Assembly: GCA_938083135.1 (NCBI GenBank)
Contig: CALLKY010000077.1
Coordinates: 1 to 60,679, forward strand
Reading direction: 5' to 3'
Source: an uncultured Alphaproteobacteria bacterium
Lineage (GTDB): Bacteria; Pseudomonadota; Alphaproteobacteria; Bin95
Length of the DNA: 60,679 nucleotides
Each line of letters starts with the position of its first letter. Positions within the stretch are counted from its first letter, which is position 1. The position numbers were made by a program, and so were the translations under genes. The notes below the pieces were generated by a model. It saw only the letters and a list, made by a program, of their open reading frames with translations. It did not search any database and was not told the DNA's origin. This document shows positions 1 to 60,679 of this stretch, one piece after another.

Positions 1-98
1 GCGGCGGCTGAGCGCGCCGTCGAACCTGCAACGAAATACTTGATCAGCTCAATCTGAATACTTCGCGGAAGCCTACTCCGCCGACGCATGCTAACCAT
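1..98 (-). CDS. IS1595-family transposase, N-terminal fragment
   Basis: The minus strand encodes MVSMRRRSRLPRS followed by IQIELIKYFVAGSTARSAA before the edge. The pattern of a basic start, then a short helix, then FVAG-T-AR-AA is the usual N-terminus of IS1595/ISXO2-type DDE transposases, where it starts a helix-turn-helix region. The start could be the ATG at 98 or the one at 89; the latter gives the more typical MRRRSRL start. Only about 32 codons are present, so catalytic residues cannot be checked. The remainder is cut by the window edge, not by a visible mutation. Confidence 0.75.
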   Translation of the reverse strand, partial: MVSMRRRSRLPRSIQIELIKYFVAGSTARSAA

Positions 99-138
99 AT
101 GACCTGCATAGCCTTTCTCAGCTATCTAGGCCAGCCCC
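1..138 (-). mobile_element. IS1595-family insertion sequence, 5' end (runs off left edge)
   Basis: The element end lies at base 138. Read on the minus strand it begins GGGGCTGGCCTAGATA, which matches the element end at 60541 (GGGGCTGGCCTATCTA) at 14 of 16 positions, so these are the two terminal inverted repeats of one IS type. About 40 nt of leader precede the transposase start. The rest of the element lies outside the window. The family is inferred from the transposase ends at both edges. Confidence 0.8.
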
Positions 139-317
139 TAATTTTTAAAACCTTCAGGATTTGTGACAATAAGATGATGCCCTGGAATCTTTCTTATTGA
201 TTTGCTGTTCAAGCCACCATACTTGGCGCTTTTCATGCTAACATTACCAGTAAGACAACCTGCAAGTGCCATAGTCAGTACGAGCACTATGAAGACCTTA
301 ACGTGAGTCCCAGCCAA
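138..317 (-). CDS. small lipoprotein, 3' end cut by the IS
   Basis: I chose the TTG at 317 because GGAG lies nine nt upstream on the coding strand; an ATG at 362 is possible but gives a non-signal N-terminus. From the TTG the protein is 59 aa: a short basic-hydrophobic stretch and a lipobox MALAGC with Cys near residue 21, then a polar tail (GNVSMKSAKYGG). It is therefore predicted to be an acylated envelope lipoprotein. The stop codon TAG is formed by two bases of flanking DNA and the first base of the IS, so the original gene was probably longer and was truncated by the insertion. The stretch is AT-richer than the rest of the window. Function unknown. Confidence 0.5.
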   Translation of the reverse strand: MAGTHVKVFIVLVLTMALAGCLTGNVSMKSAKYGGLNSKSIRKIPGHHLIVTNPEGFKN

Positions 318-564
318 TGAAATAAACTCCCTCTGATCGTAGAAAAACTCAATGTATCTCAATTTCTGGAAACAGATAAATTACCATACACTCAACCGAA
401 TTGCACTTGATTAAGGCCATTGTAGGCAATTCCTTCCGCTGCTGGACTACCGGGAACGAGACACTGACTTCTCCCCGTCCCTGTTCTTTCCGCTCTAAGT
501 ATCTCGTCGTAAGCTGTGGCCAGAACATCTCAACCTCTACTCTAATTTTCCTGGAGTCCTCCCT

Positions 565-1806
565 ATGTCCCGCATGAAATTTGGTGCGTTTTTGGCACCA
601 CATCATCCTATCGGTGAGCATCCGATGTTGCAGTACCGGTCTGATCTGGACCTGGTGGAGCGGCTGGATCAATTGGGATTTGATGAATTTTGGTGTGGGG
701 AGCACCACTCTACGGGGTGGGAGACCATTGCCTCGCCGGAGATGTTCTTGGCGGCTGCCGGGGAACGCACCCATCGCATCCGGCTTGGTACGGGCGTTGT
801 ATCTCTGCCCTACCATCACCCGTTCATTGTGGCGCAGCGCATGGTGCAGCTGGATCACATGACCGGCGGGCGGGCGATGTTCGGCTCTGGCCCTGGCGCT
901 TTGCCGTCTGACGCCTATGTGCTTGGCATTGATCCCGTGACCCAACGCGACCGGCAGGATGAAGCGCTTGGCGTGATCCAGCGCCTGCTGCGCGGTGACG
1001 AGCGGTTCAGCCATAAATCCGACTGGTTCACTCTGAATGACGCTGGCCTGCACCTGCTGCCCTTGCAGGAAGAGCTGCCGTTCGCTGTCGCCAGCATGGT
1101 CAGCCCATCGGGCATGACGTTGGCGGGGAAATACAATACAGGCGTGCTGTCCATCGGCTCCATGTCATCTGCCGGGTTAAACGCGCTGCCAACACAGTGG
1201 TCCTTCGCAGAGGAATCTGCCCAGAAGCATGGCAATGCCGTAGACCGCAAGAACTGGCGCATCATCCTGCAATGGCACCTGGCGGAAACCCGTGAGCAGG
1301 CGATTGAGCAGTGCAAGGACGGCCTGTTCCATTGGCATAACGAATACAATGTCGGCACGCTGCAACGGCCGGGCGTCGGCCCGTTCGAGACGCCGCACGA
1401 AGGCGTTGAGAAAATGGCGTTTTCTGAGGGTGCCACCGCTGTCATCGGCACGCCAGATGATCTGGTAAAGCGCCTGCGGGACCTGATCGCGCTGACAGGC
1501 GGGTACGGCGTTACGGTTGGGTTCGTGCACGATTGGGCCAACCGCGAAAACACCATGAAGAGCTGGGATCTGGTAATGCGCTACGTGGCACCAGAGCTGA
1601 ACGGCATGCTCGAAGCCTACCGGAAATCCCGCGAACACGTTGTGGCGCACCGGGATAGTTTCGCCGATGCGCAGCAGGGCATCCTCAACAAAATCATGGA
1701 AAACCCCCGCGCTGCTGCGGCCTTGAAGGACACCAAAGTCGGCGTCGCCGCCGCCCTCGGCCCACATGCGGGGCCAGATTTAACCAAGGCCGCCAAGGAT
1801 AGCTGA
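565..1806 (+). CDS. LLM-class flavin-dependent oxidoreductase (limonene-monooxygenase-like)
   Basis: 413 aa, one luciferase-like TIM-barrel domain over most of the length. Family hallmarks are the N-terminal KFGAFLAPHHPIGE, the EHHSTGWE segment around residues 47-55 that forms part of the flavin/substrate pocket, and the LGTGVVSLPYHHP strand. Enzymes of this kind use FMNH2 or F420H2 to oxidise or reduce small organic substrates; the exact cofactor and substrate cannot be read from sequence. A GGAG lies nine nt before the ATG. It is a clear paralogue of the LLM protein at 12880-14079 and ends three nt from the convergent Lrp-type regulator. F420 genes elsewhere in the window make F420 a plausible cofactor. 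Confidence 0.88.
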   Translation: MSRMKFGAFLAPHHPIGEHPMLQYRSDLDLVERLDQLGFDEFWCGEHHSTGWETIASPEMFLAAAGERTHRIRLGTGVVSLPYHHPFIVAQRMVQLDHMTGGRAMFGSGPGALPSDAYVLGIDPVTQRDRQDEALGVIQRLLRGDERFSHKSDWFTLNDAGLHLLPLQEELPFAVASMVSPSGMTLAGKYNTGVLSIGSMSSAGLNALPTQWSFAEESAQKHGNAVDRKNWRIILQWHLAETREQAIEQCKDGLFHWHNEYNVGTLQRPGVGPFETPHEGVEKMAFSEGATAVIGTPDDLVKRLRDLIALTGGYGVTVGFVHDWANRENTMKSWDLVMRYVAPELNGMLEAYRKSREHVVAHRDSFADAQQGILNKIMENPRAAAALKDTKVGVAAALGPHAGPDLTKAAKDS

Positions 1807-1809
1807 GAG

Positions 1810-2292
1810 CTATTCTGGCAGCGGCAGTGCCGTTACTGGTTTGATGGTTTCCATGGAAAGGCTGGATGAGACAGTGTGGATGCCGATCCGCTCAATCAAG
1901 CGCCGGTAGAAGGCGTCGAATGCGCGGGTGCTGGGCACTTGGACTTTCAGCAGGTAATCCTCCGCACCCGCTAGGCGGTGCGCTTCGGTGATTTCGCGCA
2001 TGTCCTGGATGGCGGCGCTGAAGGCGTTCAGCCATTCCGCATCATGGCGATCCGTGCGGACGGAGACGAAGAATGTCTCCGCAACGCCGGCCTTTTCTGG
2101 GTCCAATAAAGCGGCATAACGGCGGATCAGGCCGGTTTGCTCATAGCGTTTGACGCGGTTCCACACAGCGGTGCGGGACGATCCCGCATCTTTCGCAATG
2201 GTTTCCAAACCCGCTCGTGCATCTTGTTGCAGCGCGTTGAGGATGCGGAAATCGAGCGGCTTCAGATCGTCGTTTGGTGGACTATCAGACAT
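1810..2292 (-). CDS. Lrp/AsnC family transcriptional regulator
   Basis: 160 aa from the ATG at 2292 (MSDSPPNDDLKPLD). A longer frame to 2331 adds residues untypical for the family. Residues about 10-70 form the AsnC-type winged helix (ILNALQQDARAGLETIAKDAG, then SSRTAVWNRVKRYEQTGLI), and the C-terminal half is the RAM domain that binds amino acids and sets the oligomer state. It is probably a local or feast/famine regulator. It sits between two LLM genes, convergent with the first and downstream of the second with a gap of about 94 nt, so these genes are candidate targets by proximity only. Confidence 0.88.
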   Translation of the reverse strand: MSDSPPNDDLKPLDFRILNALQQDARAGLETIAKDAGSSRTAVWNRVKRYEQTGLIRRYAALLDPEKAGVAETFFVSVRTDRHDAEWLNAFSAAIQDMREITEAHRLAGAEDYLLKVQVPSTRAFDAFYRRLIERIGIHTVSSSLSMETIKPVTALPLPE

Positions 2293-2386
2293 AGGCGAGA
2301 ATCTCCAGAAACGTGAAATATGTTCACGCATCCCGCTGATTTACGCCTAAACCGGAATAATTTCCAGCTTTGGTTTCAACTGATGC

Positions 2387-3433
2387 CTAAGCGGCTGTCC
2401 TAAATCCATCAAACGCCACCGGTGTCGCCCGCAGTTTACCGATCAAATCCTTATGCAGTTCAGGGTCAATATCATCTGGTAAATCCAGGCGGAGCGTATC
2501 CACAACGCCGCCAAAGCGTTCAGCGACGGCTGCGGGCAGCTCCTCATAGGTGCCGACGGCAGCAAACAGGCGAACCACATCGTCCGAAACCTGGGCCGCA
2601 AGCTCACTCCACTTGCCTTCCTTGGACATTTTGTGGAGCTTGAGGCCGAGGTCTTCCAGGCCATGTTGCTCAAATACCGGCAAGTATGTGCGGGTGGAGC
2701 CATAGAAACCAACCCGATACCGCACCCAATCCAGCTTCTCCGCAACGGCTTGCTCATCTGCACCCGTGGCGACGAACCCACCGCCCGAAATCTCGAAGGA
2801 TGCGCGGTCCCGGCCACTGCGGGCCATGCCTTCCTCGACCTTCGGCATACACACATTCTCGATATATTTGCGTGTGCAGAAGCCGTGTAGACGCGCGCCA
2901 TCAGCAATACGGCCAGCCATTCTGAGCATATCTGGCCCAACAGCAGCGACGGTCAGCGGCGGCAGGCGGAGGCCGGATTTGGGCGGGGAGAATTCCGGCG
3001 TCATGAGGGTAAAGCTGTAGTGTTCGCCCTCAAAGTTCAGCTTTTCGCCATGCTCCCACGCGTTCCAAATGGCGCGGATGGCCTGCATGTATTCCCGCAT
3101 CCGGGCGACAGGTGCGACCCAAGGCGTTGAAAACCGGCGTTCATTATGGCCTTTGACCTGGGTGCCAAGGCCAAATTCAAACCTCCCACCGGTCTGCGCA
3201 TTCAAATCCCAGCCCATATTGGCAGCAATCATTGGGCTTCGGGGAAACGCCACGGCGATGGAGGTGCCAAGGGCAACACGGTCCGTCGAATGGCCTGCAA
3301 TCGCCAGGGGCATGAATGGGTCATGGGCAAGCTCAGAGGTAGTGACGCCATCATAGCCAATGCCCTCCGCCCACTTGGCGCGGGCCCCCGCACGGTTCCA
3401 ATTGTCAGTGGGCAGCTGGCAGACAATACGCAT
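2387..3433 (-). CDS. LLM-class oxidoreductase, F420-dependent type
   Basis: 348 aa luciferase-like protein starting MRIVCQLPTDNWNRAGARAK. It differs from the other LLM proteins here: it has the ALGTSIAVAFPRSP and GRFEFGLGTQVKGH segments typical of the mycobacterial-type putative F420-dependent subfamily. The likely role is hydride transfer between F420 or flavin and an unknown substrate. It lies on the same strand as, and upstream of, the Lrp-type regulator and is divergent from the cupin gene at 3587, with about 150 nt between starts for both promoters. The family is well supported; the cofactor is inferred from similarity and from the cofC and cofGH genes in this window. Confidence 0.85.
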   Translation of the reverse strand: MRIVCQLPTDNWNRAGARAKWAEGIGYDGVTTSELAHDPFMPLAIAGHSTDRVALGTSIAVAFPRSPMIAANMGWDLNAQTGGRFEFGLGTQVKGHNERRFSTPWVAPVARMREYMQAIRAIWNAWEHGEKLNFEGEHYSFTLMTPEFSPPKSGLRLPPLTVAAVGPDMLRMAGRIADGARLHGFCTRKYIENVCMPKVEEGMARSGRDRASFEISGGGFVATGADEQAVAEKLDWVRYRVGFYGSTRTYLPVFEQHGLEDLGLKLHKMSKEGKWSELAAQVSDDVVRLFAAVGTYEELPAAVAERFGGVVDTLRLDLPDDIDPELHKDLIGKLRATPVAFDGFRTAA

Positions 3434-3586
3434 AACTCATCCTTTTGGGTCAGGCTTCTGGATCGGGCTTCCGGGTCCGGTTCTAAACGGAAGGCTAGCG
3501 CAGAAGAATCTCCCCGTGAACTGGCGCGGTGCTGCAAATCCGCGCTAGGCTTGTCCTTGAAGGTCACGCACAATAGGAGACACCCC

Positions 3587-3994
3587 ATGCCTGATTCAGC
3601 AAAAGCCCCCGCTAAAGGCCGCATTGCCCACGCCACCCGCGAAAGCGCGCCACCGGTCGAAGGTCGCCGCGATTTCTTTCGCTACAGGGACTTAGGTGTG
3701 ATGGAAGCATCGGGCGGCGCTCTCCGCGCGCAAACCATGACCGCCATTCGCGGCATGACAGAGCCCACCGGCTGGCATTATCACGAATGCGAAGGTCAGT
3801 TCGTCTATGTGCTAAAAGGCTGGGTCGATCTGGAATTTGAGACCGGCGAGCAGCTGCGGATCAAAGAAGGGGAGAGCCTGTATATCCCCGGCGGCATGAA
3901 ACACAACGAATATGGCACGTCCGAGGATTTAGATATCCTCGAACTCTCAACGCCAGGCAAAATGGGCACGGTCGTCTGCGATCCACCGAACTAA
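3587..3994 (+). CDS. cupin-domain protein
   Basis: 135 aa from the ATG at 3587, preceded by TAGGAGACACCCC. The open frame extends far upstream, but that part is antisense to the LLM gene. A single cupin barrel is visible: motif 1 has His64 and His66 (GWHYHECEGQFVYVL) and motif 2 ends in PGGMKHNEY with His106, enough for a mononuclear metal site. Typical roles are dioxygenase, isomerase or small-molecule sensor; none can be assigned. It converges with the gene at 4001-5227, leaving only six nt between stops. Confidence 0.8.
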   Translation: MPDSAKAPAKGRIAHATRESAPPVEGRRDFFRYRDLGVMEASGGALRAQTMTAIRGMTEPTGWHYHECEGQFVYVLKGWVDLEFETGEQLRIKEGESLYIPGGMKHNEYGTSEDLDILELSTPGKMGTVVCDPPN

Positions 3995-4000
3995 GACCCC

Positions 4001-5227
4001 TCATTCTGCCGCTAAGGCCGCCTTTACCACCGCTTCAAAACGGGCGGATGCAGTGGCCGTGCGGTCAAACCAGATGAAACGCTGGAATTGCGCGATGCGT
4101 TCGGCATCCGTCCCTCGTGGCGGGAGCTTGCCAGCGAATGCGTCGCCGATCAGCGCCTTTAGATCTTCAGCGGATTCCGGGAAATACGTGGTCGCCAGAT
4201 CAAGGTCCGTATCCTTGGTGACGAGGCAGTCTTCATGGGTGCGCGGCGCGTCCGCCCACCAAGGTACGATCACGGCGCAGTCCGTCAAATAGCCTTCCAA
4301 TATCCCAGTTGTGTTGTAGCCGATCACAACGCTGGATTGGCGTAGCAGTTCATCGAGCGGGCGTTTGGTGTGGATTTTGACGCCGGAAAACAGCAACGCT
4401 GGACACGCTTTAAGCAGCGCGCTCAAATGCCCCATCTTTTTCAGTTTGATGCAGAAGCGCCCCGGCGTGCCAGACGTTTTGGCGGCAGCAACGAAGGCGT
4501 GCAGCACGTCGTCAAAGTTCTTCGGTGCCAGATATAATGGCTCCTGATACGCCACCAGCGTGATGAGCTTACGATCTTCCGGCGCGGTTATGGGCGCATC
4601 AAGCCAACTATCGAACCGCGGCCATCCAATCGTGTGGACGCTACCCGGTTTGAATGCTCCGGTCGCCAGCATGGTGTCTCGGGTGATGTCTGATGCGACA
4701 GCGACTGCATCGCCTTCAAATACAAAGCCGGTCTGCCGGATGCGGTCATCTAGCAGCTTTTGTTCAAGCGGCACGGCATAGTTTTCACGGCAGAGCACGA
4801 TAAACCGCTTCCCCATGTCCCGGCAGGCGTCCTTTACCGCTTCATCCTGCCAATAATCAGTATTCGCAACGACAACGGCGTCAAAGCCGATCCGGCCGTT
4901 GACCCTATCCAAGAATGCGCGGGTGATGGTTTTTAGTTTTTCCCTGCGCTCGGCAGGACCGGTCCAGTATGTGGGATTAAAAAATGTTTGGGTTTGATCC
5001 GCCTTTGGAACCACACCAGCCGTCAGCGCTTCAAACTGGGCCGCGCTGACCGTGGCGAAATTCAGGCTAGAGCGGGCTGCAACGGCACGAATATCACTAG
5101 ACAGCACAGCGCGGTTCATCACCAGCAGCGTCGGGCCAGCTTGCTTTGGCCGCAAAAGCTGTACCTTATTTGCAAGACGCCGGGCGGCAGTCTCACTGGG
5201 GAGAAACTTAGTAAGCAGCTTGCTCAT
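4001..5227 (-). CDS. putative surface-carbohydrate biosynthesis protein (GT-B-like)
   Basis: 408 aa, no signal peptide or membrane segment. The layout resembles the capsule/surface-polysaccharide glycosyltransferase-like group: an N-terminal alpha/beta half, then IGWPRFDSWLDAP (compare TGNPRWDFLRPE in the neighbour at 5286), a segment with IKLKKMG, and a late IGYNTTGILEGYLTDCAVIVP motif that corresponds to the donor-binding region of GT-B enzymes. It is divergent from a second protein of the same general type with 58 nt between starts, so the two are probably co-regulated. The precise reaction is unknown; it could transfer a sugar or a polyol-phosphate. Confidence 0.55.
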   Translation of the reverse strand: MSKLLTKFLPSETAARRLANKVQLLRPKQAGPTLLVMNRAVLSSDIRAVAARSSLNFATVSAAQFEALTAGVVPKADQTQTFFNPTYWTGPAERREKLKTITRAFLDRVNGRIGFDAVVVANTDYWQDEAVKDACRDMGKRFIVLCRENYAVPLEQKLLDDRIRQTGFVFEGDAVAVASDITRDTMLATGAFKPGSVHTIGWPRFDSWLDAPITAPEDRKLITLVAYQEPLYLAPKNFDDVLHAFVAAAKTSGTPGRFCIKLKKMGHLSALLKACPALLFSGVKIHTKRPLDELLRQSSVVIGYNTTGILEGYLTDCAVIVPWWADAPRTHEDCLVTKDTDLDLATTYFPESAEDLKALIGDAFAGKLPPRGTDAERIAQFQRFIWFDRTATASARFEAVVKAALAAE

Positions 5228-5285
5228 ACGCTTTGGCGCCTCACGCTCCGTCTGACAGGAGCCATTCTGTAGACAGGCCCGGCTG

Positions 5286-6683
5286 TTGCCGCTAGATCAA
5301 CGGACGGTATTACATTTGACTGGACCCACCCCCGACGTGCCCGCGACACAGCCGCCCTTCCTATATATGCCGATGGAAATCGCGTCGAGGGAATTGGATT
5401 CCCGGCTGTTGATCGCTCTGTACGCGACGGCGGCTGGCGTCGAGGTCGTCACCGGGCAGAAATGGCTGCTGCAGAAAAACGCGCGCGCCATGCCGAAAGG
5501 GTTCTGGATATTCAAAACACTGACGCCGGGCGACGCCAAAGCCATGGGCCGCATTCAAAAGCTTGGCCATCGTATCTCTGCCATTGATGAGGAAATGCCG
5601 GGTCTTGGCGAGGGCAGCGGGCGGCTGCGCTGGGTGCACCCAAAATCCATGGCGGCGTGTGAGACCGTTTTCTGCCTTGGCCCGCGCCATGTTCGCGCGC
5701 TCGAGGAAAAATATCCGGCCCACAGCGGCAAGCTAACCATCACCGGCAACCCGCGCTGGGATTTCCTGCGCCCGGAGCTCCGCTCCATGTATGCGGAGGA
5801 CGCCAAAGCGATCCGCGCGAAATATGGCGCGTTCATTCTGGTCAACACGAATATCGGCCTCGTCAATTCCGCCAAAAACACGGCGGAAGGATTGATCCGC
5901 AGCCTGACGCGGGACGGCCGCATCAATCTGGATGTGCCGGACGACAAAGCCTTCATCGATGATCTGGTGGCGTTTGAAACGGCGAACTTGGCCGCAGCCT
6001 CACCCCTGGTGCTGCGCCTGCGTAAGGAATTTCCCAATCATCAGGTGGTGCTGCGCCCGCATCCGACGGAGAAGTTAGAGCCGTACGAGGTGAAATTAGC
6101 GGGTGCCGAGGGCATTCACATCGTCCGCGAAGGCCCTGCAGCTGCGTGGCTTTCCGCTTGTGATCTGCTCGTCCACACCAGTTGCACAACGGCGACGGAG
6201 GCCTTCGCGCTAGATAAGCCTGCCGTCTGCTATCAAACAATCCCGTCGCCGCTGCACACATATTTCCTGTCCGGCGCACTTGGCGCTGTTGGGGATAGTG
6301 AAGATGCCGTGATCGTACAGGCGCGGGCTATTCTGGACGGTGAAACTGACCCTGAAACCAAAGCTGCCCAGCACGCCCGCTTTGAGGAATTCTTTGCAGC
6401 CCAGGACGGCGCATTCGCAGCCGAACGGATTGCTGGCCATGTGGCAGAAAGCTTGGGTGTTACGGGTCCGGCAGCGCCACGCTGGAAGCCAGGCTGGCTG
6501 TTCCGCAAAAAATGGCGCCCTTCAGAATTCAACGCCCGCATCTTCCCAGACGTCAGCGCCGAAACCATTCAGGCGCGCCTTGCCCAATTGGCAGCAGCGG
6601 CTGGAATGCAGACTGTACCCACAGTCGTCAAAGTCGGCGATGGGCAGTATCACATCTTCAATGCACCGAACGAGAATGATTGA
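5286..6683 (+). CDS. putative surface-carbohydrate biosynthesis protein
   Basis: 465 aa if the TTG at 5286 is the start; an in-frame ATG at 5367 is an alternative and would lose about 27 residues. The protein has no obvious membrane helix. Recognisable pieces are TGNPRWDFLRPE, VNTNIGLVNSAKNT, VLRPHPTEK and VHTSCTTATEAFALDKPAVCY, the last two typical of CDP-glycerol-transferase-like and surface-polysaccharide GT-B enzymes (HP motif and donor-site Ser/Thr/Glu). It is divergent from a related protein at 4001-5227 and its stop lies eight nt before the pccA ATG. Function within envelope glycan synthesis is inferred. Confidence 0.6.
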   Translation: MPLDQRTVLHLTGPTPDVPATQPPFLYMPMEIASRELDSRLLIALYATAAGVEVVTGQKWLLQKNARAMPKGFWIFKTLTPGDAKAMGRIQKLGHRISAIDEEMPGLGEGSGRLRWVHPKSMAACETVFCLGPRHVRALEEKYPAHSGKLTITGNPRWDFLRPELRSMYAEDAKAIRAKYGAFILVNTNIGLVNSAKNTAEGLIRSLTRDGRINLDVPDDKAFIDDLVAFETANLAAASPLVLRLRKEFPNHQVVLRPHPTEKLEPYEVKLAGAEGIHIVREGPAAAWLSACDLLVHTSCTTATEAFALDKPAVCYQTIPSPLHTYFLSGALGAVGDSEDAVIVQARAILDGETDPETKAAQHARFEEFFAAQDGAFAAERIAGHVAESLGVTGPAAPRWKPGWLFRKKWRPSEFNARIFPDVSAETIQARLAQLAAAAGMQTVPTVVKVGDGQYHIFNAPNEND

Positions 6684-6691
6684 GCGCACAC

Positions 6692-8689
6692 ATGTTCTCT
6701 AAAATCCTGATCGCGAACCGAGGCGAGATCGCCTGCCGTGTCATCAAAACCGCAAAGCGCCTTGGCGTGAAAACTGTTGCGGTTTATTCCGATGCAGACG
6801 CAGGAACGCCCCATGTTTTGCAAGCCGATGAAGCCGTCGCCATTGGCCCGGCACCTGCATCTGAAAGCTACTTGGTAGCGGAACGGATTATCCAGGCGGC
6901 CAAGGATACGGGCGCGGAGGCGATCCATCCGGGTTTCGGGTTTCTGTCTGAGAATGCCGGGTTCGCCCGCGCTGTGGCTGAAGCGGGCCTTGTGTTCATT
7001 GGCCCGCCGCCATCTGCGATTGACGCAATGGGCGACAAAATAGAATCCAAACGGCTGGCGAAAGAAGCCGGCGTTTCAACGGTTCCAGGCTCTGCCGACG
7101 CGATTACGGACCCGGAAGAGGTCGTCCGCATCGCCAATGAAATTCGCTATCCCGTCATGCTGAAGGCGTCTGCCGGCGGCGGCGGCAAGGGCATGCGGAT
7201 TGCCTTCAATGACGAAGAAGCCCGTGACGGATTGGTCCGCGCTGCCAGTGAAGCCAAATCCAGCTTTGGCGATGACCGGGTCTTCGTTGAGAAATTCGTC
7301 GTCGATCCCCGCCATATTGAAATCCAGGTGCTGGCGGATAGCCACGGCAATACGGTGCATTTATTTGAGCGCGAATGCTCCATCCAGCGCCGCCACCAGA
7401 AAGTGGTTGAGGAAGCACCGAGCCCGTTCCTAGATGCTGAAACCCGTGCGGCCATGGGTGCCCAGGCCGTCGCACTCGCCGCCGCCGTTGGGTACGAATC
7501 CGCTGGCACGGTGGAGTTCATCGTCGGCCCCAACCGGGATTTCTACTTCCTGGAAATGAATACCCGCCTGCAGGTCGAGCATCCGGTGACGGAACTCATC
7601 ACAGGCCTTGATCTAGTGGAGCAGATGCTGCGTGTGGCGTCTGGCGAAACGCTGAGCTTTGCCCAGGATGATCTCAAAATTAATGGCTGGGCGCTTGAAT
7701 GCCGCCTCTACGCCGAAGACCCCACCCGCAATTTCTCCCCCTCTATTGGCCGGCTAACCCGCTATCGCCCGCCTGCGGAGAAAGACGGCGTGCGCGTTGA
7801 TACCGGCGTCGCAGAAGGTGGCGAGGTCTCGATGTTCTATGATCCCATGCTAGCCAAGCTCTGCACCCACGGCGTGGACCGCAATGAGGCCATCAACCGC
7901 ATGACTTTGGCGCTGGACCGGTTCCAGACGCGCGGCATCCGCCATAACCTCACGTTCCTGTCCGCCATCGTTGACCATCCCCGCCACCGCTCCGGCAATA
8001 TCTCAACCGCGTTCATTGAAGAAGAATTCCCAGATGGGTTCGCCAATGACCTGCTGGCTGACGCACGGATGGATATCATCGCCCCCGTGATCGCTGCCCG
8101 CCACGCTGCCAATGCAGAACGTGACCGGGCGCTTGCAGCCAATTCCGCACTAACGCCGCCGCCGCTTGTCCACGATTACGTGGTGCTGCTGGCGGACATA
8201 CGCCGCGATGTCTCCGTCACGCTGGACGGCCACGGGGCGGCAGTGGTGATGAATAGCCAGACCATCCGCGTCGCCGGTGATCCAGACCCCGCGAAACTGC
8301 TGTTCGAAGGGGATGTCGGCGACATTCAAGTCGCCGTGCAGATTGACCGCGACGGCCCCGGCTACATCATCACCCATGGCGGCGTCGAAGCCCGCGCGCT
8401 GGTGCTAACGCCAGAAATCGCTGCCCTGCATGCGCTAATGCCGGAAAAACTCCCCCCCGACACCTCCAACCTCCTCCTCTCCCCCATGCCCGGCCTCCTA
8501 AAAGCCGTGATGGTCGAGGCCGGCGACACGGTCGAACCCGGCCAAGCCCTGGCGATTGTCGAGGCCATGAAAATGGAAAACGTACTGCGGGCAGAGAAAA
8601 CGGCGGAAATCGCCGTGGTGGAAGCCGAAGCAGGCGCCAGCTTGGCAGCGGACCAGGTAATTTTGACCTTCGTGGAAGGCGAGGCGTAA
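6692..8689 (+). CDS. pccA: propionyl-CoA carboxylase alpha subunit (biotin carboxylase/BCCP)
   Basis: 665 aa from the ATG at 6692 (MFSKILIANRGEIACRV). Residues 1-450 are the biotin carboxylase: ATP-grasp glycine loop KASAGGGGKGMR, the EMNTRLQVEHPVTE active-site segment, and the C-terminal part. Residues about 500-580 fit the BT linker domain, and a biotinyl domain follows with the biotinylation motif EAMKMEN, Lys627. It carboxylates biotin with bicarbonate and ATP for transfer to an acyl-CoA. The linker sequence (GIRHNLTFLSAI, ISTAFIEEEFPDGF) favours propionyl-CoA over methylcrotonyl-CoA carboxylase. No beta (carboxyltransferase) subunit gene is present in the window. Convergent with the gene at 8695, five nt apart. 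Confidence 0.85.
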   Translation: MFSKILIANRGEIACRVIKTAKRLGVKTVAVYSDADAGTPHVLQADEAVAIGPAPASESYLVAERIIQAAKDTGAEAIHPGFGFLSENAGFARAVAEAGLVFIGPPPSAIDAMGDKIESKRLAKEAGVSTVPGSADAITDPEEVVRIANEIRYPVMLKASAGGGGKGMRIAFNDEEARDGLVRAASEAKSSFGDDRVFVEKFVVDPRHIEIQVLADSHGNTVHLFERECSIQRRHQKVVEEAPSPFLDAETRAAMGAQAVALAAAVGYESAGTVEFIVGPNRDFYFLEMNTRLQVEHPVTELITGLDLVEQMLRVASGETLSFAQDDLKINGWALECRLYAEDPTRNFSPSIGRLTRYRPPAEKDGVRVDTGVAEGGEVSMFYDPMLAKLCTHGVDRNEAINRMTLALDRFQTRGIRHNLTFLSAIVDHPRHRSGNISTAFIEEEFPDGFANDLLADARMDIIAPVIAARHAANAERDRALAANSALTPPPLVHDYVVLLADIRRDVSVTLDGHGAAVVMNSQTIRVAGDPDPAKLLFEGDVGDIQVAVQIDRDGPGYIITHGGVEARALVLTPEIAALHALMPEKLPPDTSNLLLSPMPGLLKAVMVEAGDTVEPGQALAIVEAMKMENVLRAEKTAEIAVVEAEAGASLAADQVILTFVEGEA

Positions 8690-8694
8690 CGGCG

Positions 8695-9228
8695 TCACGC
8701 CTTCAATATTGAAGCCCAGGCGATCTTCAGCAGACGGATTCCGGCGGGCGCTGTGTGGTATCGAACCCGTTGGCAACACTCAACGAACGGCCGGACCAAA
8801 CCGCGCCGCAAACTAAGCAACGCGTATATCAACACGCCGAGAAACCAGCCCATGATGCTGTAGAAGAAGGCAATAATCAGTCCAAAGACGATGCCTGTGA
8901 CCGTCACATTGCCTTCCCAAGATAAATGAACGCCTAACCAAATCATGATGATTTGCGACGTAATTGCCCAAAAGACTGCACATCTAAGAATGGCTATTTC
9001 TCGTTGATTGAACATGGCATGCAAGACGCCGCCGTATGCTGCGCTAATGCATGTCGCTAGCGGCGTAATTCCCCACGGTATAAAAAGATGCAAGAAATCG
9101 TCATATTCATGCTCTAGGGTCGGATCAAAGCCCAGATACCACTGCCAGAAGATGAATGACTGCAACAGCCGAATAACAATAAACGTCGCTAAGAAACCTT
9201 CGCCTGTCAAAAATATTATGCGCAGCAT
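8695..9228 (-). CDS. membrane protein of unknown function
   Basis: 177 aa with four hydrophobic segments, roughly residues 5-25, 48-68, 85-105 and 115-140, and a basic C-terminal tail (LRRGLVRPFVECCQRVRYHT). No family is recognised. Base composition is visibly more AT-rich than the neighbouring pccA and ABC-transporter genes, hinting at a different origin. It stands alone: convergent with pccA on one side and about 120 nt beyond the end of the ABC transporter operon on the other. It could be read through from that operon or have its own promoter. Confidence 0.55.
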   Translation of the reverse strand: MLRIIFLTGEGFLATFIVIRLLQSFIFWQWYLGFDPTLEHEYDDFLHLFIPWGITPLATCISAAYGGVLHAMFNQREIAILRCAVFWAITSQIIMIWLGVHLSWEGNVTVTGIVFGLIIAFFYSIMGWFLGVLIYALLSLRRGLVRPFVECCQRVRYHTAPAGIRLLKIAWASILKA

Positions 9229-9350
9229 TCACGCCCCCTGATGGACCAGGGCGGCAGAATCGCCAACATTCGTGGCGAGGCTGCGGCTAGAAGCAGATCA
9301 AATTCTGTTTCTCTCGTAACGAAATCACGATGCCGATACGGACAATTACC

Positions 9351-10022
9351 CTATCGACTGCCCATAGAGCGGTGTTCGATGCGGGAGAGTAGGCGCACCA
9401 GGGGCCATAACAGCACCAAGTAAAGCACTGCCGCCATGACAATGGGTGTTGCGTTAAAGGTGACGGAGCGGGCCATGTCAGCGGAATAGAGGAGTTCTGG
9501 CAGGGCTACGACGCTGGCGAGGGACGTTAGCTTAGCCACCTCCAGCGTATTGCTGACCAGGTCTGGCAGGACGTTGCGGATAGCTTGGGGGAGGACGACA
9601 TAGGTTGTTGTTTGAAATCCGCTAAGGCCAGTGGAGCGCGCGGCTTCTGCCTGGCCGGTGCCAACGCTTTCGATACCGGCGCGGAACACTTCACCATAGT
9701 AGGCGGATGAGTTCAGCAGGAAAGCTAGGCAGACGGAGACGATGGCGGGCAGGTCAATGCCTGCGAATGGCAGGCCTGCATAGATGAAGATCAGCAGCAC
9801 CAGCGGCGGGAACGCCCGGAAGAAATCCACATAGATAATGGTCAGCCAGCGGACGGCGCGGAACCGGGACTGGCCGAGCAAGGCCACGGTTAGCCCGCCA
9901 ATGCAGCCGACAGGGATGACAGCAGCCATCAGGATCAGCGTCATGCCAAAGCCGCGCAGTAGCAGCGGCCAAGCCTGGGTCACGATATCCCAGTTGAAGA
10001 AGTTTTGGAGGATGAATTCCAT
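9351..10022 (-). CDS. amino acid ABC transporter permease (second)
   Basis: 223 aa from the ATG at 10022 (MEFILQNFFNWDIVTQAW), the start usual for polar amino acid permeases; the open frame extends upstream but overlaps the preceding gene. About five membrane helices. The EAA loop is EAARSTGLSGFQTTTYVVLP, the site that docks on the ATPase. It is the last gene of a four-gene transporter operon, 13 nt after the first permease. With that permease it would form the heterodimeric channel for an amino acid or related cation. Confidence 0.9.
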   Translation of the reverse strand: MEFILQNFFNWDIVTQAWPLLLRGFGMTLILMAAVIPVGCIGGLTVALLGQSRFRAVRWLTIIYVDFFRAFPPLVLLIFIYAGLPFAGIDLPAIVSVCLAFLLNSSAYYGEVFRAGIESVGTGQAEAARSTGLSGFQTTTYVVLPQAIRNVLPDLVSNTLEVAKLTSLASVVALPELLYSADMARSVTFNATPIVMAAVLYLVLLWPLVRLLSRIEHRSMGSR

Positions 10023-10035
10023 GCTTGCCGCCCCC

Positions 10036-10731
10036 CTACGTCCGACGCCAGGCGAAGCGCGTTTCAACCCATCGGCCGAAAACCACCACTGGAATGAACA
10101 GAATGAGATAAGCCAATGCGCCCAAAACCAAGGGCGACGCATTGCCGGAAAATGACTGGCCCGTCGTCGCCTGGTTCAGAATTTCACCAACGCCGACGAC
10201 CGTTCCGAGAGCCGTATTCTTGGCGATGGCAATGGTGCGATTGGTGAGCGGCGGCACGGTCATGCGGATTGCCTGGGGCATGATCACATAAGCCAGCGAT
10301 TGGCCGAAGCCTAGACCTGTAGAGCGCGCGGCCTCCCACTGGCCCTTGGGTGTCGCCAGGATACCAGCACGGAATATTTCCTCAGAGAATGCGGCGAGGA
10401 CCAAGGTCAGCGTGACATATGTAGCCGCATAGCCACTCAAATTCAGGCCAACGCCGGGCAGGCCAAAATAGAGCAATAGAATGAACACCAGCGGCGGCAG
10501 GGCGCGCATGACATCTGCGAACACGACGATCAGCCAGCTTGTCAGCCAGAATTCATAAGCGCGGATGACAGCCAGGATCAATCCAAGCACCAAACCGGAG
10601 ATGACGATGAGAATCGCCAAATGGCAGGTCAGCAAAAACCCGTCCACGATGTCCGGCAGGTATTTCTGCATCACCGCCAGATCGAAGAAACTGGCGAGGA
10701 AGCGATCCCATTGCGTGATATCGGCGTTCAT
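10036..10731 (-). CDS. amino acid ABC transporter permease (first)
   Basis: 231 aa, HisM/GltJ-type inner-membrane permease with about five helices and an EAA loop EAARSTGLGFGQSLAYVIMP near residues 134-153. It starts three nt after the ATPase stop and is followed by a second permease of the same family, giving the standard heterodimer. The longer N-terminal extension (MNADITQWDRFLASFFDL) is common in such first permeases. Substrate cannot be told from the permease. Confidence 0.9.
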   Translation of the reverse strand: MNADITQWDRFLASFFDLAVMQKYLPDIVDGFLLTCHLAILIVISGLVLGLILAVIRAYEFWLTSWLIVVFADVMRALPPLVFILLLYFGLPGVGLNLSGYAATYVTLTLVLAAFSEEIFRAGILATPKGQWEAARSTGLGFGQSLAYVIMPQAIRMTVPPLTNRTIAIAKNTALGTVVGVGEILNQATTGQSFSGNASPLVLGALAYLILFIPVVVFGRWVETRFAWRRT

Positions 10732-10734
10732 TGG

Positions 10735-11475
10735 TCAGTGATCAATCCGGGAGACGAAATCCCGGGTACGGGGCATTTGCGGATCACCAAACACTTGTTC
10801 CGGTGGGCCTTCCTCGACGATATGCCCTTCATCCATGAACACAACACGGTCTGCCGCTTCGCGGGCGAACCGCATTTCGTGGCTGACGACCAGCATGGTC
10901 ATGCCTGCGGTTCGTAAATCCCGCATGACCTCCAGCACGCTGCCGACCAATTCAGGATCAAGCGCACTGGTTGGCTCATCGAACAGCACCATTTTAGGCT
11001 CAAGCGCCAAGGCCCGCGCGATGGCGACGCGTTGTTGCTGGCCGCCGGAAAGCTGGTTCGGGTAGTTTTCAGCCTTATCGCTCAGCCCAACCCGGTCCAG
11101 TGCGGCGCGCGCCCGTTCTAGCGCCTCTGCCTTTGGGCGTTTCAGGACTTTTCGCAGCGCCAGCGCCACATTCCCTTCCGCCGACATATGCGGGTAGAGA
11201 TTGAAAGACTGGAACACCATGCCGATCTTCTGGCGCACGGCGTTGATATTGGTGGATTTGGCCGTGATATCGGTGCCATCAAAGATGACAGCCCCACCAT
11301 TTGATTCTTCCAGGCGATTACAGCACCGCAGCAGTGTGCTTTTGCCAGAGCCCGACGGGCCGATGATGAACACCAGCTCCCGTTCCCGCACGGCCAGATC
11401 AACGCCCTTCAACACTTCAAGCTTGCCGTAGGATTTACGCAGGCCCTGGACATCCAGAATAGGGGTATCGCTCAA
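10735..11475 (-). CDS. amino acid ABC transporter ATP-binding protein
   Basis: 246 aa from a TTG at 11475 (MSDTPILDVQGLRKSYG). The upstream ATG at 11526 would add an odd Trp-rich stretch, and a GGAG is placed before the TTG. Walker A GPSGSGKST, Q-loop, signature LSGGQQQRVAIARAL, Walker B VLFDEPTSALD and the H-loop VSHEM are all intact. It powers import by the adjacent permease pair. GlnQ/HisP-type length and sequence. It lies 74 nt after the binding-protein gene and three nt before the first permease. Confidence 0.92.
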   Translation of the reverse strand: MSDTPILDVQGLRKSYGKLEVLKGVDLAVRERELVFIIGPSGSGKSTLLRCCNRLEESNGGAVIFDGTDITAKSTNINAVRQKIGMVFQSFNLYPHMSAEGNVALALRKVLKRPKAEALERARAALDRVGLSDKAENYPNQLSGGQQQRVAIARALALEPKMVLFDEPTSALDPELVGSVLEVMRDLRTAGMTMLVVSHEMRFAREAADRVVFMDEGHIVEEGPPEQVFGDPQMPRTRDFVSRIDH

Positions 11476-11549
11476 GGCCCAAATGCTCCACCGGCACCAA
11501 AAAAGGAAGATGCTGGCCAGGCGCACATGGCCCAGCCAGCCGTCGCATA

Positions 11550-12407
11550 TTAGCCGCAGTTAGGGGCGTGCGGTGTCGCTTCGAAGCCTTCAAGACCAGG
11601 CTGGCCGTAGCCGCCCTGAACCGTCACAGCAGCAGAACCCGGCGTTGGCGCCAGGCCGAACCACTTCATGCTCATGGCCGTGAAGGTACCGTCAAGCTTC
11701 ATGCACTCAATGACAGCTTCGACCATGTTCCGGGTTTTCGCATCGTCCTTGCGGAACGGCATGCCGAACATTTTGCCCGTGGAGTAGTTGAAAGAAACTT
11801 CAAGCTGCGGGTTCTTCTTCACAGCCCATGCAACGCCGGTATTGCCAGCGACATTGGCGAAGGCGCGGCCAGATATGACGGCCTGAATGGCGTCCGTCTG
11901 CGTGCCGTAAGACTGCACTTTCCAGCCAATTTTTGCCTCTAAGCCACGCGCCCAGCTATCGTATACAGAGCCTTTGTTGACAGAGATGATCTTGCCCTTG
12001 AAGTCTTCCAGGGTCGCCATTGCAGGCGCGCCTTTTTTCACAGCAAACAAGAAGTCCGTGTTCAGGTAGCCTTCGGTGAAGAGCATGGTCTTCGCGCGCT
12101 CTTCGGTGATGGTTGTCGGTGCCACCAGGAAGTCATACTTGCCAGCCTGCATCGCTGGGATCAGGCCGGACCATTGGGCCGCCGTGATGTTCATTTTGGC
12201 ACCAAGTCGCTTGCCGATTTCATTGGCCAGATCAACGTTGAAGCCTTCAATGCCGCCAGAAAGCTTGGGCATGGCATGGGGTGCGAACGTACCGTCTAGG
12301 GCAACGTTATATTCTTTCTTCATGGCATGTTTATCTGCCAGCGCGCTGCCGGAAAAGGCTCCAGCTGCAAGGGCGATGACGCCCAACAGTCCAATCGTTT
12401 TCTTCAA
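11550..12407 (-). CDS. amino acid ABC transporter substrate-binding protein
   Basis: 285 aa starting with TTG at 12407; the start is set by a strong AGGAGAG seven to nine nt upstream and by the signal peptide MKKTIGLLGVIALAAGAFSG with cleavage expected after SALA. The mature part is a family 3 periplasmic binding protein: GTFAPHAMP, GFNVDLANEIGKRLG, PAMQAGKYDFLVAPTTITEER. It captures the ligand for the ABC importer encoded downstream. The usual acidic/Arg ligand residues suggest an amino acid or related cation but not which one. First gene of the operon, divergent from the LLM gene at 12880. Confidence 0.9.
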   Translation of the reverse strand: MKKTIGLLGVIALAAGAFSGSALADKHAMKKEYNVALDGTFAPHAMPKLSGGIEGFNVDLANEIGKRLGAKMNITAAQWSGLIPAMQAGKYDFLVAPTTITEERAKTMLFTEGYLNTDFLFAVKKGAPAMATLEDFKGKIISVNKGSVYDSWARGLEAKIGWKVQSYGTQTDAIQAVISGRAFANVAGNTGVAWAVKKNPQLEVSFNYSTGKMFGMPFRKDDAKTRNMVEAVIECMKLDGTFTAMSMKWFGLAPTPGSAAVTVQGGYGQPGLEGFEATPHAPNCG

Positions 12408-12879
12408 GTTAGCTCTCCTGCGTAAAAGCCGCCCTGATTGAGCGGCGCTGATGTTTCTTGGAACTGGATCACGGGATGCGCCCAGTTCAGATCAGGCTAG
12501 AAGTCAGCATCAGCAGTATCCCGTACTGGCTTGCTGAACAAGGTTAGCGCCATAGGCCATGGAAGTCTCATCCACCATTTCAGGTTCTTACTCTCAAGAT
12601 AGAAAGAGCAAGCGCCGTGCCATCTGCGACAGGCCTTGGTGTTCTTGGGTTCTATAGAAAATCTCTGATCCTGACGGCCACAAACCGCACAAAGCATAAT
12701 CGCCATAGGTCAGCTTTGATGAATATTTAGGCGCCTGATCGAAATACTTCGATTAGAACGCATTCATGCAATGGCAGTCTCCGCCACTTGGCAATTTCGG
12801 GCGCGTCGCTAAGCTATGCACAAACGCACCAATGACCCCGAATAGAGCAGTTTTTCGCTCCCAATATAAGGACCCTCCC
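12408..12879. promoter_or_regulatory. 472-nt divergent intergenic region with a short palindrome
   Basis: No convincing gene. It must hold the promoters of the ABC transporter (minus) and of the LLM gene (plus). A perfect inverted repeat ATCGAA-ATAC-TTCGAT lies at 12738-12753, 127 nt before the LLM start, and could be an operator. A 69-codon minus-strand frame at 12497-12706 has no recognisable family or good start signal. The region is AT-richer than the flanking genes. Confidence 0.4.
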
Positions 12880-14079
12880 ATGCCCCGACGCGGTATGAGC
12901 TTTGGCATATTCCTGGCACCGTTCCATGCAATTGGCGAAAACCCAACACTTTCCATGGAGCGAGATATGGAGCTGATCGAGCGCTTGGATCAGCTCGGTT
13001 ATGATGAAGCCTGGATTGGCGAGCATCATTCCGCCGGATGGGAGACCATCGCCAGCCCTGAGATTTTCATTGGCGCTGCCCTCCAGCGGACCCGGCATAT
13101 CAAGCTGGGGTCTGGCGTGACGTCCCTCCCCTATCACCACCCGCTTCTGGTGGCACAGCGCTTTGTGCAGCTGGACCATATGAGCAAAGGCCGAACCATG
13201 CTGGGCTGTGGGCCGGGTGCCCTACCATCTGACGCCTACATGATGGGCATCAAACCGACGGATCAGCGCCGTCGCATGATCGAATCCCTGGATGCGATCA
13301 TGGCACTGCTGAAATGCGAAGACCCTGTCACGATGGAAACGGACTGGTTCACGCTGAACGAGGCCCGGTTGCACCTGGCACCCTGGTCTGAGGATCGATT
13401 CCCGGTCGCCGTCGCGTCCACCATTACGCCATTCGGGATGATGGCTGCGGGGCGGCACGGCATTGGCGTGCTGTCCATCGGCGCTGGGATTCCGGGCGGG
13501 CCTGAAATGCTGGCGAAACAATGGAATATCGCCGAGGAAGAAGCCGCCAAGCACGGCCACACCATGAACCGCAAAGACTGGCGCGTCGTCGTCAACATGC
13601 ACTGCGCGGAGGATGATGAGCAGGCGCTGAATGAAGTCCGTGCAGGCGAACGCTTGGAGACCATTACCTATTTCGAAGAAACCCTTGGCCGCCCACCCGG
13701 TCGTGCGGATGATCCACTGAAAGACGGCGTGGAGATGGGCACAACGCTCATTGGCTCCCCTGACAAAATCTCGGAAGGGATAGAATACCTGCTGGAGCTG
13801 AGCCAAGGCGGGTTCGGCGGCATGCTGTTCCGTGCCAATGAATGGGCAACGCGGGAGCAAATATTGCGGAGCTATGAACTCTTTGGCCGCTATGTCGCCC
13901 CAAAATTCCAAGGCTCCCTCAACACCATTATCGACAGCAACCGCTGGACCAAAGAGAACCGCACCACGGTTCTCGCCGGCAATGTGGAGGCCGTTAAGAA
14001 GGCCTTCACCGACAGCGGTCGCGCCGTGCCTGAAGGCTTCGAAGGCCGGACACTTGGAGCCGAAGACGTCAAGAGTTAG
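12880..14079 (+). CDS. LLM-class flavin-dependent oxidoreductase (paralogue of the gene at 565)
   Basis: 399 aa from the ATG at 12880, preceded by AAGGACCCTCCC. The sequence SFGIFLAPFHAIGENPTLS, then IGEHHSAGWETIASPEIF and LGSGVTSLPYHHPLLVAQR, runs in register with the LLM protein at 565-1806, so the two arose by duplication. Differences lie in the substrate-side loops (CGPGALPSDAYMMGI against SGPGALPSDAYVLGI, and the C-terminal third). Flavin- or F420-dependent oxidation of a small substrate is expected. The gene is followed 46 nt later by an HMG-CoA-lyase-like gene, which may share its transcript and pathway. Confidence 0.88.
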   Translation: MPRRGMSFGIFLAPFHAIGENPTLSMERDMELIERLDQLGYDEAWIGEHHSAGWETIASPEIFIGAALQRTRHIKLGSGVTSLPYHHPLLVAQRFVQLDHMSKGRTMLGCGPGALPSDAYMMGIKPTDQRRRMIESLDAIMALLKCEDPVTMETDWFTLNEARLHLAPWSEDRFPVAVASTITPFGMMAAGRHGIGVLSIGAGIPGGPEMLAKQWNIAEEEAAKHGHTMNRKDWRVVVNMHCAEDDEQALNEVRAGERLETITYFEETLGRPPGRADDPLKDGVEMGTTLIGSPDKISEGIEYLLELSQGGFGGMLFRANEWATREQILRSYELFGRYVAPKFQGSLNTIIDSNRWTKENRTTVLAGNVEAVKKAFTDSGRAVPEGFEGRTLGAEDVKS

Positions 14080-14125
14080 GCTTTCGACCAAACCAATCAT
14101 CTAACGACCGCTAAGGATCGACCCC

Positions 14126-15100
14126 ATGAGCGATTTGCCAAGCCGTATTGATATTCAAGAAGAAGGACCCCGTGAGGGCTTTCAGATTGAGCCGGGACCG
14201 ATTGCAACTGCGCGCAAGATTGAGCTGATCGATGCATTGACCGAAACCGGGCTGAAGAAAATTCAGGTGGCGTCATACGTTAACCCGAAGCGGGTTCCGG
14301 GCTGGGCGGATGCGGATGAGGTTGTGAAAGGCTTCAAGCGCAAAGAAGGCGTTGCGCACCATGTTCTTTGGCTGAACGAAAAAGGCCTGCAGCGGGCGAT
14401 TGCGGCAGATGACATTTACATGTTCGGCTCAATCTCAACGACGACGTCTGAGACCTTTATGGGCATGAACACCAATCGCGGGTTCAAGGAAAATGTTGGC
14501 GTTCAACGCAATCAGATCGCCATGTACCAGGAGCACGGCATTCCGGTAACGCGCGCCTCCATTATGACGGCGTGGGGCTGCAATTTCGAAGGCGATATCC
14601 CACCCGCACGCGTAGTTGAGCGGCTGGAAGAACTGCTGGGGCTCGAAGCCGAGACCGGCATTGATATCGATATCATTAGCCTTGCCGACACAGTCGGATG
14701 GGCGACGCCTAAATCTGTGAAGGAGGTTGTTGGTGCCGTCCGCAATCGCTGGCCAGACAAGCGCATCTGCCTGCACCTGCACGACACGCGCGGCTGCGGC
14801 ATTGCGAATGTTTATGCAGGGCTGGAAATGGGCGTCGATCTCTATGACAGCTCCGTCGCGGGCCTAGGCGGTTGCCCGTTTGCGGGACACAAGGGGGCTG
14901 CAGGCAATGTCACCACCGAAGACATCGTGTTCATGTGCGATGAGATGGGCGTTGAAACCGGCGTCGATCTGGAAGCCTTGATCGAATGCGCCCGGCTTGC
15001 TGAAGATATTGTCGGCCATGATCTGCCGGGCAAAGTCATGCGCGGCGGCGCACTCTCCGCCCTCCGCCGGGACGCGAAAGCGCAGGCGGCCCATGCCTAG
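14126..15100 (+). CDS. hydroxymethylglutaryl-CoA lyase-like DRE-TIM enzyme
   Basis: 324 aa TIM barrel. The metal-binding HxH is HLHDTRG with His217 and His219, and the lyase signature is GLGGCPFAGHKGAAGN with Cys250 and Asn261. The N-terminal catalytic motif reads EEGPREGFQ (Arg16, Glu17), where classical HMG-CoA lyases have GPRDG, so the substrate may differ from HMG-CoA. Expected chemistry is retro-Claisen cleavage of a 3-hydroxy-3-acyl-CoA to acetyl-CoA plus a keto product. The stop overlaps the next gene by eight nt, and an LLM enzyme lies just upstream. Classical HMGL acts in leucine breakdown, which would fit pccA-type acyl-CoA carboxylation. Confidence 0.8.
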   Translation: MSDLPSRIDIQEEGPREGFQIEPGPIATARKIELIDALTETGLKKIQVASYVNPKRVPGWADADEVVKGFKRKEGVAHHVLWLNEKGLQRAIAADDIYMFGSISTTTSETFMGMNTNRGFKENVGVQRNQIAMYQEHGIPVTRASIMTAWGCNFEGDIPPARVVERLEELLGLEAETGIDIDIISLADTVGWATPKSVKEVVGAVRNRWPDKRICLHLHDTRGCGIANVYAGLEMGVDLYDSSVAGLGGCPFAGHKGAAGNVTTEDIVFMCDEMGVETGVDLEALIECARLAEDIVGHDLPGKVMRGGALSALRRDAKAQAAHA

Positions 15101-15551
15101 CGCAACCCCATCTGACGCCGCCAACAAAACCATCGCCGCGTTTGGCTGGCCCGCATCCCTGGTGAAAGACTACGGGCCATGGGTCGTGCTGGTGCGCCCG
15201 GCCCAGCCAACTTGGGGGTCCTTAGTGCTTGCGTGCACGGAGGATGCGGAAGCCTTCTCCGATATCTCGGCAGAGGCGTTCGCGGCGCTGCCGAGTGCGA
15301 TTAAGGACATCGAAGCGGCGCTTAAGGCTGCGTTTGACTACGACAAGATCAATTATCTGATGCTGATGATGGTGGATCCAAACGTCCACTATCACGTGAT
15401 CCCGCGCTATGCGGCGGCGCGAAGCTTTAACGGCGCAGAGAATGCGGATTCCGGCTGGCCCGGGCCGCCTGCTCTGGGTGACGGGATCACGCTAGACACA
15501 GGCGGGATGATGGCCATGGCTGAGCATTTGAAGGCCCATTGGCCAGTGTAA
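15093..15551 (+). CDS. HIT-like domain protein
   Basis: 152 aa from the ATG at 15093, overlapping the end of the lyase gene by eight nt, so the two are co-translated. The fold signature is NVHYHVIPRY near residues 93-102: the H-x-H-x-H motif of histidine-triad proteins is present except that the first His is Asn. The central His, the usual nucleotidyl acceptor, is kept. The likely role is nucleotide hydrolysis or transfer, with the substrate unknown. Followed by palindromic repeat copy A. Confidence 0.7.
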   Translation: MPSATPSDAANKTIAAFGWPASLVKDYGPWVVLVRPAQPTWGSLVLACTEDAEAFSDISAEAFAALPSAIKDIEAALKAAFDYDKINYLMLMMVDPNVHYHVIPRYAAARSFNGAENADSGWPGPPALGDGITLDTGGMMAMAEHLKAHWPV

Positions 15552-15570
15552 GATATATGACCGCTGCCAT

Positions 15571-15701
15571 CCCCCCTCACCCTGCCCTCTCCCCCCGCCA
15601 AACGTTTGCATGGGGGGCGAGGGTTCCAATAGGAAGTAACGCGGACTCTGTGAGGGTCCCCTCGCCCCCCAACGGAGGGAGAGGGATCAGGGTGAGGGGG
15701 G
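15571..15701. repeat. palindromic intergenic repeat, copy A (full length)
   Basis: A 131-nt imperfect palindrome. Outer arms CCCCCCTCACCCTG and CAGGGTGAGGGGGG pair with each other. Inside are two hairpins: CCCTCTCCCCCC pairing with GGGGGGCGAGGG, and CCCTCGCCCCCC pairing with GGAGGGAGAGGG. The folded form is a three-way junction. Related copies occur at 17007, 20728, 34268 and 56093, with degenerate parts near 30710 and 30834. Confidence 0.9.
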
Positions 15702-15755
15702 TGCCTGCGGCCATTTCCCAACCCTCCCAACGCAACACATAATGAAAGACACCCC

Positions 15756-16910
15756 ATGCCCCTAGACCTTGCAGCCCTATCTGTGAACGCGCATCTGGTC
15801 GGCCAACCGGGCTCCCGTGCGGCGTTGTCTACGCCGGCCCTGGTGCTCGACCTGGATATCATGGAGGCCAATATTGCTGCCATGCTGAGCTGGACGAAGG
15901 CTAAAGGTCTCCGCATCCGCCCCCACGCCAAAACGCATAAATCAGTCACGATCGCTAAAATGCTGGTGGATGCAGGCGCTGTTGGTGCCTGTTGCGCCAC
16001 ATTGGGAGAGGCCGAGGCTTTGGCAGGCGGGGGCGTGCCGGGCGTTCTCATCACCTCCCCTGTGGTTCAGGCAGCCAAGATTGATCGGCTGCTCGCACTA
16101 AATGAAATTGCAGATGATCTGGCCGTCGTCACCGATGACCCAACGAACGTCGCCATGCTGGCAGCAGCGGCCGAAGCCAAAGGCGGGAAGCCGCTGACGG
16201 TGTTTATCGATAATGATGTCGGCGCCAACCGCACGGGCGTGCCTTCCGCCCAGCAAGCGACAGCGCTTGCTCGCGATATTGACGCGGCACCCGCACTGCG
16301 GTTCGGCGGCATCCAGGGCTATGCCGGGCAATTGCAGCACATCGTCGATTTTGAAGAGCGCAAACGCGGTGCCGAAGAAGTCGCCCGGCATATGCGCCAG
16401 GTCGAATCGGCCTTGAAAGAGGCCGGTATCGCCCCGCCATTGCTGACAGGCGGCGGCACTGGCACCCATGCAATCGAAGCTGATGCAGATGGCCTTGGCG
16501 AACTTCAGGCCGGGTCCTTCATCGTGATGGATGTGGATTACAACCGCGTTGATCTGCGCGGCGGTGGTGAGCGGCCTTTCAAGGACGCGCTTTTCCTTCG
16601 CACCAGCGTTGTCTCCGCCCAGCACGAAAAGTTCGTGACGACGGATGCTGGCCTTAAGTGCTTTGCCACTGAAGGCTATATGCCAGTGATCGCCACGGGC
16701 GCGCCAGACGGTGCCACATATGGCTGGTCCGGCGATGAACATGGCCGGGTAACGCTACCTGAAGGGGCAGCCGCCCTAAAAATCGGCGACGCCATGGAAT
16801 GTGTGACACCGCATTGCGACCCCACCATCAACCTGCACGACTGCTATCATGTCTGCCGGGGTGATGTGCTGGTCGATATCTGGCCAGTGGATGCCAGAGG
16901 GAAGCGTTGA
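15756..16910 (+). CDS. D-threonine aldolase/D-serine dehydratase-like PLP enzyme
   Basis: 384 aa. The alanine-racemase-like N-terminal barrel has the PLP lysine in RPHAKTHKS (Lys59, the same number as in characterised D-threonine aldolases). The C-terminal domain ends in CVTPHCDPTINLHDCYHV, which carries the His/Cys metal site of the family. It would act on D-3-hydroxyamino acids, either cleaving D-threonine-type substrates to glycine plus aldehyde or dehydrating D-serine-type ones. The ATG at 15756 follows GAAAGACACCCC. The gene stands alone between direct copies A and B of the palindromic repeat. Confidence 0.82.
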   Translation: MPLDLAALSVNAHLVGQPGSRAALSTPALVLDLDIMEANIAAMLSWTKAKGLRIRPHAKTHKSVTIAKMLVDAGAVGACCATLGEAEALAGGGVPGVLITSPVVQAAKIDRLLALNEIADDLAVVTDDPTNVAMLAAAAEAKGGKPLTVFIDNDVGANRTGVPSAQQATALARDIDAAPALRFGGIQGYAGQLQHIVDFEERKRGAEEVARHMRQVESALKEAGIAPPLLTGGGTGTHAIEADADGLGELQAGSFIVMDVDYNRVDLRGGGERPFKDALFLRTSVVSAQHEKFVTTDAGLKCFATEGYMPVIATGAPDGATYGWSGDEHGRVTLPEGAAALKIGDAMECVTPHCDPTINLHDCYHVCRGDVLVDIWPVDARGKR

Positions 16911-16911
16911 G

Positions 16912-16980
16912 GGCGGAAAGCGGTGAAGGCGGAAAGCGGTGAAGGCGGGAAGCGGTGAAGGCGGGAAGCGGTGAAGGCGG
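16912..16980 (+). repeat. 16-bp tandem repeat, four full units
   Basis: Four consecutive units of GGCGGAAAGCGGTGAA (units one and two) or GGCGGGAAGCGGTGAA (units three and four) plus a partial fifth, starting one base after the stop of the PLP-enzyme gene. The units run without interruption, as expected from slippage. Confidence 0.95.
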
Positions 16981-17006
16981 GCGAGTTTTCTCTGGCCCGC
17001 AACCTT

Positions 17007-17125
17007 CCCCCCTAACCCTGCCCTCTCCCCCCTATGGGGGGAGAGGGTTCTAAAAGGAAGAAACGCGAACTATGTGAGGGTCCCCTCGCCCCCCATAGGG
17101 GGGAGAGGGATCAGGGTGAGGGGGG
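17007..17125. repeat. palindromic intergenic repeat, copy B (full length)
   Basis: Same architecture and same orientation as copy A: outer arms CCCCCCTAACCCTG and CAGGGTGAGGGGG, with inner hairpins around CCTATGG and CCATAGG loops. The central spacer (AAGGAAGAAACGCGAACTAT) is very close to that of copy A. Together A and B flank the PLP-enzyme gene as direct repeats. Confidence 0.9.
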
Positions 17126-17185
17126 AAGCCTGCAGGACGCAGATTGCGACAACGGCCACCTGAATTCAGTTACTTACAGAATACC

Positions 17186-17419
17186 TTAAGCCAGCAATCC
17201 CCGCCCAGGTGCAGCGGCACCACGCTTGTTTTTCAGCACATATTCAAGCTTCCGCACAGCGGCCTGCTGTAATACGTGGCGCGGGCTGGCGGTTGCGCCA
17301 ACAATAGACACTTCGACCATCGACACAGGGTCAATCGCGATCGCCTTCGTATACGAGCCGTTCTGCTGAAACTCGACAAAAACCTCACTGAGGCCTGCGC
17401 TATTATCCCTGCGGCGCAT
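17186..17419 (-). CDS. small conserved protein, DUF6898-like
   Basis: 77 aa from the ATG at 17419, chosen because AGGGGAGA sits four nt upstream; an ATG at 17440 lacks this. The sequence SEVFVEFQQNGSYTKAIAID, then PVSMVEVSIVG and VLQQAAVRKLEYVLKNK resembles a small alphaproteobacterial family of unknown function that I know as DUF6898. No membrane segment or signal. It is divergent from gcdH with about 100 nt between starts. Cytoplasmic, role unknown. Confidence 0.65.
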   Translation of the reverse strand: MRRRDNSAGLSEVFVEFQQNGSYTKAIAIDPVSMVEVSIVGATASPRHVLQQAAVRKLEYVLKNKRGAAAPGRGLLA

Positions 17420-17521
17420 CGTATCTCCCCTGGCGCGCAAACTGCGGCTATAACCATGACTGAAACGTTATGATACCGGCGGAAACCTTGCCGCCGCCTT
17501 AACCATTTGAGGAGCTATTCC

Positions 17522-18721
17522 ATGCCCGACGGCGCAAAGAAGACCAGTACTCTCCCCCCATTCAACTGGATGGACCCGCTGCTGCTGGGCGAACAGCTCA
17601 ACGAAGATGAACGGATGACATCCGAAGCTGCCGCTCGTTTTTGTGAGCAGGAACTGTTCCCAGGCGTGCTGGAAGCCAACCGCAACCAGACCTTTGATCG
17701 CGCCATCTACAAGAAAATGGGCGATGCAGGCTTCCTCGGCGTCGGCCTTGAAGGCTATGGCTGCCCTGGCGGTACGGCTGTGATGTACGGCGTCGTCGCG
17801 CGTGCCGTTGAAGCTTGCGACAGCGCTTACCGGTCCGCCATGAGCGTGCAGTCCAGCTTGGTCATGTACCCGATCCACACCTATGGGTCTGAAGAGCAAA
17901 AGCAGAAATACCTGCCGAAGCTGGCTTCTGGCGAGCATGTCGGCTCCTTCGGCCTGACTGAGCCCGACCACGGCTCTGACGCTGGCGGCATGAAAACCCG
18001 CGCCAAGGCAGTCGATGGCGGCTATCGCCTTAAGGGTGCCAAAATGTGGATCACCTCCTCCCCCATCGCTGACGTGTTTGTCGTTTGGGCAAAGGATGAT
18101 GACGACGTGATCCGTGGCTTCATCCTGGAGCGCGGCATGGAAGGCCTTACAACGCCGAAGATTGAAGGCAAATTCTCACTGCGGGCGTCGCCAACCGGTG
18201 AAATCGTCATGGATGACGTGTTCGTGCCGGAAGAAAACAAACTGCCGAAAGCCCGTGGCCTCGGCGGCCCATTCGGTTGCTTGAATAAAGCCCGCTACGG
18301 CATTGCATGGGGTGCCATGGGCGCTGGTGAGTTCTGCTGGCGCGCAGCCCGTGAATACGTGATGGAGCGGAAAGCCTTTGGCCGCCCGCTCGCCGCGACG
18401 CAGCTGATGCAAAAGAAATTGGCGGACATGCAGACCGAAATCGCACTCGGCTTCCAAGCCGCTCTCCGTGTTGGTCGGTTGATGGACGAAGGCAAAGCCG
18501 CACCAGAAATGGTGTCGCTGATCAAGCGCAATAACTGTGGCAAGGCACTGGAAATGGCCCGCGTCGCCCGTGACATGCACGGCGGCAATGGCGTTTCAGA
18601 CGAATATCACGTGATCCGCCACATGATGAACCTGGAAGCCGTCAACACCTATGAAGGCACCCACGACATCCACGCCCTGATCCTGGGCCGGGCGATTACG
18701 GGGCTACAGGCATTCAGCTAA
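17522..18721 (+). CDS. gcdH: glutaryl-CoA dehydrogenase
   Basis: 399 aa from the ATG at 17522 with GAGGAGC upstream. Acyl-CoA dehydrogenase fold with FAD. Traits specific to the glutaryl-CoA branch are [30 protein letters not shown] and [20 protein letters not shown]; Glu378 in YEGT is the catalytic base. It oxidises and decarboxylates glutaryl-CoA to crotonyl-CoA in lysine, tryptophan and aromatic breakdown. A Rieske oxygenase pair follows downstream, after a terminator-like hairpin, so a shared pathway is possible but not shown. Confidence 0.92.
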
Positions 18722-18726
18722 GTCTT

Positions 18727-18795
18727 GAGGCTGTTTAGCCTCTAGACGAATAAGGCTTGAGACGTTGGGGCGCCTTCATATGAGGGCGCCCTTTC
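18727..18795 (+). terminator. tandem hairpins after gcdH, probable terminator
   Basis: The first hairpin is GAGGCT-GTTT-AGCCTC at 18727-18742. The second is GGGCGCC at 18768-18774 pairing with GGCGCCC at 18785-18791 around a 10-nt loop, followed by TTTCT. The second has the form of a factor-independent terminator. Confidence 0.6.
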
Positions 18796-18849
18796 TCCAT
18801 TTGGCAGGCATAGCGTAAGCTGAGCCCTCGACCCCAGAGGAGGTTCTGA

Positions 18850-20187
18850 ATGCCAGACGCAAGCGGCCCCGCCCAATCAGATGAGTTTGCCCAAATGGTC
18901 GATGACCGGGCGAGCGAAGGTCAGTTCCGGATTGACCGGCGCATGTATGACGACGAGGCCGTGTTCGAGGCGGAGATGGAGCGCATCTTCGAAGCGACGT
19001 GGATGTATGTCGCCCATGAAAGCCAAATCCCAAACGCTGGCGACTATATTTGGACAGAGGTTGGGCGCCAGCCTGTCATTATCAACCGGCTAGACGATGG
19101 CAGCGTTAGCGGCGTTATCAACGCCTGCTCCCACCGGGGCGCACTGCTGACAGCAAACCGCCAGGGCAATGCCCGTGTGCTGGTTTGCCGGTATCACGGC
19201 TGGACGTTCAAGTCTTCCGGCGAGTGCATTCGTATCAAAGATGAAGCCGCTGGGTTCCCCAATGGCGTCGATAAAAGCTGCTATAATTTGACAGCCGTTC
19301 CCCGCGTTGAAAGCTACAAGGGCTTTATCTTCGCCTGCCTGAACCCAGATGCGCCAACGCTGACGGAACATCTGGCCGAAACGCTCCCCTTCATTGACAT
19401 GCTGGCCGACCAATCCCCCGATGGCATGGAAGTCCTGCCGGGGTCTGCCGCTTATGTGGTGGACTGCAATTGGAAGCTCCAGGTCGAGAACGGCGTCGAT
19501 GGTTACCATGTGGGTGTGGTCCACCGGAATTTTGCCCAAACGGTGCGGCGGCGGAATGAAATCAATGGCGCTTCGGGCATGAAGCTGACAGAGAACGCCC
19601 GCTTTGATCCGGGTGCGGTCGAAACCGCCTGCTATGACCTTGGCAATGGCCACAACATCATTTGGTCAGACCGGGGAGCGCCCGAAGCAGCCCCCTTGTA
19701 TGAGGCCAAAGATAAAGTTCTGCCCGAAGTTGGGCAGGAAAAATGGGATTGGATGGTTGGGCGCGGGCGGAACCTGCTGCTGTATCCGAATCTGTTCCTG
19801 ATGGACCAATCCTCCACCCAAATCCGCATCATCCGCCCTTTAAGCGCTTCGTCCACGGAAGTCCGCGTTTACTGCATTGCGCCGAAGGGGGAGAGCGTGC
19901 AGGCCCGCACCGCCCGGCTGAATAAGTTCAGAGATTTCTTCCTAACCAGCGGCCTCGCCACGCCAGATGATTCCGTCGCACTGGAGGACACCCAAGCCGG
20001 CGTCGGCGGCAGACTCGCCAAATGGTCACCGTTCGAGCGTGGCCAGGCGACGGAGATCAAAGGGCCGGATGCTCACGCCCGCTTGCTCAACATCAACCCC
20101 GTCGCCAGCAACACGCCGTGGGACCTGGAGACAATTTTCGTAGGCCAGTATCGACGCTGGGCCGAATTAATGACGGTGCGGACATGA
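18850..20187 (+). CDS. aromatic-ring-hydroxylating dioxygenase alpha subunit (Rieske)
   Basis: 445 aa. The Rieske [2Fe-2S] cluster is bound by Cys93-x-His95 (CSHRGALL) and Cys113-x2-His116 (CRYHGWTF). The catalytic domain has the bridging Asp217 and iron ligands His220 and His225 (VDGYHVGVVH). Overall it resembles the benzoate/anthranilate 1,2-dioxygenase group. It would insert both atoms of O2 into an aromatic acid to give a cis-diol. The ATG at 18850 follows GAGGAGGTTCTGA. The beta subunit starts inside the stop codon (ATGA). No ferredoxin or reductase gene is in the window. Confidence 0.88.
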   Translation: MPDASGPAQSDEFAQMVDDRASEGQFRIDRRMYDDEAVFEAEMERIFEATWMYVAHESQIPNAGDYIWTEVGRQPVIINRLDDGSVSGVINACSHRGALLTANRQGNARVLVCRYHGWTFKSSGECIRIKDEAAGFPNGVDKSCYNLTAVPRVESYKGFIFACLNPDAPTLTEHLAETLPFIDMLADQSPDGMEVLPGSAAYVVDCNWKLQVENGVDGYHVGVVHRNFAQTVRRRNEINGASGMKLTENARFDPGAVETACYDLGNGHNIIWSDRGAPEAAPLYEAKDKVLPEVGQEKWDWMVGRGRNLLLYPNLFLMDQSSTQIRIIRPLSASSTEVRVYCIAPKGESVQARTARLNKFRDFFLTSGLATPDDSVALEDTQAGVGGRLAKWSPFERGQATEIKGPDAHARLLNINPVASNTPWDLETIFVGQYRRWAELMTVRT

Positions 20188-20696
20188 GCCGCATTACAGA
20201 CGCTGAAATCCGCCTGCACTATGAGGTCGAGCGGTTGATTTTCCGCGAAGCCTATCTGCTCGACAATCGTATGTTTGACGACTGGCTCGATCTCTATCTG
20301 GAAGATGCAGAATATTTGATGCCAGCGTGGATCAACGAAACCACGCTCGCGACAGACCCGAACGCAGAGCTTTTCCTGATCTACTTCCCAACCAAAGCCG
20401 GGCTTGATGACCGCGTTTATCGGATCAACACCCGGGATTCCTACGCTTCAGCGCCAATGCCGCGCAGCGCCCATGTAATCGGCAATGTGCTGATTTTGGG
20501 CGGAGACCAGGACCGAATTGAGGTGACCTGCAGCTGGACCGTCCACCAATACGCAGACCGCAAAGGCCCGCGCAGCCACGGCGGGCGCTATGACTATGTG
20601 CTCGAACGCGGCGATGACGGCCTTAAAATCGCCAAAAAGCACATCACATTCCTGAATGACCGGGTAGACATTCCGTTGGACGTATACAACGTATAG
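20184..20696 (+). CDS. aromatic-ring-hydroxylating dioxygenase beta subunit
   Basis: 170 aa from the ATG at 20184, overlapping the alpha-subunit stop by four nt, which fixes the start. Small-subunit fold of the NTF2-like/SnoaL type: EVERLIFREAYLLDNRMFDDWLDLY, LEDAEYLMPAW and the C-terminal KKHITFLNDRVDIPLDVYNV are typical. It is structural for the alpha3beta3 oxygenase. Co-translation with the alpha subunit supports a stoichiometric complex. Confidence 0.88.
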   Translation: MSRITDAEIRLHYEVERLIFREAYLLDNRMFDDWLDLYLEDAEYLMPAWINETTLATDPNAELFLIYFPTKAGLDDRVYRINTRDSYASAPMPRSAHVIGNVLILGGDQDRIEVTCSWTVHQYADRKGPRSHGGRYDYVLERGDDGLKIAKKHITFLNDRVDIPLDVYNV

Positions 20697-20727
20697 CGAA
20701 TTGGGACCGGACGGGGTTTCTGTTTGG

Positions 20728-20857
20728 CTGCAGGTCTCCCCCCTCTCCCCGCCCTCTCCCCCCTATGGGAGGCGAGGGGACCCTCGGAGGCGTCGCCACT
20801 CATGCTCCCTCGCCTCCCATAGGGGGGAGAGGGAGAGGAGAGGGGGGAGGCCTGCAG
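20728..20857. repeat. palindromic intergenic repeat, copy C (variant)
   Basis: A 130-nt palindrome between the dioxygenase beta subunit and the alcohol dehydrogenase. It has an extra outer stem CTGCAGG / CCTGCAG, outer arms CTCCCCCCTCTCCCC / GGAGAGGGGGGAG-like, and inner CCTATGGGAGGCGAGGGG and CCTCGCCTCCCATAGG hairpins. The outer arm differs from copies A, B and E (TCTCCCC instead of TCACCCTG), so it is a subtype. Confidence 0.85.
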
Positions 20858-20890
20858 AACTGAGGCTACTTAACTGAAGGACCAAAGCTC

Positions 20891-21931
20891 ATGCGCGCCG
20901 TCGCCAAATTAGCGAAAGCGGAAGCCAGTGTCGGCGTCATTGATGCGCCGGAACCAGAGGCAGGCCCTGGCGAAGCGCTGATCCGCGTTTCCGCCGCCGG
21001 TATCTGCGGCACGGATATGGCGATCTATGACTGGGCGCCACGGATGCAGCCCCGTGTCGCCCCGCCACGTATTCTAGGCCATGAAGCGACTGGCGTTGTG
21101 GAAGCGCTGGGTGCTGGCGTCACGCATATCAAAGTTGGGGACCGGGTTAGCTTAGAAAGCCATATCTTCTGCGGTGAATGCCGATTCTGTCGCCGGGGTG
21201 ATGCGCATCTTTGCCAATTTCTGGGCTATCCAGGGATCAGCATTGATGGCGGGTTTGCCGACCGGGTAGCTGTTCCAGCACAGATTGCCCGCCCCGTACC
21301 AGCCGGTATGGATGATCATCTGGCTGCAATGATCGAGCCTTTTGGTATCGCTGTGCATTCCTGCATGGCGCAACGGGGCGTATCTGGCAGGACAGTTCTC
21401 GTGAACGGCTGCGGCCCCATCGGCCTGATGACAGTTGCGGCTGCTCGTGCGCTCGGCGCCCGGCGCGTACTGGCGGCCGATCCGAACCTGAAGCGCCTGA
21501 AACTGGCGGAGCAGATAGGTGCTGATCTGATCATCGATCCCACCAAAGCCGATGTCGCCAAAGCGGCTCGGGACGCCACCGGCGGGTTCGGCGTTGAGGT
21601 CGGCATCGAATATTCCGGCGTAGCCTCCGGCTTGGACGCCGTGCTGGCAGCGACGGAACGCATGGGCGATATCCGCCTAGTCGCGGGGCCGAAAGATCCG
21701 CACCCACTGGATATCAACGCCATTCTTCGTACCGGCATCTCACTCTACGGTGTGCACGGTCGCAGGCTTTGGCAGGATTGGGATATGTCTGTGGAACTCC
21801 TAAGCGAAGGCCACGTTGATATATCAATGCTCGCAGACCCGGTTCTGCCGCTCGACCGCGCTGTCGAGGGGTTTGAGGCGATTAAGGCGGGCGCGGCGTT
21901 GAAGCCAATTTTGATTCCGGAACAGGCCTGA
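20891..21931 (+). CDS. zinc-dependent alcohol dehydrogenase (threonine/sorbitol dehydrogenase type)
   Basis: 346 aa medium-chain dehydrogenase. Catalytic zinc ligands Cys39, His64 and Glu65 (GICGTD, GHEATG); structural zinc Cys94, Cys97, Cys100 and Cys108 (CGECRFCRRGDAHLC). Rossmann motif VNGCGPIGLM. The ICGTD context and length are closest to L-threonine 3-dehydrogenase, but other secondary alcohols such as polyols or a cis-diol are possible. It follows the dioxygenase genes by about 190 nt, with palindromic repeat C between, and lies 14 nt before tamA. Confidence 0.85.
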   Translation: MRAVAKLAKAEASVGVIDAPEPEAGPGEALIRVSAAGICGTDMAIYDWAPRMQPRVAPPRILGHEATGVVEALGAGVTHIKVGDRVSLESHIFCGECRFCRRGDAHLCQFLGYPGISIDGGFADRVAVPAQIARPVPAGMDDHLAAMIEPFGIAVHSCMAQRGVSGRTVLVNGCGPIGLMTVAAARALGARRVLAADPNLKRLKLAEQIGADLIIDPTKADVAKAARDATGGFGVEVGIEYSGVASGLDAVLAATERMGDIRLVAGPKDPHPLDINAILRTGISLYGVHGRRLWQDWDMSVELLSEGHVDISMLADPVLPLDRAVEGFEAIKAGAALKPILIPEQA

Positions 21932-21945
21932 TACACCGAGCGCCC

Positions 21946-23886
21946 ATGCGCCTGATTTCACACCTAGCGATTGGTCTGTGGGCTTCGCTGCTTGTCACAT
22001 CGGCAGCAGCGAATGGCTTGGACGCGCGCCGAACTTTGGAGCCAGGTCGCGTGTTCCAGGCACCGATGGCAGCGCCCGCTCCACCGCCGCGCCTACTTCT
22101 GGCCGAGCAGCCTGAACCCGAGCCAAAAGGCACGCCGGAAGTTGAACGTGGCGATCCATCAGACAAACCCGCCAACACCCAAGCGCCAACCAAAGTGTAT
22201 GCTTACGAAGTCTTCTATAATGCGCCCAAAAAGAAGCTGGAAAAGAAGCTCGTCGATCTATCCATATTGCAGCGCAAAGTCGCTGAACCGCCACTTAGCC
22301 GGGCGGCGTTGATCCGCAGGGTCGAAAGCGATGTGGCGCTTTTCCAAAAAGCGTTACAGTCGGACGGATATTACGCCTTCACGGTCGAGCAAAAGATCGA
22401 CTTCGCAAACGCCCCGGTCGCCATCACCTTCGATATCACTCCAGGCCCTCGGTACACACTTGGGCAATACCGGATCGACTATGACAACCCGGACGCACCG
22501 GGCCTTTTTAAGGACCTAAGCCTGCTTGGCATCGTGGTCGGTGGGCCGGCCGCATCTGAGAAGATCGTCGAGGCGGGGCCAGTGATCCTCAGAAAGCTTG
22601 GCGAATCGGGCTATCCACTCGCTAAGCAAGGTAAACGCCGTGCGGTCGTGAACCATGATGAACAGACGCTGACAGTCGTGCTGGACATCCACGAAGGCCC
22701 CCGGGTGAATATTGGCCAAACATTTATCGCAGGCGTAGACCGCACCAAGGAAAAATACCTCAAACGGGTCGCCAATTTGGACCAGGGCGATCTGTTTGAT
22801 ATCTCAAAGATCGACGCCGCCCGCCGTCGCCTGTACCAGACCGGCCTGTTCAATGGCATACAGATCAATTGGGATGATGCACCCGATGAATCCGGTGAGC
22901 TGGACATCACCGTCGTCGCAAAAGAACGCAAACCGCGCACCATTTCGCTTGGCCTGAACTATTCGACGACCGAAGGGGCCGGCACCGACATTGCATGGAT
23001 CCACCGCAATATCTTCGGCGCCGACGAAGATTTATCCGTGACGCTAAAAGCCGCTGAGGTTGAGCAGAGCCTCCGCACCGAATTGGCAGCACCCAACTGG
23101 AAACGGTTGGATCAACGCGTGCATGTCGCTGGCGAGATCGCGCGAGAAGTGACGGATACCTACGAAGAACAGAAAATCTCTGCCGAATCAGGCGTCAGCC
23201 GCCCGTTTGGCAAGCGCTGGAAAGGCTCTGCGACCGGCGTGCTGGAAGTGTTGGAAACGACGGAGAATGCCATCACGACCCAGAATGTCGTGGCCGCGTT
23301 CCCGCTCATCGCCCTTTACGACGGCAGCAATGATCCCTTCGATCCTTCCAAGGGCTACAAGCTCGAATTCAAGCTGGAGCCTGCTGCGATCACCTTAGAT
23401 AACACCGATTTCCTCGCGACATTTTCCATGGGCGGGTCGGTCTATCACGACCTGCTTGGCGACAAGACGCTGATCGCCGCCGCACGCAGCCGGGCCGCCT
23501 TCATTCTGGGCCCAGCCCGAGACCGCATTCCTGCAAGTCGCAGGCTCTATGCAGGCGGCGGCGGTTCGATCCGCGGGTTCGAATTCCAATCCGTCGGTCC
23601 GCTCGACGCCGGGAATGATCCTGAAGGCGGGCGCTCTTCCTTGGAATTCGGTGTCGAAATGCGTTGGCGGATCACGGACGATATCGGCATCGTACCCTTC
23701 ATCGATGGCGGGTCCGCATTCGAGGACCCAAGCCCAGATTTCACGGATTTCCACTTCGCCGCCGGGCTAGGCCTTCGCTATTACACGCCGATTGGTCCGC
23801 TCCGCCTGGATGTCGCTGCGCCGCTGAACCCGCGCGAACAGGACAATCTGTTTGAATTCTATATCAGCATCGGACAGGCATTCTGA
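21946..23886 (+). CDS. tamA: outer-membrane translocation assembly protein TamA
   Basis: 646 aa Omp85-family protein. N-terminal signal (MRLISHLAIGLWASLLVTSAA, cleaved before NG), a Pro-rich linker, then three POTRA domains in residues about 80-340 and a 16-strand barrel in the C-terminal 300 residues. The lid-lock motif region (YAGGGGSIRGFEF) and the terminal aromatic strand (EFYISIGQAF) are seen. With TamB it moves lipids and/or autotransporters across the envelope. The tamB start overlaps its stop by one base. Typical alphaproteobacterial tamAB order. Confidence 0.9.
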   Translation: MRLISHLAIGLWASLLVTSAAANGLDARRTLEPGRVFQAPMAAPAPPPRLLLAEQPEPEPKGTPEVERGDPSDKPANTQAPTKVYAYEVFYNAPKKKLEKKLVDLSILQRKVAEPPLSRAALIRRVESDVALFQKALQSDGYYAFTVEQKIDFANAPVAITFDITPGPRYTLGQYRIDYDNPDAPGLFKDLSLLGIVVGGPAASEKIVEAGPVILRKLGESGYPLAKQGKRRAVVNHDEQTLTVVLDIHEGPRVNIGQTFIAGVDRTKEKYLKRVANLDQGDLFDISKIDAARRRLYQTGLFNGIQINWDDAPDESGELDITVVAKERKPRTISLGLNYSTTEGAGTDIAWIHRNIFGADEDLSVTLKAAEVEQSLRTELAAPNWKRLDQRVHVAGEIAREVTDTYEEQKISAESGVSRPFGKRWKGSATGVLEVLETTENAITTQNVVAAFPLIALYDGSNDPFDPSKGYKLEFKLEPAAITLDNTDFLATFSMGGSVYHDLLGDKTLIAAARSRAAFILGPARDRIPASRRLYAGGGGSIRGFEFQSVGPLDAGNDPEGGRSSLEFGVEMRWRITDDIGIVPFIDGGSAFEDPSPDFTDFHFAAGLGLRYYTPIGPLRLDVAAPLNPREQDNLFEFYISIGQAF

Positions 23887-26800
23887 TGCTGCGCGTACTG
23901 AAATGGTCTGGCATCACCGTGCTGGCGCTTGTCGCCCTCATCGCCGTTGCGATGATTGGCGGGCGGTACTGGTTGGCGAGTGATAGCGGGCGGGATTTCA
24001 TTGCGGGCCAGGCAGAGGCAGCAGGCGTGCGCATTGCTGGCCTTGATGGCGATCCGTTTGGCGCATTGACCGCTGCAAAAATCGAAATGCAGGACCCGCA
24101 AGGCGCTTGGCTAACGGTTGAAAACGCCACGTTCCAGTGGCATCCGATGGCGCTCTTTTCCCGCACAATCTTGATAGAAAACCTTGCGGCGGACAGGGTA
24201 ACGGTTGCGCGCCAACCGGCTTCTGACCCCGCACCTGCGGATACTGCACCCGGCGAGCCATTCGATCCGCCACCTATATCTGTCGAACTGCAGCGCCTTG
24301 CCGTTAAAGAAATTGTGATTGCGGAGGCTGTCGCTGGCACGGCTGCGCGCTTGAGCCTGGACGGCAACGCACGATATGTATCTGGCGCTGCGGAAGCGAA
24401 AATTGCTGTAGATCGGTTGGATGGCCCCGGCAGTTTGAAGCTTTCTGGTGGCTACCGGCTTGCTGACAATCATTTTGATATTGACCTAATGGTCGATGAC
24501 CCAGCGGGTGGCCTCGCCACCAGTCTGCTTGGTTTGCCGGATGGCGTGCAGGCTGTGCTGACCGGGGCCGGTGATCTTTCCGCCTGGAAGGGCCGCTTGG
24601 ACGGCAAGACTGGCGCATCCAAGCTGGCGGACCTGGCAATCACGCTCAATCGGTCCGGCAATGCGATCCAGACGACAGTCAAGGGCGACCTGCATCCAGC
24701 CATTCTGATGCCCGCCGACCTGCGCGAGACCATTGGCGACACACTCGCTATCGATCTAGTGGCTGGGCTAACGGAAACCGGTGCCGTTGTTGTCGAACGC
24801 TTCACTGCGAAGGCAGCCCCTGCGGCAATCGCGGTGCAGGGCCGGTTTGAGCCAGGTACCGGTGCCGTTAACGCGACCGTGCGGACTGAGGCCATCGACG
24901 TCAGTAAGATCACGCCATTTGCGCCCGGCCTTGAACTCAAGAATCCAGCCATGACGGCAGACGTTTCGGGCACGATCGAAAAGCCCCAGATTTCAGCAAC
25001 AGTCACAGCCAACCGGGCCGCCATGAACGCCATTGCGGCCAGTGACATCTGGCTGAAGGTTCAAACATCCCCAGATCTTGCCGCAGCCCAGCTTGGCGCA
25101 CCCTGGACAGCGCGGTTGGAGCTGAAGGAAATCACGCTGGACGACCCCCAGCTCACCAAGCTTAGCCGCCGCCGTTGGGTCATCGATGCATCCGGGCGCT
25201 ATGACGCTGATGCAACACGGCTGCCGATCAAGGCGCAGATCACAGGCGCTGGCTTGGCAGGCGCACGCTTTAACGGTGGTGCGGACCTTTCGGGCGTCGT
25301 CGAGGGCGCTTTCACGGCGAATGTCCTGAACCTGGCAGAACTCGCCCCCCTATCCGGGCTACCCCTGAATGGCCAAGGTAAACTGGCGGGCGATGTTCGG
25401 TTCGGGCCTGATGGATTGAAGCTCAAAGGGCTGAACGCAACCGCACTGGGCGCAGCGCTATCCGGTACCGTAACGCTTGGACCGGGACTACAGAAAATCG
25501 ACAGCGCCCTGAAGTTAAGCGTGCCTGATCTCGGCAAGGTCGCACGGGTTGTTAATGCGCCGGTGGATGGTGCCCTTTCTGGCGGTATCAATATCTCGGG
25601 CAAACTGACGGATCCGGCTGTGGCGGCAGATCTGAACTTCGCGCCGCTTATTGCCGCCGGGCAAACGTTCCAGACAGCCCGCATCCAGGCGGATGCAAAA
25701 GGTCTGACGACCGGCCCGAATGGCCGCCTTAATGTGTCCGCTGCCTCACCCTATGGCCCGCTGGATGTCAGGACGCTATTTGCCCTCAAAGGCCAGATAC
25801 TCAGCCTGAGAGACATTGCTGTTAGCGGACCAGGGGCGGAAGCGGCAGGCGATCTGTCGGTCAATCTCAACACAACAATTGCTGACGGAACGGTGCGGGT
25901 GACGCTCGCCAGCCTTGCGGAAGCAGGTCGCGCGTTCGGGCAGCAGGCGGCTGGCGAGGGCGGCGGCGTCATCAAGCTTTCCGGGGGCAGGTCCGGCCAG
26001 CAGATCGATGCTGACCTGGACCTAAAAAACCTTTCTGCCGCTGGCGTCAACGCAAAACGCGTTACGGTGAAAGCAAATGGCGGCATAGATGGTGCCTCCC
26101 CCATCAAGGCAGAAGTGACCGTTGAACAGGCGAAGCTGGACGGTGCGGACATTGCCGAAGCCGTGGTCACACTAGACGGGCCGCTCAGCGGCGCGGACGT
26201 GACGGCCAAAGTCAAAGGAAAAGCGAGCGGTCAGGCCATGTCAGCAGATATCGCTGGCAGACTGGCGCTCACCAATGGCGAGACCCGCTTTGAGCTAGCA
26301 AGTGGCAAGGGCGCATTCGCCGGAGCGCCGTTCAGACTGGAGCCTGGCCTCCGCATTTCACAGAACAGTGCTGGGCTAACGGTCAAGGGCCTCGACCTTA
26401 AGTCCAAGCCCATAAAACTCATCGCATCTGTTGATATGTCGGGCGAGCGGATCAGTCTGGACCTGAGAGAAGCCAATGCTGATCTGGGTGCGTTGCAGAA
26501 ATTCATCCCAAGCCTACCTGTCCTTGGCCAAGTGACAGCCTCTGGCAAGATTGACGGCACACTGGCGGCGCCCCAGGGTGCCATTGTCCTGAAAGCCAGC
26601 AGTATCCGTGCGGCTGATGATCCAAGCGGCGCCGAAATGGAAGTGGATGGCCGGTTCGGCTTAGCCCCTGGCGCATTGACCATTGACATTAGCGGCGCTG
26701 GCCTTGGCCCGACACCGCTGACAATCAAAGGCGAAGTTGGGCTTGCACAAAGCGCGGGCGGTCCGCCGCTGCCGAATGATGCGTCCCGGCTGGCTTTGGC

Positions 26801-28079
26801 GGTTGCATGGCAAGGTTCTGTTGAACCGATCCTGGCATTGGCGCCGCTGGATGATCATCGCGTGACTGGCGATGCTACGATCGATATCCGCGTTGGCGGA
26901 ACCATGGGCACGCCGGATGTGCAGGGCCAGATCGCACTCGGCCCCGGTGGCTATGAGCATCTGGAATTCGGCACGACATTGAAGTTCGATCAGATCGCCG
27001 TCACAGCCAACGGACCACGCATTGAGCTTCGCCCATTCACCGCACAAGCTGGTCCTGGCAGTATTTCCGCCGAAGCTGTGGCGACGCTGGATGCAGCGGC
27101 GGGCTATCCATTCCAATTCACCGCAAACCTAAGCAATGCGCGCCTTGTCGCCCGGGATGACATCGCGGCCAGCGCCAGTGGATCATTGAAAGCTGAAGGT
27201 GGTGCCAAGCTTATCAATGTCGTCGCCCGCATCACGACCGATAAGGTTGAGGTAGAGTTGATCGACAATCTCCCCGCTGACATTCCAGAGCTACACGTCA
27301 CTGAAATTGGTGACATGCCGGAAGGCCGGGAGATAGGTGATGAAGATACAGGCGGTGGCGGACCGGTTATCAACTTAGATGTTGCCGTGAATATTCCGGG
27401 ACAAGCGTTCGTGCGTGGGCGCGGTCTCGAATCAGAATGGGGCGGAGATATCACCGTTGGCGGGACAGCGGCGCAGCCTGATATCAATGGGCTGCTGACC
27501 ATGCGCCGCGGCACGTTTGATCTGCTCGGCAAGCGGCTCGACATCACCAAAGGTGAGGTGCGATTGAGCCCGGACGCCAGTGGCAAGGTCGACCCGCTGC
27601 TGGATATTGTGGCTGAATATGAAGGCAATGATTTCGTCGCCAAGGTGCAGCTTCTGGGCCCAGCGGCGAAACCGGAACTCATTCTGTCGTCCACGCCAGA
27701 ACTGCCCCGTGACGAAATTCTATCCCGGTTGCTGTTCAACAAAAACGCTGGCGCACTGACGGCAACGGAATCCCTACAACTCGCCGCAGCCGTTGCGAGC
27801 CTTGCCAGTGGCGGTGGTGGGTTCGACCCCGTAGCCGAAGTCCGCAAGGCCGTCGGCATCGATACATTGCGGGTTGATGTGGGCGAAGATGGTGCGCCTG
27901 CCGTTGAAGCGGGCAAATACCTCACCAAGGATATCTATGTCGGCGTGCGCCAAGGCGGTGGCAAGGCAGCAGGCGCGGTCGTGGTGGAGGTCGAGCTGTT
28001 CGATAATGTGACCGTTGAGAGCGAGTCCAAACAAGACGGTTCCCAGAAAGTCGGCGCGCGCCTGAAGTGGGATTACTGA
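23886..28079 (+). CDS. tamB: translocation/assembly module protein TamB
   Basis: 1397 aa AsmA-like bridge protein. One N-terminal signal anchor (residues about 5-30, SGITVLALVALIAVAMIGG), a long stretch of repetitive beta-rich sequence, and the C-terminal DUF490 (TamB) domain with RGRGLESEWGGDITVGGTA and TMRRGTFDLLGKRLDITKGE, ending in a beta strand (VGARLKWDY) that docks on TamA. It spans the periplasm as a hydrophobic groove for lipid or protein transport. Coupled to tamA by the TGATG overlap. Its last seven bases overlap the 3' end of the convergent amidase gene. Confidence 0.9.
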   Translation: MLRVLKWSGITVLALVALIAVAMIGGRYWLASDSGRDFIAGQAEAAGVRIAGLDGDPFGALTAAKIEMQDPQGAWLTVENATFQWHPMALFSRTILIENLAADRVTVARQPASDPAPADTAPGEPFDPPPISVELQRLAVKEIVIAEAVAGTAARLSLDGNARYVSGAAEAKIAVDRLDGPGSLKLSGGYRLADNHFDIDLMVDDPAGGLATSLLGLPDGVQAVLTGAGDLSAWKGRLDGKTGASKLADLAITLNRSGNAIQTTVKGDLHPAILMPADLRETIGDTLAIDLVAGLTETGAVVVERFTAKAAPAAIAVQGRFEPGTGAVNATVRTEAIDVSKITPFAPGLELKNPAMTADVSGTIEKPQISATVTANRAAMNAIAASDIWLKVQTSPDLAAAQLGAPWTARLELKEITLDDPQLTKLSRRRWVIDASGRYDADATRLPIKAQITGAGLAGARFNGGADLSGVVEGAFTANVLNLAELAPLSGLPLNGQGKLAGDVRFGPDGLKLKGLNATALGAALSGTVTLGPGLQKIDSALKLSVPDLGKVARVVNAPVDGALSGGINISGKLTDPAVAADLNFAPLIAAGQTFQTARIQADAKGLTTGPNGRLNVSAASPYGPLDVRTLFALKGQILSLRDIAVSGPGAEAAGDLSVNLNTTIADGTVRVTLASLAEAGRAFGQQAAGEGGGVIKLSGGRSGQQIDADLDLKNLSAAGVNAKRVTVKANGGIDGASPIKAEVTVEQAKLDGADIAEAVVTLDGPLSGADVTAKVKGKASGQAMSADIAGRLALTNGETRFELASGKGAFAGAPFRLEPGLRISQNSAGLTVKGLDLKSKPIKLIASVDMSGERISLDLREANADLGALQKFIPSLPVLGQVTASGKIDGTLAAPQGAIVLKASSIRAADDPSGAEMEVDGRFGLAPGALTIDISGAGLGPTPLTIKGEVGLAQSAGGPPLPNDASRLALAVAWQGSVEPILALAPLDDHRVTGDATIDIRVGGTMGTPDVQGQIALGPGGYEHLEFGTTLKFDQIAVTANGPRIELRPFTAQAGPGSISAEAVATLDAAAGYPFQFTANLSNARLVARDDIAASASGSLKAEGGAKLINVVARITTDKVEVELIDNLPADIPELHVTEIGDMPEGREIGDEDTGGGGPVINLDVAVNIPGQAFVRGRGLESEWGGDITVGGTAAQPDINGLLTMRRGTFDLLGKRLDITKGEVRLSPDASGKVDPLLDIVAEYEGNDFVAKVQLLGPAAKPELILSSTPELPRDEILSRLLFNKNAGALTATESLQLAAAVASLASGGGGFDPVAEVRKAVGIDTLRVDVGEDGAPAVEAGKYLTKDIYVGVRQGGGKAAGAVVVEVELFDNVTVESESKQDGSQKVGARLKWDY

Positions 28080-28798
28080 CCAACTTCCGAAGAGTTGCAC
28101 TGATCTAAGAGCGACGTCAGAAGTTCACCGCATTCAGAATCGAACACGCCATCCACACGCCGGGGCCGGAAGCGGCGCTGGAATGCGGCTGTCGCAGACG
28201 CAGTTGCACTATCAAGCGCGCCAGATTCCGCAACTGCGTACCCCCACTGGGCGAGCAGGCGCTGGGCCGTAATCAAGGGCGGGCGTTGACCGAAGCTATT
28301 GCGACGCGCTGCTTCGGGCCATAGCCCAACGCCTGCGCGGGCCAATTCTGCCCATGGGAATAGCTCGCCAGGGTCCGACTTCCGTGTCGGTGCGATATCG
28401 CTATGGGCAAGTACGCGCGGCTGAACAATCCCATGACGTTCCATGATTTCACGGGACAGGCTGATGACGGCGGCGATCTGCGCTTTTGGAAACGGCTTTA
28501 GGCCATGGGCATGGCCGGTATTGATGATCTCTATGCCAACAGACACATCGTTCAAGCGGCTGCGCCCTGCCCAATGGGATAGCCCCGCATGCCAGGCGCG
28601 TTTCGCTTCATCCACCATGGCGAACACGGTGCCATCTTCATCCACACAATAATGCGCGCTGACCTTGGCTTCAGCATCGGCAAGCCGGGCCAAGGCTTCC
28701 GCGCCCGTCGCCATGCCAGTGTAGTGGAGGATCAGTGCATCGATCGGCGCTCCGGGCGGGCGGTCGTCAAAATTCGGTGAAGGGTAATGCTGGATCAA
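28073..28798 (-). CDS. N-acetylmuramoyl-L-alanine amidase (AmiD/AmpD type)
   Basis: 241 aa. Amidase_2 domain with zinc ligands His25 (LILHYTG), His132 and Asp142 (AHSDIAPTRKSDPGE) and catalytic Glu90 (VGIEI) and Lys140. Residues about 170-235 form a peptidoglycan-binding domain (AQRLLAQWGYAVAESGALD, then AFQRRFRPRRVDG). It cleaves the MurNAc-L-Ala bond. No signal peptide is visible, so it is either cytoplasmic (AmpD-like muropeptide recycling) or exported by an unknown route. Its ATG overlaps the uup stop by four nt. Confidence 0.88.
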   Translation of the reverse strand: MIQHYPSPNFDDRPPGAPIDALILHYTGMATGAEALARLADAEAKVSAHYCVDEDGTVFAMVDEAKRAWHAGLSHWAGRSRLNDVSVGIEIINTGHAHGLKPFPKAQIAAVISLSREIMERHGIVQPRVLAHSDIAPTRKSDPGELFPWAELARAGVGLWPEAARRNSFGQRPPLITAQRLLAQWGYAVAESGALDSATASATAAFQRRFRPRRVDGVFDSECGELLTSLLDQCNSSEVGQ

Positions 28799-30624
28799 AC
28801 TGGACTGTCCAGCGCTTCAGCTTTTTCCGCGAGCGCTAACCAGCGCTCCTCGGACTCCTCAAGCTCAGCCTCTGTTTTCTTCAGGAAGGCCGTCAGCTTG
28901 TGATAACGGTCCGGGTCCCGGGAATAGGCGTCGGGTTCGGCCAATGCTTTCTCAATCCGGCCAACGTCCTGCTCCAGCTTGGCGATGGTTTTAGGCAATT
29001 CGTCAAGCGCATGCTGCTCATTGAAGGTTAGCCCCACGCGCTCCGAACGCGGCCTTGGCGGCGATGCAGTGGGCGCGGATTTAGCCGGTTTTGACTTGGT
29101 TAGACCAAGCTTATCGCCCCGCTGGCGGACGTAATCTTTGTAACCACCGACAAACTCCCGCGCTTGGCCATCCCCCTCCAGCGCGATAATGCTGGCGACC
29201 ATGCGTTCCAGAAAATCCCGGTCATGGCTGACCACGATCAGCGTGCCTTTGAATTCACCAAGGGCATCCTCCAGCAGGTCCAGCGTATCCATATCGAGAT
29301 CATTGGTCGGCTCATCAAGCACTAGAAGATCGCTAGGCCGGGCAAGCAGCTTGGCCAGCAATAACCGGTTCCGCTCACCACCTGATAACGTGCTGACCGG
29401 ACCACGCACTTGGTCCACGTCGAAATTGAAGTCCTTCAAATATCCAACCACATGGCGCGGCGTATCCAGCACCATCACTTGGTCGCCGCCGCCGGGGCAC
29501 ATGGTGCGCCAGAGCGATTCGTCAGGATCAAGGCCTGCACGCTTCTGGTCAAAATAGGCAGCGTTCAAGGTTTTAGCGATGCGGACATTGCCACTGTCTA
29601 CGGGCAAATCTTTGGTCAACATGCGGATCAGCGTGGTTTTCCCCGCGCCATTGGGGCCGAGCACACCAATCCTCTCGCCTTTAAGAATGCGCGTTGAGAA
29701 CTCACTGAACAGCACGCGCTTACCCTTGCCGTCCGGTGCGGGGACGGAGGCCGAAATATCCTTTGCCTCAATCGCCATTCGGGATTTGGCTTCACCTTCG
29801 CTGATCTGAAGATCAATGCGGCGGGGCTTACCGATTAGTGCTGATCGTTGGTCCCGCATAACATCAAGCCTAGCCAGTCGACCTTGATTGCGCTTCCGCC
29901 GCGCCGTGACGCCGCGCAGCAGCCAGCGTTTTTCCTGGGCAAGTTTGGTGTCCAACCGCTCCGCCTGCCTGGCTTCTTCCTCATAAATGCTTTCAGCCCA
30001 AGCCTCATATTCGCGGAACCGCTTTTGCGCGGTGCGTAGAATGCCACGCTCGAGCCAGAACAGACGCTGCGTGATCGCATCCAGAAAGGCGCGGTCATGG
30101 CTGATAACCAGCACGGCGCCACCGAAGCTCAACAGAAAATCTTCAAGCGCTTGGATTGCCAGCAGGTCCAGATGGTTGGTGGGCTCATCCAGCAGCAGCA
30201 CATCTGGCGGGCGGATGAGCGCGCGGGCCAGGCTGACCTTGCGCGCTTCGCCGCCAGAAAGTTCGGTCGTCATGCGCGCGCCCGGCATGCCAACACGCTC
30301 CAGTGCGGCCGATATCTCATAGTCGCTGGGCGGATTGTCGGGGTCAGCGGCAGCCACATGCTCCCACGCCGTTTCGCCTTCATTGAACCGGGGTTCCTGC
30401 GGCAGGTATGAGACGCGCGTGCCGGGCTGCAAGAACAGCTCACCAGCATCAGGTTGAATAACGCCGGCCATCAGCTTCATGATCGTTGTCTTGCCACAGC
30501 CATTCCGACCGACCAGCGTCGCCCGTTCACCGGGCAGCAGCTGCAGTTCTACATCCTCGAACAGCGGATTGGCACCGTAGCCAAGAGACACGCCGCGCAG
30601 GGCTATGATGGGCGGTTCGGCCAT
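28795..30624 (-). CDS. uup: ABC-F family ATPase, Uup type
   Basis: 609 aa soluble protein with two ABC domains: Walker A GRNGCGKT and GPNGAGKT, signatures LSGGEARKVSLARAL and LSGGERNRLLLAKLL, Walker B LLLDEPTNHLD and LVLDEPTNDLD. The DEPT-(N)-H/D-LD pair is the ABC-F hallmark. The C-terminal 90 residues are a coiled coil (LPKTIAKLEQDVGRIEKALAE) characteristic of Uup, which acts on branched DNA and ribosomes. No transmembrane segment. It is co-translated with the amidase downstream. Confidence 0.9.
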   Translation of the reverse strand: MAEPPIIALRGVSLGYGANPLFEDVELQLLPGERATLVGRNGCGKTTIMKLMAGVIQPDAGELFLQPGTRVSYLPQEPRFNEGETAWEHVAAADPDNPPSDYEISAALERVGMPGARMTTELSGGEARKVSLARALIRPPDVLLLDEPTNHLDLLAIQALEDFLLSFGGAVLVISHDRAFLDAITQRLFWLERGILRTAQKRFREYEAWAESIYEEEARQAERLDTKLAQEKRWLLRGVTARRKRNQGRLARLDVMRDQRSALIGKPRRIDLQISEGEAKSRMAIEAKDISASVPAPDGKGKRVLFSEFSTRILKGERIGVLGPNGAGKTTLIRMLTKDLPVDSGNVRIAKTLNAAYFDQKRAGLDPDESLWRTMCPGGGDQVMVLDTPRHVVGYLKDFNFDVDQVRGPVSTLSGGERNRLLLAKLLARPSDLLVLDEPTNDLDMDTLDLLEDALGEFKGTLIVVSHDRDFLERMVASIIALEGDGQAREFVGGYKDYVRQRGDKLGLTKSKPAKSAPTASPPRPRSERVGLTFNEQHALDELPKTIAKLEQDVGRIEKALAEPDAYSRDPDRYHKLTAFLKKTEAELEESEERWLALAEKAEALDSPV

Positions 30625-30709
30625 GGTTTGGGGCGGCTTTGCTGGGACAGGAAACGCCCCCTCACGATCCGTGGGCAGGCAGGGAAGGTATCGAAGCGTC
30701 CAAACTGGG

Positions 30710-30876
30710 ACTCCTCGCCCCCCAAGGGGGGAGAGGCGGCACCGGCAACAGAATCAAAATTCTGTTGCCGTGAGTTTTAACGAGCGAGCAGTGAACAGGT
30801 TAGAAGGAGCACGCGCTTATCATCGCGGCAGCGCCCCCCTCACCCTGTCCCTCTCCCCCCGTAGGGTGGAGAGGAG
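30710..30876. repeat. degenerate palindromic repeat pieces (copy F)
   Basis: Between uup and the downstream-facing cupin gene lie CCTCGCCCCCCAAGGGGGGA (about 30712-30736, one inner hairpin) and CCCCCCTCACCCTGTCCCTC with CCCCCCGTAGGGTGGAGAGG (30834-30876, outer arm plus one inner hairpin). The two are separated by about 97 nt that contain a separate perfect stem-loop. They appear to be partial copies rather than one intact element. Confidence 0.7.
30743..30770. repeat. perfect 12-bp stem-loop
   Basis: CGGCAACAGAAT, loop CAAA, then ATTCTGTTGCCG. On the plus strand it is followed by TGAGTTTT. It lies in the leader of uup (minus strand) and downstream of the cupin gene; there is no T run on that strand, so a terminator role is uncertain. 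Confidence 0.85.
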
Positions 30877-30919
30877 AATGCGTTGGAGCACCCACTACAA
30901 ACCCAGACGCCCTCAGCCC

Positions 30920-31423
30920 TTAAGAAGCGGCTTTCAGCGGTGTGCGCTTAACCGTCATGGTGTCGACGCCTTCGACACGGATCAGCTTGGTCGGCGCGTC
31001 GCGATAGGGCGCGTGGACGGCACCGACTGGATAAAGATGCGCGTCGCCTGGCTTCATCACGTAGGTGTCTGTCTTAACGACTTCCCCTGGTTGATCGCCT
31101 GCAGGCTGCTTAACGATCTTCCAATCGGTCATGCTGGTTTCACCAACGGCTTGGCCGTAGATCGCCCAGGTCGGGCCGTGATCATGCGGATTGCCCTGCT
31201 TTTCGCCGGTATAGCTATGGGCGCAAATGCAGAACCCAAGATCAGCATCGCGGTAGATCACGGCGCGTTCTTCCGTGGCCTGGCCAAGCTGTGCCTCTAC
31301 GAATTCCTGATCATTGAGCGCTTTCTCAACGAACGCACACACTTGCTTCTGACCGCCAAGGCCAGGGTCAGCCTGCAGAGCGCTACGGCAGTCTGAAGCG
31401 AATTGATCGAGCGTATAAGCCAT
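30920..31423 (-). CDS. cupin-fold metal-dependent protein (cysteine-dioxygenase-like)
   Basis: 167 aa. Helical N-terminus, then a cupin barrel with NPHDHGPTWAIYG (His80, His82), Glu95 and His137 (VGAVHAPYRD) as likely ligands. This resembles the predicted metal-dependent double-stranded beta-helix enzymes related to cysteine dioxygenase. Substrate unknown. The ATG at 31423 follows AAGGAAGAGACCCC. Two direct copies of GTGGTTTTCA sit about 70-90 nt upstream. It is followed by the uup leader with the palindromic repeats. Confidence 0.72.
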   Translation of the reverse strand: MAYTLDQFASDCRSALQADPGLGGQKQVCAFVEKALNDQEFVEAQLGQATEERAVIYRDADLGFCICAHSYTGEKQGNPHDHGPTWAIYGQAVGETSMTDWKIVKQPAGDQPGEVVKTDTYVMKPGDAHLYPVGAVHAPYRDAPTKLIRVEGVDTMTVKRTPLKAAS

Positions 31424-31491
31424 GGGGTCTCTTCCTTTATGCTGAAATTCCGTGATGCCAATTTACAGCGGTTCGCGCGTGAATCAAAACG

Positions 31492-31513
31492 GTGGTTTTC
31501 ACAGTGGTTTTCA
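31492..31513. promoter_or_regulatory. 10-bp direct repeats upstream of the cupin gene
   Basis: GTGGTTTTCA occurs at 31492-31501 and at 31504-31513, a 12-nt period, upstream of the minus-strand cupin gene starting at 31423. Closely spaced direct repeats near a promoter can be regulator half-sites. No regulator is assigned. Confidence 0.35.
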
Positions 31514-31568
31514 GTGTAATTGCATCAGCCAACGGCTAGACTGATTTGCTTTAATAATCGCGTGATTA

Positions 31569-32240
31569 TCAAGGCCACTCCAACGGCGATGGCAAGTCGA
31601 AAGGCGCGAAGTCAATTCTAATGGCTCGTCGGCTTGCCCCAGTTTGAGACGGCTTCGAGCGATGAAGCGTCAGCATCTTCAAAATTAAGATATCGCCCCG
31701 TCTTGCCTCACAAATCTCTTCCGGATAGCGGCTAGCTGCTTCCGACGCTTGTATGGCAGAGACGAACCCACATTTGTGACTTCCCAAAGCGATCTGCATG
31801 GCGCCGTTTGACTCGACCGTGTCGTCAAGACGCACGCGAACAAAGAGCATCTGATGAAGCAATTCGATTGGCGGCTCGCAATGCCAAACGCCCGCCTTTC
31901 GGGTCCAATTGTCAAAACCAGCAGCATCTTCTCGCGCTTTGACGGCGATAATACGGTCTTGATGCCACGGCAGTGTCCAGTTGCTATTCTCGGATTTATT
32001 GAAACCAACAATCCGCACCGGTTTCGTCTTCGGATCAATTACTTGAACTGCTCGAACCAATGCACTGGACAGCGAAAACGCAGCCGCATTCTTGTAATCA
32101 ATGTCAATCCGCTGCCCAGGCCTCGCTTCGATAGCGACAACATTATCTAAGAACGCAAGTTCATCTTTCGGAAGAGCATCCCGAAGCCAAACACGACCGT
32201 CCTGCTCGAATTCATCAGCCAGTTGGGGATCAATATGCAT
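31569..32240 (-). CDS. phytanoyl-CoA dioxygenase (PhyH) family protein
   Basis: 223 aa Fe(II)/2-oxoglutarate oxygenase. The facial triad is His93-x-Asp95 (WHQDR) and His193 (LTLHRS), and the Arg204/Arg205 pair after it would bind 2-oxoglutarate. Length is short for the family but complete. It hydroxylates an unknown small substrate. The gene is noticeably more AT-rich than its neighbours, with ordinary flanks and no mobile-element ends seen. A palindrome ATAATC-GCGT-GATTAT overlaps its 3' flank (31554-31569). It stands alone with its own promoter region. Confidence 0.8.
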   Translation of the reverse strand: MHIDPQLADEFEQDGRVWLRDALPKDELAFLDNVVAIEARPGQRIDIDYKNAAAFSLSSALVRAVQVIDPKTKPVRIVGFNKSENSNWTLPWHQDRIIAVKAREDAAGFDNWTRKAGVWHCEPPIELLHQMLFVRVRLDDTVESNGAMQIALGSHKCGFVSAIQASEAASRYPEEICEARRGDILILKMLTLHRSKPSQTGASRRAIRIDFAPFDLPSPLEWP

Positions 32241-32365
32241 TCATAGGTTTTGCTGCAAGCGAGTGCAGCACGCAACCCGGGCCGGTAGAACCATCGACGA
32301 GAATAATCCTGCATCTATGCTTGCAGGACACCACAAACTTGAATGCGAGATCGACAGAAGGAGCT

Positions 32366-33214
32366 TTAAATCTGGCCCCCGCTAGCCGGTGGCAGCGCCT
32401 GCAGCAGCGCGTTCCCGGTGCAGATCATATCTGCGCTGGTGCCGCGGTATCGTTGGATTGCTTCATGGATCAGTGCGGCGGTTTCGGCGTCTGGCGGTGG
32501 TAGGTTGGACGGTGGCGGTGGGAGGTCCTGATATAAATCATGGCCCGCCTGAACAATCCCGCCAATGGCCCGCGCCTCTGCCGCTTGCACAGCCGGATCA
32601 GCGCGACGTGGCGGGATAACGGCAGCGAGATATGCCGCAAACGCCGGCCACCGCACGAACTGGCGATAGAGCGCTGGTAGGAACGGCGCGCCGCCAATCG
32701 GCACCATTAGCGTTTGCGTCGCCGCAACCAAATCATCCGATAAGCCATCCATTGCTGGTAGTACCGGCATATCAGCAAGCGGCGTCGGCGCCTGCCATTG
32801 CGCATCACCGTAGCCAGATCCATTGGGCGCAGCAGCCCCTGTTGCCAGCGGTTCTAGCATGGCACCAGTAATGACGTTGACAGGTGATACCCGTGCGAAA
32901 TTGGCAGCGATATTGCGGATCGTCTCAACATCCTGATCGCCAACGCCCAGCAATCGCAGCACCGAGGGCGTGAAGGGCGGTAAAGGAGGTTGGGCCGCCG
33001 CCTCTGCCGCGCGCCACGCAGCTTCCGGCGCTTTGCCAGATATCATTGCTGGGCTAACGACGGCCCAGCCCCATTCCAGCACGCCGGGCATCGTCGCCAG
33101 AAAGCGCTGTAGCGTTGAAACATAAGGCACGCCAGAACAACGCCGGATTTCCGCATAAATCCGCGCGAGGTCGCCCGTAGCATCCGCCTCACTAAGTTCG
33201 GGGAGATAGCTCAT
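32366..33214 (-). CDS. DehI-like all-helical protein lacking the catalytic Asp
   Basis: 282 aa, helical, with two similar halves (about residues 1-130 and 150-280), as in the group I haloacid dehalogenase DehI. The N-terminal LPELSEADATGDLARIYAEI and the later VRWPAFAAYLAAVIPP correspond to DehI positions. When I align the active-site segment by eye (DFQALANWP in DehI from memory against LYRQFVRWP here), the catalytic Asp is replaced by Leu, so dehalogenation is unlikely. Its ATG overlaps the acetamidase stop by four nt, so the two proteins probably act together. Confidence 0.55.
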   Translation of the reverse strand: MSYLPELSEADATGDLARIYAEIRRCSGVPYVSTLQRFLATMPGVLEWGWAVVSPAMISGKAPEAAWRAAEAAAQPPLPPFTPSVLRLLGVGDQDVETIRNIAANFARVSPVNVITGAMLEPLATGAAAPNGSGYGDAQWQAPTPLADMPVLPAMDGLSDDLVAATQTLMVPIGGAPFLPALYRQFVRWPAFAAYLAAVIPPRRADPAVQAAEARAIGGIVQAGHDLYQDLPPPPSNLPPPDAETAALIHEAIQRYRGTSADMICTGNALLQALPPASGGQI

Positions 33215-34164
33215 GCGGTGCTCCCGTGCAGATGATCTTTCGCCAGCATCACGTGGGCGCCTTTAACGCCGTTCACGACCTGACTAACACGGAGATCGCC
33301 GGTGATGCTAAGCAGCGCATAGACTTCCTCCCGGCTGAGATTGGTTTTCTCCGTGCCAAGATCGATCATCCCTCGCAGAGCTTGCTTCGCTGCCTGATCT
33401 AAATCAGGGTCCAGGCCAAGGGTGATGTAATGGGTATCGGTTTCTGCAATTGGCAGGGCAAGATTGCGATTTTTGTGCAAGTGAAATTCGAATGTGCCGG
33501 TGAGCGCGGCTTCAATCGCGGTCACGTTGACTTCACCATCGCCCTGGCGCGCATGACCATCACCGGCGGAGAAGTTTGCGCCCTCCACAAATACCGGGAA
33601 CGTAATGGAAGCGCCGACGCCGAGTTCCTTGCAATCCAAATTACCGCCGAATGCGCGCGGTTCGATGGAGCGTTGCATGCCCCATTCTGCCGGAGGTGCC
33701 GTGCCCATCACGCCGAAGAAAGGTGCCAGCGGCAGTTCAACCCCCCAGGGCAATTTCGCTGTCATCGCGTCGCCATCAAGGGCGATGTGGATCAGCTTGT
33801 ATTCGTGGAAATCCTCATACAGCGCGCCTGCGAGCGGCTTGATATAATTCCACCCCCAATCGCAGCCGATCTGAATATCCTTGACCCGCACCTCCAACGC
33901 ATCGCCGGGCTCCGCGCCGCGCACATGCACGGGGCCGGTCAGAATATGGCCGGAGCCGAAGGGCGGTTTCACATTGGCATGAACGTCCGCATAGGAGGGC
34001 GGTACGGTGAATGGCGGGCCGGGCATCACGGCAGGCGCGCCCGAAATCGCTTCAATGACGACCGTATCGCCAGAATCGATCTCCAGGACCGGTGGAATAT
34101 CGGCGGCGAACACGCCCCAATGGCAGGTCTTACCGCTTGCGGGGATATGGTGGGTTTTGGGCAT
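33211..34164 (-). CDS. acetamidase/formamidase family protein
   Basis: 317 aa FmdA/AmdA-fold protein. Characteristic stretches are GPVHVRGAEPGDALEVRVKDI, a GCDWGWNYI motif, ANFSAGDGHARQGDGEVN and a C-terminal DLRVSQVVNG. Members hydrolyse short-chain amides to the acid plus ammonia. It is translationally coupled to the DehI-like gene. The amide substrate is unknown. Upstream lies palindromic repeat copy D. Confidence 0.85.
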   Translation of the reverse strand: MPKTHHIPASGKTCHWGVFAADIPPVLEIDSGDTVVIEAISGAPAVMPGPPFTVPPSYADVHANVKPPFGSGHILTGPVHVRGAEPGDALEVRVKDIQIGCDWGWNYIKPLAGALYEDFHEYKLIHIALDGDAMTAKLPWGVELPLAPFFGVMGTAPPAEWGMQRSIEPRAFGGNLDCKELGVGASITFPVFVEGANFSAGDGHARQGDGEVNVTAIEAALTGTFEFHLHKNRNLALPIAETDTHYITLGLDPDLDQAAKQALRGMIDLGTEKTNLSREEVYALLSITGDLRVSQVVNGVKGAHVMLAKDHLHGSTA

Positions 34165-34267
34165 TGGCTGCGTATCCAGGTTTGGGGTTTGTGGGATGAT
34201 CCCATGATATTCGTTGGAACGGAACGCGCTTGTTTTGGGGGAGCAGTTCGTTCCGTTCTACTGGCTT

Positions 34268-34324
34268 CCCCCCTCACCCTGCCCTCTCCCCCCCTATGGG
34301 GGAGAAGGATCAGGGTGAGGGGGG
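34268..34324. repeat. palindromic intergenic repeat, copy D (short form)
   Basis: A 57-nt single hairpin: CCCCCCTCACCCTGCCCTCT, then CCCCCCCTATGGGGGAG, then AAGGATCAGGGTGAGGGGGG. It corresponds to the outer arms plus one inner hairpin of the full element, so it looks like an internal deletion product. It ends three bases from the stop of the adenylate cyclase gene and may stop or protect that transcript. Confidence 0.88.
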
Positions 34325-34327
34325 TGC

Positions 34328-35752
34328 TTACGGTTCGGGAGAAAATGATAGCGACACCAAATCGATTGTGTGATTCACGCCTGCCACAGCACGATCCGAC
34401 AAATGTTCACAAGGAGCGCTTGGGCGGAACCCCTGAGTTTCAGCCAATTCATATAGCCCCAATGGCACAAGCGCTGGCGCATTTTCTTCACGCGTATGCT
34501 TTTCGAGCTTTGCCGCCAAGTTCACAGCATCGCCAATCACCGTCATCTCAAGCCGATCGCCATCGCCAACGGCACCATAGATCACACGGCCACTTGCAGC
34601 AGCGCCAATGATTTCGACGGGCGGCAGGCCTGCATCAATGCGCTCTGCCGCCCAAGCTGCCGCTTCCGCCATACAGGCTTCGAGGGCCCTACAGGCGTCC
34701 CGCGCATAGGTTTGGCTTGGGGTCGCCGCACCGAAGCTGGCCAGGATGCCATCGCCCAGGAACTTGTCGATGACACCGCCATGGCGGCGCAGAATGGGCG
34801 TGAAGCGGGCCTGATAATCCGTTAGCAAAGCAATGACATCCGCAGGCGGCAGCACATTCGCCATCGGTGTGAAGTTCCGGATATCCAGGAATAGCACGGC
34901 GGCTTCACGGGTATCCCCCTCCCCTGCCGCGACCCGGGCTTCGGATTCCGTCACCTGCGCCACCACTTCTGGTGCGAGGAACCGCGACATATCCTCTGCT
35001 GCTGCAGCGTCCGCCACGGCTTGCTCCAAGGTTCGACGGGCGCGTGCGATTGCGACGGCAAGGACGATTGTGACCATCAGGATTGAGATGATTTTGTCGA
35101 ATTCAGCGCCGATCAGGATCGCGTTATTGGTCATGTAGTAGATGTAATCGCGGGTGACCATCATGCCGCCGTCGTCCCACATGACAGCATAGGCCACCAT
35201 GCCGCTCCAGCCGATCGCAGCAGCTGCACCGGCAAGAATCACATACAAAGCTTCAAATCGGAGCGCGCGGAGGCTGATAAAAATGAACACATACAACAGC
35301 GTCGGGATTTTCAGGTAAAATGAGGGCGGTTGCTCATACTGGAGGTGGAAACTCCAGATCATGCCAAGCAGCAGCCCCATATCAGCAACGGCGGAAATCG
35401 CCACCAACCATCCCGGCAGGCGCCGCTTGTAGGCGATTGCAAGGCGCAAGACCGTGAACAGCGCATACGCCCCAAGTGCGAGTGCCGCCGGTTGAAAACC
35501 CGCCCCATCCGGTGCTGTTTTTGGTGACAGGGCGTAGAGCGTCCCGAATACGATCACCGCACCCAATTGCAGCCAACCAATCAGAATTTCGCTGCGGTCC
35601 TGGGCAGCGTCAATCCGGGCGCGCACTCGTGCTGGAAGCGCCCTGCCAACCGGTGCGCCAAGCACTTGCGTCATGGCCCACATAGGCAGGCGCCTCCAAG
35701 CTGGAAGCGTGGACTGCCGATCAGGCGCGTGTGTCTTAACAGGCGGTTGCAT
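34328..35752 (-). CDS. membrane class III adenylate/guanylate cyclase
   Basis: 474 aa. The N-terminal half has about six membrane helices (residues 55-240); residues about 280-450 form the class III catalytic domain. Metal Asp290 (LFLDIRNFT) and Asp334 (FLGDGILASFG) are present, as are Lys330 and Asp408 expected for adenine selection and Asn411. The transition-state Arg is replaced by Lys415 (NLAAKLEKHT), which is seen in some alphaproteobacterial homologues. It would make cAMP in response to a membrane signal. No known sensor domain is visible. Followed directly by palindromic repeat D. Confidence 0.85.
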   Translation of the reverse strand: MQPPVKTHAPDRQSTLPAWRRLPMWAMTQVLGAPVGRALPARVRARIDAAQDRSEILIGWLQLGAVIVFGTLYALSPKTAPDGAGFQPAALALGAYALFTVLRLAIAYKRRLPGWLVAISAVADMGLLLGMIWSFHLQYEQPPSFYLKIPTLLYVFIFISLRALRFEALYVILAGAAAAIGWSGMVAYAVMWDDGGMMVTRDYIYYMTNNAILIGAEFDKIISILMVTIVLAVAIARARRTLEQAVADAAAAEDMSRFLAPEVVAQVTESEARVAAGEGDTREAAVLFLDIRNFTPMANVLPPADVIALLTDYQARFTPILRRHGGVIDKFLGDGILASFGAATPSQTYARDACRALEACMAEAAAWAAERIDAGLPPVEIIGAAASGRVIYGAVGDGDRLEMTVIGDAVNLAAKLEKHTREENAPALVPLGLYELAETQGFRPSAPCEHLSDRAVAGVNHTIDLVSLSFSPEP

Positions 35753-35811
35753 GGGTCATGTTATGCATCAGGTGGGGATAGAATGGGGCGCACGTTCCAG
35801 TATCCCACACT

Positions 35812-36699
35812 TCATATCTCTGTGATCGCAGGCGACCGCTTCTCTAACCAGATGCTGGTTGCGTGGGCACCGTCGGGTTTTGGCGGCAAGTCCGGCATCA
35901 ACGCTTGCACATCCTCTGCCATGCGCGTTTCGGCATAATGGCTGGAGGCGATGATCTGATATCCGCTGTCTGCGATCAGGCCGTAGACTGCGTTTTGTTC
36001 GTTGTATCCGCGCCATTCCCATGCATCCGGATAGGGATCTGGCAGCAGGATATCGTGGATATGGACCAGCGCACCTTTTGGCAGCATCGGCATAATCCGG
36101 TTGAACAGAATATCCACGTCAGACCCCGGCATCAGCACATGGCTTGAATCGATGAAGAGCATGTCCCCAGCGGCTAAGTCTTTGAACGCAGTTTCGCCTG
36201 CTTGCTGGATTGTCGCCTGTTGGATTGAGACACGGCCCGACAGGCCCGCAATATCTGCTCTAGGTGCCGGGTCAATCGCCGTGATGATCGTCGGTAGCCC
36301 TTCATCCGCGACGGCGCGCGCGGCGAAGCGGGTAGAATGACCGCTGCCGATCTCCACGATGCGGGCAGGCTTCCGCGCGCGGACCAGCCCATACAACAAG
36401 GCTGCGTCCAGTCCCGGGAACCAATCCTGATTGAAGCGCGGCGCAGGCGGCGGGTCACGGCCATCCATCAACGGCCAATGCGCACTATAGCTTGCCGATT
36501 GTTCCAGGCTCTGCCGGATTAGGGTTCGCGCTGCATCAAATGGTGCTTCTGGATAGGGTGTTGATGGCGGGGGTGATCCGGCACGGTAACGATAAGGGAT
36601 AAACCAGCCGTACTGTCCAAGCCCAAGCGCATCCGCTAGCTGAAACCGCATGCGGCGCAGGCGTTTGGAGAGTGGCAGACCAGATGCACTGCTGCTCAA
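35812..36699 (-). CDS. class I SAM-dependent methyltransferase
   Basis: 295 aa, Methyltransf_24-like. SAM-binding motif I is VEIGSGHSTRFAARA (about residues 98-112), followed by the acidic AIDPAPR, and motif DMLFIDSSHVLMPGSD ahead of an IHDILLPDPYPDAW catalytic/metal region. The substrate is unknown; similar enzymes act on sugars or peptide natural products. Its ATG overlaps the stop of the metallo-beta-lactamase-fold gene by four nt, making a two-gene unit. Confidence 0.8.
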   Translation of the reverse strand: MSSSASGLPLSKRLRRMRFQLADALGLGQYGWFIPYRYRAGSPPPSTPYPEAPFDAARTLIRQSLEQSASYSAHWPLMDGRDPPPAPRFNQDWFPGLDAALLYGLVRARKPARIVEIGSGHSTRFAARAVADEGLPTIITAIDPAPRADIAGLSGRVSIQQATIQQAGETAFKDLAAGDMLFIDSSHVLMPGSDVDILFNRIMPMLPKGALVHIHDILLPDPYPDAWEWRGYNEQNAVYGLIADSGYQIIASSHYAETRMAEDVQALMPDLPPKPDGAHATSIWLEKRSPAITEI

Positions 36700-37535
36700 A
36701 GCGTCAGCGTCTCGCCTTCGATGGCAGCAATGGTGCCGGGGCGCGCTGCCGCCGCTTCTGCCGCAATCTTGTCCATGGCATCATCCGTGCGAGCGGGATC
36801 ATGGTGGAACAGCACCAATTGCTTGGCGTCCGCCATCTCCATCAACCGAATGCCTTCATTCCAGGTGGAATGGCCCCAATCGGGACGACCTGCAAATTCT
36901 TCTTCCGTGAACATCGCGTCATAGACCACGATATCCGCCTTATCCATCAGTTTGAGCGCACCTTCATTCGGCTTGCCTGGTACATGCGCAGTGTCTGTCA
37001 CCACAGCAATGGCCTTGCCGCTATATTCGATACGGTAACCAGTGCAGCGGCCCGGATGGTCCAGCGGTGCTGTCACTAAGCGCACGTCATCAAAGGGCTG
37101 CAGCGTCTCACCACAATCAAAATCATTGAAGCTGACATCAGCTTGGAACACATCCGGCGGCACTGGGAACAACGGATTGGACATCAGATGTTCGCAGGCT
37201 TCGCGCAATGTACGGTCCGGGCGGAGATGGCCGGACCAAAAGCTGACCTTATTAGTCGGATTATAGGCAGGTGCAAAAAACGGCAGGCCAACGAAATGGT
37301 CCATGTGTGTATGGGTAAAATACACATTCAAATCCTGGCCATTGCCTTCGCCCGCGAGTTTACCGCCAAGTGGACGGAGGCCTGTACCAGCGTCAATGAC
37401 AATTGTCCGGTCACCGCAGCGAATTTCCAGGCAAGGCGTATTTCCGCCATAACGCGCCGTCGTAGGACCAGGAGCCGCTATGCTGCCCCTCACGCCCCAA
37501 AAAGTTATCGAAAACGCGTCGCTCACCCGCTGCAC
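36696..37535 (-). CDS. metallo-beta-lactamase-fold hydrolase
   Basis: 279 aa. The metal motif is HTHMDH (His75, His77, Asp79, His80), with later ligands in LDHPGRC, VVTDTAH and LFHHDP. It resembles the phosphoribosyl cyclic phosphodiesterase/RNase Z-like branch. It likely hydrolyses a phosphodiester or related bond. A 19-bp tandem duplication lies about 80-115 nt upstream of the start. Co-translated with the methyltransferase that follows. Confidence 0.8.
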   Translation of the reverse strand: MQRVSDAFSITFWGVRGSIAAPGPTTARYGGNTPCLEIRCGDRTIVIDAGTGLRPLGGKLAGEGNGQDLNVYFTHTHMDHFVGLPFFAPAYNPTNKVSFWSGHLRPDRTLREACEHLMSNPLFPVPPDVFQADVSFNDFDCGETLQPFDDVRLVTAPLDHPGRCTGYRIEYSGKAIAVVTDTAHVPGKPNEGALKLMDKADIVVYDAMFTEEEFAGRPDWGHSTWNEGIRLMEMADAKQLVLFHHDPARTDDAMDKIAAEAAAARPGTIAAIEGETLTL

Positions 37536-37613
37536 CCCGTCCGGCTAAAAAGCATGCCGATTCATACAGAACTCTCTGATCCTGTATTAGTGGCGTTAGC
37601 GACAAAATGAATC

Positions 37614-37651
37614 AATGGGAGAATTGACCAATAATGGGAGAATTGACCAAT
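37614..37651. repeat. exact 19-bp tandem duplication
   Basis: AATGGGAGAATTGACCAAT at 37614-37632 is repeated without a gap at 37633-37651, between the end of the response regulator gene and the start of the metallo-beta-lactamase-fold gene (both minus strand). It could be a pair of binding sites for a regulator or a recent slippage product. Confidence 0.95.
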
Positions 37652-37665
37652 AAGTGTGCGCATTG

Positions 37666-38355
37666 TCACGGCTGGAGCTTGTATCCGCCCGGTTCTGTCA
37701 CCAAGATTTCTGCATTTGAAGGATCGGCCTCTATCTTTTGGCGGAGGCGATAGATGTGGGTTTCCAAGGTATGCGTCGTCACACCAGGGTTGTAGCCCCA
37801 CACTTCGTTCAACAGCGTTTCCCGCGGTACTGGCCTGCGCCCGGCGCGGTATAGGTAGCGCAGGATGGCGGTTTCTTTCTCCGTCAGATGCACTTTTTTA
37901 TTGGCGGTTTCATCCACCAATATTTTCCCACCCGGCTTAAACACGAACCGATTGATCGTGAAAACTGCGTCCTCACTCGCTTCATGTTGCCGCAAATGCG
38001 CCCGCAAGCGCGCCAGCAAAACCGGCATGCGGAAAGGCTTCGACACATAATCATTGGCACCGGAATCGAGCCCAAGAATTGTGTCTGCCTCACCATCCAT
38101 GGCCGTCAGCATGATGATTGGGCAGGCCACACCGGCGCAGCGCAGCGCCCGGCAGACTTCACGGCCATCCATATCTGGCAGGCCAACATCCAGCAGAATG
38201 GCGTCGAACCGGCCCGCTTTCGCCGCCTCGATAGCACCCGCCCCGTCGCCAGCGGTTTCCGTTTCGAAGCTGTCATGCAGCTTCAATTGTTCCGCTAGCG
38301 TATCGCGAAGATCCGCTTCGTCATCGACCAGCAATATCCGTCTCACGACCGACAT
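37666..38355 (-). CDS. OmpR/PhoB-type response regulator
   Basis: 229 aa. Receiver domain with acidic pocket Asp11/Asp12, phospho-acceptor Asp56 (LLDVGLPDMDG), Thr84 and Lys106. The C-terminal winged helix (about residues 130-227) ends ETHIYRLRQKIE and VTEPGGYKL, typical of OmpR/PhoB. It controls transcription on phosphorylation. No histidine kinase gene is adjacent, so it is an orphan within this window. Its 3' flank holds the 19-bp tandem duplication. The next gene upstream is divergent (SDR at 38494). Confidence 0.92.
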   Translation of the reverse strand: MSVVRRILLVDDEADLRDTLAEQLKLHDSFETETAGDGAGAIEAAKAGRFDAILLDVGLPDMDGREVCRALRCAGVACPIIMLTAMDGEADTILGLDSGANDYVSKPFRMPVLLARLRAHLRQHEASEDAVFTINRFVFKPGGKILVDETANKKVHLTEKETAILRYLYRAGRRPVPRETLLNEVWGYNPGVTTHTLETHIYRLRQKIEADPSNAEILVTEPGGYKLQP

Positions 38356-38493
38356 ATCCGCCCCCTAAGCACTGCCGCATTCAGCGTTATTTGTGGACGA
38401 TGACCGCCAACGTCAAGGACACAGGTTCAGAAGACTACCCATGCCCGTCGTCCTTGGGCATTCTGACGGAAAGCATTCAGGGGAGAAAATCAC

Positions 38494-39258
38494 ATGAGCG
38501 AGAGTTTGAGCGGTAAGCGCATTTTGGTAACAGGCGCGGGTTCAGGCATTGGCCGGGCAACAGCGAAAGCGCTCGCAGAGGCGGGGGCTCGCGTCATGGC
38601 GAGCGATATCGATGCTGTAGCCGCAGCCGAAACCGCGGACATGATTGGCGGCAAAGGTGCGTGGATGCAGCAGGACGTCACCAGCGAGGACACCTGGATC
38701 GGCGCGATTGCTGAAACGGAAAAAACTTTGGAAGGCATGGATGGCCTCGTCGCCAATGCCGGTATCGCCATCACTGGGCGGATCGAGACATTTTCGCTGG
38801 AAGACTGGCGCAGGCAGCAGGCGATCAATGTAGACGGCGTATTTCTGGGCGTGAAACATTCGATCCCGGCCCTGCGGCGAGCAGGCGGCGGTTCCATCGC
38901 TATTCTATCCTCTATCGCTGGATTGCGCGGAAATTCAGTCGGGTTGGCCGCATATTCCGCGACCAAAGGCGCGGTGCGGCTATTTTCGAAATGCGCCGCG
39001 CTGGAATGCGCCCGGGGCGGGGACAATATTCGTGTGAATTCAGTCCACCCTGGCATCATCGACACACCGATTTGGGAAAAAATGGGCATGACCGGCACAG
39101 GCAATACGCCACCGTCGGAGCGCGCTGCTGCCTTGGCACCCATGGGCCGGTCTGGCGATGCATCTGAAATTGCAGACGGTATTGTGTTCCTGATGTCAGA
39201 CGCATCCCGCTACATGACTGGCGCGGAACTCGTGATTGATGGCGGAGTGACGGCATGA
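38494..39258 (+). CDS. SDR-family oxidoreductase
   Basis: 254 aa short-chain dehydrogenase. Cofactor motif TGAGSGIG (residues 13-20), NAG at 88-90, catalytic Ser140, Tyr154 and Lys158 (YSATK). Asp38/Asp40 after the second strand suggest NAD preference. GGGGAG lies seven nt before the ATG. Its stop overlaps the next start (ATGA). The C-terminal ASRYMTGAELVIDGGVTA is standard. The substrate is an alcohol or ketone, unknown. Confidence 0.88.
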   Translation: MSESLSGKRILVTGAGSGIGRATAKALAEAGARVMASDIDAVAAAETADMIGGKGAWMQQDVTSEDTWIGAIAETEKTLEGMDGLVANAGIAITGRIETFSLEDWRRQQAINVDGVFLGVKHSIPALRRAGGGSIAILSSIAGLRGNSVGLAAYSATKGAVRLFSKCAALECARGGDNIRVNSVHPGIIDTPIWEKMGMTGTGNTPPSERAAALAPMGRSGDASEIADGIVFLMSDASRYMTGAELVIDGGVTA

Positions 39259-40547
39259 GCCGCCCCGCCACAAACGACCCTGCCGCCAATCTTTGGACGC
39301 ACACAGCCCCGCCTGCCCCAGTTTGCCCACGCCTGGAGGAAGACCTGACGGCGGATGTCGTCGTCATCGGCGCTGGGTTCACCGGCCTATCCACCGCACT
39401 GCATCTCCGTGAAGCCGGGGCGAATGTGATTGTGCTGGAAGCGGAGGAGCCTGGCTTTGGCGCGTCTGGGCGCAATAATGGCCAAGTCATTCCAGCCTAT
39501 GTCCGCCATAATCCAGATGATGTTGAGCGCCTGTTCGGCGAAGAGCGCGGCAAGCGCCTGAATGATTGGGTCGCAGATTCAGCGGACCTCGTGTTCAGCC
39601 TGATCGCGAAGCACAGCATCCAATGCGAGGCCGCGCAGAACGGCTGGTTGCAACCGGCACATCGCCCAAGCCGCATGAAAGGCGTGATCGCCAAGCAGAG
39701 CCAATGGGCGGCGCGCGGCGCACCGGCCCGGCTCCTCGACAAAGAGGAAATGGAAGCGCTTACGGGCTCACCCGCCTATCACGGCGGATGGCTGCACGAG
39801 CGCGGCGGCCATATCCAACCGCTTGGATACGCCCGGGGCTTAGCAGACGCGGCGCTGGCCGCTGGTGCGAAAATCCACGGCCAGTCGCCGGTAACCGCAC
39901 TTGACCGGGCAGATGGCAAATGGCGGGCAAAGACGCCGCGCGGAAGTGTGTCCGCAGATGCAGTTGTGCTGGCGACCAACGCCTACACTACATCGCTCTG
40001 GCCACGCCTGCGCCAATCCATCGTGCCCCTGCGCAGTTTCCACGCTGCAACAGCCCCCATGAGCGACAATGTGGCGAAGACGGTACTGCCCAATAATCAC
40101 GGCCTTTCAGACACTCGGCAGGCGCTTTGGGCATTCCGCAAAGACCAGGGTAATCGCATCATCATGACGGCAGCGCCGATGATTCCGTTCGGCGTTCATG
40201 GCAAAATCGAACGGGCTTCGAAAGCCAAAGTCGCAGCAGCGTTTCCCCAAGCGAGCGGCATCGAAATCTCCCATATCTGGGAAGGCTTCATCGCCATGAA
40301 TGTTGAGCGCATGCCACGATTGCATGAGCTGGCAGGCGGCGTTTATGCAGGGCTTGGATATTCCGGGCGCGGCATCGCGTTGGCGACCAGCATGGGTGCA
40401 GCCTTGGCGAAACGGGCCATGGGCGCTGGCCCAGATGACGTCCCACCCCCGCCTGTTCCGGTGAAAACATTGCCAATGCATGATATCGTCGCGCCGATGA
40501 GCCGGGCGATGATCGGCTATTATAGCTGGAAAGACACCAAGGATTGA
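39255..40547 (+). CDS. FAD-dependent amino-acid/amine oxidase (DAO family)
   Basis: 430 aa. Dinucleotide motif VVVIGAGFTGLSTALHLREAG near residues 35-55, then GFGASGRNNGQV, the FAD-contact pattern of the glycine oxidase/gamma-glutamylputrescine oxidase branch. A C-terminal GYSGRGIALATSMGAALA closes the FAD fold. It likely oxidises a secondary amine or amino acid. Co-translated with the SDR upstream and almost overlapping the aldo/keto reductase downstream, so the three form one unit. Confidence 0.85.
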   Translation: MSRPATNDPAANLWTHTAPPAPVCPRLEEDLTADVVVIGAGFTGLSTALHLREAGANVIVLEAEEPGFGASGRNNGQVIPAYVRHNPDDVERLFGEERGKRLNDWVADSADLVFSLIAKHSIQCEAAQNGWLQPAHRPSRMKGVIAKQSQWAARGAPARLLDKEEMEALTGSPAYHGGWLHERGGHIQPLGYARGLADAALAAGAKIHGQSPVTALDRADGKWRAKTPRGSVSADAVVLATNAYTTSLWPRLRQSIVPLRSFHAATAPMSDNVAKTVLPNNHGLSDTRQALWAFRKDQGNRIIMTAAPMIPFGVHGKIERASKAKVAAAFPQASGIEISHIWEGFIAMNVERMPRLHELAGGVYAGLGYSGRGIALATSMGAALAKRAMGAGPDDVPPPPVPVKTLPMHDIVAPMSRAMIGYYSWKDTKD

Positions 40548-40552
40548 CCGCC

Positions 40553-41554
40553 ATGACCAATAACGCCCCGGCAATGCGCCAGCGCCCGTTCGGCAAAACG
40601 GGCCTGACGACCCCGGAATTGATGCTGGGCGGCGGGTTTGTCGGCGGCATCATGATCCATTCCGATGAGGACACACGCCGCACAGCGCTGAACAAGGTGC
40701 TCGACGCCGGGTCAGACTGGATCGATACCGCGACGAGCTACGGCAATGGCCAGTCCGAGACGAATATTGGGCGGCTCCTGCAGGAAATGCCGAAAGAACG
40801 CCGCCCCCGCGTTTCCAGCAAGATCGGCCTGACACCGGAAGACTTGAAGGACCCGAAATCCGCCGTCCGCAAGGCGCTTGAAGCCAGCTTGGAACGGCTG
40901 CAAATGGACAAGCTGGAGCTTTATCAACTGCACAATCGCATCGGCTGGAGCGGGTCCCAGGGCCGCGATTGGTTCACGCCTTATGACATCCTCCGCCCCG
41001 GCGGTATTGCCGATGCGTTTGAAGCAGCGCGCGAAGACGGGCTGACCGATTTCACCGGTATCACAGCCCTTGGTAATACCGCCGCTGTCCGTGGCGTGAT
41101 CGCGTCTGAGCGATTCCAATCGGCGCAGGTCTATTACAATATGCTGAACCCAACGGCGGCAGTGAATGCGCCGCCTGGCTTCGACACAACGGATTTCCGG
41201 GGCCTGCTTGGCGCATGCCGAACCCATGGCCTAGGCGTCATCGGCATTCGTATTCTGGCGGCGGGTGTTCTGGCAACCAATGAACGCCATGGCCGCGAAA
41301 TCCCGATCACCGACAATTCAGACCCTGCGACTGAAGACATGCGAGCCGATGCCGTATGGCGCTTGCTTGGCGAACGCAACGAACCTCATGCCGCAACAGC
41401 CATCCGCTACGGCCTCGCAAATCAAGACTTCAGCACCATTGAATTCGGCGCGGCCGAGATGTCCCATATAGACATCGCCCTCGCCGCCCAAGCCGCTGGG
41501 CCACTGGAAGCCGACGCACTGGCAAAACTGGCCACAGCGTTCCAGACCGCGTAA
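40553..41554 (+). CDS. aldo/keto reductase
   Basis: 333 aa from the ATG at 40553; a TTG at 40544 overlapping the previous stop is possible. Catalytic tetrad Asp58, Tyr63, Lys90 and His127 (DTATSYGNG, SKIG, LYQLHN). NADPH-dependent reduction of aldehydes or ketones, or the reverse. Third gene of the SDR-oxidase-AKR unit, which suggests a route for oxidising and then reducing a carbonyl compound, for example in sugar-derivative or amine breakdown. Confidence 0.87.
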   Translation: MTNNAPAMRQRPFGKTGLTTPELMLGGGFVGGIMIHSDEDTRRTALNKVLDAGSDWIDTATSYGNGQSETNIGRLLQEMPKERRPRVSSKIGLTPEDLKDPKSAVRKALEASLERLQMDKLELYQLHNRIGWSGSQGRDWFTPYDILRPGGIADAFEAAREDGLTDFTGITALGNTAAVRGVIASERFQSAQVYYNMLNPTAAVNAPPGFDTTDFRGLLGACRTHGLGVIGIRILAAGVLATNERHGREIPITDNSDPATEDMRADAVWRLLGERNEPHAATAIRYGLANQDFSTIEFGAAEMSHIDIALAAQAAGPLEADALAKLATAFQTA

Positions 41555-41576
41555 ACACTGTTTCAGGAGAAATTTG

Positions 41577-42005
41577 ATGCGTTTCCTTACAATCTTCACT
41601 GCCGCCGCAGCCCTTTTGGCCGCACCCTTTGCCGTGGCAGGTGAAACGCCAGCCCCTGCAGGTGCTGCGGTATATTTCATCGCCCCTGCTGATGGCGCAG
41701 AGATCACAGGGCCTGTTACCGTCAAATTCGGCCTTAAGGGCATGGGCGTTGCACCGGCTGGAATTGAGAAGGCCAATACCGGGCATCATCATCTGTTGAT
41801 CAACATTGATCCGCCGAAGGGTGAGGACTTGGATTATTCGCTGCCGGCAGACGAAAACGTGCGGCATTTCGGCGGCGGCCAAACGGAAGCGACGCTGGAC
41901 CTGCCCAAGGGTACGCACACGCTGCAATTGCTGCTGGGCGACGCTAACCACATTCCGCACAACCCGCCCGTACTGTCTGGCAAGATCACCATCACGGTCC
42001 GGTGA
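41577..42005 (+). CDS. DUF4399-like secreted protein
   Basis: 142 aa from the ATG at 41577 with CAGGAGAAATTT upstream. Signal peptide MRFLTIFTAAAALLAAPFAV, cleaved around AVAG. The mature part has YFIAPADGAEITGPVTVKFG, then a His-rich GHHHLLINID and HTLQLLLGDANHIPHNPP, a pattern of the small DUF4399 family, thought to be periplasmic beta-sandwich proteins. The histidines could bind a metal. It lies 22 nt after the aldo/keto reductase. Confidence 0.78.
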   Translation: MRFLTIFTAAAALLAAPFAVAGETPAPAGAAVYFIAPADGAEITGPVTVKFGLKGMGVAPAGIEKANTGHHHLLINIDPPKGEDLDYSLPADENVRHFGGGQTEATLDLPKGTHTLQLLLGDANHIPHNPPVLSGKITITVR

Positions 42006-42091
42006 GCGCGCCAGCCCGCCGCATGGCATAATCGGCGGCTGCGCCTACATCTGCTTCAGACGAGAAAACTTCTATCCTGGAGATCATGGTT

Positions 42092-42487
42092 ATGACGCGA
42101 CCGATTTTGACCGTTCTTGCTGGTGCCGTGCTGGCGGTTGGCCTTGCCGCACCCGCCGCTTCAGCTGGCCTTGATGGCGAGAAGCTATTCAAACGGAAAT
42201 GCGGCGCGTGCCACTTCGTGACGGACAAGAAAAAGCTGGGACCGGGCCTTGCTGGCGTCTTCGGGCGGACGGCTGGAACGTTCAAGCCGTTCAACTATTC
42301 CCGCTCCATGAAAGCGGCAGGGCGGGCCGATCCACCACTGGTGTGGTCTGCCGAGACCATTGACGCCTACCTAGAGAACCCCAAAGAATACATCCCGAAG
42401 AATAAGATGGCGCTCCGCCCAATTCGAAAACCAGCAGAGCGGGCCGCCATCATTAAGTATATGGAGCAGGCGACAGCGGCGCAGTAA
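42092..42487 (+). CDS. periplasmic class I c-type cytochrome
   Basis: 131 aa from the ATG at 42092, which has GGAG at nine nt; an ATG six bases earlier is too close to it. Signal peptide MTRPILTVLAGAVLAVGLAA. Haem motif CGACH (Cys37, Cys40, His41) and a likely axial Met106 (IPKNKMALRP), so a soluble cytochrome c of about 12 kDa. It could take electrons from the neighbouring periplasmic or membrane redox proteins. It lies 86 nt after the DUF4399-like gene. Confidence 0.88.
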   Translation: MTRPILTVLAGAVLAVGLAAPAASAGLDGEKLFKRKCGACHFVTDKKKLGPGLAGVFGRTAGTFKPFNYSRSMKAAGRADPPLVWSAETIDAYLENPKEYIPKNKMALRPIRKPAERAAIIKYMEQATAAQ

Positions 42488-42533
42488 CCGCCCGATTGCA
42501 CGCGCTCCTGCAACAGCTTTAGGGAGTGCCACA

Positions 42534-43448
42534 ATGTCTGCCGCCCATGACACAATCGAAGACCACGGCCGTTTCGCCTACTCGAACATTCTTGAGCGCC
42601 CGCAATATGAATGGCCGAACGGGACCAAGCTTGCGGTCTACACCGCACTCAACATGGAAGTGTTCCGGTACGGCAAAGGTAAGGGCGCTGGCATAGCCCC
42701 GCCGGATCAGGCGGAAAGCGCATCTGTGTATTCCTGGCGGGAATATGGCAATCGTGTCGGGTTTTGGCGGCTGGCCGAAATGTTCGACGAATTGGGCATT
42801 CCCTGCCAGGCGCAGTTGAACACTGCACTCTATGACCACGCGCCAGATATCTGCGCCAAGCTCCGCGCGCGGGGCGATGAATTCCTGGGCCATGGCCACA
42901 CCAATTCGGATGAGCAAGGCGGCCTGCCAGAAGCCGAGGAACGCGCCCTGATGCAGGACTGCATGAACCGCATCAAAGCGGAGGAAGGCGAGGCCCCCAT
43001 TGGCTGGATGAGCCCCTGGCTGTCCAATTCCGCCATCACCGCCGACCTCCTAGAAGAAATCGGCTACAAGTACTTCATGGACTGGACGACGGACGACCAG
43101 CCAATCTGGTTCAAGACCCGATCCGGCGGCAAAATCCTGTCCATGCCCTACCCGGTGGAATGCAACGATAACCGCGCGCTGGTGTGGTTCCGCTATACCT
43201 CCCAGGAATTCGCGGACATGCTGATCGATCAGTTTGATGAGATGCTGCGACAGGCCGAACGCGGCACGCCCGTTGTGTGCCCAATCTCGCTCCATCCCTT
43301 CAGCGTTGGCCGCCCGTACCGCATGCCAGCGCTCCGCCGCGTCTACGAACATATCCTGAAGCACCAGGACCGTATCTGGCTCACCAAGCCCATCGATATT
43401 TACAATCACATCGAAAGCCTGCCGGCGGGCACCGTTCCCGGCAGCTAA
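42534..43448 (+). CDS. polysaccharide deacetylase family protein
   Basis: 304 aa, no signal peptide. NodB/chitin-deacetylase-like fold: residues about 27-40 (PNGTKLAVYTALNMEVFRYG), a GHGHTNSDEQGG segment with the conserved His pair, and a late RTGTPVVCPISLHPF-type metal segment. Cytoplasmic members of this group (PuuE-like) act on allantoin-related or N-acyl compounds rather than on glycan. The exact substrate is unknown. It lies 46 nt after the cytochrome gene and ends the plus-strand run. Confidence 0.75.
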   Translation: MSAAHDTIEDHGRFAYSNILERPQYEWPNGTKLAVYTALNMEVFRYGKGKGAGIAPPDQAESASVYSWREYGNRVGFWRLAEMFDELGIPCQAQLNTALYDHAPDICAKLRARGDEFLGHGHTNSDEQGGLPEAEERALMQDCMNRIKAEEGEAPIGWMSPWLSNSAITADLLEEIGYKYFMDWTTDDQPIWFKTRSGGKILSMPYPVECNDNRALVWFRYTSQEFADMLIDQFDEMLRQAERGTPVVCPISLHPFSVGRPYRMPALRRVYEHILKHQDRIWLTKPIDIYNHIESLPAGTVPGS

Positions 43449-43787
43449 AGCTTGGGCCAGCTAAATTATATAATGCCTATTCACTGAAGCTCTTCGCATT
43501 TGATCTGCTCCATGAAACGCGCCAAGACCGCGCATTTCATGGAAGGGTTTGATGCAAAGATAAAGCAAAAGGCTATAGCTATTCGGACTGCATAGGCCTA
43601 GATAGCGAGTGTGGAGAGCTGCGCGACGCGCCAGGGCCATAGTAATCCCGGGGCCGATATCGACAATCCAGGGAACTGTCACTGTTTAGGGCTGTGGTCT
43701 TTTGCATACGGTGCCCACCTCTCTCGTAGGGGTCCCGGAGGATTCGAAAGAGCCCAACGCCCAAGCGGCTCTCCACACTTTCCACGA
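43449..43787. other. 339-nt intergenic region with inverted repeats
   Basis: No gene is supported. A near-perfect hairpin CCATGAAACGCG / CGCATTTCATGG at 43510-43542 may be a terminator for the deacetylase transcript. At 43595-43606 GGCCTAGATAGC matches the inner part of the IS1595 end at the left edge. A 12-bp perfect inverted repeat AGTGTGGAGAGC (43608-43619) and GCTCTCCACACT (43768-43779) encloses 148 nt. The first half is AT-rich. Confidence 0.6.
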
Positions 43788-45002
43788 TCAGGCTTTGTTG
43801 CGCGTCATGCGCGCAAACGTCCAGCGCGTGACGAGGCCGAGCACGGTAAGGTGCAGGAAGCCCATGGCCCAAGCTGTATCGGTGAGTGCGCCGTCCGGGC
43901 CAGAGAATGCATCTAAGATCAAGCCCATAACAAAGGGGCCGATTGCGCCGCCCGCATAGCCAAGCGTTGTGTGAACGGCGAGCGTTTGGCCTCGCATGCC
44001 GGGCGCTGCGGCTTCAGATGTGCCGCCGGTTAGTGTCGATGAATCCAGCCAGATCGCGCCACCGCTTAAAATCGCCAATAGCACTGCCACGTCATAACCA
44101 TATGGCCCTAGGTGACCGAGCGCCGCCGCCATCGCCGCCGAAAGTGCCGTTGCCAACAGCACAACGGACCGACGCCCAATGCGGATTGAGAGTTCGTTCC
44201 CGAACATGCTCACTCCCGTACCGATTAAAGCGAGTGCCATCGCCGCCGCTTCTGGCCGTGCCCAAGATGCAGCGGCAGCAGTCCCAGATCCGGCGACATA
44301 GACCAGGAACGCCACTACCCAACCGCGCAGCACACTCATTTCCCAGGTGTGAAAGCCGTATGTGATCGCAAATGCCATGGCAGCCCGGTTTCGCAGGACA
44401 GGCCGGAAATCCAGGAGTGCAGGTCGTGGGCCGTTTGATTCAGGCGGCGGTGCCGGGGGTGCAGCGACCAAAGCGATGCCGCAGCCGAGTGCTGCAATAA
44501 TGGCGGAAATGATAAACGCCATCTCCCAGCCATACGCGTCCGCGATCAGGCCGCCATACAGGAATGATACAGCCCCCGCGACACCAATCCCGCCCGCATG
44601 CCAAGCGACAGCCCGGCGCATCAGGGTCGCGTCCACCCGGTCCGCCAACAGCTTCAGGCCGGTCATATACACGCCAGCCCAGCCGGCGCCTGCGAGCACC
44701 CGGCCAATCAGCGCCGTCCAGAACCCATCGGCCCAGAGTCCAAACGCCAAATGCCCAACCGCGATCAATGTGGCACCCAGTAAGTATATGCGTTTGGCGT
44801 CTACCCGATCCGTCAGGGAGACCAGAATGGGGGCTGACAGCGCATAGGCTAAATAGAACGCACCGGTGATCGCACCAGCTTCCGTGTTGTCGAGGCTCCA
44901 GGCGTCGCTCAGCCGCGGTAATAGCGCCGCCCAGACATAGGCACCGATCTGGGCCGCGATCTGCGCGATACATACGATCAGGACGAGTCGCCCACCGGAC
45001 AT
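43788..45002 (-). CDS. MFS transporter
   Basis: 404 aa from the ATG at 45002 (MSGGRLVLIVCIAQIAAQIGAYVWAALL); the frame reaches back to 45056 but those residues are not membrane-like. Twelve hydrophobic helices in two halves, with a central loop PPAPPPESNGPRPAL. The cytoplasmic loop after helix 2 (SLTDRVDAKRIY) is a degenerate GxxxDRxGR-like motif. Proton-coupled export or import of a small molecule. Divergent from the Anbu operon, with 139 nt between the two starts. Confidence 0.85.
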   Translation of the reverse strand: MSGGRLVLIVCIAQIAAQIGAYVWAALLPRLSDAWSLDNTEAGAITGAFYLAYALSAPILVSLTDRVDAKRIYLLGATLIAVGHLAFGLWADGFWTALIGRVLAGAGWAGVYMTGLKLLADRVDATLMRRAVAWHAGGIGVAGAVSFLYGGLIADAYGWEMAFIISAIIAALGCGIALVAAPPAPPPESNGPRPALLDFRPVLRNRAAMAFAITYGFHTWEMSVLRGWVVAFLVYVAGSGTAAAASWARPEAAAMALALIGTGVSMFGNELSIRIGRRSVVLLATALSAAMAAALGHLGPYGYDVAVLLAILSGGAIWLDSSTLTGGTSEAAAPGMRGQTLAVHTTLGYAGGAIGPFVMGLILDAFSGPDGALTDTAWAMGFLHLTVLGLVTRWTFARMTRNKA

Positions 45003-45141
45003 GCCGCCGCCTCTCCAGCTTTGCCTAAAGGTTCGGCAAGGATCGCCCTTGCTCACCCAATATGCGCAAATTATGAGCCGCCAATGCTTTGGTCTGGCTC
45101 AAAACCTTGCGTTCCCAAGAGACTGCTACAGCTTAGTCGCC

Positions 45142-46575
45142 ATGTCGACAGAGCAAACATACTTCGATGAGATGCTGGGGTTCGACGAAACCGCACGCAG
45201 TCCCTACACAGACTATGACGCATGGTTCCAGGCCGAGGACATCAAGCGCCTCCGCCGGAAAGCGACCGAAGCTGAAGCGTCTTTCCGAAAAACTGGTATC
45301 ACCTTCAACGTCTATGGTGAAAGCGAAGCAGCGGAGCGGTTGATCCCGTTCGACATCGTGCGGCGCATCATTTCCGGGCGGGAATGGGACCGCTTATCCA
45401 AAGGCATTGAACAACGGGTCAGGGCGCTGAACGCCTTTCTGTATGACATTTATCATAACCAGGAAATCATCAAGGCGGGCCGCATTCCCGCCGAATTGAT
45501 TGCGAACAATGACGCTTTCCTGCCAGAAATGATCGGCGTGACACCCCCCGGTGGCGTTTATACCCACATTGTCGGCACAGACATTGTGCGCACCGGCGAG
45601 AATGATTTCTTTGTGCTGGAAGACAATGCCCGCACGCCGTCCGGCGTCTCCTACATGCTGGAGAACCGGGAGACAATGATGCAGATGTTCCCGGAACTGT
45701 TCAGCCAGATCAAAGTACGGGAAGTGGCTGGATATCCGCGCAGTCTCCGCCGGTCGCTCGCTGCAACGCGCCCGCCTGCTATCAATTCGTCTGACACTCC
45801 GGTGATCGCGGTGCTGACCCCCGGCATGTACAATTCCGCATTCTACGAGCACGCTTTTTTGGCGGATCAAATGGGTGCCGAGTTGGTCGAAGGCCATGAC
45901 CTCCGCGTCGTTGACGGTCGCATCGCCATGCGCACGACCCAGGGCTACCAAGCCATTGATGTTCTATATCGCCGGGTTGATGACGAATATCTGGACCCGC
46001 TGACATTCAATCCCCAATCAGCGCTTGGCGTCGCCGGGATTATGGATGTGTACCGGGCCGGTGGCATCACCATCGCCAATGCCCCGGGTTCGGGCATCGC
46101 GGATGACAAAGCCGTCTATTCCTACATGCCTGAAATCGTTGAATTCTATACAGGCGAGTCCGCGCTACTGAAAAACGTGCCGACTTGGCGCTGTAGTGAC
46201 CCCCAATCATTGCAATATGTGCTGGATAATTTGGCAGCACTGGTCGTCAAAGAAGTGCATGGGTCTGGCGGTTACGGCATGCTGGTCGGGCCAACGGCCT
46301 CCAAGCGCGAAATCTCCACCTTTGCGACAAAGCTGAAAGCACACCCGAGCAATTATATCGCCCAGCCAACACTGTCACTGTCCACAGTGCCGATATTCAC
46401 CCGCGCAGGCTTGGCACCGCGCCATGTGGACCTGCGGCCCTATGTGCTGGTATCGCCGGATAAAGTGACGATAACGCCGGGCGGCCTGACGCGCGTGGCA
46501 CTGAAAAAGGGCTCGCTGGTTGTGAATTCAAGCCAGGGCGGCGGAACAAAAGATACCTGGGTTTTGGAGGACTAG
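45142..46575 (+). CDS. circularly permuted ATP-grasp type 2 protein (Anbu operon)
   Basis: 477 aa from the ATG at 45142 (MSTEQTYFDEMLGFD); the upstream extension of the frame is untypical. DUF404/DUF407-type ATP-grasp with a rearranged core. Motifs include GGVYTHIVGTDIVRTGENDFF, the EDNARTPSGVSYMLENR substrate loop, and the late KEVHGSGGYGMLVGP ATP-binding loop. Members of this family ligate carboxylates to amines at ATP cost. First gene of the Anbu operon, with the alpha-E gene three nt after its stop. Confidence 0.85.
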   Translation: MSTEQTYFDEMLGFDETARSPYTDYDAWFQAEDIKRLRRKATEAEASFRKTGITFNVYGESEAAERLIPFDIVRRIISGREWDRLSKGIEQRVRALNAFLYDIYHNQEIIKAGRIPAELIANNDAFLPEMIGVTPPGGVYTHIVGTDIVRTGENDFFVLEDNARTPSGVSYMLENRETMMQMFPELFSQIKVREVAGYPRSLRRSLAATRPPAINSSDTPVIAVLTPGMYNSAFYEHAFLADQMGAELVEGHDLRVVDGRIAMRTTQGYQAIDVLYRRVDDEYLDPLTFNPQSALGVAGIMDVYRAGGITIANAPGSGIADDKAVYSYMPEIVEFYTGESALLKNVPTWRCSDPQSLQYVLDNLAALVVKEVHGSGGYGMLVGPTASKREISTFATKLKAHPSNYIAQPTLSLSTVPIFTRAGLAPRHVDLRPYVLVSPDKVTITPGGLTRVALKKGSLVVNSSQGGGTKDTWVLED

Positions 46576-46578
46576 AGC

Positions 46579-47523
46579 ATGCTTGGGCGAACTGCCAGCG
46601 GGCTCTTCTGGATGTCCCGCTATCTTGAACGCAGCGAAAATACAGCGCGCCTGATCGATGCCGGGTTCCACCTGGCACTGACTCGCCCGTCTGAAGCAGC
46701 ACCAAATGAATGGGCGTCTGTGCTTTCAACATCTGGCGCGGACGAAGCATACAAAGCGAAATATGACGGCTATGAGGGCCTGAACGTCGTCGATTTTTTA
46801 CTCCGTGACACGGCCAATCCAGGCTCTGTGCTGAGCATGGTCCATATGGCGCGGGAAAACGCCCGCCAGGTCCGCACCGCGCTGACCCGTGAAGCGTTTG
46901 AAGCAACCAACGAAGCTTGGATGACCTTGCGTGACCTTTTGGCCAAGCCGGTCAGCGAACGAGACCTTCCGAGCGTTCTGAATATGATCCGCCAGCAATC
47001 TGCTTTAGTGCGTGGTGCCATCCACGGCACGATGCTGCGGAATGACGTTTATAACTTCCTGCGCATTGGTACGTTCCTGGAGCGTGCGGACAACACGGCC
47101 CGCATATTGGACGTGAAATATTACGTGCTGCTGCCTTCTATCGCCCATGTCGGCGCAGCGCTGGACAATGTGCAGTGGGAGAAAATTCTGCGTGCTGTAT
47201 CCGCCCACCGAGCCTATCGCTGGCTCAATGGTGAAGGCGTCACTGCGCGCGGGATTTCAGAATTCCTGATCCTGGACCGGCAATTCCCCCGCTCACTCGC
47301 GTTCTCTGTCGCTAAGGTCACGGAGAACCTAAACCACCTGGCGCGGGATTACGGCGATAGGCCAGAAAGCTTGGTCCATGCTGAATCCATGAGCGCTATG
47401 TTTGATCGGCAAACAATCGCCGCGATTACAGAAATTGGCCTGCACGGCTTCCTGCGGGAATTTATTCGGGATCACTACGGCCTGGCGGGCACCATTGCAT
47501 CGGATTACCGGTTCCATGAGTAA
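46579..47523 (+). CDS. alpha-E domain protein (Anbu operon)
   Basis: 314 aa, almost all helix (DUF403). Starts MLGRTASGLFWMSRYLERSENTARLID and contains two further ERADNTARILD-type repeats, giving the helical alpha-E fold. Its biochemical role is unknown; in Anbu operons it accompanies the ATP-grasp ligase. It starts three nt after the ATP-grasp stop and is followed by the transglutaminase-like gene, so they are co-translated. Confidence 0.85.
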   Translation: MLGRTASGLFWMSRYLERSENTARLIDAGFHLALTRPSEAAPNEWASVLSTSGADEAYKAKYDGYEGLNVVDFLLRDTANPGSVLSMVHMARENARQVRTALTREAFEATNEAWMTLRDLLAKPVSERDLPSVLNMIRQQSALVRGAIHGTMLRNDVYNFLRIGTFLERADNTARILDVKYYVLLPSIAHVGAALDNVQWEKILRAVSAHRAYRWLNGEGVTARGISEFLILDRQFPRSLAFSVAKVTENLNHLARDYGDRPESLVHAESMSAMFDRQTIAAITEIGLHGFLREFIRDHYGLAGTIASDYRFHE

Positions 47524-47527
47524 TATT

Positions 47528-48322
47528 ATGCAGCTTAAAATCACGCACACGACCGAGCATACCTACGATAAACCCATCCGGTTTGGCCTGCAGCATCTGC
47601 GCATGACGCCAAAATCCAGGGATGGCCAGCGCGTCCTTGATTGGTCGATCACAATCACGGGCGGACAAGCCGAAGCGGAATTTGAGGACCAGCATAATAA
47701 TCACGTGACCCTGGTTGGCTTCCCGGTGGGGGCTGAACAGATCACCATCGTAGGTGCTGGAACGGTTGAGGTTGAGGACCGCGCTGGCGTTGTTGGCATG
47801 CATGGCGGGTTCGCACCGCTTTGGTATTTCGACCGCATCACGCCGCTCACCAAGGCTGGCCCGGAAGTCCGCCGTTTAGCGCGCGAGGTTGGCGGCACTG
47901 GCGACCTAAATTGTCTGCATGCGCTTTCCGCCAAGATTTCTGAGATCGTCACCTACACGATTGGCGAAACGGGCGTGGAAACCACCGCTGAAGATGCGCT
48001 GAAAGCTGGGGTTGGGGTCTGCCAAGATCACGCCCATGTCTTTATCTCTGCCGCCCGCTTAATGGGCCGCCCAGCACGGTACGTTTCCGGTTATCTACTA
48101 ATGGATGACCGCATTGAACAGCAGGCGACCCATGCCTGGGCAGAGGCCTATGTCGATGGCATTGGGTGGATTGGGTTTGATCCATCAAATGGGATTTCGC
48201 CAGACTCCCGCTATGTTCGCATCGCAACGGGCCTGGATTTCAAAGAAGCCGCCCCCCTATCGGGCGTGACATATGGCGATGCGAATGAGACGTTATCCAC
48301 CGCATTGACCGTTCAGCAGTAG
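47528..48322 (+). CDS. transglutaminase-like cysteine protease (Anbu operon)
   Basis: 264 aa from the ATG at 47528 (MQLKITHTTEHTYDKPI), the usual family start; an ATG at 47516 inside the previous stop is an alternative. N-terminal beta-sandwich, then a papain-like/transglutaminase core with Cys165 (GVCQDHAH), His202 (THAWAEAYV) and Asp218 (GFDPSNG) as the triad. Such proteins cleave or exchange peptide bonds at Gln/Asn-type positions. Third gene of the Anbu operon. Confidence 0.88.
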   Translation: MQLKITHTTEHTYDKPIRFGLQHLRMTPKSRDGQRVLDWSITITGGQAEAEFEDQHNNHVTLVGFPVGAEQITIVGAGTVEVEDRAGVVGMHGGFAPLWYFDRITPLTKAGPEVRRLAREVGGTGDLNCLHALSAKISEIVTYTIGETGVETTAEDALKAGVGVCQDHAHVFISAARLMGRPARYVSGYLLMDDRIEQQATHAWAEAYVDGIGWIGFDPSNGISPDSRYVRIATGLDFKEAAPLSGVTYGDANETLSTALTVQQ

Positions 48323-48381
48323 ATTATCTTTCTGCTATATAGCCGTACCGTATCGCATTCCCATATGTGGAGCATGTTGCC

Positions 48382-49116
48382 ATGACCTATTGTGTTGCCT
48401 TGCGCATGAATAAGGGTTTGGTGTTTTTGTCGGACACGCGCACCAATGCTGGCGTCGACAATATCTCAACCTTCCGCAAAATGTTCACCTGGGAAGATTC
48501 TGGCGAGCGCATGATCACCATGATGACTGCCGGGAATCTGGCGACGACGCAGGCCGTGGTCAGCATTCTGGACGAGCGCACGAAAGCCCCGGCAGACCGC
48601 GCGCCCTCAATCCTGCAAGCGCCTTCTATGTTTCAGGTTGCCAAGCTTGTTGGGGACACTTTGGCGGAAGTCGTGCGCAATAGTTCGCCGGACGGGCAGT
48701 CAGCAGATGCCTTCGGTGCGACGATTATCGTCGGCGGCCAGATTGGCGACAGCCCGCCGCAGCTCTTTCTGGTCTATCCTGAAGGCAATTTCATCGAAGC
48801 ATCCGACGATACGTCGTTCTTCCAGATAGGTGAGACCAAGTATGGCCGCCCGATCCTGGTCCGCGCTTTCGACCCTGAAATGAGCTTCGAGGATGCTGTT
48901 AAGCTGCTGCTGGTGTCATTCGATTCGACCATGAAAGCGAATCTATCCGTCGGCCTACCAATCGACGTTCAGATCTATGAGGCGAATAGCCTGAAACGTG
49001 GTCGTGATATTCGGATGGGCGCGGATGACGCGTATTACAGCATGATCTCGAACAGTTGGGGCGAGGCACTGCGGTCCACCTTCTATTCGCTGCCGACCTA
49101 TTCATTCAGCGATTAA
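48382..49116 (+). CDS. anbu: Anbu proteasome-like peptidase
   Basis: 244 aa from the ATG at 48382, with GGAG nine nt upstream. The mature form should begin at Thr2 after Met removal. In the family numbering from that Thr, Thr1, Asp17 (SDTRT) and Lys32 (FRKM) form the N-terminal nucleophile site as in proteasome beta subunits. The sequence TYCVALRMNKGLVFLSDTRT identifies the ancestral beta-subunit family. Anbu forms open rings with no AAA ATPase known. Last gene of the ATP-grasp, alpha-E and transglutaminase operon, which recurs in many proteobacteria. Confidence 0.9.
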   Translation: MTYCVALRMNKGLVFLSDTRTNAGVDNISTFRKMFTWEDSGERMITMMTAGNLATTQAVVSILDERTKAPADRAPSILQAPSMFQVAKLVGDTLAEVVRNSSPDGQSADAFGATIIVGGQIGDSPPQLFLVYPEGNFIEASDDTSFFQIGETKYGRPILVRAFDPEMSFEDAVKLLLVSFDSTMKANLSVGLPIDVQIYEANSLKRGRDIRMGADDAYYSMISNSWGEALRSTFYSLPTYSFSD

Positions 49117-49128
49117 GGCCGTTCGCCT

Positions 49129-50259
49129 TTAGCGCAGAACGGCACCGTTCCGCACAATCCCCGCACGGGCTAACCGCCGACGCGCTTCGACGGTGACGCC
49201 ATTGGCATCCGTCAGCGGAAATGCGCCATGATCAATCCTGAGCAGGGTCGCATCGCCAGGTCCACCAACGGCCAGTCCGCCAAGTTCAGGTCGTCCCATG
49301 GCTTTGGCCGGATTGATCGTGGACGCTGCAATGATGTCTGAAAGGTCCATGCCGAGATGCAGGAATTTGGACAGCGTTACCAGTTGATCCACCGCAGGCC
49401 CCGGCAGCGACATGGTGTGGACGTCTGACGAGATACAATCCGGCGGCAGCCCAGCCGCCATCATCGCTTCCGCCACCTGCCAGGAAAACGAGCCCTTGCC
49501 GTGGCCGATATCAAAGATGACGCCCATGTCTTTGGCCGCCAGCACTTCATCCCTGACGCGCCCGTCCATTGTCGTTGGCGCAGCCGGGAACGGGCGATAG
49601 CAATGGGTCAGAACATCCCCCGGACGAAGCCGCGACAGCACCTCCATGCGGGACGGCGGCGGATGATCCAAATGCGCCATGACAGGCAGGCCCAGCGCAT
49701 CCGCAGACTCAATCGCGATATCCAAAGGTGCGACGCCAATACCGCCAGATGCGACCAGACCAACCCGCACCTTAACGCCAACGATGATATCCCGATGCTC
49801 ATTCCCAACACGGACAACTTCCATTGGATTGAGCAGGCGGATATCCCCGGACTCACCAACCATAACCGCAGGACTGAACGCGAAAATGCCAGCAAAACTG
49901 GCGTTAATGTACGCCAGCACGCGCGCCTCTGACCGCTCAACGATGTGCGCTCTAAACCCGTGGAAGTTACCGGGACCCGCACTGCCTGCATCCACCAGCG
50001 TCGTGCACCCGGACTGCCGCATATAGGCGTCTGGGTCGACGCCAAGCGACGTGCCGCCCCAATAGATATGGGTGTGCAGATCAATCAGACCAGGCGTCAC
50101 GTAGAGACCATCAGCTTTGATGACCTCATTGGCACCCGCGCCAGCATCGGCACCAATGGCAGAAACTTGGCCATCTTTGAAGGCGATATCCGTCACGGCG
50201 TCCAGGCCGCTGGCGGGATCAATGACATGACCGCCGATGATAGCAAGATCGTGAGACAT
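49129..50259 (-). CDS. amidohydrolase/deacetylase-family metalloenzyme
   Basis: 376 aa TIM-barrel amidohydrolase. Metal ligands HTH (DLHTHIYWGG), the likely carboxylated Lys in VGVKVRV, His in MAHLDHPP, His in THCYRP and Asp in SSDVHT. This matches the group that hydrolyses N-acyl amino acids or acetyl esters (deacetylase-like enzymes such as Atu3266). Substrate unknown. Convergent with the Anbu gene (12 nt apart) and divergent from msrB. Confidence 0.82.
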   Translation of the reverse strand: MSHDLAIIGGHVIDPASGLDAVTDIAFKDGQVSAIGADAGAGANEVIKADGLYVTPGLIDLHTHIYWGGTSLGVDPDAYMRQSGCTTLVDAGSAGPGNFHGFRAHIVERSEARVLAYINASFAGIFAFSPAVMVGESGDIRLLNPMEVVRVGNEHRDIIVGVKVRVGLVASGGIGVAPLDIAIESADALGLPVMAHLDHPPPSRMEVLSRLRPGDVLTHCYRPFPAAPTTMDGRVRDEVLAAKDMGVIFDIGHGKGSFSWQVAEAMMAAGLPPDCISSDVHTMSLPGPAVDQLVTLSKFLHLGMDLSDIIAASTINPAKAMGRPELGGLAVGGPGDATLLRIDHGAFPLTDANGVTVEARRRLARAGIVRNGAVLR

Positions 50260-50360
50260 ATATGAGCGCCTTTATGCAATGCGTATTCGCTCAAAGCATA
50301 GCCGTTCGCTACCTCACCGCCTATATTAGGGTCAACCAACCTGAATAGAGGGCACCTGCC

Positions 50361-50777
50361 ATGACCGATAAAGTTGTCAAAACTGATGCTGAATGGAAAG
50401 CCCAGCTTTCTGCAGAGTCATATCATGTGGCCCGTAAGCATGGCACCGAACGCGCCTTCAGCGGCGAATATCACGATAGCACAGCCAAAGGCCGGTATGA
50501 CTGCATTTGCTGCGGGCAACCGCTGTTCATCTCTGATACCAAGTTTGATTCCGGCACGGGCTGGCCAAGCTATTGGGCACCGATTGATGATGACGCCGTC
50601 ACCGAAAAGAAGGATCGCTCCTTCTTCATGGTCCGCACCGAAGTTCTGTGCAGCAAATGCGACGCGCATTTGGGCCATGTGTTCCCCGATGGCCCAGCGC
50701 CGACCGGACAGCGGTATTGCATGAACTCAGTCGCCCTAAAACTGACGACCGCAGATGAGGACGAGTCCGCCGCGTGA
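50361..50777 (+). CDS. msrB: peptide-methionine (R)-S-oxide reductase
   Basis: 138 aa. Zinc-binding Cys48/Cys51 and Cys97/Cys100 (CICC, CSKC), substrate motif [10 protein letters not shown] and the catalytic Cys120 ([11 protein letters not shown]). Reduces methionine R-sulfoxide in proteins using thioredoxin. The ATG is preceded by AGGGCACCTGCC. The next gene starts with GTG overlapping its stop by four nt. Confidence 0.95.
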
Positions 50778-50992
50778 GCGCATCCAAAGCCCAGCCTAAC
50801 CCGCGCGCCCTCATCGCAGTCGCTGTGCTGCTTGTGGGACTCGCGGTCTATACCGCGATTGTCGTGACCCTGGCTGACTACCTGCCAAGCCACTGGGCGG
50901 TCGAAGCGATCTATGCGCTGATCATGGGGTTAGTTTGGGTCTGGCCCGCCATCGCCCTATTCCGCTGGGCCGCGAACTGGCGCGCGCAGTAA
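50774..50992 (+). CDS. DUF2842-like small membrane protein
   Basis: 72 aa starting with GTG at 50774, which overlaps the msrB stop (GTGA) and fixes the start. Two membrane helices, about residues 12-34 and 43-63 ([20 protein letters not shown], then [19 protein letters not shown]), with a short basic tail. The family is common next to alphaproteobacterial housekeeping genes, with unknown function. Co-translation with msrB suggests a role near the membrane in protein repair. Confidence 0.72.
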
Positions 50993-51008
50993 TACCAGAT
51001 CGTCCGCG

Positions 51009-52217
51009 TCAGCGCGCCTCTGGCTCGATCACAGCACCGGCCTTCACCATCACTTCAATATCGTCATCCGCATACCCAAGCTCAGCCAAGATTTCGCGGG
51101 TTTGCTCGCCGATATGGGGGGCATGGTGGGTGTCTTCGCGCATGCCGCCGCTGAAGGTATTTGGCGTTTTGGTTTTTAGAATGCGCCCCTCTGTCGGGTG
51201 ATCAACTTCAGTGAAGAAGTCGACATCGGTTAGGTGCGGGTCATCCAGCAGGCTGTCGATCGTATTGTACCGGGCAGCCGGCACATCAATTTCCGCGAAA
51301 ATCTCAATCCACTCCTCCGTGGTCTTCAACAGCAGGCCTGCTGCGCGAATTTCGAAATATTCCGCCGCATGTTCAGACCGGGCCGCCGCATCCGTGAAGC
51401 GTGGGTCTTGTTTAAGTTCCGGTTTGCCAATCACATCAAAGAACGCCGCCGCTTGGGCATTCGTGTTGGGATGCACCGTGATGTAGCTATCCTTGGTCCG
51501 CATCGGCTTGTAATCGGGGCTGAGCAGCCGGTTGTCGCCGGAAGGACCAGCAGGTGGCACGAATGTGATCCCAGCCAAATGTTCAGAGGCCACAAAGCTC
51601 GCCATATTTTCAAGCATCGGCGTCTCAATGCTTTCACCAACGCCTGTTTTTTCCCGGCGGTAGAGCGCGAAGCCGATGGATTGGGCCGCAACCAAACCGG
51701 TCACGTGATCGGTCATCACCATCGGCACAAACCGCGGCTCGCCGATTGCCCGTTCGAATGTTCCCGCAACGCCAGACAGGCTCTGCACAATGGGATCATA
51801 GGCGGGGCGGTTGTAGTAAGCACCGCCCTTACCAAACGCGACGATGCCGCAATAGATCAGCCGTGGATTGATCGCTTGCAGGCTTTCAAAATCCAAGCCT
51901 GCCCGTTCAAGCGCTGCCGGGCGGACATTGCTGACAAATACATCCGCACTCGCCAGCAACTTTTTCATCGCCGCAAGCCCGTCTGGTTTTTTGATATCCA
52001 GGCAAATGGACCGCTTGTTCCGGTTGAAGTTCATGAACTTCCCGGACATGCCGCGATTACGAGCCCCCCTGGCCATCAGCCGCAAAAGGTCACCGCCCGG
52101 TGCCTCCACTTTGATGACATCAGCCCCCTGGTCCGCCAGCGTGCGGCCGCAGATCGGGCCGACGACAATCGTCGTCATATCAACGACGCGCACGCCTTCA
52201 AGGGGACCGCCGGCCAT
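51009..52217 (-). CDS. CaiB/BaiF-family CoA transferase
   Basis: 402 aa class III CoA transferase. Typical N-terminus GPLEGVRVVDMTTIVVGPICGRTLADQGADVIKVEAPGGD is divided between the CoA pocket and dimer ring; Asp141 in RPAYDPIVQSLSG is the candidate catalytic Asp. It moves CoA between carboxylic acids. Its ATG overlaps the preceding hydratase stop by one base (TAATG), so the pair probably forms one step in acyl-CoA metabolism, for example of mesaconyl- or itaconyl-type CoA. Confidence 0.88.
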   Translation of the reverse strand: MAGGPLEGVRVVDMTTIVVGPICGRTLADQGADVIKVEAPGGDLLRLMARGARNRGMSGKFMNFNRNKRSICLDIKKPDGLAAMKKLLASADVFVSNVRPAALERAGLDFESLQAINPRLIYCGIVAFGKGGAYYNRPAYDPIVQSLSGVAGTFERAIGEPRFVPMVMTDHVTGLVAAQSIGFALYRREKTGVGESIETPMLENMASFVASEHLAGITFVPPAGPSGDNRLLSPDYKPMRTKDSYITVHPNTNAQAAAFFDVIGKPELKQDPRFTDAAARSEHAAEYFEIRAAGLLLKTTEEWIEIFAEIDVPAARYNTIDSLLDDPHLTDVDFFTEVDHPTEGRILKTKTPNTFSGGMREDTHHAPHIGEQTREILAELGYADDDIEVMVKAGAVIEPEAR

Positions 52218-53080
52218 TATTCGAATCCGATATTCATTTCCGCGCAGAGATGGCCGTGCTGATCCTCGATCCAGCAGAGGATGCCCCCATCCTCATCCCG
52301 TCCGTGAACGGTGATGGTGTCCCCAACCCAGATTGGCTTGGTGAGGCGTGCATTCAGGCCTGTGATCATCCGGTCCGTATGCTTGCAGGCGATATCGGTG
52401 ACCGTCTGCATGGTCAGGCCGCCGTTCTGAACCGTGTGGTTATAGCCTTCGGCATCCCGCGCATAATCAGCATCATAATGGATGCGGTGGGCGTTCCAGC
52501 TAACCGCACCGTAGCGGAAGTTCTTGGCTTCAGTGAAGGTCACAACCTCCTGCCAGGCGCTATCCGTCGGGGCTTCTTTCGGCCGGGTTGCCGTGGTCTT
52601 GGCACCTGGCTGCACGGCTTCCCGGTAGATCGCATCGAATTCATCAATGGCGATGACTTTGCCTGCCGTCTCAAATGTCAGGCGCATGGTCAGAATACAG
52701 ATATTGCCGGAGCGACCGCTTTTCGGGATGATCGCGGCGACTTCCGCTGTCTTTGTTGCGGGCTGGCCAACCACCAGATTCCCCATGATCTGCACCCTGC
52801 GCCCAGCGCCCATCCGCCGTGGCAGCGGGATTGGCGGCAGGAACACGCCCTTATTCGGGTGTCCGTCCGGCCCAAGGTCAGAATCCCGGCAGATGTCAGG
52901 GAAGAACATGTTGAACCACTGGCGCGGTATGGGATCGCCATTCTTAAAACTGGCGGGATCCACATCCATCGTCGCAGCGGCGCGTTGGACAGAGCTAAGC
53001 CCCATCTCATCCTCAACCACGCGCTTCGTGCCGATCCATTTTTCCAGTTCCGGCATCGCCGCTTGAACATCGGGATTCAT
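52217..53080 (-). CDS. MaoC-family hydratase (mesaconyl-C4-CoA hydratase-like)
   Basis: 287 aa with two hotdog folds: an FAS1-type N-terminal half (about residues 10-150) and a C-terminal MaoC half containing NAHRIHYDADYARDAEGYNHTVQNGG, where Asp and His near HYDADYA form the hydratase dyad. The two-domain form is that of mesaconyl-C4-CoA and itaconyl-CoA hydratases. It adds water to an enoyl-CoA. Overlaps the CoA-transferase start, supporting a shared substrate. It lies 14 nt from the SH3 protein gene upstream. Confidence 0.82.
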   Translation of the reverse strand: MNPDVQAAMPELEKWIGTKRVVEDEMGLSSVQRAAATMDVDPASFKNGDPIPRQWFNMFFPDICRDSDLGPDGHPNKGVFLPPIPLPRRMGAGRRVQIMGNLVVGQPATKTAEVAAIIPKSGRSGNICILTMRLTFETAGKVIAIDEFDAIYREAVQPGAKTTATRPKEAPTDSAWQEVVTFTEAKNFRYGAVSWNAHRIHYDADYARDAEGYNHTVQNGGLTMQTVTDIACKHTDRMITGLNARLTKPIWVGDTITVHGRDEDGGILCWIEDQHGHLCAEMNIGFE

Positions 53081-53094
53081 CTTAAAACAAGCTC

Positions 53095-53625
53095 CTACTT
53101 GAAGGTCTCATTGGCATCGACGCCCCACACCTGGCGGCGTGAAATCCAGCCTTTGATTTCGCCTTTTCGCACACGACACCAGCGGGGTGTGCATTCCGGT
53201 GTGCGTAGAATGACGCCGCGCTCGGCATAGGCAACGATCCTGGAATCACCGTCCGCCTTGCTGTGTATGGTCGCACGGCCATCGCTGACGACCAGCAATG
53301 ACCGGGCACCAACCAGAAGGCTCTTGTGCATCCAGCCACGCAGGCCGTCATACAATTTCACCTGCCGCCACAGGCCTTCTTCATCGATGATCTGCACCGG
53401 CATACCGGCATGCATCAGCGTCCAGTCGATCTTATGCGCCTTGCTTGGGCCAAGCCTAAGATGGGCTGGCGCATTGCGAATCGAAACATAGCGCGGCAAA
53501 GGATAGCCCGTGTTTGAGCCAACCGCTTTAGTCGCCTGTGCATTGGCGGCCTTAGGGGCAGCCACAAAACCAGCGCAGATCGCCAGCATCAAACCAAGAC
53601 TGAGGCCGCGAATAAAGTGTTTCAC
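53095..53625 (-). CDS. secreted SH3-domain protein
   Basis: 176 aa. Signal peptide MKHFIRGLSLGLMLAICAGF, cleavage after KAANA. Two bacterial SH3 domains follow: residues about 45-100 (VSIRNAPAHLRLGPSKAH) and 105-165 (CTPRWCRVRKGEIKGWI). Such domains bind peptidoglycan or proteins in the periplasm. No catalytic domain. Its ATG overlaps the cofGH stop (ATGA), so the two are co-translated although the roles look unrelated. Confidence 0.8.
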   Translation of the reverse strand: MKHFIRGLSLGLMLAICAGFVAAPKAANAQATKAVGSNTGYPLPRYVSIRNAPAHLRLGPSKAHKIDWTLMHAGMPVQIIDEEGLWRQVKLYDGLRGWMHKSLLVGARSLLVVSDGRATIHSKADGDSRIVAYAERGVILRTPECTPRWCRVRKGEIKGWISRRQVWGVDANETFK

Positions 53626-56051
53626 GCGCGCTCATACTCCTTGGCCGGACGGTTGATAATCGCATCCAACGGGGCAGCCTGGCGGGCGCGCTGCTGCTGC
53701 GGCTCTGGCGGAAAGCCGTAGAGTGTGGATCGCTGGCGGACCGGGCGGCCAATGCCGTGGGCGATCGCCTCCATCCGATGGGGTGCCAGCTCTTCACCGT
53801 GCGCAGCGCCTGCAGCGCGGGTGATGCTTTCGTTCATCAACGTGCCGCCAATGTCATTGGCACCGGCGTTTAATGCTGCAGCAACCCCATCTGGCCCTAG
53901 CTTCACCCAACTTGCTTGAATGTTGGAGAACCACGGGAAAAGCGCCAAGCGGGCGACGCTGTGCATCAGAATCGCTTCCCGGAAGGTCGGGCCTTTGCGC
54001 GCCAGGCCTTTCAGATAGATCGGTGCTTCTTCGGCCACGAATGGCAATGGCACAAGTTCAGAGAACCCGCCTGATTCGGACTGCGCCTGGCGGAGCCGCA
54101 TGAGATGCGTCGCCCAATGGCCGTAATGCTCCACATGGCCATACATGATGGTCGCAGTAGAGCGGAGGCCGATATCGTGGGCGGCGCGCATCACTTCGAA
54201 CCATTCCGCCGTGTTCAGCTTGTCCGGGCAAATGATATCGCGCACTTCGTCATCCAGAATTTCGGCAGCGGTGCCGGGCAGCGTGCTCAGCCCCGCATCC
54301 TTCAGCATGCCCAGATATTCAGGGATCGGCAGGCCTAAAGTTTCCGCACCTTGGCGCACTTCCAGCGGCGTGAAGGCGTGGATATGGATATCGGGCGCGC
54401 CCCTGCGGACAGCAGCCAGAATGTCCAGATATGTCTGGCCGGTATATGCGGGATGGATGCCGCCTTGCATACAGACTTCTGTGGCACCACGGTCCCAGGC
54501 TTCCGCCACCCGGCGCTCGATCTCTTCCATGTCGAGCACATAGGGCTTGCCGCGCAGGTTTTCCGTCAGTTTACCTTTGGAAAACGCGCAGAACTGGCAT
54601 TTGAAGTAGCAGACATTGGTGTAGTTGATGTTCCGGTTCACGACATATGTCAGCGTATCGCCGGAAACTTCCTGTCGGAGCGCATCTGCGGCGGCTGCCA
54701 CAGCGGAGAACGCATCACCACGGGCGGAGAACAGAAACGCCGCTTCGTCCGCATCCAACATTTTATCTGCAAACGGCTTATCCAGAATGCGGGCGAGACG
54801 GGAGCCAATAATCGGCGCCTTTCGTTCTGCCAGAAGGTCAAGATCACTTCGCGGCGGATCATGCGGCTTGCCTGCTTCCCACGCATCTGTCCGGGCATAG
54901 CCTTCTGTATCAATAGCGCGGCGAATGGATGGGGCCAGCGCCTTATCGACCCAGCGGGCAGCGTCCAGCGCAAAGGATGGATACACCGTGAGCCGTTCGA
55001 TCAACAGTTTGCCCGCCGCTGCCGTTTCATCCGTCAGGCGCTGGAGATGCGGCCAGGGCGCTTCTGGGTTCACGTAATCTGGCGTCACTGGGGAAACACC
55101 GCCCCAATCGTTCACTCCAGCCCGCACCAATTTGGCCAGCCCGCCGGGGGAGAGGTTTGGTGGAGCTTGCACGCTCATCACCCCGCCCATGACGAGGCGC
55201 GCTATCGCGACCGTCCATGCCAGATCATCCAGATCAGGCTCCGGCCAATCCCGCATTTTGGTATCTGGCTTGGCACGGAAGTTTTGAACAATGACTTCCT
55301 GGATATGGCCGTGGGCTTCATGCACACGGCGGATTTCCAAAAGCGCTTCAATGCGTTCCGCCCGGGTTTCGCCGATACCAATCAGTATGCCTGTTGTAAA
55401 CGGCACAGCAGCACGGCCTGCGGCTTCCAGGGTGTCGATCCGGGCTTGGGGTTTTTTATCGGGCGAGCCATAGTGTGGCATGCCTTTTTCAGTCAGGCGC
55501 TCAGACAGGCTTTCCACCATAATGCCCATGGAAGCGCTGACAGGACGGAGAACCGCCAGATCATCATCGGTCATCAAGCCAGGGTTCAAGTGCGGAACAA
55601 TGCCCGTTTCCTCGAACACCAATTTCGCCATAGCACCCAGGTATTCCAGCGTTGAGGCATAGCCAAGCGCCGCCAGATGTTCCCGCGCTGCCCGATAGCG
55701 CAGCTCTGGCTTGTCGCCGAGCGTGAACAGCGCTTCCTTGCAGCCTTGGGCCTGACCAGCCCGCGCTGCCGATAGCACTTGTTCCGGCGTCATAAACGCC
55801 AATGCGCCCTTCTTTGGCGGCTTGGCGAAGGTGCAGTAATGGCAGACATCCCGGCAAAGGTGCGTCAGCGGGATGAACACTTTGCGACTGTAAGAAACCT
55901 TATCGCCCCAGTGCGCGTCCCGAAGTGCCGCTGCGGCGGCCATTAACGGCGTCAGATCATCCGGCCCCGTTTCCGCAAGCGCCATCGCTTCATCATGAAA
56001 CAGCCGGGCACCGCCAGCAGCAGCGGCGATGATTTCATCGAGATCATCCAT
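53622..56051 (-). CDS. fbiC: bifunctional FO synthase, CofG-CofH fusion
   Basis: 809 aa from the ATG at 56051 (MDDLDEIIAAAAGG); the frame runs further upstream only through the palindromic repeat. Two radical-SAM halves: the CofG half with CRDVCHYC (Cys66, Cys70, Cys73) and the CofH half with CYFKCQFC (about Cys481, Cys485, Cys488). CofH joins tyrosine to the pyrimidine and CofG closes the deazaflavin ring, giving 7,8-didemethyl-8-hydroxy-5-deazariboflavin, the F420 chromophore. Fusion is usual in actinobacteria and some proteobacteria. Upstream are repeat E and an LLM gene, and cofC lies two genes away. Confidence 0.93.
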   Translation of the reverse strand: MDDLDEIIAAAAGGARLFHDEAMALAETGPDDLTPLMAAAAALRDAHWGDKVSYSRKVFIPLTHLCRDVCHYCTFAKPPKKGALAFMTPEQVLSAARAGQAQGCKEALFTLGDKPELRYRAAREHLAALGYASTLEYLGAMAKLVFEETGIVPHLNPGLMTDDDLAVLRPVSASMGIMVESLSERLTEKGMPHYGSPDKKPQARIDTLEAAGRAAVPFTTGILIGIGETRAERIEALLEIRRVHEAHGHIQEVIVQNFRAKPDTKMRDWPEPDLDDLAWTVAIARLVMGGVMSVQAPPNLSPGGLAKLVRAGVNDWGGVSPVTPDYVNPEAPWPHLQRLTDETAAAGKLLIERLTVYPSFALDAARWVDKALAPSIRRAIDTEGYARTDAWEAGKPHDPPRSDLDLLAERKAPIIGSRLARILDKPFADKMLDADEAAFLFSARGDAFSAVAAAADALRQEVSGDTLTYVVNRNINYTNVCYFKCQFCAFSKGKLTENLRGKPYVLDMEEIERRVAEAWDRGATEVCMQGGIHPAYTGQTYLDILAAVRRGAPDIHIHAFTPLEVRQGAETLGLPIPEYLGMLKDAGLSTLPGTAAEILDDEVRDIICPDKLNTAEWFEVMRAAHDIGLRSTATIMYGHVEHYGHWATHLMRLRQAQSESGGFSELVPLPFVAEEAPIYLKGLARKGPTFREAILMHSVARLALFPWFSNIQASWVKLGPDGVAAALNAGANDIGGTLMNESITRAAGAAHGEELAPHRMEAIAHGIGRPVRQRSTLYGFPPEPQQQRARQAAPLDAIINRPAKEYERA

Positions 56052-56092
56052 TGTCTGAACGCTCCACCAATGCAGAACACGAGGCGGCAACG

Positions 56093-56217
56093 CCCCCCTC
56101 ACCCCGCCTCTCCCCCCGTTGGGGGGCGAGGAGTTCCAGTGGAAGTGCCGCCAGGTATTCACCTCGCCTCCCCCCCAAAGAATGCATGGCGGGGGGAGAG
56201 GGACAGGGTGAGGGGGG
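56093..56217. repeat. palindromic intergenic repeat, copy E (full length)
   Basis: A 125-nt element in the leader of cofGH. Outer arms CCCCCCTCACCCCG / CAGGGTGAGGGGGG; inner hairpins CCTCTCCCCCC-GTT-GGGGGGCGAGG and CCTCGCCTCCCCCC / GGGGGGAGAGG. The central part differs from copies A and B. It could end the upstream LLM transcript or affect cofGH expression. Confidence 0.88.
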
Positions 56218-56249
56218 TGTCTGCAAAGCAATCAATCCCAGCATCACCC

Positions 56250-57278
56250 TCAAACCCCGCTGCGCACAGCTGGGAAGACTTCTTCGGCAAGAAGCTGCAT
56301 TTCATCCAACACCATAGACTGCGGCATGCCTGGATACTGGACGCCAAAGACGAAATGGTTGACGCCAAATCGCGTAATGATGTCGATGATCTGCTCTGAG
56401 ATTTCCTCTGGCGAACCGAACAGGAATCGATCTTTCACCAGGTCCTCGTACATCATGCCCAAATCATTATCGCCCTTCGGCATGGCCTTTGCCTGACCCC
56501 ATTCATGATAGGCATCATATTTGGCCTTCAGGTAGGGCTCTGCCAGGCGCATGGCTTCATCGCGGGACTTGGCGACGAACACCTCCCGCATCATTGGGAA
56601 GTCTTCCGGCAGGTCCAGTTTGCCGTTGTCTTCCAGCGCCTGCTTGTAGACGCCCATCTGGCGTTCAATCGTATCCAGCCGGTTATGGGGGTTAACGAAC
56701 CATGCATCTGCGACCCTGGCTGCGCGCTTGATGGCCTTGTCAGCGTTCGCACCGACCCAGATAGGCGGCAGTGGCTGCTGCAAGGGTTTGACCGGGCATG
56801 ACGCATCAATCAGCTCGAAGTGAGAGCCTGACATGGTGACTTTTTCTTCGGTCCAAAGGCGCTTGACGGCTTCCAAATTTTCTTCGAAGCGCGAGGCCGC
56901 GTCCTTCGTTGTTGTGCCGAACGCCTGGAATTCGACCTCTCGATACCCAATGCCAACGCCAAAAATCAGCTTGCCGCCAGACATGACATCGATATTGGCG
57001 AAGGTTTCGGCGACATCCAGCGGCTTGTGCAGCGGCAGTAAAACAATGCCAGCACAATGGCGCATATCCGGTGCTTCAGCCATGATCCGCGCCATGAACG
57101 GGACCTGCTGGAAATCCAGCAGCGGATAGGCACTGTAGTGCGAGCCTTTCATCAACGTGTCGAAGCCAAGCGTATTCGCGAGGCGGGCCTGTTCACAGGC
57201 CTCCAGAAAACGCGCGTGCATGTCATCGCCGACAGGATTTTGGCCCCGATTGAACAGGCTGAAACGGATATCCGTCAT
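56250..57278 (-). CDS. LLM-class oxidoreductase in the F420 cluster
   Basis: 342 aa from the ATG at 57278 (MTDIRFSLFNRGQNPVGDDM). Luciferase-like barrel with LMKGSHYSAYPLLDFQQVPF and GVGIGYREVEFQAFG. It is distinct from the paralogue pair at 565 and 12880. Placed between cofC and cofGH it is a strong candidate for F420 use, though FMN cannot be excluded. Substrate unknown. It begins 41 nt after the cofC stop and ends 33 nt before repeat E. Confidence 0.85.
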   Translation of the reverse strand: MTDIRFSLFNRGQNPVGDDMHARFLEACEQARLANTLGFDTLMKGSHYSAYPLLDFQQVPFMARIMAEAPDMRHCAGIVLLPLHKPLDVAETFANIDVMSGGKLIFGVGIGYREVEFQAFGTTTKDAASRFEENLEAVKRLWTEEKVTMSGSHFELIDASCPVKPLQQPLPPIWVGANADKAIKRAARVADAWFVNPHNRLDTIERQMGVYKQALEDNGKLDLPEDFPMMREVFVAKSRDEAMRLAEPYLKAKYDAYHEWGQAKAMPKGDNDLGMMYEDLVKDRFLFGSPEEISEQIIDIITRFGVNHFVFGVQYPGMPQSMVLDEMQLLAEEVFPAVRSGV

Positions 57279-57318
57279 AAAAAATCGCCCTGAAATTGCG
57301 CACAGTACTGAGAAGGCT

Positions 57319-57993
57319 CTAATTTTGCCCTTTTGGGAGCTTAGCCGCAATCCCATGCGCATCAACAAACGCGCGCGCCCTGCATTCAGCACCCGTCGCC
57401 AGCGCTGCGGCTAGGTCTTCCGGCGTATCCACGTCGAGCGCTACACGGGGCAAATCATCCAGAATATTCGGCGTAAGGCCCAGCTTCGCGGCTTCTGCCA
57501 AATGCGGCTCAAAGCTGACATGGCCAAAATGCAAGGGAATCAGCGGCCCCGGCGTCAAAACCAGGCAGTTGGAGCCGCGCCGTGCGTGATCAGGGACGAT
57601 GGTCATTGCTGGGCGGCTGGATGGGTGACGGGCAAGAATGGACTCGATATCCGCGGCCTTAATAAGCGGCGCATCGGCCGGGAGGGTCAGCACGCCGTCC
57701 GCCCCTTCTGCCGCCAACACTTCCGCCGCCCGCTGCACGGCTTCCGATTGGCCAATGTTCTCAGGCTCGCCCTCAACGCGGGCACCGTAACGTTCCGCCA
57801 AGGCGGAGGCTACGGGATCATTGGTCAACACCAACACGCCTGCAAGCGACGGCGCGCCAGACGCGGCTTCCAACACATCCTCCGCCATGGCGCGAAACAA
57901 ACCGCGGCGGTCTTCAGGCGTTAATGCGGATGCAAGGCGTGTTTTGGCATTCTCCAGATCTTTGATCGGGATAACGCACCATATCCCACTCAC
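57319..57993 (-). CDS. cofC: 2-phospho-L-lactate guanylyltransferase (CofC/FbiD)
   Basis: 224 aa from a GTG at 57993; the GTGA overlap with the upstream stop fixes the start. GT-A nucleotidyltransferase fold: VIPIKDLENAKTRLA with the P-loop-like signature near residues 5-20, GVLTLPADAPLI for metal binding and PDHARRGSNCLVLTPG. It activates 2-phospholactate or phosphoenolpyruvate with GTP for the F420 side chain. With cofGH in the same cluster, F420 biosynthesis is firmly indicated. cofD and cofE are not in the window. Confidence 0.88.
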   Translation of the reverse strand: MSGIWCVIPIKDLENAKTRLASALTPEDRRGLFRAMAEDVLEAASGAPSLAGVLVLTNDPVASALAERYGARVEGEPENIGQSEAVQRAAEVLAAEGADGVLTLPADAPLIKAADIESILARHPSSRPAMTIVPDHARRGSNCLVLTPGPLIPLHFGHVSFEPHLAEAAKLGLTPNILDDLPRVALDVDTPEDLAAALATGAECRARAFVDAHGIAAKLPKGQN

Positions 57994-58274
57994 CCAATTG
58001 GTCCCGGCGGCTGCCCACCGACAATGGCGTGGATGAAGTAGGCATAAGCAGCGCCCGCGACCAGGTTGATCATCAGGTAGAACCGCTGAACGTCCTCTAC
58101 CTGGACCTCGCCTTGGCGGGATTTCCAAACCGCGTACATCTTGGTCAGCGGGTTCACAGAAAACATCTGGCAGCCGAATGTCAGCAATGCCACCTGCACG
58201 CCCCAGGCGTTATAGGCAAATGCGGCCGGTGCGGCCCAAACCAGGATGCGTAAGAATTTGAAGGTGTCATTCAT
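57990..58274 (-). CDS. small membrane protein coupled to cofC
   Basis: 94 aa from the ATG at 58274 (MNDTFKFLRILVWAAPAAFAY). Three hydrophobic segments, about residues 8-26, 29-44 and 68-86, and a hydrophilic loop (KSRQGEVQVEDVQR). No family recognised. Its start overlaps the TfoX-like stop and its stop overlaps the cofC start, both by four nt, so the three are co-translated. It may place CofC or another F420 enzyme at the membrane; this is inference from context only. Confidence 0.6.
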   Translation of the reverse strand: MNDTFKFLRILVWAAPAAFAYNAWGVQVALLTFGCQMFSVNPLTKMYAVWKSRQGEVQVEDVQRFYLMINLVAGAAYAYFIHAIVGGQPPGPIG

Positions 58275-58576
58275 GGCGCGCGCATCGCGAGTTCGATCCA
58301 ATCGTTCAAGTCTTCGTCCAATTCATGGCCAACGGGGGAGACAGTGATAATTCCAGGCATTTGTTCTTCAGCCGACGGGTCTGCGCCATTGCGGGCGAGC
58401 GCTTCCGCCGCCGCATCCGGCGACATCCTGAGCAGCAATTGATCCTGCACGACCCCAAGACGCATCTTACCAGACTGGTAGAACATCAATCCGCCTAGCA
58501 TTTCCCGCTCATCAGCCTCGCCATAAGGTGCGAGGGCCTGGCGAACACGGTCAGCGAGGGCGTCATCATAAGGCAT
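58271..58576 (-). CDS. TfoX N-terminal domain protein
   Basis: 101 aa. The compact TfoX-N fold: MPYDDALADRVRQALAPYG, a conserved MLGGLMFYQSGKMRLGV and PVGHELDEDLNDWIELAM. In competence regulators this domain precedes another, but stand-alone versions are common and of unclear role. Overlaps the small membrane protein by four nt. First gene of the minus-strand F420 run; divergent from the sulfotransferase with about 44 nt between starts. Confidence 0.8.
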   Translation of the reverse strand: MPYDDALADRVRQALAPYGEADEREMLGGLMFYQSGKMRLGVVQDQLLLRMSPDAAAEALARNGADPSAEEQMPGIITVSPVGHELDEDLNDWIELAMRAP

Positions 58577-58620
58577 ATGCAGCTATTGTTTCAGGCAGTT
58601 CAGATTGGCAGGGTACGAGC

Positions 58621-59376
58621 ATGACAGACTCGCAAGATCATCGCATCATCGCAATGTGGTCCGGCCCGCGCAATGTCTCCACGGCGTTGATGTACAGTTT
58701 TGCGCAACGACAGGACTGCGCGGTCTGGGATGAGCCCTATTACGCAGCTTGGTTGGCCGAAACGGGCCAAGATCACCCCATGCGGGATGCTATTCTCGGC
58801 CGAGGGCCGGTCGCGGCATCCGATGTTGCGGCACGGGTGCTTGAACGGCCTACGGGCGGGGCGTCCGTTCATTATCAGAAGCATATGGCGCATCACATGC
58901 TGCCGGAATTTGACCTGGACAGTTGGTTCAGCCACGCAACCCATGCATTTCTGATCCGCGAGCCAGCGTCCGTTCTCGCGTCATATACCCAGAAGTTCGA
59001 GGATGTCAGCTTAGATTTACTTGGCTACCCGCAATTGGCCACTTTGTTCGATCGCGCCGCCGATGCGCTTGGCTACGCACCCCCAGTTATTCGCGGCAGC
59101 GACATTCAGCAGGCACCGGAACTGTCATTAGTGATGTTGACGGACGCCCTGAATCTGGCGTTTGACCCCGCAATGCTGAACTGGCCAGCAGGGCCGAAGC
59201 CCTATGACGGCGTATGGGCACCCCATTGGTATGACCGGGTTTGGGCGACATCACGATTTGACGGCCCGGCGAAATCAGCAACGCCATATCTGCCAGCACA
59301 TCTTGCACGGATCGCAGACCAAGCGCAGCCGCTTTATGAGCGGCTGGCCGCACACGCGCTTTCTATCGCTCCATAA
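58621..59376 (+). CDS. sulfotransferase-family protein
   Basis: 251 aa from the ATG at 58621 (MTDSQDHRIIAMWSGPRNVSTALMYSF). The GPRNVSTAL loop near residues 15-23 binds the 5'-phosphosulfate of PAPS; HAFLIREPASVLASY at about 110-124 gives the 3'-phosphate Arg and Ser. Substrate unknown; similar proteins lie near amino acid metabolism genes. Ends 19 nt before a bidirectional terminator shared with the OmpA-like gene. Confidence 0.78.
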   Translation: MTDSQDHRIIAMWSGPRNVSTALMYSFAQRQDCAVWDEPYYAAWLAETGQDHPMRDAILGRGPVAASDVAARVLERPTGGASVHYQKHMAHHMLPEFDLDSWFSHATHAFLIREPASVLASYTQKFEDVSLDLLGYPQLATLFDRAADALGYAPPVIRGSDIQQAPELSLVMLTDALNLAFDPAMLNWPAGPKPYDGVWAPHWYDRVWATSRFDGPAKSATPYLPAHLARIADQAQPLYERLAAHALSIAP

Positions 59377-59395
59377 ACCAAACGGCCAAAAAAGA

Positions 59396-59429
59396 AACCG
59401 CCGCCCTGGAGTGATCCAGAGCGGCGGTT
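59396..59429. terminator. bidirectional rho-independent terminator
   Basis: AACCGCCGCCCTGGA, loop GTGA, then TCCAGAGCGGCGGTT (one bulged position). A-rich DNA (AAAAAAGAAA) lies on the left and TTCTTTA on the right, so each strand has a U run after the stem. It sits between the converging sulfotransferase and OmpA-like genes. Confidence 0.85.
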
Positions 59430-59488
59430 CTTTAGTGTGCCGTCTCTAGCAGACCGAGGCCTGCCGGAGCGTTATATCCGGCGCTGAC

Positions 59489-60325
59489 TTACTTGGTCAG
59501 GCGGATTTCAACACGGCGATTCTTCTGCTCACGTACACCGTCACCGGTGTCGACAGCTGGATCGCTTTCGCCAACCGCACTGGCGGTAACGCCATCGGGG
59601 GAAACGCCGATCAGCTCAAGCGTATCGACAACCGCTTTAGCGCGGCGAGCCGAGAGGTCCAAGTTGTACTGTTCAGCACCCGACGTATCGGTGTGGGCGG
59701 TCAGCAGCATCTGGGAGCCTTTGAGCTTGGAGGCAGCTTTCTCAGCCTTGTTGATTTCCAACTGGCCTTCGTAAGTGATCTCGTTGCTGTCAAATGGGAA
59801 GTAAACAATCCAAGGGCCCATGGCAGGCTTAGGAGCCGGAGCTGGTGCTTTAACTTCCAGGGCGTTCATGCCGTCCCAGAACCAATCGCGGCACCATTTG
59901 ATGTCTTTCGGTTGGATGTTTTCTTCAGCTTCCTGCATCCAGCAATCAAAGCCAGCCTGGGCTTGGGCAGCAGCAGCAGGGTTGGATTCGCGCGCACCGC
60001 CATCAAGTGCGGAAACGAGCAGAGCCCGAGCAGCAGTGATATCGGCGAGATGTTCAGCTGGCAGGTCACGGTCTGCAATGGCCTGCGGGCCTGGGGCGTC
60101 GCCACCAGCGGTCTGCAGGGCGCGTTGACCGAAGAAGTCTGCGTCCGTCCAATCTTGCTCATCCGCTTCCATTTTGGCGAGCTTCTGATAGTTGGCCGTC
60201 AGCGCATCATTGAAAGCTGGGCCGTTAGATGTGGCGCTCATGCCAGCATCGTAGAACTGCGCGCAAGCGCCGAGGCCGAGGCCGAGGCCCGCAACCGTAA
60301 TCATTTTACCGAGACGTAGAAACAT
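59489..60325 (-). CDS. OmpA-family lipoprotein
   Basis: 278 aa. Signal with lipobox LGLGAC (Cys21). The N-terminal 160 residues are helical with NGPAFNDALTANYQKLAKME and a Pro-Ala linker (APAPAPKPAMGPW). Residues about 170-275 form the OmpA C-terminal domain; NLDLSARRAKAVVDTLE and EQKNRRVEIRL carry the residues that hold diaminopimelate. It tethers the outer membrane to peptidoglycan. The N-terminal part is not a barrel, so it is Pal-like rather than OmpA-like. Its promoter region contains an 18-bp palindrome. Confidence 0.88.
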   Translation of the reverse strand: MFLRLGKMITVAGLGLGLGACAQFYDAGMSATSNGPAFNDALTANYQKLAKMEADEQDWTDADFFGQRALQTAGGDAPGPQAIADRDLPAEHLADITAARALLVSALDGGARESNPAAAAQAQAGFDCWMQEAEENIQPKDIKWCRDWFWDGMNALEVKAPAPAPKPAMGPWIVYFPFDSNEITYEGQLEINKAEKAASKLKGSQMLLTAHTDTSGAEQYNLDLSARRAKAVVDTLELIGVSPDGVTASAVGESDPAVDTGDGVREQKNRRVEIRLTK

Positions 60326-60495
60326 AATGTCCCCCTTTTGTTAGGTCGGTTTTCCAATTCGCATATTCGTTCGGCCTTCAAGAAAGGCGCGACCGCATCG
60401 TCTACAGTCCGCGATTCAGAAGTCTAACGAAGAACTGAAGCGCGAATCGGTTCGACTATTAAAGCCTTGTATGCCGAAACTGTGGCTATGAAAAG

Positions 60496-60513
60496 CCTTT
60501 GTCAGGACAAAGG
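60496..60513. promoter_or_regulatory. 18-bp palindrome upstream of the OmpA-like gene
   Basis: CCTTTGTC-AG-GACAAAGG is a perfect 8-2-8 inverted repeat, 170 nt upstream of the start at 60325 and 28 nt from the IS end. It has the form of a dimeric regulator site. The rest of 60326-60540 shows no gene. Confidence 0.4.
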
Positions 60514-60540
60514 TTCCGGGAATTGCGCCGAATTAAAGAA

Positions 60541-60679
60541 GGGGCTGGCCTATCTAAGGGTTTCGGTTCAGAGGTTTGCCCACTTGCGTAATACTTTCAA
60601 GAGGTTTTCGGTGGGCCTGTGATTGAAGCGCCATTCGCACTCTTTGAGATAGAGGTGAAAGTGCTGGCTAGGGACGCCA
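60541..60679 (-). mobile_element. IS1595-family insertion sequence, 3' end (runs off right edge)
   Basis: Begins at 60541 with GGGGCTGGCCTATCTA, the inverted partner of the left-edge element end. The element extends beyond the window. The flanking eight bases (TTAAAGAA) differ from those at the left copy (TAATTTTT), so the two ends do not share one target duplication. Confidence 0.8.
60568..60679 (-). CDS. IS1595-family transposase, C-terminal fragment
   Basis: The minus strand encodes GVPSQHFHLYLKECEWRFNHR followed by PTENLLKVLRKWANL and a TGA at 60568-60570. LYLKE-EWRFNHR near the end is a typical IS1595/IS1016-type C-terminus. Same orientation as the left-edge fragment. Middle part not in the window. 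Confidence 0.78.
   Translation of the reverse strand, partial: GVPSQHFHLYLKECEWRFNHRPTENLLKVLRKWANL

Follow-up and report, generated by a model that had tools for sequence, protein, structure and literature searches.

A 94-residue inner-membrane protein (MP) encoded immediately upstream of cofC is probably restricted to few lineages, belonging to the cofC operon of one genus as a local neighbour and not acting as a general partner in F420 synthesis. On balance, we favour the explanation that MP represents a rare alphaproteobacterial inner-membrane family which, in this genus, stands together with a TfoX_N-domain gene upstream of the cofC-LLM-fbiC cluster, and which has no part in core F420 synthesis.

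Organization of the locus

In the window (the whole 60,679-nucleotide stretch of DNA that was analysed), the TfoX_N, MP and cofC genes are arranged head to tail on the minus strand, followed downstream by genes encoding an LLM-class oxidoreductase and FbiC:

58271..58576, minus strand: TfoX_N-domain protein, 101 aa (PF04993, 42.7 bits), the lower-scoring of two copies in the genome
57990..58274, minus strand: MP gene, 94 aa, three predicted helices, ATG start and TGA stop, without known family
57319..57993, minus strand: cofC, predicted 2-phospho-L-lactate guanylyltransferase (PF01983; TIGR03552, 150.6 bits), GTG start
56250..57392, minus strand: LLM-class (Bac_luciferase) oxidoreductase (PF00296), the next gene of the block after cofC
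53622..56231, minus strand: fbiC, a cofG-cofH fusion, FO synthase (NF006687, 1136.4 bits, cut-off 1018)

The TfoX_N protein clears the gathering score of PF04993 (30.1 bits), and the window cofC encodes an ordinary member of the CofC/FbiD proteins (TIGR03552, PF01983), over the curated TIGR03552 cut-off of 105 bits. The GTG start of cofC matches the start region of its relatives; longer in-frame starts are also present. The first start of the LLM frame falls within the 3' end of cofC, and its real start probably lies further in, while the start given for fbiC is the first possible one of the open frame. The genome containing the window (G000) also carries a cofD gene scoring over the cut-off, on a different contig from the trio. 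Divergent from the TfoX_N gene is a Sulfotransfer_5 gene (58621-59376, plus strand), which was matched in two other genomes of the genus (G003 and G002), with no match in the G004 and G001 regions compared.

The original prediction described this trio as overlapping by four nucleotides at each junction, and MP as translationally locked to cofC. The layout was confirmed: the TfoX_N and MP genes share ATGA (58271-58274), and the MP and cofC genes share GTGA (57990-57993), the GTG start of cofC overlapping the MP stop codon. Among the 30 same-strand neighbour pairs of the window, a crude gene caller found 7 with a start codon positioned to give a 4-nt overlap, and none of these 7 belongs to the trio. 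Such overlaps are thus common here, the MP/cofC overlap is not special by itself and tells little about function, and translational locking of the two genes is therefore conjectural.

MP as a gene and as a membrane protein

MP is a real gene under purifying selection. A search of 60 genomes with the window protein identified homologues (67-98% identical) in four further members of the genus, and pN/pS ranged from 0.03 to 0.33 across all 10 pairs of the five genus copies. The only distant homologues found, in genomes G107 and G216, are 53 and 48% identical, respectively, and the pN/pS value between these two is 0.32. MP is a single-copy gene in its own genome (single-sequence search, E up to 10).

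The AlphaFold2 model of MP (mean pLDDT 81.8, built from only 5 close sequences) contains helices at residues 3-24, 26-52 and 59-85, in agreement with the three helices predicted originally. An alignment of the seven homologues (A2) has 27 invariant columns, 11 of them within helix 2. The residues W24, G25, A29, L30, L31, F33, G34, Q36, M37, F38, S39, L43 and T44, which span the turn preceding helix 2 and the helix itself, are identical in all seven proteins and may form a face for packing or for a ligand. In the window protein, charged residues occur near the N-terminus and at positions 45-64, about the loop that joins helix 2 to helix 3. By the positive-inside rule this pattern suggests an N-in/C-out topology, with the stretch containing K51, R53, E56, E60, D61 and R64 presumably cytosolic and the short, proline-rich tail periplasmic.

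Searches for a family or a known fold

The window protein matched no Pfam family at E values up to 1. When all seven homologues were compared with Pfam at E up to 10 (a search in which HMMER's filters remove most matches above 0.1), the one match obtained, 0.17 in a single member, was read as chance. The best values against NCBIfam (0.2) and PHROGs (0.17) were noise, and no profile match to PDB sequences rose above it at E up to 10. The description of MP as an undescribed protein of no recognised family therefore holds within Pfam, NCBIfam, the PHROGs and PDB sequences.

Comparisons of the predicted structure gave matches at background level. The best Foldseek E values were 1.7 in the PDB and 1.1 in a viral library. 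The best VIA-align match of the model was the DUR3 urea transporter (Z 6.8, rmsd 3.9 Å, 88 aligned residues), a likeness that we read as background for helical bundles. DgkA, a small membrane protein of solved structure, resembles MP in its size and three helices, but its scores (Foldseek E 1.7; VIA-align Z 3.9-4.5, rmsd 5.7-6.6 Å over 68-87 aligned residues) are also background, in the range given by VIA-align for unrelated helical bundles, and neither Pfam nor the PDB sequences (up to E 10) gave a sequence-profile match to DgkA. To our eye, the 'P-L-T-K ... K-x-R' look of MP recalls SemiSWEET/PQ-loop transporters. None of the seven homologues matched a Pfam model of this type up to E 10, HMMER's filters again removing most matches above 0.1; no SemiSWEET was among the VIA-align matches listed for MP, a result which, given a model built from so few close sequences, excludes nothing.

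Gene order within the genus

All five genomes of the genus retain the order TfoX_N-MP-cofC (the contig of G003 ends inside cofC), and the LLM and fbiC genes follow cofC in all four in which the contig continues, the window included. The trio is retained even though at least two of these genomes differ in the genes that precede it, which suggests selection for the block. Judging from gene order, the MP and TfoX_N genes, placed directly upstream of cofC-LLM-fbiC, are probably co-transcribed with this cluster. In one of the five genomes, G004, whose 96%-complete assembly contains cofC and fbiC, cofD was searched for at E 1e-5 and not found, which may reflect an assembly gap.

The two junctions of the trio differ in constancy. 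The 4-nt overlap between TfoX_N and MP is found in all five genomes, whereas MP overlaps cofC only in the window and in the 98%-identical copy of G003; the gap between MP and the nearest cofC ATG is 13 nt in G002, 4 nt in G004 and 4 nt in G001. This difference favours the view that MP and the TfoX_N protein form a functional pair (e.g. a membrane-tethered regulator, or a system related to DNA uptake) with cofC as a passenger, as does the absence of both MP and TfoX_N matches from the nine remaining family genomes (G005-G013). However, G216 has MP without a TfoX_N match at E 1e-5, and in G107 the two genes occupy separate contigs (TfoX_N on C6, MP on C4). The pairing is thus not obligatory, and we consider this view unlikely. 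The TfoX_N protein encoded beside MP matches the domain over the cut-off, but with 38-50 bits in all five genus genomes, as against 98-108 bits for a second copy present in G000 (98.4 bits, G000:C35), G002 and G003.

Distribution of MP relative to cofC

The nine family siblings without an MP match, obtained with the window protein as query, all carry cofC (eight over the cut-off, the ninth, G011, cut at a contig end). Six of them (G006 and G009-G013) were searched whole with the window protein alone, and their cofC loci were scanned with a seven-row profile. In a class sample of 385 genomes, 4 have MP and 60 have cofC; the samples searched for the two genes were treated as one set because their handles and counts agree. 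The MP matches are sharply two-peaked: four lie at E 1.4e-45 or lower, and the best of the remainder reaches 0.017 across 33 positions; short pieces from 45 further genomes, obtained when the limit was relaxed to E 1, were read as chance. MP lacks the wide presence across F420 producers expected of the F420-biosynthesis gene set, since 56 of the 60 genomes with cofC in the class sample are without it, and the protein is probably not involved in core F420 synthesis.

Other samples gave a similarly narrow picture. MP was present in 1 of 398 genomes of a phylum sample that mixes in members of the class, the single case being the window's own genome, and a scan of public genomes yielded four MP loci, all from the same genus. 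A match in G032 (E 0.008) was rejected as chance, since it is an antisense frame overlapping a larger open frame, which we take to encode a MoxR-type ATPase; dropping it changed the MP tally from 6/60 to 5/60.

This sparse distribution would be compatible with MP having come into the cluster from a phage or plasmid. We regard such an origin as highly improbable: tblastn searches at E 0.01 of 72,556 plasmid records and 50,697 phage records were both negative, the 600 viral-contig sequences that matched a pattern included no relative, no PHROG scored above noise, and the divergence of MP inside the genus is about that of cofC.

Where MP does occur, cofC occurs as well. All four MP genomes of the class sample are among the 60 with cofC (naive hypergeometric P 5.4e-4, which ignores kinship), but they represent just two lineages, i.e. 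the genus of the window and an order represented by two genomes, so that the link at genome level is suggestive. In total, all seven MP genomes carry cofC (six over the cut-off, one truncated), and six, G004 being the exception, also have cofD over the cut-off. Co-occurrence of MP homologues with cofC was seen in one direction, from MP to cofC; the reverse did not hold in the class sample. As the seven genomes come from two lineages, a looser link to F420 may exist.

MP lies directly upstream of cofC in 4 of 30 parsed loci, all from its genus (15 of the 45 loci were unparsed and left out). At the cofC loci read outside the genus, this position is often occupied by a gene that we take to encode an LLM oxidoreductase or by a frame that looks cofD-like. 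In several family siblings, cofC is preceded by a divergent, presumably lpxC-like gene, whereas the gene preceding it in G006 is on the same strand and resembles, in our reading, a formyltetrahydrofolate cyclo-ligase. A different frame again directly precedes cofC in G024 (L036, reverse strand, 625-1479 from the far end); its start resembles, in our reading, a glutamyl-tRNA synthetase-type protein, making it another lineage-specific neighbour of cofC. In the f95 genomes (L064, L065) the LLM gene is located upstream of cofC, as opposed to downstream in the genus of MP (window 56250-57392), and its products share just 32-33% identity with the LLM protein of the window. LLM genes may therefore have joined cofC more than once.

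Is MP a partner in the F420 pathway?

The two distant homologues bear directly on this question. In both G107 and G216, MP is located away from the cofC of the same genome, which forms part of an LLM-cofC-fbiC cluster devoid of MP, and the neighbours of MP differ between the two: we take them to be polA and an HPr-kinase-like gene in G107, and L,D-transpeptidase and MFS genes in G216. It had been stated that a role in the pathway would be refuted if homologues occurred mainly away from F420 genes. Counted by genome this is not the case, as five of seven copies adjoin cofC; counted by lineage, MP is beside cofC in one of two.

According to the original prediction, MP could be a new F420-pathway partner. 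Where present, it might tether CofC (and, via CofC, also CofD) to the membrane, or move F420 or a precursor across it. The gene order retained throughout the genus and the presence of cofC in every MP genome, mostly with cofD, are in keeping with this idea. They have to be set against the many cofC genomes of the class and the nine family siblings that lack an MP match, the unlinked genes of G107 and G216, and the location of cofD on another contig in G000. Moreover, a three-helix protein of 94 residues would probably need to oligomerize for transport. The constant proximity to cofC holds for one genus, a general partnership probably does not, and nothing points specifically to either an anchor or a transporter. 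We consider an F420 partner rather unlikely. A narrower version, which appears to us distinctly improbable, would have MP dock CofC at the membrane in only a small number of alphaproteobacteria that make F420, from a gene next to cofC in one genus and in trans in the second lineage. If true, the inner membrane would be the site of F420-0 assembly, or of the transfer of F420 to membrane enzymes. To our knowledge, no membrane component tied to CofC has been described so far, and an MP acting as an F420 partner would be the first. The consulted passages of an F420 review mention a CofC-CofD complex and, for the single bacterium P. rhizoxinica, a putative ABC exporter adjoining its 3PG-F420 cluster; they name no MP-like protein (PMC8498797).

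We return, then, to the preferred explanation, that MP belongs to a rare family outside core F420 synthesis. It is most likely an orphan small inner-membrane protein, carried as a passenger in a genus-specific operon. The mechanism that we would tentatively place first is that of a three-helix scaffold or adaptor which self-associates and serves some membrane process unrelated to F420.

Possible CofC-CofG-CofH fusion frames

A side result of the survey of cofC loci, which we judge to be of more interest than MP, is the occurrence of cofC and cofG in one open frame in two class members (G231 and G103). The fused frames have the following positions:

L085 1426-3549, plus strand: cofC-cofG fused frame, TIGR03552 and TIGR03550 over curated cut-offs
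L088 1414-3588, plus strand: cofC-cofG fused frame, TIGR03552 and TIGR03550 over curated cut-offs

Both frames continue, up to the end of the sequence compared, into letters that by eye resemble the beginning of the cofH portion of the window fbiC. It is possible, from these sequences, that such frames encode a trifunctional CofC-CofG-CofH enzyme, a fusion of which we found no mention in the consulted passages of the F420 review (PMC8498797). Three further genomes contain cofC within long open frames, of 1,208 aa in G211 (C81), 1,015 aa in G319 (C92) and 1,024 aa in G381 (C57).
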